The translations under genes were made by a program, and so were the position numbers. From Bacteroidota bacterium (GTDB lineage Bacteria > Bacteroidota > Ignavibacteria > Kapaibacteriales > UBA2268): 42,033 nucleotides of DNA. The DNA lies in the NCBI GenBank assembly GCA_024278075.1, contig JAJRTW010000240.1, forward strand, positions 1 through 42,033, read 5' to 3'. The notes under the pieces are model-generated. The model ran no database searches, was not told the origin of the DNA, and was given only the letters and a program-made list of their open reading frames with translations. Positions 1 through 42,033 of the stretch are shown here, one piece after another; position 1 is the first letter of the stretch, and each line of letters opens with the position of its first letter.

Positions 1-213
1 ATAATTAAATGATGTGCCATAGAATCATTTTACACGCAGATGTTGTTTTGTTCATTTAAAAAGAAGTTCATTTTTAGGAGAAAACTGTCTTGCCTGTTTT
101 CATATCTCTATTCCTTAGTTAATGAGAAGAGATAATTAGCAATTTCAAATGGAAAAATCAAATATATTTTACAATTTTATTATTTTGAAGGACTTACGAA
201 TTTGAAATATTTC

Positions 214-230
214 TTAACCGGACACTACTG
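214..230. repeat. Solo end of the GTGTCCGGTTAAAAA terminal-inverted-repeat (TIR) family
   Basis: ttaaccggacactactg matches the right ends at 22690-22709 and 26338-26355. Confidence 0.6.
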
Positions 231-253
231 ATATTAATTGAATACTAATTAAT

Positions 254-528
254 TAAGTAGATTGCCCTCAAAAAGCACTAACTGTTTATTGGTATAGTAG
301 TTACATAAGATATTCAACTTAAAAGTGCAAGGAAATGGATTTATTATGCTCTTATGTCTTGCAGATTGTAGGACAACCCCCTGCTCGCCTGGCTCACTTC
401 CCCCTTTTTTAAGGGGGAATAGCCAATTAAATTCCCCCTTAAAAAAGGGGGATTAAGGGGGTTGTTATTCTCCTTAAAGCATGAGCATTAGAATCTTTTT
501 CACTAACTACTTTTTGAGGAAACCTTAA
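254..528. repeat. MITE-like element, family A copy 1 (TIR cCTCAAAAAG; internal CCCCCTT...AAGGGGG palindrome)
   Basis: CCTCAAAAAG at 266-275 and CTTTTTGAGG at 510-519; interior shares 'aagtgcaagg...ttattatgct...caaccccctgctcgcctggctcac' with 7250-7330. Confidence 0.75.
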
Positions 529-584
529 GTAATACGAAAGAAATATTTGATTTTGATTTCGCTGAATATAATGGAAAAGTAGGG

Positions 585-1040
585 ATGCAGATATTTCTCG
601 ATAGCCTTGACCTTAGAAGCCAGGCTAAAATCATTGCTTATATTGATAAACTAATTGAATTGCTGAATGTAAGCCCTTTTCCAAACCATAAATTTTCTAA
701 ATTCTTAAAAGATGGTATTTTTGAATTAAAAGTAAACCTAACCCGAATATTTCGGGTCTTTTACTTAGTAACACTATATCTATTTGATAATATTAGAGAT
801 AGATAAAAACTACGGTAATTATATTTAGCTCATATTTGAGTATCTGATAACACTAATTATTATATGCCTGTCAGCGGTCTCTAATATTTTATGAATAATG
901 CGGGCTAAGAAACAAAACATCAAGAAGCCTGTACTTTTTTGAAGAGAATAAAATGATTGTTTTTACACATGGTTTTATCAAGAAAACGAATAAAACACCT
1001 TCTAAAGAAATTGAAAAAGCTAAAATAATAAGAGATTATT
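585..1040 (+). pseudogene. RelE/HigB (Gp49-like) toxin gene interrupted by a ~170-bp insertion
   Basis: N-terminal part ...NLTRIFRVFY (585-764) and C-terminal part FFEENKMIVFTHGFIKKTNKTPSKEIEKAKIIRDYWRQHNE (935-1040) rejoin if 765-934 is removed; TACTT at both junctions. Confidence 0.7.
765..934. mobile_element. ~170-bp MITE-like insertion inside the toxin gene
   Basis: Flanked by TACTT (762-766 and 932-936); internal inverted similarity ATATTAGAGA / TCTCTAATAT. Confidence 0.5.
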
Positions 1041-1052
1041 GGAGGCAGCACA

Positions 1053-1247
1053 ATGAATAATGCCAAGCAAATTATTAATAATAAAATGAAAGACGATAAT
1101 TTCAGGAGATACTATATTGAAGAGAAACTGAAACTTGATCTTGAGTTTATTATTGATGAATTAAACGATAATATTAAAAATGACAAGCCAAAAAAAGAGA
1201 TATTGAAGGGTGTGAAGAAATTAAAACGTGTTATATCACATACTTAA
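1053..1247 (+). CDS. Small helical protein next to the toxin gene, possible antitoxin or remnant
   Basis: 64-aa ORF starting just after the toxin stop; antitoxin position; no helix-turn-helix motif evident. Confidence 0.45.
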   Translation: MNNAKQIINNKMKDDNFRRYYIEEKLKLDLEFIIDELNDNIKNDKPKKEILKGVKKLKRVISHT

Positions 1248-1475
1248 TGAATGAACAGGTTTGTTTACTTGCCATGATTGTTGTAAAGTGGAAAAGCGTA
1301 ATTATTTTGATTGTAATGGACTACGCATTGGTGGCTTTTGTATATTGATTTTCAAAAACGAAAGTGGAAAAGATGCTTGCTAAGGAACTACTAAAAGAAA
1401 TAATTTGGGAAATTCACCCGTCTTGTTTTATACATTGAAGAAGAAGATGAAAATTTGCAAATCTGAAAATTATTT

Positions 1476-1745
1476 ATGAGGATAAAAATGGCGGACCTTA
1501 TGATAGATATTAATATTGTACCTTTGGAAGAGGGGGGCTATCTGGCATTATCTGATGATTTGCCCGGGCTATTGGCGGAGGGGCGATCGTATCAGGAGGC
1601 ATTGGAAATTGCTTATGATGTCGCAAGAAAGCTAATTGAATCTTACGTAGAGCATAATGATCCTTTACCGGAAAGTATTCAGAAACAGTTGAATAAAACT
1701 CATAAGGTTACGAAATTTAAAATTCCGCTGTCTATTGCTTTATGA
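1476..1745 (+). CDS. hicB: HicB-family antitoxin
   Basis: EEGGYLALSDDLPGLLAEGRSYQEALEIAYDVARKLIESY is HicB-like; overlaps hicA by ATGA. Confidence 0.85.
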   Translation: MRIKMADLMIDINIVPLEEGGYLALSDDLPGLLAEGRSYQEALEIAYDVARKLIESYVEHNDPLPESIQKQLNKTHKVTKFKIPLSIAL

Positions 1746-1966
1746 GTAAGCTTCCCGAATACAATTATAATAAATTGATAAGAAAGCTAAGAGCCGCCGG
1801 TTTTATTTTAGACAGGCAAGCAAAAGGCAGCCATGAAATCTGGTTTAACCCTGATACAAGAAAAAGAACCACAATACTAAACCACTCAAAGCCCATATCG
1901 AAAGGCACTTTGCGAGCTATTATCAAACAGATAGGGATGACAGTCGATGAATTTCTGAATATATAA
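1742..1966 (+). CDS. hicA: HicA-family mRNA interferase toxin
   Basis: LIRKLRAAGFILDRQAKGSHEIWF...GTLRAIIKQIGMTVDEF; GSH catalytic motif. Confidence 0.9.
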   Translation: MSKLPEYNYNKLIRKLRAAGFILDRQAKGSHEIWFNPDTRKRTTILNHSKPISKGTLRAIIKQIGMTVDEFLNI

Positions 1967-1995
1967 AATTGATACGGTTAAGAATATTAAACATC

Positions 1996-2028
1996 AACTT
2001 GTCCAAAGTTTGGAACTTTGGATAAGTT
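1996..2028. repeat. Hairpin (aacttgtccaaagtt / aactttggataagtt), possible terminator or REP-like palindrome
   Basis: 15-nt arms with one mismatch around a TGG loop. Confidence 0.5.
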
Positions 2029-2066
2029 AGCCTTGGTGCTCCAACCAATCTAACGGATTTAAGATT

Positions 2067-3056
2067 ATGATAACAAGCAGAGAGAAAAAGCCGAAACTAT
2101 CGAAGCGAATCAAGAAAATTATGACATCGCGCCCCCTGATCGGGTCGGTGCTGTTTGCCATTGCGCTTTGGGTCTATAGCAGCCTGAACGGCGACTATAT
2201 TACCATCATCAAAGTGCCTTTGTCGGTCAATCTGCCGGATAATCGCGCCCTGGAAGCCATGCCCGAAAAGGAAATATCGGTTAAGGTATCCGGCACCGGT
2301 TGGCAAATATTCAATCTTTTGTTTTTTAGCACTACTAAGAATTGTGTGATCGACCTGACGGATGTCGAAAATAAGAATGATTACTATACGGTGACGCGGA
2401 ATGATATTCTGAATGGGGTGCAAGGCATGATAAACGTGGAGCCGCTGGATGTGTTCCCCTATCATTTCGAGCTGAAGACGGGACTTATTCAGGATCATTT
2501 CGTTAAAGTCCTTCCGAGGGTGACGATAACGCCCCGTGAAGGGTTTATGATTATCGGCGGCATCGTCATCGAGCCCGACAGCATCGAAATCCGAGGTAAC
2601 GACAAGATTATTAAAGATATTACGAACTGGCCGACCATTGATTATCATGCCGATAACGTTTATGAGAGCTTTGCCCTGGCTCTTAAGCTCCTGGATACGC
2701 TTCCGGAGATGGTGGAAGTCTCCGAGCGAGTGGTGATAATATCGGCGAATATCCAGCAATTGGCCGATATAACGGTTAGCGACGTTAAGGTGCAGGTGCG
2801 CGGCGGGGCAAACCTAAAGGGTCATATTATCGACCCGCCAATAATCTCTGTTGTAATCCGCGGCGGGGTAGATCAGTTGTTTGATTTCTCGCCGGAGTCG
2901 GTTTCGGCGTATATCGATTTTATGGATTTGGCTGCTGATTCGACCGGCATAATAATTCCCAAGATAGTCTTTCCCGACAGTCTTATTCTTGTAGGTACTT
3001 ATCCGGAATACGTCTATCATTATGAGGCAGCCAGAAAGTTGGCAGCAAAGGATTAG
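2067..3056 (+). CDS. YbbR-domain (CdaR-like) membrane-anchored protein
   Basis: N-terminal TM segment (SVLFAIALWVYSSLNGD) followed by repeated YbbR-like beta modules. Confidence 0.7.
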   Translation: MITSREKKPKLSKRIKKIMTSRPLIGSVLFAIALWVYSSLNGDYITIIKVPLSVNLPDNRALEAMPEKEISVKVSGTGWQIFNLLFFSTTKNCVIDLTDVENKNDYYTVTRNDILNGVQGMINVEPLDVFPYHFELKTGLIQDHFVKVLPRVTITPREGFMIIGGIVIEPDSIEIRGNDKIIKDITNWPTIDYHADNVYESFALALKLLDTLPEMVEVSERVVIISANIQQLADITVSDVKVQVRGGANLKGHIIDPPIISVVIRGGVDQLFDFSPESVSAYIDFMDLAADSTGIIIPKIVFPDSLILVGTYPEYVYHYEAARKLAAKD

Positions 3057-3147
3057 GCTTGCAGGCGAAGGCTGTGGAATATCGATTCCGAGTTGTTGCG
3101 GGATAGATCGAATAAGAAGAAATTCTTGAAATAATTAGGGTTTTTAT

Positions 3148-5091
3148 ATGAAGAAGATTATTGTCTCCATAATGCTATTGTTTAGTTCTTCGGGATTGCT
3201 CTCACAGGCAGATATTGATTCAACCTTCGATTCGATTTGGCTGCATTCCGGCAGGACATCCGCTGTGATATACTGGCAATTTGCAGATATTTCGAAGGAA
3301 GCTGAAAGCTATGTGGAGTATGGCGAAACCGAAGACTATGGCAGCAGAACCGAAACTACTTCCGAGGCCCGCCGTGCGCAGTTGCATCATATCACCGGAC
3401 TAAAAGCCGGACAGCAATATCATTACAGATTGGTTGCCATTGAAAACGGAAGGGAAACAAAAAGTGAAGACAGCACCTTTACAACCAATAATTATAGTAA
3501 CGCTGTTGAGATAACCAACAGCCCCGACGGTTCGGTTATTACTTTAGGCCAAGCCAATACCACATATATTCTGGCCGAAGATATAACGGCAAATGCAAAT
3601 GCAATTGATATTACAGCCGAAGGGGTTACTCTCGAATTGGATGGCCATAAGATACAGTTTTCACGGAGTTCAGATGAGCTATATCTAACCGGTGTTCTCA
3701 TCTCTGCCCCAAATGCAATAGTATATAATGGCAGGATTATTCAGGGCGATACCGGTGGCGGATACAGCTATGCCATTGGCTCCAGGGGGGAAGCAAACGG
3801 AATAGAATTTGCCGGTTTGTATGTTGGCGTGAACAGGCCGAATGCTTACCCGATGAATCTTTTTAGAAATGCACAAAACATAATAAATATTCATCATAAT
3901 TATCTCTTCAGCTCTGTATCGGAAATTGAAAGCAGGCATTATCCCGGCAATGATTTGATAAGGATAGATGCTTCGGAGGAAAATGCCGAAGTGAGTGTTC
4001 ACCATAACTTGCTGACCGAAGGATGTCATCGTGGAATCAGCCTGTTAAGCGCAGCAAAGAGCCTGTAAATCTATGATAATGACATAAGGCACCACCAACA
4101 ATTCGTGAATGGATATGCCATATACGGAAGCGGGCTAAAGGGAGGAAAAATATTTGATAACCGGATAAGCTCCGTTGGAAGGACTATCCACCTGACTGCG
4201 GCCGACATCGAATACTATGGGAATCGGGCTACTACAAAAGGACACATGACATTAAGCGACAGGCCGCAAGGCTCGGGCATCTGGCTGGAAAGGCGTGTTG
4301 AATTGCATGGAATTAAGTTTGAAGGCACCGGTGCGAAGAACATCAAAGTATATGATAATTTTATGGAGATAACCAAGCCCCAACCCGATGGTGAATGGGA
4401 CTATGTGCCTGCCACTCCGCTGAATATTGCCAGTTATGACCCCAATGCGATGAACGAAGTTTATAATAATAAGGTAATATCGCATACAACATACAGGGCA
4501 ACCCGCCACGGCCCCTATGGCGATTCCGGGGAATGGGCATCTTCAATATATTTTGTAGGAATGACAAATGTAAGCGATCAGGGCCTCTACTCGGTATATA
4601 TTCACGATAATGAGTTCATCAGCAATGACCTCTTTATCAGTGGTGATATTAGAGAAACACATATTGTCAGGATAGAGGATAATATTTTCAGGCTTGGCCC
4701 CGAGCCGACTAATGAATATGCAATTTTCCGGTCTGTTCCTCCGGCGATGCAGGACAGGGTGCTTAATGGTAATAATACTTTTATAATGGGCGATACCACG
4801 TCCGGTGTTGAGAACCAATTTGATGTATCGGGAATAACAAAGATACAGATATTCCCCAACCCTTTCGCACAATCAACTATTATTAATTATGAATTATCAA
4901 TGCCTTCGAGTGTAATATTGAAGGTATATGACGCACTCGGTATTGAAGTTGCAGTGATCGTAGATGAGTTTCAGCCTGCCGGGACACATTCCTGTCTTTT
5001 CAATGCCGGCAATCACTGGCAGGGGATGTATAGCTATACTATTCAAATAGGTGGCCGTGTGGAGAGCGGGAAGATGATGTTGGTGAGATAA
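3148..5091 (+). pseudogene. Secreted right-handed beta-helix protein with fibronectin-III-like N-term and T9SS C-terminal sorting domain; in-frame TAA at 4066-4068
   Basis: ORFs 3148-4068 and 4105-5091 are in the same frame; sequence between reads IYDNDIRHHQQFVNGYAIYG with no other stop; C-term IQIFPNPFAQSTIINYELS...GKMMLVR is T9SS-like. Confidence 0.75.
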
Positions 5092-5131
5092 ATAGAATAT
5101 TGCCTGATGATGGATGTGGCAGGAACATCTA

Positions 5132-5215
5132 TCCCGACAGCCTGATACTTGCCGGGACCTATCCGGAAAATATTTGTCATTACGAAATGGTTAAAACATT
5201 GGCAGTGAAGGATTA
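5132..5215 (+). pseudogene. Duplicated 3'-terminal relic of a ybbR gene
   Basis: Encodes PDSLILAGTYPENICHYEMVKTLAVKD*, vs PDSLILVGTYPEYVYHYEAARKLAAKD* at the end of the 2067-3056 CDS (18/27 aa, 60/84 nt by hand alignment). Confidence 0.8.
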
Positions 5216-5319
5216 GGGCTGGGGGAATTTGGTGGGGGAATTATAATAGTTGCTAAAATAATTGATCATTTATAGTTGATTTACTATTTAGTATTTTTTT
5301 AGTTATTGAGGGAGAAATT

Positions 5320-5526
5320 ATGAAAGAGTATGAATATATCGTCTGGGAAGAAGGAAAATACTATGTTTCACAGTGCATCAATATAAACGTATCTTCATTT
5401 GGCAGCTCGTTTGACGAAGCGATCAGCAATTTGAAGGAAGCAGTCGAATTGTATTTTGAGAATGAGGAAATTGATTTTCCAGTTATTGATAAAGTCCTTC
5501 TTGGAAGAGAGTCAATAGATGTCTAA
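5320..5526 (+). CDS. hicB: HicB-like antitoxin
   Basis: YEYIVWEEGKYYVSQCININVSSFGSSFDEAISNLKEAVELYFE; overlaps the hicA-like ORF. Confidence 0.8.
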   Translation: MKEYEYIVWEEGKYYVSQCININVSSFGSSFDEAISNLKEAVELYFENEEIDFPVIDKVLLGRESIDV

Positions 5527-5746
5527 ATTATATTCCAGTAAGCAGATCATTCAAATCATTGGCCTTTTAGGATTTAAGTTCGTTTCGCAGAAGGGCTATC
5601 ATGGGAAATTTAAGAACGATGAAGGAAATATTTCTATTGTTCCAATGAATAAAAAGGAAATACCTGAGGGGACATTATCCAGTATATTAAAACAGGTGAG
5701 AATAACTAAAAAGGAATTTATTCATTTGTTGAATAGGGGAAAATAA
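5519..5746 (+). CDS. hicA: HicA-like toxin
   Basis: IIQIIGLLGFKFVSQKGYHGKF...IPEGTLSSILKQVRITKKEF. Confidence 0.8.
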   Translation: MSKLYSSKQIIQIIGLLGFKFVSQKGYHGKFKNDEGNISIVPMNKKEIPEGTLSSILKQVRITKKEFIHLLNRGK

Positions 5747-6385
5747 ATGTTTAAGAAGAAACCTTATCTACTTTGTTTTTGTTTGATATTAGGATATATA
5801 TCACTAACTAATTGTGGAGATTCCTCAACAAATAATACAAATGACAGCAGTGTAATAATTCCATTAGCTGTAGGTAATTCTTGGCAATATGCTACTTACA
5901 GGTTTAGAAGCTCCAACAGTGATTCAATATATAATATTGATACAGTTGTAAACAATATTATCAGGGAAATAATATTAAACAATGAAAAATGGTTTATTGG
6001 AGGACACGAAGAATTTGCTTTGACGAATAGAAAGGACGGCTTATGGATGATAGAAGAGATTGGGGATGGCGTATTTCCGGTAGAATCAGCATCCCTATTT
6101 TTTAAATATCCAACAACTGTTGGCGACGAATGGCATTGGCCTTCTATAAAGGATACTATTAGAACCGCCGGTATCAATGAACTTATAGTCGTTCCCGGAG
6201 GTACATTTAAATGTATTGATTATCAAGTAAAATATTCAACCCCAAATAATTATAGGAGTTTACTTTTTGCTCCCAATGTTGGCCAGATTTATGACCGGTT
6301 AATAGCATATGTGAGTACTGAAAAAATACCTCCTGATACTGTTTGGAGAGTTTTTGAATTAATTGATTATAGTGTTCACAATTGA
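5747..6385 (+). CDS. Putative lipoprotein of unknown function
   Basis: N-term MFKKKPYLLCFCLILGYISLTNCGDSS has a lipobox-like LTNC. Confidence 0.6.
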   Translation: MFKKKPYLLCFCLILGYISLTNCGDSSTNNTNDSSVIIPLAVGNSWQYATYRFRSSNSDSIYNIDTVVNNIIREIILNNEKWFIGGHEEFALTNRKDGLWMIEEIGDGVFPVESASLFFKYPTTVGDEWHWPSIKDTIRTAGINELIVVPGGTFKCIDYQVKYSTPNNYRSLLFAPNVGQIYDRLIAYVSTEKIPPDTVWRVFELIDYSVHN

Positions 6386-6402
6386 TGGTGATTTCATATT
6401 AT

Positions 6403-6433
6403 AAAAAAAACGCCAGGAAAAAATCCCGGCGTT
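6403..6433 (-). terminator. Intrinsic terminator read on the minus strand
   Basis: AACGCC-A-GG / CCCGGCGTT stem; 8-A tract on + strand becomes U8 on - strand. Confidence 0.65.
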
Positions 6434-6469
6434 CATTAATAACTCAATACTCATTACTCGATACTCCCC

Positions 6470-6508
6470 CTACCACTCCGAGCCATTCTTCAGGTATTCA
6501 TCTATGGC
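6470..6508 (-). pseudogene. Duplicated 3' end of nfnB (AIDEYLKNGSEW*)
   Basis: About 39 nt matching 7874-7912 with 2 mismatches, followed on - strand by a terminator. Confidence 0.85.
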
Positions 6509-6535
6509 ATAATATCATTTTTTACTTGAAATCGT

Positions 6536-6566
6536 AATTAACTATACCCTTAAAGGTATAGTTAAT
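6536..6566. repeat. Perfect hairpin TTAACTATACC/GGTATAGTTAA
   Basis: 11-bp stem, 6-nt loop. Confidence 0.6.
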
Positions 6567-6694
6567 AAAGAGCTATGTAAATTTTTTGTTTCAATTCAAT
6601 TAGGAATTGATATAACATGCTTTGCAGCCTGACACTACTGACTTTTTACAAATAATGCGTGTTTATCTATTGGGATATTGCACATGCGGATGCC

Positions 6695-6718
6695 AAAAAA
6701 AGCCGGCTCAAGGCCGGC
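6695..6718 (-). terminator. Rho-independent terminator of the ferredoxin gene
   Basis: Minus strand GCCGGC-cttga-GCCGGC-TTTTTTT. Confidence 0.8.
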
Positions 6719-6776
6719 AATTTAAGTATATTACAATTATTCAGAAATGAATACCATCACTGTGTGGACAAAGATA

Positions 6777-6971
6777 TTAGTCTTCGATTGGCAGACAGCA
6801 GTCCACGGGGCAAACTTCCTGGCACTGCGGTTCGTCAAAATAATCATCGCATTCCACGCATTTCTCAGCATCGATTTCGTAAATATCGTCGCCTTCGGTG
6901 ATTGCTTCTGTCGGGCATTCGGGTTCACAAGCTGCGCAATTGATACATTCGTCTGTAATGTACAAAGCCAT
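6777..6971 (-). CDS. 4Fe-4S ferredoxin (YfhL-like, 2x[4Fe-4S])
   Basis: CINCAACEPECP and CVECDDYFDEPQCQEVCPVDCC cluster motifs. Confidence 0.92.
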   Translation of the reverse strand: MALYITDECINCAACEPECPTEAITEGDDIYEIDAEKCVECDDYFDEPQCQEVCPVDCCLPIED

Positions 6972-7174
6972 ATTAATTTCCTCCAGATTCGGATTAGTTT
7001 TTAATGTTAAATGATTTAGAACTTAATGCTACAATAGCAAATTTATGAAGATTCATAATAAACGCCAAAATATTTTTCCAACAATGTTGGGATTTCTATC
7101 TTTATGGGCCAATTCCCTTTCTACCCGAACCCCTGCTCCATCAATTCGCCGTATAGCTGAAAAATATTGTCGCA

Positions 7175-7467
7175 TAATTAGGTTAAACTCAAAAAGTATC
7201 AACTAATCATATTTAAGGTAGTTATAAAAGATATCCAACAACAAAGTGCAAGGCATATAATTTATTATGCTCGAAAACCTTGCAGAAAGTACGGCAACCC
7301 CCTGCTCGCCTGGCTCACTTTCCCCTTTTTTAAGGGGGAATCTAAGTTATTGTAATTTCAACTATTTCCCCCTTAATAAAGGGGGATTTAGGGATTGTTT
7401 TTTTCCTTATTATTGCAAATGTACTCATAATTTTATCTTAGTCGACTTTTTGAGTGAACCCTAATTA
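7175..7467. repeat. MITE-like element, family A copy 2
   Basis: TIR TAATTAGGTTAAACTCAAAAAGT vs reverse complement of ACTTTTTGAGTGAACCCTAATTA; interior homologous to 254-528. Confidence 0.8.
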
Positions 7468-7664
7468 ATAAACTAATGCTATGCAAAGTGAAAATTAATG
7501 CTTTATTTTTCAATCTAACGGGATACTATTCAGATAGCAATCATCAACAACCGAAGGCGCCCCCCTATTTATCCCCCCCCCTATCACAAGGATGGGATTT
7601 GCTCTTTTTAATTTTCCCTGGTGTAGCATCCCTATGAAAAGGTAATATATTTAGCCGTCCTATT

Positions 7665-7847
7665 ACTAGTGTTGTGTCAACTGTACTATGTCATTCCGGA
7701 CTTGTTTAGCCCAGTGAAATCCCGCCTTCGGGAATCCGGAATCCATCTTAATATAGCCATATAGCCTGTGAATACCGGATTCTGAAACAAGTTCCGCAAT
7801 GACAGCCAACAAATAATTCGTCAAAGCATGCTTGACATGACACTATT
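7665..7847. repeat. MITE-like element, family C copy (ACTAGTGTYGTGTCA TIR)
   Basis: ACTAGTGTTGTGTCAACTGTAC at left; GCATGCTTGACATGACACTATT at right; interior shared with 40335-40502. Confidence 0.75.
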
Positions 7848-7873
7848 TACTCCATAGCATAATTGATTCAATA

Positions 7874-9298
7874 CTACCATTCCGAGCCATTCTTCAGGTA
7901 TTCATCAATGGCAGATGCAGCAACCCTGCCCGCACCCATCGCAAGAATCACCGTAGCTCCGCCGGTAACGATGTCGCCGCCTGCGAATACACCCTTCTTA
8001 TTGGTTTTCATCGTAGATTCGTCAACGAGAATATTGCCCCATTTATTAACTTTAAGGTCGGGAGTGGTCTGATTGATAATCGGGTTAGAGCCGTTGCCGA
8101 TAGCGACAATCGCCACGTCTACATCCACCTCTTCGATAGCACCTTCGATAGGAACGGGACGGCGTCGGCCCGAAGCATCCGGCTCGCCAAGCTCCATCTT
8201 CTGCAGCTTCATCGATTTCAGCCAGCCGTTTTCATCGCCCTTGAACTCCAGCGGGGAAGCCAGCAGGTGGAATTCGATTCCCTCCTCCTTGGCGTGTTTG
8301 ATTTCCTCTACCCTTGCCGGCATTTCGGCTTCTGTGCGCCGGTAGCAAATTAATGCCCGTTTAGCACCCAGCCTTTTCGCCGTCCTCACGCCATCCATAG
8401 CAGTGTTCCCACCGCCAAAAACAACAGCATTCCTGCCCTTAATATCATACATTGGAGTATCGTTATTCGGGAAATCATAAGCCTTCATCAGATTCACACG
8501 CGTCAGGAACTCGTTGGCCGAATAAACGCCATTAAGATGTTCGCCCGGGATGTTCATAAAGTAGGGCAACCCGGCACCAACGCCAATAAACACCGCATCG
8601 AAATTATCGAATAATTCGTCTACGGTCTCGATTCTGCCGATAATATAATTGGTCTTGAATACGACGCCCATTTTCTCGAGCGCCGTCACCTCGGCCTTAA
8701 CTATGTCCTTTGGCAGGCGAAATTCGGGAATGCCGTAGATCAGCACTCCGCCAATGTCGTGAAGAGCCTCGAATACCGTCACCTCATGCCCCATCTGAAC
8801 CAAATCGCCAGCACAGCTTAGGCCTGCGGGGCCGCCGCCAACGATGGCTACCTTTTTGCCAGTCTTATCTTTCAGCTTCGGCGGGTTGAACCCAACGTTC
8901 TCTCTTTCCCAATCGGCAGCAAACCGCTCGAGGTTCCCGACGGCAACGGAAGTGAATTTCTTTGTCAGCACGCAAACCTGCTCGCATTGCTCTTCCTGTG
9001 GGCATACCCTGCCACACACAGCTGGCAGAGCATTGTCCTGCTTCAATATTTCACCAGCTTTGCGGAAATCGCCTTCGCGGATTGCCATAATAAATTCAGG
9101 GATTTTCACCCTGACAGGGCATCCGTCCACACACAATGGCTTCTTGCATTGGATACAGCGGTTTGCCTCTTCGATGGCCATTTCGGCCGTATATCCGAAG
9201 TTAACTTCCGTGAAGTTCTTATTTCTTAATTCAGCTTCCTGCTCCGGCATCCCGTGACGCAGGATTTTCATTCTTTCCTTATTTGTCAATTCAGTCAT
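7874..9298 (-). CDS. nfnB: NfnB / GltD-like NADPH-dependent FAD oxidoreductase subunit
   Basis: N-terminal 4Fe-4S cysteines CIQCKKPLCVDGCPV...CGRVCPQEEQCEQVC; GGGPAGLSCA; GGGNTAMDGVRTAKRLGA; overlaps the upstream NfnA gene by 8 bp. Confidence 0.9.
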   Translation of the reverse strand: MTELTNKERMKILRHGMPEQEAELRNKNFTEVNFGYTAEMAIEEANRCIQCKKPLCVDGCPVRVKIPEFIMAIREGDFRKAGEILKQDNALPAVCGRVCPQEEQCEQVCVLTKKFTSVAVGNLERFAADWERENVGFNPPKLKDKTGKKVAIVGGGPAGLSCAGDLVQMGHEVTVFEALHDIGGVLIYGIPEFRLPKDIVKAEVTALEKMGVVFKTNYIIGRIETVDELFDNFDAVFIGVGAGLPYFMNIPGEHLNGVYSANEFLTRVNLMKAYDFPNNDTPMYDIKGRNAVVFGGGNTAMDGVRTAKRLGAKRALICYRRTEAEMPARVEEIKHAKEEGIEFHLLASPLEFKGDENGWLKSMKLQKMELGEPDASGRRRPVPIEGAIEEVDVDVAIVAIGNGSNPIINQTTPDLKVNKWGNILVDESTMKTNKKGVFAGGDIVTGGATVILAMGAGRVAASAIDEYLKNGSEW

Positions 9299-10172
9299 TG
9301 CTCACCTCCATTTCCGCTTTTTGGTTTTCTATCCCTTTGGCGAACATTTTCTCGAAATTGCATTCTTCTAAGGAATGATGCTCTTGTTCGCGGTACATAT
9401 TATTTCTTTGTGCCAGTATTTTAAAATCAACAACATGAGCGTCAAATTCGGGGCCGTCTACGCATACGAATACCGTTTTGCCGTCAACGATTGCCCGGCA
9501 GCCGCCGCACATTCCCGTGCCGTCCACCATAATCGGGTTAAGGCTTACAACTGTTTTGATTCCCAGTGGCCTTGTAACTTCGGCCACAGCTGCCATCATC
9601 GGAATCGGCCCGATAGCCAATACTAAATCAATCTTGGTTCCGCCGTCGATCAATTCCTGCAATTTCTGAGTAACAAATCCATGAAAGCCGTAGGAACCAT
9701 CATCGGTGCAAGGATATGTTTCGTCACATATTTCGTTCATTTCGTCTTCGAGAATCACAAATTCCTTCGACCGTCCGCCGATAATGGAGATAGTGTGATT
9801 TCCCGCATCTTTCAAAGCCTTTGCTGTCGGATAGGCAATAGCAGTGCCAACACCGCCGCCAATGCTTACGGCAGTGCCGAAATTCTCTATGTGGGAGGCT
9901 GTGCCAAGCGGCCCGACTACGTCAAGAATCGAGTTGCCGGCCTCAAGCATATTTAATTGTTTGGTGGTCTTGCCAATACCCTGAACGATAATCGTTATCG
10001 AACCGTCATCGGTATTCGAATCGGCAATCGTAAGAGGTATCCTCTCGCCATGCTCATCTATCCGGAGAATAATAAATTGGCCGGGCAATCTTTTCCTGGC
10101 TATCCTCGGGGCGTCAATCCTGAATAATTTTATATCTGGCCCAACATACCGGGCTTCTAAGATTTTGTACAT
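9291..10172 (-). CDS. nfnA: NfnA / sulfide dehydrogenase-like FAD-NAD(P)-binding subunit with 2Fe-2S site
   Basis: LPGQFIILRIDEHGERIPLTIAD; GGGVGTAIAYP; GTGMCGGCR. Confidence 0.88.
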   Translation of the reverse strand: MYKILEARYVGPDIKLFRIDAPRIARKRLPGQFIILRIDEHGERIPLTIADSNTDDGSITIIVQGIGKTTKQLNMLEAGNSILDVVGPLGTASHIENFGTAVSIGGGVGTAIAYPTAKALKDAGNHTISIIGGRSKEFVILEDEMNEICDETYPCTDDGSYGFHGFVTQKLQELIDGGTKIDLVLAIGPIPMMAAVAEVTRPLGIKTVVSLNPIMVDGTGMCGGCRAIVDGKTVFVCVDGPEFDAHVVDFKILAQRNNMYREQEHHSLEECNFEKMFAKGIENQKAEMEVSND

Positions 10173-10397
10173 AAATATTTCCTTTGAAACAATTGTAATT
10201 TATTACATGATGATTATTAATTCCTGCTTTTCCCCACTATATCATAAACGATTCAACAATCCTTTAATTACGAATATCAAATTTAAGGAAATTTTCGTTT
10301 TCAACTAAATTAAAAAGGATTCACAAACAGATTAGTTTAATCTCTGATACGCCGCAGAGTTACAAGAATATGAAGATTCTCGGCAGCAGCTGCATCC

Positions 10398-10438
10398 CTG
10401 CTAATCATTCCACTGCTAATCATTCCACTGCTAATCCA
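10398..10438. repeat. 15-bp tandem repeat (gctaatcattccact) x ~2.6
   Basis: gctaatcattccactgctaatcattccactgctaatcc. Confidence 0.8.
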
Positions 10439-10522
10439 AGCCGCAGGCCATTTGGCTCAATCACATTAACCAATAAGATAAACAGCCACGCAACTGCAAC
10501 CGGCCAAAACATATTCTTACTA

Positions 10523-12859
10523 TTATTCATGCCCATCATCAATCATTTTCCCGGCTTCTCTTTCCATATAATTATGGTCAATAAATGGCTCGTCGTCAAT
10601 ATGCTTTTGCATCAATTCAATCCGGCGATAAATATTTTCCTTTAGGTTCGTCCCATACATCAGCTCGGTTTCACCCTGATCTGCCATAGCGATAAATTCA
10701 ACAGGCGAATTAAGCAATCGAATTAATTTCCTTGAATTCAATATTTCCTTTACAATAGAATCTTTAAGGAATTTACGATAATTTTCTTTACTTTCTTTTT
10801 CTTTACTATCAATGCAATTTGCACCCATATACCCATAAACACCAACGACCCATGCAGCTACGTTGCGCTGTGTCATAAACCAGCATCTCAGCGCCCGGAG
10901 CCTAATATATTGATCTCTTATGGGATTATCTTTGCTAAGTTCAATGTCTGCAACTCCTGCTGCCGACTCAAGTATCCCGATTGCTTTGTCCAGAGGCCCC
11001 CAAACATTATTGTCAATCCTTTCAATATCTATTTTACATTTATCGAAAGTCAGCACTTTAAATAAAACATCACGGCTAAGGTCAACATTATTCGGATTGT
11101 GCGGAGTTGTGCACATATATTTCTCATAATAATCCCTATCCCTTTGCGGGATTGCTTCAATATTAGGGACAAATGGGCGCGCCCACAGCCGGTACCAAGT
11201 GAAGCCAAAAGTTGAATAAAGAGGTGTCAGGTTTGGAAAGCCTAATATGGCTTCCTCGGCAAGCCTCCACGCCTCTACTAATTTGTCCGATTTACTTTTT
11301 ACCCATTTCTTTGCAAGCATATCTATATGCCCGTCAATATCAAGATTCGGATTGAACTGAAAAGCGCGGGTGATTTCATGGTTGATATTATATGGCACCA
11401 GTTCCGGTGGAAATGTCCCACCGGTGTGGGCAATATGTTCGATATTATTTTTATGCAGGGTTAATAATCTTTGCCACGTCAATCTCGGATAGGGGATGCC
11501 CAACAGCGGCTCGAACATTGAGTGCGGCCCGGAGGAAAAATAGAAATGTGCATTCGATCCTTTTTCTCTCAACCGGTCAATTTCGTCATTTTCCCCTTTG
11601 TCAAATCCCTGATGATAGACAGTTCCGGCATTCAATTCCTTGGCATCGGTATATCTCGGATGAGTGTATGGCATATCCCAACCCCGCTGAATCAATGACC
11701 CAGCCTCGACTTCTACATTTTTTTCCAATCCTCCAAGGATTACATCATGCTCGCCATAAAAAGATTCCATACGTGTAATAATGCGAAAATCAGGATTAAT
11801 CTTGGCTCCGGCATCGCGCAGGGATTTGAAAAAACGCAGAGCATTTTCGCCGGCAAGTTTGGCAATTTCCTCATCATCTTTCCATTCCCGAATTAGATAT
11901 GCCCCGCCGTTCCGGCCCACATAAAGCGATTTCGTATGCTCAAACCCAGCCCCACTGTCGTTGGTCCATATAGACATATAGCTAAGCTCCGGCACTTCCT
12001 CCATTATTTTTGTCAGCATTTCTGAATAATGCTCCCGCACCTTCGGGTGGGTTAGGGTCATAGTATATCTTGGCTTAAAGCTCCGGAACGGATGATCTAT
12101 CCGGGCGCCGCGCAGCATTGGGTATTTATCAAAGAATTTCTCCGGCACCGAACGCGGCTCGAAGCAGAGCAAACCCGGCGACAAGCCAAACCCTCGGGCT
12201 ATCCGAGCATTCTCTTTCAAATTTGCGAGGTTAGCCCTAAGATATTCCTCCGGGTATAAACCAATGTTCAAATGGCTGCTGACAAATTGATCCAGCGCCG
12301 GACAATAAGTATAGAACATCGGATATGTTTCGCCAATCGCCCCTGATTCCAGCGCCTTGGGGAAGGCCAGGCCGTTAATTTCAATATGAGTGAACCCGAG
12401 CCGCGCTGCTTCTTCAATATATGTTTGCCTGTCAAATCCTTTCTGAATTCGCCCTTCCTGAGTGAGGAAATAATCATAAGTTATTCGCTGCCAATCGAAA
12501 GAAGGGATGATTAATCTCCCGCCGGCAAACTCTTCAATATCCGAATTTAGATAATTGTCAAATATATAGCATACAAACGAGTATAGGTGATGTTGGTGGG
12601 AGGCAGCCACCACGCCGGCTCCATTTTCATCAATATTGAAATAGACATATCTGCCGGGCTTCCCGGTTTCGCTGTGTAAATCGATATTCAAATCACTGAT
12701 TGGGGAAATATTTATTTTAAATTCAGAGCCGTTGCCTTTTGATTTAATGGCAATCTGCGGATTAATACTTTTGAATTTGCCTGCAATTTTAACGGCGGCT
12801 TCAATATTGTCCGGAACTATAATTATTTTGATATTCTCTATTGCTTCTGATAGTTTCAT
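10523..12859 (-). CDS. Large TIM-barrel glycoside hydrolase-like protein (GH20/GH67-type architecture), specificity unknown
   Basis: 778 aa; N-terminal alpha/beta domain, then IIPSFDWQRITYDYFLTQEGRIQKGFDRQTYIEEAARLGFTHIEINGL and YMSIWTNDSGAGFE. Confidence 0.6.
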   Translation of the reverse strand: MKLSEAIENIKIIIVPDNIEAAVKIAGKFKSINPQIAIKSKGNGSEFKINISPISDLNIDLHSETGKPGRYVYFNIDENGAGVVAASHQHHLYSFVCYIFDNYLNSDIEEFAGGRLIIPSFDWQRITYDYFLTQEGRIQKGFDRQTYIEEAARLGFTHIEINGLAFPKALESGAIGETYPMFYTYCPALDQFVSSHLNIGLYPEEYLRANLANLKENARIARGFGLSPGLLCFEPRSVPEKFFDKYPMLRGARIDHPFRSFKPRYTMTLTHPKVREHYSEMLTKIMEEVPELSYMSIWTNDSGAGFEHTKSLYVGRNGGAYLIREWKDDEEIAKLAGENALRFFKSLRDAGAKINPDFRIITRMESFYGEHDVILGGLEKNVEVEAGSLIQRGWDMPYTHPRYTDAKELNAGTVYHQGFDKGENDEIDRLREKGSNAHFYFSSGPHSMFEPLLGIPYPRLTWQRLLTLHKNNIEHIAHTGGTFPPELVPYNINHEITRAFQFNPNLDIDGHIDMLAKKWVKSKSDKLVEAWRLAEEAILGFPNLTPLYSTFGFTWYRLWARPFVPNIEAIPQRDRDYYEKYMCTTPHNPNNVDLSRDVLFKVLTFDKCKIDIERIDNNVWGPLDKAIGILESAAGVADIELSKDNPIRDQYIRLRALRCWFMTQRNVAAWVVGVYGYMGANCIDSKEKESKENYRKFLKDSIVKEILNSRKLIRLLNSPVEFIAMADQGETELMYGTNLKENIYRRIELMQKHIDDEPFIDHNYMEREAGKMIDDGHE

Positions 12860-13144
12860 TTGTTTTCTTAGTTTAGTTCAAGGGCAAGTTAGCAAGCAGT
12901 CCGGAAGTCGTGTTCATTATTCCCGGCTGTTTTGAAATCTGCCCAAAATTGGATTTATCATTTTTCCGAGCGGTAGGAAACCATCCCGTATATCCCTAAT
13001 TTTAATCCCACATTGTGGGTTTAATTCCCCGCTGCTTGCGGCTGGGTAGTTCATTTCTATGGGCAGAAATGCCAAATGTTCATGCAATTTATTACAGCGG
13101 CATTCTCCGGGCAGGCAGCACATACCAAAAGGCGATGCCGACAG

Positions 13145-14428
13145 CTACCCAGCCATCTCGCCGATAGCATCAGCTACAGTTTCGACTTCCTTTGCGTTGT
13201 TATATATATGAAATGAAGCTCTGATTCCCTCCAGGCCGGCTTCCGGCACAACGCGAACCCGAATCTTCCTATCGGACAATTCACCCGCAACCTCGCGGTA
13301 ATCTTTACCATCAATTCTAAATGTTATAATTGATGACCGATATATATCTTCTTCGGGAGATAATAATTTGACTTTCGGGATATCCCTTAGCCTTGAATAA
13401 AACATCTCCGAAAGCCGCTTATTCCGCTTGAACAATCTCTTAAACCCAATCGTATTAATTAAGTCGATTGATTTGGCCAGCCCCTCGAACAGAGCATCGT
13501 TCTGAGTTGCGTATTCGTATCTTTGGGCGGTTGGCTGTAGCGTCAATGTGCCGTTTGTGATGTCGTAGCCCGCATCGGAATAAGCCCCAACGGTGGCCGG
13601 CCTCAACACATTAAGCAATTCTTTTTTGACATACAACCCGCCTGTCCTCTTGGGGCCGAGCAGCCACTTATGCCCGCAGAATGCATAGAAATCAACACCG
13701 GATTCTTTAACACTTACGGCAGTGCTGCCCACCGATTGCGCCCCGTCGAGAGCGAACCATACGCCCATGTTTTTCGCCAATTTCCCTATTTCATTAATCG
13801 GAAATATCTGGCCTGTGGTGCAAGTAACGTGACTGATAATAATAAGTTTTGTACGGTCACTAATTAACTTACTTATTCGGCTAACATTGCCAATCCCATT
13901 TCTTAAATCCGGCTCGAATGTGCGAATCCGGATGCCATCGCTTTGCATTTTATTCAACAGCGGTATATGCAGGGCCGGATGCTCGTGGGTTGATGTGATT
14001 ATTTCGTCGCCCCTGTTCAGAGGCAGGCCGTTGATAATTATATTCAGCCCTTCCGTGGCGGAACCCGTCAGGGCAATCTCCTCATATTTACAGCCATGGC
14101 CCAATAGTTTTGCTGTTATCTTTTTTATATTCAACCATTTATCCTGATCGTGCCCGGGCTGGGGATATACCTGTTGCAGTTCCATATTTGATCGAATATT
14201 TTCCAATGTAGTTGTTGGTACCGAGCCGATTCCGCCTGTATTTAAGTAAATATAATCATCCGGCAGGAGAAAATGCTTCCTTAATAATTCACAGAAATCA
14301 TCATCTGAGCCATCGAAATCAATATTCCCAATAGCCGGCACACTCTCATTGTCTGCCCTTAGATTGCCTCTGAGCATAGCAGTTCCTGTGATTGAACCAA
14401 TAGTACCTATGAAATTTCTGCGTTTCAT
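13145..14428 (-). CDS. Class V aminotransferase-fold PLP-dependent protein with possible Tat-type signal
   Basis: MKRRNFIGTIGSITGTAML N-term; LDGAQSVGSTAV and FYAFCGHKWLLGPKRTGGLYV (PLP lysine region). Confidence 0.85.
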   Translation of the reverse strand: MKRRNFIGTIGSITGTAMLRGNLRADNESVPAIGNIDFDGSDDDFCELLRKHFLLPDDYIYLNTGGIGSVPTTTLENIRSNMELQQVYPQPGHDQDKWLNIKKITAKLLGHGCKYEEIALTGSATEGLNIIINGLPLNRGDEIITSTHEHPALHIPLLNKMQSDGIRIRTFEPDLRNGIGNVSRISKLISDRTKLIIISHVTCTTGQIFPINEIGKLAKNMGVWFALDGAQSVGSTAVSVKESGVDFYAFCGHKWLLGPKRTGGLYVKKELLNVLRPATVGAYSDAGYDITNGTLTLQPTAQRYEYATQNDALFEGLAKSIDLINTIGFKRLFKRNKRLSEMFYSRLRDIPKVKLLSPEEDIYRSSIITFRIDGKDYREVAGELSDRKIRVRVVPEAGLEGIRASFHIYNNAKEVETVADAIGEMAG

Positions 14429-16039
14429 CTAATCAATCCCAAATATTCGTATTTCAATATTAACAAATTTTTCATCAATTAAATTACTTATTTTTGCATT
14501 AAAATCAACATATAGACTGTTTCTGATTCTTTTGGATTCAAATCCTGCCGGCTTATTATCAATTAGAACTGACGCTGCCTCGGTTCGCTTCGGCAGAAGT
14601 ACATGAAATTCTATTTCAGAGCCGGGGCTTTCTATTTTAATTAATATTTCCCGATTCTTTAACTCATATTCGTATTTAATATAACTGCCGGAGGCTTCGT
14701 AAAGAACCCGAACCTCTGCTTTGCTAACATCGGCAGCCGGCCATCGGGGCGACAGAGTAATTTTTCTGAACAAATAATATTTGTCCTCAACCCCCGCAAG
14801 CCCCTCGATAAAAGCATAAAGCATTGCCGTTGACCCCCAGCCGTCGGTCGGCTCGGCGTCGGGACTGGTGCCGGATTCTACTGTTGCCGGAGTTCCATCC
14901 GGGTGGTACCAAAGATAGGTTTCGTTCTTTTTTGCTATCATATTATAATATCTCCTTAGAATATCTGCGCCGTATTCTTCGAAGCCATTATTGAAAGCAG
15001 CCTTTGCAAGCTCGCCGCCCACAAGTGGCATTATCCCGCCATTCACATAAGTTCCTTTCGCCAGTTTTTCGTCGCCAAATGCTCCATCCGGAAACGGCGG
15101 GTCAATAGAGAACCACTCGGCAAATGAGCCGGAAGTTCCCTTGCGTTTGATATATTCCGCTATGATTGATTCAGCCATTGCAGGCGATGCTGTCCCGCGG
15201 TTAATATCCATAGGGTTGCTAAGGCTTAACTGCTGCGATTGGTCCACTCCATCAATATTCACCGGATTGTCCATAACGAAATGAGTATAAAACAATCCGT
15301 TCCAGCAGTGTTGGTTCATCGCCTGAAGCAATGCAGCCGCCGTTTCGTGCCATTGCTCTGACTTAATATTATTTCCAATATGCAAATATAATTTAGACAT
15401 TATTTGGAACGCCTCGTAATAACCGCTGTTGTCACCGTGCATTATGCCCCAGAAAGTATTATCATCAATTTGGAATTGCAGCCATTTGTGCCGCCCGGCT
15501 GTATAGGCAAAATCCCATGTATCAATTGTGTATGGGCGTTTGACCAGGCCTAATTCCTCATTCCACCGCTGCGGGCTGTTCAAAATATATTGCAGCGATT
15601 TCTCCAATGATGGCAGCAGATTCGCCAGCCAGCTGTCATCTCCGGTGGCCTGCCATGCAAGAAATGCAGCCTTTACGAACCTGAATTCAACGTCGGCCTC
15701 GACGGGAACGCGTACGTATTTAGTCCAGTTCTCCCGCTCGCAGGGCAGCTTTTCGGGAAAAGTAGTGAAATAATCGAATATTCTGCCGCCAGCCGATTGC
15801 GTGTCGGCGAAATGCTGTACGGTACTTTTAATATCTTTTTCGAAATATTTCACGCCTCGCAGCATATCTGAATAATCCCGAATCCAAATTGATTTTGCAT
15901 CAGGGCTTCTGTAGCCGCGTATATTTTGCCCGTCGATAACAACATCCAGCAAGCCATTCTCCAGAAAAGCCTTAACCATTGGTATAAGGTTGTCGAATTC
16001 CGGCCTGCCGGTTTTGATGTATGTATTGATATTGTACAT
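14429..16039 (-). CDS. Six-hairpin (alpha/alpha toroid) glycosidase-like protein
   Basis: SIWIRDYSDMLRGVKYFE, DTWDFAYTAGRHKW, YVNGGIMPLVGGELAKAAFNNGFEEYG; stop directly abuts the next gene. Confidence 0.65.
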   Translation of the reverse strand: MYNINTYIKTGRPEFDNLIPMVKAFLENGLLDVVIDGQNIRGYRSPDAKSIWIRDYSDMLRGVKYFEKDIKSTVQHFADTQSAGGRIFDYFTTFPEKLPCERENWTKYVRVPVEADVEFRFVKAAFLAWQATGDDSWLANLLPSLEKSLQYILNSPQRWNEELGLVKRPYTIDTWDFAYTAGRHKWLQFQIDDNTFWGIMHGDNSGYYEAFQIMSKLYLHIGNNIKSEQWHETAAALLQAMNQHCWNGLFYTHFVMDNPVNIDGVDQSQQLSLSNPMDINRGTASPAMAESIIAEYIKRKGTSGSFAEWFSIDPPFPDGAFGDEKLAKGTYVNGGIMPLVGGELAKAAFNNGFEEYGADILRRYYNMIAKKNETYLWYHPDGTPATVESGTSPDAEPTDGWGSTAMLYAFIEGLAGVEDKYYLFRKITLSPRWPAADVSKAEVRVLYEASGSYIKYEYELKNREILIKIESPGSEIEFHVLLPKRTEAASVLIDNKPAGFESKRIRNSLYVDFNAKISNLIDEKFVNIEIRIFGID

Positions 16040-16100
16040 TATTTATGCGACACCTAATATATTATTTCAAATTCATCGGATTTAACTTAATTGATTCAAT

Positions 16101-16116
16101 AGTGTCCGGTTAAAAA
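16101..16116. repeat. Solo left end of the GTGTCCGGTTAAAAA family
   Basis: agtgtccggttaaaaa, 148 bp upstream of a full copy. Confidence 0.7.
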
Positions 16117-16248
16117 CCTGCAAATAGGCACGAAGCACAGTCCGTAGCTACATTTTAGATATTGGCTGTTGTGGATACACTTTTGAAATTAGTTAAAAAA
16201 CATTAAATGAAGTCATCGTATGTTGCAAATAATAAATTAATAAAACAG

Positions 16249-16513
16249 TAGTGTCCGGTTAAAAAGCAGTGAATAATTGGTAATCACAGTTATAGCCTGT
16301 ATTTTGCCCTATATAACGCTGGTTTAGATACAATTTCATATCATAGCAATTATAATAATATTACTTGTCATTCCGGACTTGATCCGGCATGACAGCTTTA
16401 GTATTATTATTTCGCTATGTCTATAATCACATCCAAATCAGCATAATATAGGTCAAAATGGAGATTGCTACCGCGAATACCACATATTATCCGTATTTTA
16501 ACCGGACAATACT
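16249..16513. repeat. MITE-like element, family B (TIR AGTAGTGTCCGGTTAAAAA)
   Basis: Left agtagtgtccggttaaaaag; right attttaaccggacaatactg; right half almost identical to 26215-26355. Confidence 0.85.
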
Positions 16514-16703
16514 GTCTTTTATTCAATTGTTACGTGCGTGCTTCGCAGCGTCAGGACTTCTCATCCTGATGCCTGATAAACGTAATTGGAATTCGCGATT
16601 GGTAATTGGTCGAGTCATCCCTCTTAATCTCCCTTCAAAGGGAGAACATTTATTGATAATATCCCTGACATGCCACTAAGATAAAAGGCACGAAATATTC
16701 CAG

Positions 16704-18773
16704 CTATATCGACACCATCAGCCATAGAAGCAATATTACTATCCCCACAAGCAGCCAGCTGCCGAAGAAACCAATATAATCAATCTTAGCCGGTTTTAAT
16801 ATTTCCCAATTCCTGCCCGGGAACAGCTTGTCATGGTCATACATTCCCGGATTTGAATATGCCCTTGTCAAAGCCATGATTTCTTTGTGCGGGGTGTCCT
16901 GCACTGGGGTATGGAGCTTGGCAAAGAACCTGTCCATCGACTCCTTTGGCTCTGGGCGGGTGAATAATGTAAGTATAAATAGCAGCACAAATGGGAACAG
17001 GCCGTCGAAAAGGAAACGCACCGCCACCAGCTGCGCCTTTGTCCAATCGGAGAAATCCACGCCAAACCAGCCGATAATCCAAATCTCGGCATGGAAGCGT
17101 CCAAGGCCCACTTTGGCGGATTGCTGGTCCGTCGGGTTGATCCTTGCCACTTTCTCGAAATAAATTCCCACCGGCTCTATTGTCTCAAATTCCGGATAAT
17201 TAGATACGGCTTTATTGCCTTCGGATAAAGCTACCGTTATCGCATTGGTTTCGATTAGATATGATTCATTATATTTTACCGCATCCATCGTTTGAAATAA
17301 ATTCGGGATTATTGTGTAGATTATTATGCAGACGGCTATCTGGAGAATCACAGCCCATTTGGTCAGCCGCCGCCATACGAATCCCAGCCAGATGGATGCT
17401 CCGAATATTGCCGGTATCGAGATGATATATTTGAATAATTCGAGTAAATTATCTATAGACAAGGCAACTGCAATTCCTCCGAAAAGGGCAACAGCTATTG
17501 CAATGCGGCCGACAAATAAGTAATGCCTTTCGGATTTATCCGGCACAAAAGGCTTATATAGATTCCTGATGAAAAGTGCGGAATACGACACCGAGCCGGC
17601 ATCGAGCGTCGACATATTGGCGGCCAGGATTCCTACCAGCATCAAGCCGATACCGCCCGGGAATAGTAAATCCCTCGACATATACCCCCAGATCAGGTCG
17701 GGGTCGTGCAGCTGCCCAGCATACAATCCAACCGCAAGCAGCCCGGCCAAAGCCCAGAGTATCATTATTATCCTCTTGGCAAACATTCCTACAATCATTC
17801 CGAACCGTGCGGTCATTTCATTTGTGGCCGAGCCGGCGGTCTGCATACCGGAAACTACAGCGATTATTGATACTAAATTGGCAAATGCCATGGCAAATAT
17901 CGTATACCATGCGTATTCGCTCAGGGTAGCCGAGCCGAATAATTCGAACATATAGTCCGGCACCGAGGCGTGAAGCCCTGAGAAGCCGCCGATTTTCATT
18001 AATCCGGCCGGAATCAGTATGGCCGAAAATATAATAATCAAAACTCCCTGTATGGCATCGGTTATCGCCGCCGCCCGGAACCCGCCCATCATCGTATAGA
18101 TTGCCACAATTACCGCATAGATGAAATAGAACCATATCGGCTCGGTGTATGATACGAACGACTTTAGCTCGCCCTTTTTCTCCATTTCCTTTAATTCCTC
18201 ATAGCGGGATTGCATTTCTAACGGCAGGCCTTTCTGCTTGTCCGCTTTCAGTTGCTTTAATTCCCTGAATTGCTCTATGCTTGCCTGCTCCCCGGCCGAG
18301 CAAAGCTGAATTGGCTTGGGCGTCATGGCCATCATGGTTTTGGCTGCCACCATATATCCAATGCCGCCGCCCAGAACCGACAGCATCAGAATAAACACCG
18401 CATAACTTGCTGCCAGGAATCTGCTGTTGAATCTTTCGAGAAAGAAATCGCCGATTGTGGTCAGCCTGACGCGGCGGAACAGCAGGGTGGTGAACCAATA
18501 AAATGGCGTAAGGAAAAGCACCACGAATTGAATCCACATCCCGCCGATTCCCTGGCGATAGACCTCACGCGATACCGCCACGGCCTGGTCGGCATTGGTC
18601 GAGCAGCCGAAATTGAGGAAGAACTGGTAGAATCTGCCGAGTTTGCGGCCGGCAAGGAAGAAATCTTCTGTGGTCTTTGTTTTGCCGGCAACGCGCTTGC
18701 CCAGCCATAGAATAATAATTACATAAAGTATTATTATAGAAAAATCAATTATATGGAGGCCCCAGATATTCAT
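16704..18773 (-). CDS. Sodium:solute symporter (SSS) family transporter
   Basis: TTEDFFLAGRKLGRFYQFFLNFGCSTNADQAVAVSREVYRQGIGGMW; multiple TM segments; MMGGFRAAAITDAIQG. Confidence 0.92.
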   Translation of the reverse strand: MNIWGLHIIDFSIIILYVIIILWLGKRVAGKTKTTEDFFLAGRKLGRFYQFFLNFGCSTNADQAVAVSREVYRQGIGGMWIQFVVLFLTPFYWFTTLLFRRVRLTTIGDFFLERFNSRFLAASYAVFILMLSVLGGGIGYMVAAKTMMAMTPKPIQLCSAGEQASIEQFRELKQLKADKQKGLPLEMQSRYEELKEMEKKGELKSFVSYTEPIWFYFIYAVIVAIYTMMGGFRAAAITDAIQGVLIIIFSAILIPAGLMKIGGFSGLHASVPDYMFELFGSATLSEYAWYTIFAMAFANLVSIIAVVSGMQTAGSATNEMTARFGMIVGMFAKRIIMILWALAGLLAVGLYAGQLHDPDLIWGYMSRDLLFPGGIGLMLVGILAANMSTLDAGSVSYSALFIRNLYKPFVPDKSERHYLFVGRIAIAVALFGGIAVALSIDNLLELFKYIISIPAIFGASIWLGFVWRRLTKWAVILQIAVCIIIYTIIPNLFQTMDAVKYNESYLIETNAITVALSEGNKAVSNYPEFETIEPVGIYFEKVARINPTDQQSAKVGLGRFHAEIWIIGWFGVDFSDWTKAQLVAVRFLFDGLFPFVLLFILTLFTRPEPKESMDRFFAKLHTPVQDTPHKEIMALTRAYSNPGMYDHDKLFPGRNWEILKPAKIDYIGFFGSWLLVGIVILLLWLMVSI

Positions 18774-18845
18774 AGGCTCGATGAAGGTTAATGTAGTTCC
18801 GCAACCGGTTATATTAATCTATGAAATTATTTCGGATATTTGGGA

Positions 18846-19940
18846 TTACGAATATTTCGTCCTGTTGCTGCACATCAGGCCATAAGCGTCTATGCAGTGG
18901 GTGCATTGCCGGGGCAGCGCTGCGGCTTTCCGGTGCTTTGATCTGAATTCCCTGAATCCCCTTGAGTTGTAAATATCAATTGGCTTTTGCTCGAAAATAT
19001 TGCCGAAGACTAACGGCGGCGATACTTTCGTCTCTCCGAACATCTCGAACGGCGTCGAAACGGCCAGGAAATCGCAGGGCGATACGTTGCCGTTGATGTC
19101 CACAATTAATGATTCGCAAGTGGTGCAGCCCATTTTCTTTGGCTTAAATCCCGGAAGCAATATAGTTTGTTTGTTAATACTGACTTTATTGATAACATTT
19201 ATTGTGATTTCCTCAGCCTTGCGATTGCCATTCTTGGAATACAGATACATATCATTTTTATCAGGAGTGAATGCCAATAGATTATTCACAAATATATTTT
19301 TTACTCCCATATCGTTCACAAAGTCGATATATTCTTCGAATTCATCAATATTATCCCTATGCAAAACAAGCACTACGCCTAACTTATTGGCGAATCCAAC
19401 CTGCTTGGCTTTATTTATAGTCCCGATTATTTTATCATATTCCACATCTGTCTTAAAACTCTCGACTGTCTCTTTGTTAACTCCGTCGAGAGAAATATTA
19501 AAATCGGAAATGGGGTATCGCACAAGCTTTTCAAGGATTTCGTCGGTTACTGCCATAGCATTTGTGTTAATCGGGAATTTTATCTTTGGATTAATCCCGA
19601 GGATGTAATCCATCATCTCGAACAGGTGCTTTTGAATAAATGGTTCGAAAGTAGTAAATTCAACCATTTCGGCCTTTTTAATAACTTTCCTTAGCCTGTC
19701 GGCCATTTTTTTAAAATCGTCAAATTTCAATATTTTGTTGACGCCGTCTGTAATTTCTTTGCCATAGTTGCTGATAAAACAATGGCTGCATTTCAGGTTG
19801 CAGGCCGAAACTGTTTGAATAACTACCACAGTCGGGCGGCTAAGAATGTAGTGATTTATCCCGCGAATGATTTTGTGGAATAATTCACCTTTGGGAGTCT
19901 TGATTAATTTCCTGAATAAATCCAGCGAAAATATATTCAC
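18846..19940 (-). CDS. Radical SAM protein with SPASM-like C-terminal cysteines
   Basis: VSACNLKCSHCF (CxxxCxxC); C-terminal CTTCESLIVDINGNVSPCDF and CTHCIDAYGLMC. Confidence 0.9.
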   Translation of the reverse strand: MNIFSLDLFRKLIKTPKGELFHKIIRGINHYILSRPTVVVIQTVSACNLKCSHCFISNYGKEITDGVNKILKFDDFKKMADRLRKVIKKAEMVEFTTFEPFIQKHLFEMMDYILGINPKIKFPINTNAMAVTDEILEKLVRYPISDFNISLDGVNKETVESFKTDVEYDKIIGTINKAKQVGFANKLGVVLVLHRDNIDEFEEYIDFVNDMGVKNIFVNNLLAFTPDKNDMYLYSKNGNRKAEEITINVINKVSINKQTILLPGFKPKKMGCTTCESLIVDINGNVSPCDFLAVSTPFEMFGETKVSPPLVFGNIFEQKPIDIYNSRGFREFRSKHRKAAALPRQCTHCIDAYGLMCSNRTKYS

Positions 19941-19972
19941 ATTGCTGTCCGGTTAATAATTTGGAACGGTCG

Positions 19973-20680
19973 TTATTTCCTATAGTTGCATTCGCGGCGC
20001 ATGCAGTCCGCACAGTGGTATGATTTACTTTGGACATTTTCTCCAATTCCAATAATACCGCTGATGGATTTGGATGGGTACATGAATGAAGAGTCTGTCA
20101 ATCTGATACCGCAGAAGCCCGAGGGGAAGAAATCGAACACCTTCCTCTGCTCTTCAACTTCCCAGCCGCAATACCCGGGGCTGAACCTGTTGGTCAATCG
20201 ATATTCGAAGAATTCCATTTGAGTTGCAAGCTGCTCGTGGATTTTATCCATAGCCGATTCCACGATTGCAGATCCAATAGTATCAACTATATAACTATCG
20301 AGTATATTCCCCTTGGCATATAATGACCTCGACATCGTATCTATCCCTGCCCCTGCCGTGCATATAAACAATGCAATCATCTCCGAATTTCTGATCTGGC
20401 TTGTAATGATTTCATCTGTATGAAACTCGACGTCATCAACTATAATTGTTTTATCTTCTATAATTTTGACATCATTACAAATAATATACCCGCCTTTTAT
20501 CGCACTGATCTCGGTAGTCTTGCCCAAATACTCCTCAATTAACCCTGGGATGTTGTCAGGGATTTTGTCGTGATAACCTTTATCGGAATATCCCATCATA
20601 CCGGTTATCATCGATATTGGAATATCAAGGTCAAGGATGTGGTAGTGAAATTCGTAAATGTTACTATTGAGTAAAGTCAT
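19973..20680 (-). CDS. Stand-alone cobalamin-dependent methionine synthase activation-domain protein
   Basis: NRFSPGYCGWEVEEQRKVFDFFPSGFCGIRLTDSSFMYPSKSISGIIGIG; C-term CADCMRRECNYR. Confidence 0.88.
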   Translation of the reverse strand: MTLLNSNIYEFHYHILDLDIPISMITGMMGYSDKGYHDKIPDNIPGLIEEYLGKTTEISAIKGGYIICNDVKIIEDKTIIVDDVEFHTDEIITSQIRNSEMIALFICTAGAGIDTMSRSLYAKGNILDSYIVDTIGSAIVESAMDKIHEQLATQMEFFEYRLTNRFSPGYCGWEVEEQRKVFDFFPSGFCGIRLTDSSFMYPSKSISGIIGIGENVQSKSYHCADCMRRECNYRK

Positions 20681-21608
20681 AATCTGAAATAATATTTTTA
20701 ATTGCTACAATATGTTCGGGCGTGGTTCCGCAGCAGCCGCCGACAATATTTGTACCGGCCTTTATAAGCGCAACCACGGCAGAGGCCATCTTCGAAGGCG
20801 AATCCGGGAATGAAATCGCCCCGTTTTCATATTCTGGTTTGCCTGCATTGGCATGAATCAATATAGGTATATTCTTGCTTGTCCGGCGGATTTCCTTTGC
20901 AATGGGGGTCATATCATCGATGCCATTTCCACAATTCGCCCCAATGATGTCTGCTCCGGAATCTACTATTATATTCGTGAAATCGGCAGGAGTAACACCC
21001 ATCATAGTGTGATAACTGCCGCCGGCAGATATATCAAAGCCCATAGTACAAATAATTTCGAGTGTAGTATTATCTTTTGCAGCCTTAACTGCCAATGCTG
21101 CTTCTTCAATGTCAGACATTGTTTCAATAATAATAGCATCGGCCCCGCCTTTTTCCAAGGCTGCGGCCTGAGCTGAAAACACATCATAGATTTCATCTTT
21201 CGTTATATCGCCCGTTATCAGCATTTTGCCCGTTGGGCCTATCGACCCCAACACAATTGAATCACCGGCAGCTTCCCTTGATATTTCGGCAGCGGCAATG
21301 TTTAATTCCTCCGCCCGGCGGTCCAATCCGAAGCCCTTCAAAGTTATACTGTTGCCGCCAAAACTATTGGTCTCTATCATATCGGAACCAGCGTTTATAT
21401 AGCTTTGCGCAATATCGAGCACATCGCTCCTTCTTTCTATGTTCCAGAGTTCGGGGCATTCGCCTGCCCGCAGACCTTTAGCCATAAGGCAAGTCCCCCA
21501 TGCTCCGTCCGAGACGAGAATTTTCTTTGTTTTAAGAAGCTGTGTGATTTTATTAATAACTATTGATTCCTTTAATTTTGCTATTGATTCGGTTCTATGG
21601 GGTTGCAT
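20664..21608 (-). CDS. Homocysteine S-methyltransferase (MetH N-terminal/BHMT-like domain)
   Basis: SDGAWGTCLMAKGL; ETNSFGGNSITL; GANCGNGIDDM; NIVGGCCGTTPEHI zinc motif. Confidence 0.92.
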   Translation of the reverse strand: MQPHRTESIAKLKESIVINKITQLLKTKKILVSDGAWGTCLMAKGLRAGECPELWNIERRSDVLDIAQSYINAGSDMIETNSFGGNSITLKGFGLDRRAEELNIAAAEISREAAGDSIVLGSIGPTGKMLITGDITKDEIYDVFSAQAAALEKGGADAIIIETMSDIEEAALAVKAAKDNTTLEIICTMGFDISAGGSYHTMMGVTPADFTNIIVDSGADIIGANCGNGIDDMTPIAKEIRRTSKNIPILIHANAGKPEYENGAISFPDSPSKMASAVVALIKAGTNIVGGCCGTTPEHIVAIKNIISDYDFTQ

Positions 21609-21642
21609 ATAGATATAACAAACCCCTCAAAGACCTAATCCC

Positions 21643-22392
21643 CTATCTTACAATTGCTTTATTCAAAATATCCACAGCCTCCAGCGGGCCGGCGGCATAG
21701 AAATCCGCCCCGATGGCATCGCAAAACTTTTGAGAAACCGGTGCTCCGCCAATCAGAATTTTTGTTGCGGGATTGTTATCTTTAATTGCCTTAACGGCCG
21801 ATTCCATATTAGCCATAGATGTTGTTAGCAGTGCCGACAGGCCAACAGCACACCCGGGATTATCTTCAATCGCATCGAGGAATTGCTCGTTTTGGACATC
21901 AACACCCAGGTCGACTACTTTCCATCCGCCGCCTTCGACCATCATAGCAACAATCCTTTTGCCAATGTCGTGCAGATCGCCCATGGCGGTACCAATAACG
22001 AAAGTACCTTTGGTTTTCACTTCGCCCGAGCGGAAGAATGGCTCTAAGTGTTTCATCCCGGCTGCCATGGCCTTTGCAGCCATCAGGACTTCCGGGACGA
22101 ATACTTCGTTCCGGCGGAATTTTACACCAATTCTCGAGATCCCGGCAACGAGGCCATCCGATAGAATACGTTCGGGGCCAATCCCACTTTTCAGTGCCTC
22201 CCCAGCCAATTCGTCGGCTCCGTCGGTGCCTTTCATATCCGGCGGGTAGGGCGAAAGCCTGTTGATTTTACCGAATTCTATGCACCGGGCGAGTTTTTCT
22301 AATAATTCTGACATAACAACAATTTGGATATAATTATCAGCTTTTTGGCATAAATTAAAATATATGAAAGTGATTGTTTTGAAATATATCAA
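21643..22392 (-). CDS. Corrinoid (B12-binding) methyltransferase protein
   Basis: GTAMGDLHDIGKRIVAMMVEGGGWKVVDLGVDV (DxHxxG) ... SALLTTSM ... ILIGGAPV. Confidence 0.92.
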   Translation of the reverse strand: MIYFKTITFIYFNLCQKADNYIQIVVMSELLEKLARCIEFGKINRLSPYPPDMKGTDGADELAGEALKSGIGPERILSDGLVAGISRIGVKFRRNEVFVPEVLMAAKAMAAGMKHLEPFFRSGEVKTKGTFVIGTAMGDLHDIGKRIVAMMVEGGGWKVVDLGVDVQNEQFLDAIEDNPGCAVGLSALLTTSMANMESAVKAIKDNNPATKILIGGAPVSQKFCDAIGADFYAAGPLEAVDILNKAIVR

Positions 22393-22423
22393 TTTTTAGG
22401 TTAATTTAATAATTATTGTTACA

Positions 22424-22709
22424 AGTGTCCGGTTAAAAAGCAGCCAATTGGGGATATTGGCAGCATTAAACTCCATTTTGATCTATATTTGGCTATTATG
22501 GATGCGATTTTGAAATCAGCGAAATATAATACTAAAGCATGTCATACCGGACCCCGATCCGGTATCCATCTTAAATATAGCAAATAGCCTATGAATACTG
22601 GATTCCCGCTGGAGTTTATCCTGAGCGAAGCCGAAGGGCTCAGGATGACAGAACAAAATATTCAGGTACATATTATAAGTGGTTCTCATTTTTTAACCGG
22701 ACACTACTG
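22424..22709. repeat. MITE-like element, family B
   Basis: agtgtccggttaaaaag at left, ttttttaaccggacactactg at right; internal palindromic module 22548-22651. Confidence 0.85.
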
Positions 22710-22817
22710 AATTATTGCTAATAAATAAATTGCTGAATATAATTCAGATACGGAAGCAATATTTCGTACTGGCCACATATATCAACATCATTTACACATA
22801 ATACGAAAGGGGTAAAA

Positions 22818-23204
22818 ATGAATTTATTAGTATTCGCCGGCGGAGTTCTTGGAACATTCGCAACTATTGGCCATTTCACCTTGGGCAGCAAGCGATTTTT
22901 GAAGCCCATGCTCGATTCGAATATGGAAGAAGTTCCGAAGAAGGTTATGCACAGCATTTACCATTTCTTATCTGTTTTCATGATATTATCTTCATTGGCA
23001 CTTTTGATGATTGGAGCAAATATTATTGACCACGAAGGTTTTAATATGCTTGGCCAGTTCATAGCCGCCAACTATCTGTGCTTCACTTTCTGGCAGATAG
23101 TTTTAATACTTATAACCAAGATCGAAGGTGGATTGATTAAGTTTTACCAATGGATGATATTTTTTGTTATCTCCTGCCTTGCATGGTTTGGCTCGCAGGG
23201 TTGA
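22818..23204 (+). CDS. Small multi-pass membrane protein, unknown function
   Basis: 128 aa with about four hydrophobic segments; preceded by aaaggggtaaaa. Confidence 0.7.
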   Translation: MNLLVFAGGVLGTFATIGHFTLGSKRFLKPMLDSNMEEVPKKVMHSIYHFLSVFMILSSLALLMIGANIIDHEGFNMLGQFIAANYLCFTFWQIVLILITKIEGGLIKFYQWMIFFVISCLAWFGSQG

Positions 23205-23400
23205 TAATCATTGCTTTATTAAATCTGTTATTATACATTTCCGGCTAAAGGTTACAAAGTATCATTATACAGAAATGATATAAATATCTTTGGAGGGGAT
23301 AGTGAGAGAAAAATTTCAGATATGTATTGCTTATCGCAATATAAATATAATATATTCTGCTATTCATTTCCATTAATAATTCACATTAGCGGAGCATCCA

Positions 23401-23586
23401 ATGACTTCATTCGACGAATGTCCTAACTGTGGCAGAGAAGCAACCGAAGGGTTTTCACATAATTACTTCCCTGTATATAAATGTTTAGAGTGTGGTGAAT
23501 ACTACTGTGAAGATTGCTCCGAGGGAGATGACTGCCCTTCTTGCGGTTTGTCAGATTATTGTACAATCGGTAAAGTATACGCATAA
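23401..23586 (+). CDS. Small zinc-ribbon protein
   Basis: CPNCG, CLECGEYYCEDC, CPSCG cysteine pairs in 61 aa. Confidence 0.65.
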   Translation: MTSFDECPNCGREATEGFSHNYFPVYKCLECGEYYCEDCSEGDDCPSCGLSDYCTIGKVYA

Positions 23587-23771
23587 AACCACCTGCCCGG
23601 TTGTTAGTTTCTGCAATACGACTGCCTCGATACTTGCATTTCCAAACAGGTGAGACTGCGTGAAAAAACCGAAAATTCATAGAATGTAATTCCGAACGAA
23701 GCCACTTGTGGCGTAGTGAAGAATCCATTATTTAAAGTTAGAGCCAAATATAAAGTTCCCGTTCTTCCTTT

Positions 23772-23805
23772 CCACGAGCTAAAGCAACCGGTTGCAAGCT
23801 CGTGG
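23772..23805. repeat. REP-like hairpin CCACGAGCT...AGCTCGTGG
   Basis: 9-bp stem; same motif as 32783-32926. Confidence 0.7.
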
Positions 23806-23851
23806 CTATTAATCTTATTTCAATTGACAGCTAACGACTAAAAGCTATCGT

Positions 23852-23930
23852 CCAGCGACTTTCGACCAGCAACTATTGTCCAGCGACTATCGACCAGCGA
23901 CTTGTGGCCAGCGACTTGTGGCCAGCGACT
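23852..23930. repeat. 14-bp tandem repeat (ccagcgacttgtgg-like) x ~5.6
   Basis: ccagcgactttcga / ccagcaactattgt / ccagcgactatcga / ccagcgacttgtgg x2 / ccagcgact. Confidence 0.9.
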
Positions 23931-24033
23931 CCCCTTTCAATCCCCAAATCCAATAATCATTTGCTTTTTAATCATATTATTAGCAAATTTACTACCAGCC
24001 TTAATCATTCAAACAATATTAACATAATCAGCA

Positions 24034-25782
24034 ATGAAAAGAACCGAAGAATTATATCGCCAGCTTAAAAAAAGTCAATTGATAGCGCTCCTATCGCCGG
24101 CAAGCCCCGAGCAGTGCGTGGATGCCTACGAAATACTGAATCCATATAACATTACACTCGAAATTGCTTTCAGAACTAAATATGCCCTAAAAGGGATTGA
24201 AGCAATCATCGAAAAACACCCCGAGGCCCTGCTGCTGGCCGGCACTATAATGACAGCCAGGGATGCCAGGGATGCAATCGAAGCCGGTGCGGCCGGGATC
24301 GTATCGGCGGATTATATTCTTTCCGTCACCGATGTCTGCGTTGAGAACGACATAATGTATATCCCGGGCGGGCTGTCCGACGCCGGCAAACAGCTTGCAC
24401 AAAAGGCCGCTCTCTACGGCTGCGGCCTGAACGAACTTATGGTGAAATATCCCTATCAATGGATCTATAAATTGTTCCCGGCAATTACATCGGCAACATC
24501 AAATGCGGAAATTGCCCGGGCGTGGAAAGAACCATATAGTGATTTATCTGTGGTTTATACCGGCGGCGTTAGCGAAGACAACTTGCAGGAATTATTAACC
24601 GTTGACCCGAAGGGAATATTCTGCGGCTCTGCATTAACCAGAAACATCGACAATCCTGCGCTAATGAAAAAAAACATTGAAGCATGGATTGAAATAGTGG
24701 AAAGCCAAAAGAAGCATAAAATGGATTCTACTAAAAGAATTTACCGGAAAAAAGAAGATATTAAGAAGATAATTACTTTTGGCGAAATAATGCTCCGCCT
24801 GTCGCCTCCGGGCCATCAGCGGTTTATTCAGGCAAGAAGCTTCGATGCCTCGTTCGGCGGTGCCGAGGCCAATGTTGCGGTGTCATTGGCAAATTACGGC
24901 CTGAACTCCTATTTCGTAACGGCCGTGCCCGGCAATGAACTTGGCTCTGCTGCGATTAATGCAATACGGAGTTTTGGGGTCAAAACGAAATATTGCATCA
25001 GTAATGACAACCGCCTGGGCATATATTTCCTGGAAAACGGCGGTGCCCAAAGGCCGTCGAAAGTAATTTATGACCGCAAACGAACAGCTATCTCCAAAGC
25101 GCTGCCCGGGCAGATCGACTGGGACGCTGTCTTTAAAGATGCCGGGTGGTTTCATTGGTCGGGAATAACGCCGGCACTTAGCCATTCGGCTGAAGTTGTT
25201 ACCCGCGAGGCACTTAAGGCTGCCAGCAAGGCAGGTGTTACAATCAGTGTTGACCTAAACTACCGCCAGAATCTGTGGCCGCAGGAAAAGGCATGTGCTG
25301 TTATGTCGGGGCTTATGGAATATGTTGATATATGCCTATGCAACGAAGAGGATGCCGAAAAGGTATTTGGTATCAAGGCCGAATCGTCGATTGTAGCTTC
25401 GGGGAAATTGGTTGTGAGCAGCTACAAAGACGTTGCAACTCAACTTGCCAACAGGTTTGATTTCAAGAAAGTGGCAATCACTCTGCGCGAAAGCATAAGT
25501 GCTTCTGATAACAACTGGTCTGCCTGCTTATACAATGGGGATAAATTTATGACAAGCAATAAATATAAGATGCATATTATTGACCGCGTTGGCAGCGGCG
25601 ATGCCTTTAGTGCCGGACTTATTTATGGAATAGTCTCCGGCTTGCCGGACAGCGAAGCATTGGAATTTGCTACGGCCGCAGCTTGCCTGAAGCATACTAT
25701 TCATGGCGATTTCAATCTTGTTACGGCAGAGGAAGTAGAGAGATTAGCGGCTGGAAACACAAGCGGCAGGGTTGTTAGGTAG
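24034..25782 (+). CDS. Fusion: KDPG aldolase-like (N-term) and PfkB-family 2-keto-3-deoxygluconate kinase-like (C-term)
   Basis: Aldolase: LEIAFRT, AGTIMTARDA, YKLFPA; kinase: FGEIMLRLSPPGHQRFIQA, FGGAEANVAVSLA, IDRVGSGDAFSAGLIYG. Confidence 0.9.
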   Translation: MKRTEELYRQLKKSQLIALLSPASPEQCVDAYEILNPYNITLEIAFRTKYALKGIEAIIEKHPEALLLAGTIMTARDARDAIEAGAAGIVSADYILSVTDVCVENDIMYIPGGLSDAGKQLAQKAALYGCGLNELMVKYPYQWIYKLFPAITSATSNAEIARAWKEPYSDLSVVYTGGVSEDNLQELLTVDPKGIFCGSALTRNIDNPALMKKNIEAWIEIVESQKKHKMDSTKRIYRKKEDIKKIITFGEIMLRLSPPGHQRFIQARSFDASFGGAEANVAVSLANYGLNSYFVTAVPGNELGSAAINAIRSFGVKTKYCISNDNRLGIYFLENGGAQRPSKVIYDRKRTAISKALPGQIDWDAVFKDAGWFHWSGITPALSHSAEVVTREALKAASKAGVTISVDLNYRQNLWPQEKACAVMSGLMEYVDICLCNEEDAEKVFGIKAESSIVASGKLVVSSYKDVATQLANRFDFKKVAITLRESISASDNNWSACLYNGDKFMTSNKYKMHIIDRVGSGDAFSAGLIYGIVSGLPDSEALEFATAAACLKHTIHGDFNLVTAEEVERLAAGNTSGRVVR

Positions 25783-26090
25783 ATAGGTATTTAGGTTGTT
25801 AGGGGGTTAGGAAGTTAGGTAGAATATAACCTAAATTCCCCCTTAGAAGGGGGATTAAGGGGGATGACAATCAATTACAATTACCAATTACGGTTACATG
25901 TATCAGATATCAGGCATCAGGACGGGAAGTTCTGATGCCTCAACAACAAATACGTAGGGGATGGTTCCAAACCATCCCGTTATTTCAATGAATTCGGGAT
26001 GCGGAATTAATCTAAATGCCATTGATATAGTTATCCTAACGCGCAGGTTGCGAACCTGCCCATACGGAAATACATTTATTATATGAACAT

Positions 26091-26355
26091 ACTACTGTCC
26101 GGTTAAAAATGAGAGCAGTACTTAATATAAACCTGAATACTATGACTTGTCATTGCGGAACTTGTTTCAGAATCCAGTATTCATGGGCTGTATGGCTATA
26201 TTAAGATGGATGCCGGATCGGGGTCCGGCATGACAGCTTTAGTATTATTTTTACGCTATGTCTATAATCACATCTAAATCAGCACAATATAGGTCAGAAT
26301 GGAGATTGCTACCGCGAATACCACATATTATCCGTATTTTAACCGGACAATACTG
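26091..26355. repeat. MITE-like element, family B
   Basis: tactactgtccggttaaaaat ... attttaaccggacaatactg; right half matches 16249-16513. Confidence 0.85.
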
Positions 26356-26383
26356 ATATGAACACAATAACTAAATCCAACTA

Positions 26384-28438
26384 ATGATAAAATTCGAAGA
26401 GCATTTCTACGACGACGACCCGTGCAAAGGCCACCCCGATGGCCGCACTAAACTGCCGGGCTGCTCATATTTCTTCATCGGCAATGGCCTTGTGCAGGCT
26501 GCCGTGCAGTTCTCTCCGGCTGGCGAGGGCAGCCACTACGGCCTGCTGATTATGAATCCGGCACAATTAAGAAAGAAGAGTGAGGCTTTAACATTCGATA
26601 CCGAAACGGGACTTGAAAAATCAATGCTTACCGTTGCGGAATCGGAGGAGAATATCGAATATAGTAATATCAAATTCGATACGATTAATGCGGAATGGAA
26701 CTACGATTCCGGTGTTCCCGCAGTTTCGATTATCCGGTCAAATGACAGAACCCGGGTAGAGGAAATATTCATTTGCCCTGACAGGATAAAGCCGGAATTA
26801 ATAAGAGAAATCAGGATTAAAAACAAGTCGAAATCGCAAATCAAAATCAATCTGCAAACCGGATTGCCGGGTAAATCAATTGAAGCTATTTGTAATTTAA
26901 ACGAAAACGAAGAAAGGAATCTATACATATCTTATCACCTGCTTGAAGCCGAAAATGCTTATGAAATTAGATTAATCCCGAAAGCAAAACCCGATAAGAG
27001 TTGGGTTGACTATTGGAATAGCAGAACCTCGCTTTCAATTCAATCATCGTTATTAGATCATTTCTTCAGAACCTCGGCCCATCAATTAAATGCAATGGTA
27101 TCCGGCTCGGGGAAGATAGACGCAAGCATCTGGCAGTACAACCGCGAGTGGGTGCGCGACCACTCTATGATGTGCATCGGCTTGATTCTTTCCGGCCACC
27201 GGCAAACCGCCGGAATTTTATTGCAAAGGCTGTTGGATGAATTTGTCTGCGGCGATGGCGACACGATTGATTCGGGCAAGCGTCGCCGCCCCGATGATGT
27301 GGAACTTGACCAAAACGGTGTGCTGCTCTATGCCATCGAGACTTACTATCTCTGGACAGGTAATATTGAATTCGTTAAACGGAATTGGCAAAAAATATCA
27401 TTAACAGCTGATTATTTGTTAAAAGATATTTTTACTCACAAGCCCTCAGGCCTGCTGCATAACAAGCGTGAGTATTGGGAGAGGCATTCGGCGCATGGCA
27501 TCGAAGCGGGTATGGAGCTTGCCTATCAGGTATATGCTGTTAAAGGGCTTCTGTCTGCGGCGGCTTTGGCGAGGATAATCTCAAAAGAAAATGAATCGAA
27601 GAAATGGCAGGAAAAGGCTGATGGAATATGGGATTCGGCCATAAATCATCCGATATTTTCATTGGTTGACGAGTGTGGTTTCATCAAAAGGCGAAATACG
27701 AATGGAAATCCGCAGGAAACTATAAGCATAACCGACAAAGCCGATTTGCCCGATGGCGTGCCGCTGAGTTCGACGGGCCGCCACTACCTGAACCCCGATA
27801 GCTCGGCCGTTTTGCCGATTGCCCTCGGATTGATTTCGCCCGATTCTGAAACTGCAAATAATATTATGACATCAACCATGGAATCGATCGAGGAATTGTG
27901 GAACCAGCAATGGAGCGGCGGCGGATATGGCCGCTATCATATATCGTCCGAACCGGATTCGCCCGGACCGTGGACTTTCCCATCTCTATTCATTGCAAGG
28001 GCTTATATGGAAATGGGGCGGTACGGTGAAGTGCAAGGGGTGCTGGACTGGCTTAGCTCTCTGTCCGGAGCTTTATCGGGGACGTGGCACGAATTCTATG
28101 GCCGCCGCCTGTCGCCGCCATTCCCGCAAGTTGGCATTCCGCCCTGGACATGGGCTGAAATTATCAATCTGACCGTTCATCACATCCTCGGCATCCGGCC
28201 CGAAGAAGAACATATTAGAATACGGCCGCGGCTGCTGCCGGGAATGAATGAAATTAAAGGCAGATTTCCTATTAGAAATATTATGATACATCTTGAAATA
28301 AAAGTAGATAATACAATCTCCGAAGCAGAGTTCGAAGCTAATGTTGATTTGGTTGAAGTGAATGAATGTGAAGTGCTGCTTCCGTATTCCGATGAGGATA
28401 TTTTCTTGAAGATTATTCTGCCGGCTGGTGGGAAATAA
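26384..28438 (+). CDS. Six-hairpin (glucoamylase-like) glycoside hydrolase
   Basis: SIWQYNREWVRDHSMMCIGLILSGH; WERHSAHGIEAGMELAYQVYAVKGL; alpha/alpha-toroid style C-term. Confidence 0.7.
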   Translation: MIKFEEHFYDDDPCKGHPDGRTKLPGCSYFFIGNGLVQAAVQFSPAGEGSHYGLLIMNPAQLRKKSEALTFDTETGLEKSMLTVAESEENIEYSNIKFDTINAEWNYDSGVPAVSIIRSNDRTRVEEIFICPDRIKPELIREIRIKNKSKSQIKINLQTGLPGKSIEAICNLNENEERNLYISYHLLEAENAYEIRLIPKAKPDKSWVDYWNSRTSLSIQSSLLDHFFRTSAHQLNAMVSGSGKIDASIWQYNREWVRDHSMMCIGLILSGHRQTAGILLQRLLDEFVCGDGDTIDSGKRRRPDDVELDQNGVLLYAIETYYLWTGNIEFVKRNWQKISLTADYLLKDIFTHKPSGLLHNKREYWERHSAHGIEAGMELAYQVYAVKGLLSAAALARIISKENESKKWQEKADGIWDSAINHPIFSLVDECGFIKRRNTNGNPQETISITDKADLPDGVPLSSTGRHYLNPDSSAVLPIALGLISPDSETANNIMTSTMESIEELWNQQWSGGGYGRYHISSEPDSPGPWTFPSLFIARAYMEMGRYGEVQGVLDWLSSLSGALSGTWHEFYGRRLSPPFPQVGIPPWTWAEIINLTVHHILGIRPEEEHIRIRPRLLPGMNEIKGRFPIRNIMIHLEIKVDNTISEAEFEANVDLVEVNECEVLLPYSDEDIFLKIILPAGGK

Positions 28439-28480
28439 CAATCATGGATTGCTAATTGCGGGAGTAATGACAAAAGAATA

Positions 28481-28714
28481 TTATACGGATATGGCTTGAT
28501 TGAAGTTCTTCATTTGTTCGATGGCTAAATCAGTATCCGGCAAAGGGATGTTCATACCGGCAGCAGTTTCAACCCACAGTTTAGTTACTAATTCAAGCTC
28601 GTCAAGACACTCCTTGAGGGTTTCTCCCTGTGCCAGGCAGCCCGGCAAAGCCAATATTTCGGAAACATACCCGCCCTCCGGCTCGCAAGGATAAATTACT
28701 ACGGGGTATTTCAT
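28481..28714 (-). CDS. Orphan HicB-family protein
   Basis: YPCEPEGGYVSEILALPGCLAQGETLKECLDELELVTKLWVE; no adjacent hicA found. Confidence 0.85.
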   Translation of the reverse strand: MKYPVVIYPCEPEGGYVSEILALPGCLAQGETLKECLDELELVTKLWVETAAGMNIPLPDTDLAIEQMKNFNQAISV

Positions 28715-28857
28715 AAATCACTCCTTTTGTTATTCATTTCTATCAAATCAATTACTCTTCTAATATAGACGGACTTAACACGTTTATTGTGGACAGGAAT
28801 TACCCAACCACAACCAATTTTTTTATAAATTAAACAAAAAAATCAATATATTGATTA

Positions 28858-31389
28858 ATGAAGAAAACACTCCACCTCGTTTGCAACGCTCACATCGACC
28901 CAGTCTGGCTGTGGAACTGGGAGGAGGGCCTTGCCGAGACACTTTCAACTTTCCGCACCGCCGCGAGGTTCTGCGAAGAGTTCGACGGCTTTGTCTTCTG
29001 CCACGGTGAGTCGCTGTTGTATGAATGGACGGAGGAATACGAACCGGAGCTATTTTCATGGATACAAAGATTAGTCAAAGCCGGCAGGTGGCATATCATG
29101 GGCGGGTGGTATGTGCAGCCGGATTGCAATATCCCGTCGGGTGAGTCCTTCGTCCGGCAGATTCTCACCGGCAAGAAATATTTTAACGAGAAATTCGACG
29201 TCGAACCGCTAACAGCTATTAATTTCGACCCGTTCGGGCATTCGCAGGGCCTTGTCCAGATTCTGAAAAAGAGCGGTTATACATCCTATCTCTTCTGCCG
29301 GCCGGATGAGAAGTGGCTGCGGCTGCCGGCAAGCGATTTCGTATGGCGAGGCTATGACGGATCGGAAATAATTGCCCACCGCGCCGAAGAGCATTATAAT
29401 TCCGAATTCGGAAAAGCAGCTACAAAAATCCAACAATGGCTGTCGAAGAATCCCGCCAAACGAAACGGCCTGCTCCTTTGGGGCATTGGCAATCATGGCG
29501 GCGGGCCGTCTCAACAGGACTTAGAAGCCATAGAAAAAATAAAGAGGGACGAAGAAATAAAAGAAACAGGAACTGTTTTTGACATCCGGCATAGCACGCC
29601 CAAAGAATATTTTGATACTATAGACAAAGATAAATTGCCCGTTTTTTCCGGCGGGTTGAATCCCTGGGCCGTGGGCTGCTATACTTCGATGGCAAAGGTG
29701 AAGCAGCTCCACCGCAGGCTGGAAAGCCAATATTTCGTTACGGAAAATATGCTGACTATTGCTGCATTGCAGGGATTAACCGACTATCCGAAGGCCGAAC
29801 TCGATACCGCCCTCAAAGGCATGCTGCTGTGCCAATTCCATGACATATTGCCCGGCACCTCGATAAGCGAAGTGGAGCAGTTTGCCCTGCAAAAGATGGG
29901 CTATGCAATGGAAATTCTATCGCAATTGAAAACCAAGGCTTTCTTCGGATTCCTCGCCGGCGAACCACCGGCAAACGATGGGGAGTTCCCGATATTCGTT
30001 TACAATCACCATCCTTTCGAATATGAGGCGATGATTATTATTGAGCTGCAACCGCCGGAACCTAATCCCGATGCTGATACTTTTCTAATGCCGGAAGTAT
30101 TCTATCCGCAGGGCAAGCAAAGCGGCAATAAAATTGCAATTCAATTGGAAAAGGAAAGCTCTAATATCATTATTGACCATAGAAAAAGAATTGTCTTTCA
30201 GGCAAAACTCAATGCTTCGTCGATGAACAGGTTCTCCTGCTATCTGAAGGAAATCGATATTGAATTGAAGCCAAAAATTGAGCAGCCCAAATCGTTGATT
30301 TTCGCAAGCGGGCAGATGGAAATTGAGATTAACAGGGATACCGGATTGATTGACAAATATATTGTGAACGATGCGGAATTTTTATTGCCTGATGCCCTCC
30401 GGCTTTTGGTGATTAAGGATAATCCCGACCCCTGGGGTATGATGGTAAGTTCATTCCGTAATGTAACGGGGGAATTCACATTAATGACAAAAACGGAAAG
30501 TGCTGAATTCGCCGGTGTTGGCTTATCGGAACTCGAACCTGTGCGGGTGATCGAAGACGGCCCCGTGCGGACGATGGTGGAAGCCTTGTTAAAATACAAT
30601 CACTCTTCGGCGTGCATTAGGTATATAATTCCAAAATCCGGCAGTGAAATTGAAGTAGAAATGAAAATATACTCGATGGAAAAAGATAAGATGATTAAGC
30701 TGTCGATTCCGATGGGGTTCCCTGATGGAAATTGCTGCGGGCAGGTGGCCTGTGGCGTGGAGCAATTCGGCAATTCGGGAGATGAATATGTAGCTCAACG
30801 ATGGATTGCCATTTCGCAAAAGGACAGCACGCTGACAATTATAAATGACGGAACTCATGGCTTCGATTATAAGGGCGGAGAATTAAGATTATCGCTGCTT
30901 CGCACTCCGGCATATTCGGGCCACCCCGTGGAAGGACAATTTGAATATGGCCAAGCGAATATTGTTCCGCAGGACAGGTTCGAGCCTCGTATCGATCAGG
31001 GGGAAAGAACTTTCCGCTTTTGGTTGAATGCCGGCCGTTCAAATGATAGGCTCCAAAATATCAACAGGGAAGCGAAGATACACAATGAACCTTTGATGGC
31101 ACTGTGCTGCTTCCCTTCGGGGCAGGGCGAAAAATTAAAAACGGGAGTACAAATTAGTGATGAAAATATTGAACTATCGGCATTAAAAATGTCTGAAGAT
31201 GGAAATAGTTTAATCCTAAGATTATTTGAACCAACCGGAAAGAAAAGGCGGGCAAAAGTCATAATATTATTTTTCGGAATTAGTTTCGACATATCTTTAG
31301 ATAGCTTCGAATTAAAAACAATCGCTATAGATATAAAGTCCAAATCATTGTTCGAAACCGATCTACTCGAAAGGAAGCCGAATGCTTAA
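28858..31389 (+). CDS. GH38-family alpha-mannosidase
   Basis: LHLVCNAHIDPVWLWNWEEGL; INFDPFGHSQGLVQILKKSGY; LCQFHDILPGTSISEV. Confidence 0.92.
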   Translation: MKKTLHLVCNAHIDPVWLWNWEEGLAETLSTFRTAARFCEEFDGFVFCHGESLLYEWTEEYEPELFSWIQRLVKAGRWHIMGGWYVQPDCNIPSGESFVRQILTGKKYFNEKFDVEPLTAINFDPFGHSQGLVQILKKSGYTSYLFCRPDEKWLRLPASDFVWRGYDGSEIIAHRAEEHYNSEFGKAATKIQQWLSKNPAKRNGLLLWGIGNHGGGPSQQDLEAIEKIKRDEEIKETGTVFDIRHSTPKEYFDTIDKDKLPVFSGGLNPWAVGCYTSMAKVKQLHRRLESQYFVTENMLTIAALQGLTDYPKAELDTALKGMLLCQFHDILPGTSISEVEQFALQKMGYAMEILSQLKTKAFFGFLAGEPPANDGEFPIFVYNHHPFEYEAMIIIELQPPEPNPDADTFLMPEVFYPQGKQSGNKIAIQLEKESSNIIIDHRKRIVFQAKLNASSMNRFSCYLKEIDIELKPKIEQPKSLIFASGQMEIEINRDTGLIDKYIVNDAEFLLPDALRLLVIKDNPDPWGMMVSSFRNVTGEFTLMTKTESAEFAGVGLSELEPVRVIEDGPVRTMVEALLKYNHSSACIRYIIPKSGSEIEVEMKIYSMEKDKMIKLSIPMGFPDGNCCGQVACGVEQFGNSGDEYVAQRWIAISQKDSTLTIINDGTHGFDYKGGELRLSLLRTPAYSGHPVEGQFEYGQANIVPQDRFEPRIDQGERTFRFWLNAGRSNDRLQNINREAKIHNEPLMALCCFPSGQGEKLKTGVQISDENIELSALKMSEDGNSLILRLFEPTGKKRRAKVIILFFGISFDISLDSFELKTIAIDIKSKSLFETDLLERKPNA

Positions 31390-32674
31390 TAAAACCACTG
31401 CAAGGAATAAGAAAGAGGTAACAGTGCTTATCGTCGGGATAGGCGGGTATGGGTTTTATTATGTCAAATCACTGCTGGAAGATTTTCAACGTGGGAAAAT
31501 CAGAATATCCGGAGTTGTCGACCCCTTGGCGAAACAATCACGGTATTATTTAGAATTAAAAAGCAGGAAAGCCCCTTTTTTTAACACCATTGAGGACTTC
31601 TTTGACGATGGGAATTCCGCAGAACTGGCAATCATATCGTCACCGATTCATCATCATGTTCAGCAAACTATCACGGCATTGAAATACGGCTGTAATGTGC
31701 TGATGGAAAAACCGGCCGGAGCAACCGTGCAGGATGTGGACAGGCTAATCAGCATTGAAAAGGAATCCGGCAAATGGGTGATGGTGGGCTATCAGTGGTC
31801 ATATTCCGACTCCATCAGGGCACTAATACGGGACATCCGGAAAGGAATATTCGGGAAACCCGTTAGATTTAAAACACTCTGCTTCTGGCCAAGAACTAAC
31901 GAATATTATACCCGTAACAACTGGGCCGGAAAGCAAGCAGCGGCAGATGGCTCATGGATTTTGGACAGTCCGGCCAACAATGCAATGGCACATTTTTTGC
32001 ATAACCTGCTATTTGTTTCCGGCAGCTATGAAAGCCCGAACTTACCGGCCATAGTGGAGGCGGAGCTGTACAGGGCAAACACGATTGAGAATTACGACAC
32101 AGCAGCTTGCAGGATAGGCTTGCAATCCGGAGCCGAACTGCTCTTCTATGGCACTCATGCAACTGCCACTGGCAAAGGGCCGATGTTCAACCTTGAATTC
32201 GAAAATGCCACAGTCTCTTATGGCGAATCTTCCGATGAGATTGTTGCTATTGACAGTAACGGGATACGCAGAAGCTACGGCTCGCCGGACAGGGAGCATC
32301 AGTTTAAGAAATTATTCGAAGCCGTAGAGGCAGCCGGCCGCACTGCGGATATTAATCCGGCAAAGGATAATCCTATGGAAATTAACTCAAGGACAGTTAA
32401 CCCGATAAATATTGTTTGCGGCTTGAAACAGTCGAGGCCACAGACTTTATGTATGAACGGCATTCAGGAATCAATGCGTAATATCCGGGATTTCCCCGTG
32501 GATATGATTAGATTTGATGAAAGCGACAAAAGATATTATGTTAATAATCTTGACATCGAACTATATGATTGCTACCAGCAAAATAAACTGCCGAACGAAG
32601 CCGGATTGGGCTGGGCGGAAAAAGGGAAAGTGGTGAAGCTGGAGAATTATACGTTCTTTCCGGGAAAACAATGA
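31382..32674 (+). CDS. Gfo/Idh/MocA-family oxidoreductase
   Basis: VLIVGIGGYGFYYVKSL; ISSPIHHHVQQTITALKYGCNVLMEKPAG; overlaps the GH38 gene by 8 bp. Confidence 0.9.
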   Translation: MLNKTTARNKKEVTVLIVGIGGYGFYYVKSLLEDFQRGKIRISGVVDPLAKQSRYYLELKSRKAPFFNTIEDFFDDGNSAELAIISSPIHHHVQQTITALKYGCNVLMEKPAGATVQDVDRLISIEKESGKWVMVGYQWSYSDSIRALIRDIRKGIFGKPVRFKTLCFWPRTNEYYTRNNWAGKQAAADGSWILDSPANNAMAHFLHNLLFVSGSYESPNLPAIVEAELYRANTIENYDTAACRIGLQSGAELLFYGTHATATGKGPMFNLEFENATVSYGESSDEIVAIDSNGIRRSYGSPDREHQFKKLFEAVEAAGRTADINPAKDNPMEINSRTVNPINIVCGLKQSRPQTLCMNGIQESMRNIRDFPVDMIRFDESDKRYYVNNLDIELYDCYQQNKLPNEAGLGWAEKGKVVKLENYTFFPGKQ

Positions 32675-32782
32675 ATGGATATAATTCAGTTTTTAGGTTT
32701 TAGGTTCAGGTTTCAGGAATTAAGGGTGAGCAATTATTCATCCCGGTTTTTGCAATAGAGATTTGTCTTATGTTATATCTTT

Positions 32783-32926
32783 CAATAGCCACGTGCTTTA
32801 GCTCGTGGAATAAATGAAAGAGATTGATATTATTTGGATTTAGCCATATATAACGATAGTGGAGGCCAAAAAGGGGGTTGGCTTGTGGGGAAAAACATTG
32901 TCCACGAGCTAAAGCACGTGGCAATT
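32783..32926. repeat. BIME/REP-doublet-like element with inverted ends CAATNGCCACGTGCTTTAGCTCGTGG
   Basis: Inverted copies at 32783-32808 and 32902-32926. Confidence 0.85.
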
Positions 32927-32931
32927 GATGG

Positions 32932-35316
32932 ATGAAATTAATTTATGATTTATTAACAGAGACAGCTATGCACAAATATTTGCAATTATTTATTACTACT
33001 ACATTATTTACCATAATATTATTATCGGCAGCAAATAATTCATCTGCTCAAACATCCGCAATTCCCAAAGCTAAATACATAGAATTGGCTCGTGCAACTG
33101 CCGATTGGGCATGGGATCATAAGGATTCGCTGGTTAATCGATGGCGTAAGTCTTTAGACCCAAAGTATATATTCGGATACCGCCCGCCCCAGATGCTTCT
33201 CGATATGGCTGCGGTATATGCCATGCTGTTTGATATTAATGACAATTTCGATAAAAAAAGCAATATTGAATTCGCCACGAGAGCCAAGTCGGTTCTATTG
33301 ACTTTTGGTGACTATAGAAAACAATATCCAAAGGAAGCCGCCGCCCAAAGGCCGGATTATGAGAACGGAATTCCGCCATTGACCGATTTCTTTACCACCA
33401 TGATGTATATCCGGGCTTTTGATATATTGAACCGCCACGGCTTGCTTGATAATAACGAAAAAAAGATAGCTACGGATATAATAGTTGAAAGTCTTGAATA
33501 TACTATGCGGCTGCAGGAATGGGGGGCGATGAACCGCTCGGCGCTGAGGGCCGAAACGCTTGCATGGGCAATAAGGGCGCTGCCGGACAATCCGAATGCG
33601 AAAACATGGGGAGTATATGAGCAGGCACTCGGCTCGGACAATTGGGGCAATTGGGAGATCGAGGATGCTACTTTATACCATGCCGTCTGGCTCTATTCGA
33701 TGATGGGATATGCCGATGCTAAGAATCAGATGAGGGAGCTGTTTCGTACTCCCGAGATGTATTATTACTCTCAATATTTCCTGAATTTAATGTGTCCGGC
33801 TCAAATGATTCCTGATTTTGGTGATTCACACTGGACGTCGAATTGGGCAAGGTTTATGGTGTTTTTCGAATGTGCTGCGAATCAATACAGCGACCCCGAA
33901 TTGAAGTGGGCGGCAGCGGTAATCGGCAATAAATTTATTGATTTTTAAAATATCACTCAAACCTGGCTGGCCTATCTTCTAATAGACAGCTACCGCTATT
34001 CGACTGATGATTTAATACCAAAACCACCCATTTCGCTTAGCCGGGAAGTGATGGAGGATGTGCAGGGCAAGAAGATAGTATTCCGCAGCGGCTGGGATTC
34101 CTTATCGACTTATATGCTTCTGAATTACCGCGATGAAGGCGACGGCGGCCTGCTGTTCAGAGATTACCTTCGCGATGGGATAGCTGTAGAGGAAGAGAAA
34201 ATGACTCACGGCCATGCCGACGAAAACAGCATACCCTTGCTGATGTACAAAGGCTCGGTGCTGCTGCACGACGGCGGATACCGCGATATGATGCCAAGCG
34301 GTATGTTCGGCGCCTACCGGCAGGATTATTTCCACAACCGGCTTTGCGTGCGGGGCGAGAAAATCTGGATGGGCCAAAAGAAAGGCCAGTACCGCTACAG
34401 CCCGTCGGATCATCCGGAAATTCCCGGGCAGTCAGTCCTCGATTTTCTGCATAATGCCGGATCGTACAGGAAAATCCGCACCCAAAAGATAGATTTCCTT
34501 ACATTTGATGATTTCGACTATAGCCGGACGCGGCTTATCGATGATAAGTTGGGGTATGAATGGGACAGGGTTATTACTTATGTGAAAGACCCCGAGATGT
34601 TCGTGGTTTTTGATATTGTGAAAGCAACCGAAGTAGGTTTTCTCACCGCATCCAACCTTTGGCATACACGGAAAATCCTCTCTCGGGGCGAGCATTGGTA
34701 CGATACGGCCTACGACTCGCTTAACACATTTGCCACTTCAACCGACAATAACCTGCTGATTTATTTCCCCATGACCCACTACCGAATTGAGCAGTCCGAA
34801 CAGGCCAACAGGTATTACCAACAGGAATACGTAATCTCGCAAACCACCGCCCAATATTTTGAATTGGGGCAATATGTCAGCTTTGTGACGATACTGATTC
34901 CCCACCCCGCAGGCGAGGACCCGTCCGGCTGGCCGAAAAAGATAAGTATGGTTCAGTCCAAGCCCGAAGGGAAAGGCATATCCGTAAGGATAAATCATAG
35001 CGGCAGAGAAATAAACATTGGCGTCAAGTGCGATATGAGGATGGACATAATCCGTGATTACCGCAGGCCTAAATACACCTATGAATCCGGCAAGCTCGAA
35101 TTCGGCAAACTTGAGACGAACGGAGATTTCTTCTATACGGAACGGGCCGGCGATATGTTGAGTTTTACGGTTGTCAACCTGTCGAAAGCATTTTACGACG
35201 GCAATGTTCTCTTTGAGCAGCCAACCGGCTTTTATGGCCTTGCCTTCGACGGCAGCTCCGATCAGTCCGGCATCGGCAAGGCCCGCTATTGGCGGGATGA
35301 GATTAGGCTGAAATGA
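32932..35316 (+). pseudogene. Secreted heparinase II/III-like polysaccharide lyase, interrupted by in-frame TAA at 33946-33948
   Basis: ORFs 32932-33948 and 34048-35316 share a frame; between them NITQTWLAYLLIDSYRYSTDDLIPKPPISLSREV; C-part has MTHGHADENSIPLLMYKGSVLLHDGGY; signal peptide from MHKYLQ (32968). Confidence 0.8.
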
Positions 35317-35380
35317 AATATCTATATATTTGATAAATATAATCTTTTTTCGTTTACTGCAGGTTACTTTATTGACTGTC

Positions 35381-35932
35381 AATAAATGAGAAGCTATTTT
35401 GATTTATACATGTATTATTATCGCCCGTCATTCCGAATGTAATGAGGAATCCAGAGTTAATAAGGTTATATCATCATTAAGATGGATTCTTCGCTCCGCT
35501 CTGAATGACTATAATAAATATTTTATCATACAATGAAGATTTCTGATGGCCGGATTAAGAAATATTATCATAGATCAGTGGTGTTTGGATAATAAATGAG
35601 AAGCTATCTTGATTTGTACTTGTATTATTATCGCCCGTCATTCCGAATGTAGTGAGGAATCCAGAGTTAATAAGGTTATATCATCATTAAGATGGATTCT
35701 TCGCTCCGCTCTGAATGACTATAATTAATATTTTATCATACAATGAAGAAATCTGATGGCCGGATTAAGAAATATCAACAATTATCAGTGGTGTCCGGAT
35801 AATAAATGAGAAGCTATTTTGATTTATACATGTATTATTATCGCCCGTCATTCCGATAGTAGTGAGGAATCCAGAGTTAATAAGGTTATATCATCATTAA
35901 GATGGATTCTTCGCTCCGCTCTGAATGACTAT
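35381..35932. repeat. 210-bp tandem repeat, ~2.6 copies
   Basis: 'aataaatgagaagctat' starts at 35381, 35591 and 35801. Confidence 0.95.
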
Positions 35933-35940
35933 ATTTAATT

Positions 35941-36040
35941 CATATTCAGCTATAATCTATTCATATTCAGCTATAATCTATTCATATTCAGCTATAATCT
36001 ATTCATATTCAGCTATAATCTATTCATATTCAGCTATAAT
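35941..36040. repeat. 21-bp tandem repeat array 1 (catattcagctataatctatt), 5 copies
   Basis: Unit starts 35941, 35962, 35983, 36004, 36025. Confidence 0.95.
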
Positions 36041-36097
36041 TAATATTACTATCGTATCGACAAACCTTCATTTATTATCCATAATCATATAATATAA

Positions 36098-36240
36098 GCC
36101 AGAAATGTTCATCGTAAGGCCAGAAATGTTCATCGTAAGGCCAGAAATGTTCATCGTAAGGCCGGAAATGTTCATCGTAAGGCCGGAAATGTTCATCGTA
36201 AGGCCAGAAATGTTCATCGTAAGCCTGAAAATGTTAAACC
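36098..36240. repeat. 21-bp tandem repeat array 2 (gccagaaatgttcatcgtaag), 6 copies plus one degenerate
   Basis: Unit starts 36098, 36119, 36140, 36161, 36182, 36203, 36224. Confidence 0.95.
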
Positions 36241-36264
36241 GGAGGCATTATTGACCATTTATTA

Positions 36265-36402
36265 ACGTTAGATGAGGATTTCTTATCATTAGATGAAGAT
36301 TTATTAACGTTAGATGAGGAAGAATTATCATTAGATGAAGAAGAATTAACGTTAGATGAGGAATATTTGTCGTTAGATATGGATTTATTATCGCCAGATT
36401 AA
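36265..36402. repeat. 21-bp tandem repeat array 3 (acg/tcaTTAGATGAGGAxxxTTA), 6 copies plus a terminal partial
   Basis: Unit starts 36265, 36286, 36307, 36328, 36349, 36370; reads (T/S)LDE(D/E)xL repeated, ending SPD*. Confidence 0.92.
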
Positions 36403-36494
36403 GAAAAATCATGGGTAGGAATCAATGCCGGAATCTTAACTCTAAAGCGCCTATGGAATAAAATCAAGGATTTGTCGTCCGCCGCCGGTTTGGC

Positions 36495-37688
36495 TTAAGC
36501 ATTAAAATCATCATACAATTCAGAAACAGCAATGCCGCCAATAGTTGTCTTTTCGCGGGTGTATTTCATCATCACATCATTCATAGCCCCCTCGAGTTCA
36601 TCGGATTTTATGCCGTAGCGAATCGAAGACCACGCCTCCATGAAAGCCGCCAGATCGTCGGAGGCCTTGACTATTTCACCATCGTAGGGGTCGAACTGAT
36701 CGTCGTTGTACTTATTATTAATCTTAATGCTCGGCATAGGGGACTTATAGTTTATCTTGCTTGCGAATTCATTGTGCGTAAAATTGCGTATCTCCGGCAT
36801 CCATTCGGGCTCGAGATGCGGATATATAAGTTCGGCCGAGAGCTTCTCCTCGATTCGGCTAATCTGCTCGGACATGCCCGGCACTTTCCGCTTAAGCGGC
36901 GAGATGATGTCGCGTGTGACAGCTTCGGGCAAATCATGCAGGAGTCCGCCAAAAAAGTTGTTATATATGCGTTTGGGAGCCGGAGAATATAATTCAAGAG
37001 TAAATAAATATGAGACAACGGCGACGAATAGCGAATGCCCAAGCACGGTCGTAGCCGGCACTCTCGGCAATTGTCCCCACCTGACCTGGTAACGCATCTG
37101 CCCGCAGAGGTCAATAAAGTTTTTGATCTTACCACGTACGTTTATCTTCCTGATTCCAAGCAGACTTTCGTATTGTTTTATGGAATTCATCAGCGAATTC
37201 TCGATTTCCTCGATTTGGTAGTCATCGACGTTGATATGTTTAATAATCCGGAACTCCCAAAAGCTGGCATAGATATGCGAAGCGTCGAGAATCTTCGTAG
37301 CAAGCGGCTGGATTATCGCCGGATTGTGGAGATACTCCCCGAATTGACGTTTTAGCATTTCATTTCCAATTTTTTTGTTTATCTCATCCCAGACCCATTG
37401 GTTCAGTTGAGCGAGCAGCTTGCGGTTTTTCTCAATCTCGCGGAACACCGGCCGCTGTATGTCCGATATAATTATTCTCCGCAACAGTTCGAATATGCCG
37501 CCCTTTATCAGATCATTCCAATCGACTTCATTTCCTGCCATTTCCTCGTATTTTCCGAGGCAATAGGCGATTATCATCTTGTGGGCGTGCTTGTCCATTT
37601 CGATCAGTTCTATCGGGCGGAGCTTGTCGTTCCACCTTTGTATGGAAAAGCCCTTGAACAGCACTTCTAATAATTTCCGGTTAATCAT
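36495..37688 (-). CDS. HD-domain (YfbR-like) predicted phosphohydrolase
   Basis: TTVLGHSLFVAVVSYLFTLEL...NNFFGGLLHDLPEAVTRDIISPLK. Confidence 0.8.
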   Translation of the reverse strand: MINRKLLEVLFKGFSIQRWNDKLRPIELIEMDKHAHKMIIAYCLGKYEEMAGNEVDWNDLIKGGIFELLRRIIISDIQRPVFREIEKNRKLLAQLNQWVWDEINKKIGNEMLKRQFGEYLHNPAIIQPLATKILDASHIYASFWEFRIIKHINVDDYQIEEIENSLMNSIKQYESLLGIRKINVRGKIKNFIDLCGQMRYQVRWGQLPRVPATTVLGHSLFVAVVSYLFTLELYSPAPKRIYNNFFGGLLHDLPEAVTRDIISPLKRKVPGMSEQISRIEEKLSAELIYPHLEPEWMPEIRNFTHNEFASKINYKSPMPSIKINNKYNDDQFDPYDGEIVKASDDLAAFMEAWSSIRYGIKSDELEGAMNDVMMKYTREKTTIGGIAVSELYDDFNA

Positions 37689-37911
37689 TTTGCTTGACTT
37701 TGTATGGTTTGTTAATCGTTTGTATTATTATATAGTAGAGATAATCAAAGATAGCGAATTAATCACAACAAAAAGAATTGGATAATTCGATTGTTTATGT
37801 AACTTATTAGGATAATCGGTTGTTATTATTATTATTGCTTTATTACTCTTGAATTCCGAATAAAAATCTCCTGAATATATATTTACTTATTAACTATTCA
37901 AAGGTATTATT

Positions 37912-39435
37912 ATGAGAACAGTGATTACCCGATTGTTAAGCATTTCTCTGTTTATGCTTTTATTATTCAATGTATGCAAAGCTGCTGACGAGTATTGCAT
38001 ACCGCCGTTTTTAGATAAATGGGGTGACCCCTATACAGGTATTGTTAATGTCAAGTTTGAGGGTGAAACAACTCTGGACAATTCAACACCATACGATGAT
38101 AAATACAAATATTTCGACGAATTGCCGCCAGTCGAATTAGAGAAAGGCAAAGAATATAATTTATCAATAACATTACTTAACACTATGCAGCAGTCATGGG
38201 CGAAACTACTACAAGTAAGGGTATGGATAGACTGGAACCATGACTTTGACTTTGATGATGAAGGCGAGGAAGTTATCACTGTAGTAGAAGATAGCACTAA
38301 TTTGTTTTTTGAAGAATTGCTAAAAGTCCCCGAAGGTGCTGCTACCGGTATAACTCGAATGAGGGTATATGAAGATATGGTATTTGGGCATATTGACGCG
38401 AATCCTTGTGGGTACATTAACGAACCGAAGGAAAGCATTGGCCACCACGGCAACGTAGAAGATTATGACATAAAGATTACCGGCACCGGCACTCCGCAGC
38501 CCGAACTGACTCTAAGCGTCGATACTCTTGACTTCGGCGGTGTTGTCGAAAATCAGTCCGACAGCTTGACTTTCGACATATCGAACACCGGCAGCGCGGC
38601 TCTGGAAATAACACAAATAAGTGTTGGGGGAACAGATAAAGATTATTTTTCAATTCAAAACATCAATTTACCACTTACAATAGAACCGGGTAATTCGGAA
38701 ACAATTACCGCTATATTCTCACCCACCGGGATTGGAAATTTTCTTGCTGGAGTTGGCATAGTGTCAAATGATACCGGCGGGCCTGGCATTGTAAGGCTTG
38801 CCGGCGAGGGCATCGCAGAGCCAAAGCCGGAGCTGACTCTGAGCGTGCAGGAACTTGATTTCGGCGAGATATATAATGACCAAACCAAGCAGTTGGAGTT
38901 CGGCATTAATAATTCGGGGAATGACACCCTTATGGTTGCGGTATTAATGGTAAAAGGGAAAGATGCTAATGCTTTCTCGCTGTCGGGCTTCGACTTGCCA
39001 TTAAACATAGAAGCCGGCGATTCTGTGGCTATTATTGTTGAATTCAATCCTGTTGATAAGGGCGATTTCGGCGCACAAATTATTATTGGGTCGAACGCTA
39101 CCGAAGAGCCAATTACTTTGGTAGTTACAGGAAAGTCTTTGGGGCCGAACAGTGTTCTGGAGGATACTAATATTTTGTCTCTATCACTGACTCCGAATCC
39201 GGCCAGCGAAACAATAAATATTAAATACGATATCAAAGAAGGCATATATGAAGAAATTCATTTATATATCGTTGATCTATCGGGCAATAAAGTAAAATCA
39301 CTAAATCAAACCCGGGAGATAGCAGGCGGGCAAAATATTACGGCTGACATTATGGATTTGCCGGCGGGGAAATATTTCCTGATTATCGAATCCGGCGGGA
39401 CATATAATAATTATCCACTGATAATTGTTAGATAA
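37912..39435 (+). CDS. Secreted protein with GEVED-like domain, two ASH-like (choice-of-anchor D) repeats and T9SS C-terminal sorting signal
   Basis: VRVWIDWNHDFDFDDEGEEV...VEDYDIKI; LTLSVDTLDFGGVVENQSDSLTFDISNTGSAALEI; LSLTPNPASETINIKYDI...GKYFLIIESGGTYNNYPLIIVR. Confidence 0.85.
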   Translation: MRTVITRLLSISLFMLLLFNVCKAADEYCIPPFLDKWGDPYTGIVNVKFEGETTLDNSTPYDDKYKYFDELPPVELEKGKEYNLSITLLNTMQQSWAKLLQVRVWIDWNHDFDFDDEGEEVITVVEDSTNLFFEELLKVPEGAATGITRMRVYEDMVFGHIDANPCGYINEPKESIGHHGNVEDYDIKITGTGTPQPELTLSVDTLDFGGVVENQSDSLTFDISNTGSAALEITQISVGGTDKDYFSIQNINLPLTIEPGNSETITAIFSPTGIGNFLAGVGIVSNDTGGPGIVRLAGEGIAEPKPELTLSVQELDFGEIYNDQTKQLEFGINNSGNDTLMVAVLMVKGKDANAFSLSGFDLPLNIEAGDSVAIIVEFNPVDKGDFGAQIIIGSNATEEPITLVVTGKSLGPNSVLEDTNILSLSLTPNPASETINIKYDIKEGIYEEIHLYIVDLSGNKVKSLNQTREIAGGQNITADIMDLPAGKYFLIIESGGTYNNYPLIIVR

Positions 39436-39462
39436 GTATTGCCTGTAGAATTATTTTCATTA

Positions 39463-39496
39463 AAATCCTCTTCCAAAACCGGCGGAGGATTTTTTT
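39463..39496 (+). terminator. Rho-independent terminator of the T9SS protein gene
   Basis: AAATCCTC...GAGGATTT followed by T-run. Confidence 0.75.
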
Positions 39497-39606
39497 AGGT
39501 ATTCACTATAAGAAAAAAAATTGCCTACAATTTGGTGCTTAGTAATTATTCCATTATTTTGTGGTTGTGAGTATTAGTACATATTAAACACCTAACCGGA
39601 CAGAAG

Positions 39607-40062
39607 ATGAAATTATTCCAGAACTCCGCTTTCATTCTCATTATTCTATTGCTGCTTCCTTTCGGCAGTGCCATATCGAAAGATGAAAAAGATGCTATTA
39701 CCGGCACATGGCTCACCGGTAAAAAGGATGCCAAAGTTAAAATATACGAACAAAAGGGGAAATATTACGGGAAGATAATTTGGCTGAAGAATCCGAATTA
39801 CGAAGACGGCAAAGAAAAAGTCGATAAAGAAAACCCGGATGAAAACAAGAGGAAGAGGAAAATTCTTGGCCTGAATATCCTCAAGGATTTTGTTTATGAC
39901 GAGGACAATGAATGGGATGACGGTGAGATCTACGATCCGAAATCGGGCAATACTTACAGCTGCAATATTGAACTTGTTGAGGATGGCAAAGTGCTTGAAG
40001 TTCGCGGCTATATCGGCATTTCCCTGTTTGGCCGAACCGAAATATGGACAAGGGTTGAATAA
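39607..40062 (+). CDS. DUF2147-like secreted protein
   Basis: Signal peptide; ITGTWLTGKKDAKVKIYEQKGKYYGKIIWLKNPN...ILGLNILKDFVYDEDNEWDDGEIYDPKSGNTYSCNIEL...VRGYIGISLFGRTEIWTRV. Confidence 0.88.
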   Translation: MKLFQNSAFILIILLLLPFGSAISKDEKDAITGTWLTGKKDAKVKIYEQKGKYYGKIIWLKNPNYEDGKEKVDKENPDENKRKRKILGLNILKDFVYDEDNEWDDGEIYDPKSGNTYSCNIELVEDGKVLEVRGYIGISLFGRTEIWTRVE

Positions 40063-40141
40063 CCCGAAGATTTCGGATTTCCCAATTATTTCGGGCATTC
40101 CCAAATATTTTGGGTATTTTAGTAAAAGGTTTCGTATATAT

Positions 40142-40340
40142 ACTAGTGCATCATCTCATAAATGATTGATAACTATTTAATATAATTCAATCAATGTATA
40201 TGTAGTGGCAGGTTCGCAACCTGCCTGAACTTATGTTCTGCCAGTTGTTACAACTGGCAATATAGAAACTGCCGCCATTCGTCAGTTGTAACAACTGACG
40301 GAACGTTAGATATTAATTTATTCTGAGATGATGCACTAGT
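40142..40340. repeat. MITE-like element, family D: perfect 17-bp TIR ACTAGTGCATCATCTCA with three internal hairpins
   Basis: TIRs at 40142-40158 and 40324-40340; hairpins 40207-40225, 40239-40259, 40281-40299. Confidence 0.9.
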
Positions 40341-40502
40341 GTCGTGTCAGGCATACTTTAACGGTTCACTTAGGCTGTCATTCCGGACTTGATCCGGAAT
40401 CCAACTTAATATAGCCATATAGCCTGTGAATACAGGATTCTGAAACAAGTTCAGAATGACAGAAAAAATAATTCGTCAAAATATGCCTGACACGACACTA
40501 GT
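40335..40502. repeat. MITE-like element, family C: TIR ACTAGTGTCGTGTCAGGCATA, sharing ACTAGT with the preceding element
   Basis: actagtgtcgtgtcaggcatactttaacg vs reverse complement of cgtcaaaatatgcctgacacgacactagt. Confidence 0.92.
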
Positions 40503-40586
40503 AATGTATTCGGATTCATTATTACTAATTCTAAGTAAAATCAATTATTTAACATTATTTTTATTAACTATTATTTTGGTATAACA

Positions 40587-41027
40587 ATGGGAAAAAGTGT
40601 AAATAGAGTAACTCTGCTCGGCAATTTGGGGCAGGACCCGGAGATGCGATCCACAGCGTCCGGCAAATCGGTTTGTACATTGAATATTGCAACATCCAAG
40701 CGGTATAAAAATCAATCCGGCGAATGGCAGGAATCTACAGATTGGCATAAGGTGGTTTTGTGGGAGCGATTGGCCGACATTGCAGGGCAATACCTCCAGA
40801 AAGGCAGCAAGGTTTATATCGAGGGACGCCTGCAAACCCGCTCGTATGAAGCAAAGGATGGAGGCACGCGTTACGTTACCGAAGTTGTTGCCACCGAACT
40901 TGTTATGCTTAGCTCTCGAGAGCAGTCCGGCGATTCGGGCTACGGCCAGAAGGACTACCAATCCCAGCAAGGCCCATCCGGCAACCTTGCCCAGGATGAC
41001 GCCATGGATGACGAGGTGCCATTCTAA
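40587..41027 (+). CDS. ssb: Single-stranded DNA-binding protein
   Basis: SVNRVTLLGNLGQDPEMRSTASGKSVCTLNIATS...KGSKVYIEGRLQTRSYEAKDG; acidic tip DDEVPF. Confidence 0.97.
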   Translation: MGKSVNRVTLLGNLGQDPEMRSTASGKSVCTLNIATSKRYKNQSGEWQESTDWHKVVLWERLADIAGQYLQKGSKVYIEGRLQTRSYEAKDGGTRYVTEVVATELVMLSSREQSGDSGYGQKDYQSQQGPSGNLAQDDAMDDEVPF

Positions 41028-41028
41028 C

Positions 41029-41043
41029 CCGAACATTTCGGGC
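41029..41043 (+). terminator. Hairpin CCCGAA-CAT-TTCGGG just after ssb
   Basis: 6-bp GC-rich stem directly downstream of the stop codon; weak T-tract. Confidence 0.5.
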
Positions 41044-41163
41044 TTATTATATCTTACATCTGTAACCATGTCAAGATATTTAGAGTTTGTGCGGGTATAA
41101 TTTCCGGTCGAAAGGCGGCGGCCTGCTTTGATTATCGTAAATTTTGCGGGCTAATTCAGCGGT

Positions 41164-41874
41164 ATGAAACACCTTTTATTATTCGACATAGACGGCACTT
41201 TGGTTAAATTCAAAACAAGGAGGTCAAGATCGATATTCATGGGAATGTTTCTTGATCTTTTTGGCGTTGAGACTAATCATAGCGACCTCCCGGATTTCTC
41301 TGGCATGACCGACCTAAGCATTCTCTATAGCATTGCGGATTCCACCGGTTTTGACAGGGCGAAGATAAACAGAAATATTGATAGGATATGGAAATATTTG
41401 ATTGATGAATTCCGGCCAATTTCTACAAAGGAAAACCTCGAACTTCTTGTCAATGCCGATGTTTTGCTGGCTACATTGAATAAGTCGAACAATATTACAC
41501 TTGGCCTTCTCACGGGGAATTTCAAAGGGAATGCATATCTGAAATTGAGCGTTTACGACTTGGTGAAATACTTCGCATTCGGCGCCTTTGGCGATGATTA
41601 CTTCGACAGGAATTCATTGCCACCGGTTGCTTTTGGCAGGGCGAATAAGCTGGCCGGCGAAAATATGTATTCATTCCTTAATTCAATTATAATCGGAGAT
41701 TCGCCCCGCGATATTGAATGCGCCCAAGCCAATAATATGAAAGTATTAGCAGTTGCCACCGGCCTTTTCTCGCGGCAGGATTTAATGGTTAATTCACCCG
41801 ACATCATACTCAATGATTTCTCCGATATTGATAAAGCCATAGACGCATTGGAGAGCTTGGGCGTTGGGTTGTAG
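41164..41874 (+). CDS. HAD-superfamily phosphatase
   Basis: LLLFDIDGTLVKF; LGLLTGNFKGNAYLKL; IIGDSPRDIECAQANNMKVLAVATG. Confidence 0.93.
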   Translation: MKHLLLFDIDGTLVKFKTRRSRSIFMGMFLDLFGVETNHSDLPDFSGMTDLSILYSIADSTGFDRAKINRNIDRIWKYLIDEFRPISTKENLELLVNADVLLATLNKSNNITLGLLTGNFKGNAYLKLSVYDLVKYFAFGAFGDDYFDRNSLPPVAFGRANKLAGENMYSFLNSIIIGDSPRDIECAQANNMKVLAVATGLFSRQDLMVNSPDIILNDFSDIDKAIDALESLGVGL

Positions 41875-41903
41875 GTTGAGATTATTGGTATATTGGGCTT
41901 AAT

Positions 41904-41973
41904 CTTATGTAACAAGTAAATGGCGTGATGCCGCAACTGTCTATATATCAATGACTTCTTATGTAACAAGTAA
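41904..41973. repeat. 17-bp direct repeat cttatgtaacaagtaaa, two copies 53 bp apart
   Basis: Copies at 41904-41920 and 41957-41973. Confidence 0.85.
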
Positions 41974-42033
41974 AAAACAGAGAGGTTTTTATGTGGATGG
42001 TGAGTAATTCATTTTGAATAGAATTATATAGAA

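Follow-up and report, generated by a model that had tools for sequence, protein, structure and literature searches.

Tandem arrays of unrelated units with a common 21-bp period in intergenic DNA of a Bacteroidota genome and its relatives

Introduction

Minisatellites in bacteria are commonly regarded as neutral products of slippage whose length is arbitrary. In plasmid iterons and operator arrays the sequences differ from replicon to replicon, the spacing is about two helical turns and protein is bound on one face of the DNA; iterons are situated at origins, beside the gene for the cognate initiator. The closest known kind of element to those described here is the BrickBuilt MITE minisatellite of Porphyromonas gingivalis, which is intergenic and dispersed, with 19 copies and a 23-nt unit (PMC4596501). 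Heptamer repeats with the sequence TAACTGA are found in Beggiatoaceae, Cyanobacteria and a few Bacteroidetes (PMC4679880). A literature search, mostly outside subscription papers, gave no report of a lineage-wide 21-bp rule.

The locus described here lies in a window of 42,033 nucleotides (the whole stretch of DNA analysed, contig C207) of a Bacteroidota genome of 3.74 Mb in 275 contigs, which we refer to as the own genome (G000). An initial annotation of the window had reported a 210-bp tandem repeat followed by three unrelated arrays, all with a 21-bp period, and had offered two helical turns, seven codons, or a slippage or recombination mechanism as candidate causes.

Results

Tandem Repeats Finder recovers the 210-bp repeat and all three 21-bp arrays, agreeing with the initial annotation to within a few bases. 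Within the 210-bp unit (35381–35939; 2.7 copies, 94% match) lies a dispersed imperfect palindrome, GTCATTCCGAATG..GGAATCC..GGATTC..GAATGAC, and parts of the unit have matches at some 40 sites of the own genome. In the form GTCATTCCGAATGTAGTGAGGAATCC..GGATTCTTCGCTCCGCTCTGAATGAC the dispersed imperfect palindrome is seen at 35420–35940 of the window and at about 40 genome sites, and several loci of a relative, G009, have a similar palindrome in arrays of 42-bp period. The unit length is 10 x 21, a relation that the initial annotation did not mention and that may be a coincidence. Array 1, on the plus strand at 35938–36040, consists of 4.9 identical copies (100%) of the 21-bp unit TCATATTCAGCTATAATCTAT. 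It is followed, on the same strand, by a spacer (36041–36097), by array 2 (36098–36235; 6.6 copies of the 21-bp unit GCCAGAAATGTTCATCGTAAG, 95% match), by a second spacer around CCGGAGGCATTATTGACCATTTATTAACG (36236–36262) and by array 3 (36257–36399), in which TTAACGTTAGATGAGGATTTA and TTATCATTAGATGAAGAAGAA alternate. Array 3 can be read as 6.5 copies at 21 bp with 76% match (36257–36393), although Tandem Repeats Finder scores it better as 3.2 copies at 42 bp (81%). It is open in one frame, which would give an LDEDLLS repeat, without a start codon ahead of the array. An Rfam scan of the window gave no match.

The flanking genes point towards each other, as annotated. The right one (36495–37688, minus strand) has an HD_3 / YfbR-like domain; for the left one (34048–35316, plus strand, 422 aa) we find no Pfam family, and its naming as a lyase is therefore not confirmed. 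The convergent setting is not essential, and we reject it as a cause, as similar arrays sit mostly between tandemly oriented genes. The further array that had been placed at 23852–23930 is present at 23845–23930, with a period of 14, 28 or 42 bp and 79–84% match. This diverged array of the CCAGCGACTTTTGA type lies just upstream of a KDPG-aldolase/PfkB fusion gene at 24034 and scores best at 42 bp, with two copies only at that period.

Arrays 2 and 3 belong together as a composite element that has conserved spacers and occurs at five loci of the own genome (C207, C127, C189, C134 and C262). The description of the three arrays as unrelated is correct for their raw units, which have no significant pairwise match, but not for arrays 2 and 3 as adjoining modules of one element. 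A core shared directly by these two arrays was considered and dropped as not significant; the link between them is positional, through the composite element. At C127 (7919–8317) all three arrays occur in the same order, beginning with a second copy of array 1 at 7919–7988; the spacer between arrays 1 and 2 is almost unchanged there, while copy numbers differ. An array of type 2 followed by one of type 3, with a recognisable spacer, is seen at C189 (on the minus strand), C134 and C262, the spacer being conserved at C127 and C189 and present in a diverged form at C134 and C262. Relatives of array 2 occur at C127, C178, C89, C134, C189 and C262, and at C178 and C89 array 2 stands on its own, with a leader, ATATATTTTG, that recurs at C134 and C262. 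The elements at C134 and C262 are 73% identical over 392 columns (E 6e-69) and, judged by this alignment, are clearly copies of one element. There are, then, several intergenic copies with a conserved non-repeat leader or spacer, as in a MITE that carries a minisatellite. Several of the palindromic-repeat sites (C207, C127, C134, C188, C196 and C262) also have arrays with a 21-bp period no more than about 1.5 kb away.

A preference for 21 bp is seen in G009, which belongs to the same family and another genus, and from which 447 kb were picked blind, by contig number only. Among its non-coding arrays (periods 5–59), 21 of 26 have a period of 21 or 42 bp, with about 18 different units, and 23 of its 29 long arrays are multiples of 21. 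None of the non-coding arrays has a period of 14, 28 or 35 bp, so that multiples of 7 are not supported as a general rule. For the own genome, an enrichment seen in our first sample was discarded, as it was biased by contigs chosen through hits. Once the hit-found contigs are left out, multiples of 21 make up 7 of 39 long arrays, or 3 of 25 if one keeps strictly to the blind part; the latter is not significant, and young arrays in this genome have many periods.

A second test, which is free of sampling, counts the word GGAAA occurring three times at a fixed spacing in the whole genomes of 126 members of the order. There are 247 matches at 21 bp, in 30 of the 126 genomes, compared with 16 in 6 genomes at 22 bp. 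The 21-bp matches include 26 in the own genome (at about ten loci), 84 in G009, 25 in G118, 23 in G013 and 12 in G120, none of which has a match at 22 bp. The blind G009 sample and the spacing test thus bear out the idea that 21-bp periods are in excess although the units are unrelated; in the own genome the spacing test supports it but blind sampling does not. Over ten array-rich genomes we count 204 matches at 21 bp, 29 at 20, 5 at 18, 15 at 15 and none at 22, the 18-bp control being informative because 18 is also a whole number of codons. Of the 20-bp matches 27 come from G104, and all the 15-bp matches come from a single genome, in each case nearly all from one repeat family. With the control word AAAGG, which is GGAAA reversed, the result is alike: 95 matches at 21 bp and 5 at 22. 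The effect of spacing is therefore general rather than bound to GGAAA, although G009 further favours GGAAA over AAAGG (84 versus 6).

Taxonomic spread was assessed by word-spacing counts rather than full repeat spectra. On this measure a phylum-wide draw of 398 genomes gave genomes with several matches in further families of the class (G491, G399 and G174 among them), together with 7-bp GGAAANN arrays, coding-looking heptads and single chance matches. Heptamer arrays of the GGAAANN kind (GGAAAGT, GGAAATT, GGAAATC) are found in the more distant relatives G439, G455, G357, G308 and G379. In G104 a dispersed 20-bp minisatellite, GGAAAAGCAATTATATAATC, is present on about ten contigs (C1, C27, C55, C63, C118 and others) beside 21-bp relatives. 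This genome offers a natural comparison of 20 with 21 bp and, as it amplifies the 20-bp family freely, the period of 21 is not absolute.

The sequence of the unit can change while the period is kept. The array-2 units of C134 and C262 (GAAATGTTCAACGAACGGAGA and GAAAAAGCTCAACTGGCGATG) are identical at 7 of 21 positions and are both 21 bp long; between the two copies the unit has been exchanged and the period has not. Switches of unit are also seen within continuous, indel-free arrays at C196, C85 and C241, although these examples were found by gapless detection, which is biased towards such cases. The 15 units at C196, each made up of TTCCCG and a variable rest, shift from TTCCCGTGCTGAAAAATACTC to CAGAAGCCCTTTCGAATGCCC; at C85 CCTAATTA is retained while the remaining 13 bases are exchanged, giving two different rests; and at C241 the register is held over 26 units despite strong divergence. 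With gaps allowed (Tandem Repeats Finder, G009), indels are found in 5 of 28 imperfect arrays with periods that are multiples of 21, compared with 9 of 14 others. One G009 unit matches one own-genome unit by way of two compensating one-base indels, both units being 21 bp, a case that is illustrative and not a test, since 21-mers alone were compared. Only 18 of 2485 unit pairs exceed the 99.9% shuffle level, so that most arrays have no recognisable common unit. Taken together this suggests that spacing rather than sequence is preserved. In non-coding G009 DNA in which every detectable array was masked there are still peaks at lags of 21, 42, 63 and 84 (z 8.3, 5.7, 3.2 and 3.4); other lags divisible by three are raised as well, indicating a contribution from some unannotated coding sequence.

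The youngest class, that of isolated two-copy duplications, is not biased to 21 bp (3 of 30 in the own genome; lengths of 20, 20, 21 and 180 bp in G009). Multiples of 21 are commoner among long than among short arrays, both in G009 (23 of 29 versus 7 of 19, p=0.005) and, less clearly, in the own genome without hit contigs (7 of 39 versus 3 of 58, p=0.08). Among the long G009 arrays, multiples of 21 tend to be more frequent where the copies are diverged (20 of 23 diverged arrays versus 3 of 6 others, p=0.08). As two-copy duplications are not quantised whereas long and diverged arrays are biased to 21, these data, small as the numbers are, speak for 21-bp arrays being retained or growing rather than for a duplication machinery with a fixed step.

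As in iterons, the spacing is constant and of whole helical turns, being exactly 21 bp across unrelated units. A weak candidate core is seen in a subset of arrays: GGAAA/TTTCC is present in 5 of 19 G009 array units where 1.3 are expected (p=0.008), and variability in its columns is lower than elsewhere in the unit (p=0.013 in G009). The information of a weak common motif is reached, among control draws of random intergenic units, by 1 of 80 for G009 and by 0 of 80 for the own genome, where some of the arrays are related. Phasing of AA/TT at 10.5 bp is weakly above that of random intergenic units, with z 2.2 in G009 and 1.2 in the own genome. Periods of about 10 or 31 bp, the odd multiples of the helical turn, show no enrichment; a pure model of binding on one helix face might lead one to expect it, and its lack counts to that extent against such a model. 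Folding energies compared with shuffled units (mean z -0.01 and 0.13, 42 arrays) give no signal of RNA hairpins on average.

Discussion

A short core with free filler of fixed total length is what is expected for sites read on one face of the helix, and we have chosen our explanation on this ground. Tentatively, and with no great confidence, we propose that the arrays are modules of dispersed non-coding minisatellite elements held at two helical turns by a putative DNA-binding protein that reads a short core. New tandem duplications would arise through ordinary slippage or unequal recombination, with many lengths, and those that persist, grow and diverge in the lineage would preferentially be the ones with a period of exactly 21 bp or a multiple. 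As 21.0 bp is two helical turns, the short recognition core of each unit would come to lie on the same DNA face, where a putative sequence-tolerant DNA-binding or DNA-bending protein could occupy the cores cooperatively, much as at iterons or operator arrays, and the rest of the unit would be free to change provided that its length is kept. We infer the selection, its action on helical phase and the protein binding. A bolder proposal, of a genome-wide, sequence-independent 21-bp intergenic lattice in which unrelated units are kept at two turns by a putative periodic DNA-protein structure and the spacing itself is an inherited trait, seems to us rather unlikely.

The main alternative to selection is that a replication, repair or integration process makes exact 21-bp duplications of any sequence. 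Most units are indeed unrelated and yet have a common length, unrelated palindromic and CCCCCTT..AAGGGGG repeats are also arrayed at 42 bp in G009, and some long non-coding units are multiples of 21 (210 bp in the window, 231 at C40, 147 and 546 in G003). However, other long non-coding units are of 75, 77, 115, 148 and 284 bp, the isolated two-copy duplications are unquantised, and multiples of 21 are rarer among short arrays than among long ones; we regard such a ruler as unlikely. The period could instead reflect common descent only, through the neutral spread of one MITE-like family with a 21-bp minisatellite. The five composite copies with conserved spacers, the recurring leader and the frequent neighbourhood of the 210-bp palindromic unit are consistent with this, but the scarcity of recognisably shared units and the occurrence of arrays in other genera and families are not, and descent alone does not explain how a period survives complete turnover of the unit, so that we consider this account improbable. 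It is scarcely credible that the arrays are an artefact of assembly or chance. Several contigs of the own assembly do end in perfect arrays (for example C30, C93 and C63) and copy numbers of identical repeats may be wrong; yet the copies in these arrays are distinct and diverged, the arrays are found again at other loci and in genomes that were assembled independently, and the spacing test sets 21 bp sharply apart from 20 and 22. Among the contig ends within perfect arrays are L015 9387–9527 (17 bp), L022 8765–8902 (15 bp), L020 11356–11470 (17 bp), L028 1–139 (23 bp) and L056 4030–4153 (11 bp), and the assembly therefore breaks at young minisatellites, where copy numbers are unreliable.

If the arrays encode heptapeptide-repeat proteins, or did so until recently, 21 bp would correspond to seven codons. 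Some 21-bp arrays elsewhere are coding (in G002, within a 663-aa ORF), array 3 reads as a heptapeptide repeat in its open frame, and the G009 arrays have 35 open frames where about 25–28 are expected, an excess matched by about 1–2% of controls. Against this, there is no case among 42 arrays of variation concentrating at a single codon position, the own genome has no excess of open frames (29 versus 27–29), several arrays have no covering ORF, and the frame of array 3, besides lacking an upstream start, is interrupted in the C189 relative by a stop within the repeated 42-mer. The repeat peptides have no convincing Pfam or NCBIfam family, one helix-hairpin-helix match being just above cut-off. 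A stop-codon test that had appeared strongly positive was withdrawn, as its null took variants inherited by several copies as independent; the corrected null leaves only a weak excess in G009. A coding origin of the period thus seems a poor prospect. In a sister family, sixteen near-identical 21-bp units CCTCAAAAGCTTTACGGACTC lie inside an open frame at a contig start (L156 1–332, G032). CRISPR arrays were also considered and set aside, as the units here are contiguous, with no spacers; a long CRISPR-like direct-repeat array with a spacing of about 65–67 bp is present in G021 (L138 12920–19323). Among the causes originally offered, two helical turns, acting by retention, is then the best remaining reading, the duplication or slippage ruler being disfavoured and the seven codons weak.

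A lineage whose unrelated arrays arrive at a single exact period, and hold to it while the unit turns over completely, offers a natural test of whether helical phasing is under selection in non-coding bacterial DNA. The lineage points to a putative nucleoid or regulatory protein, which could be fished out with the arrays themselves.

Iterons lie at origins with a cognate initiator, whereas the present arrays occupy dozens of chromosomal intergenic sites and their binder is putative. With BrickBuilt they share a tandem minisatellite without spacers between a leader and a tail, conserved and variable positions within the unit, and a copy number that varies by locus (PMC4596501). BrickBuilt, however, is one family with a 23-nt unit, whereas in the present case numerous unrelated units occur at exactly 21 bp and one element holds two or three arrays (PMC4596501). 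Furthermore, BrickBuilt has IS5-like terminal inverted repeats, whereas neither terminal inverted repeats nor a target-site duplication are obvious on reading the present sequences, and predicted stem-loops, unlike in BrickBuilt, are absent here on average (PMC4596501). The TAACTGA repeats, too, are short direct-repeat arrays that occur in large numbers between genes and are suspected of a regulatory role, but their sequence is a single fixed one of 7 nt and frequently lies immediately before start codons, while the present arrays vary in sequence, have a period of 21 and show no association with start codons (PMC4679880). A repeat of the Borg type, with perfect units, was rejected, as in G009 28 of the 30 non-coding arrays whose period is a multiple of 21 are imperfect. 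The tandem repeats of Borgs nevertheless resemble those described here in that one genome has many arrays, in genes as well as between them, and the units are unique and unrelated (PMC9879509). In Borgs the copies are perfect and of many lengths, with 14–38% of intergenic unit lengths divisible by three, whereas in the present arrays the copies are diverged and the length is fixed (PMC9879509).
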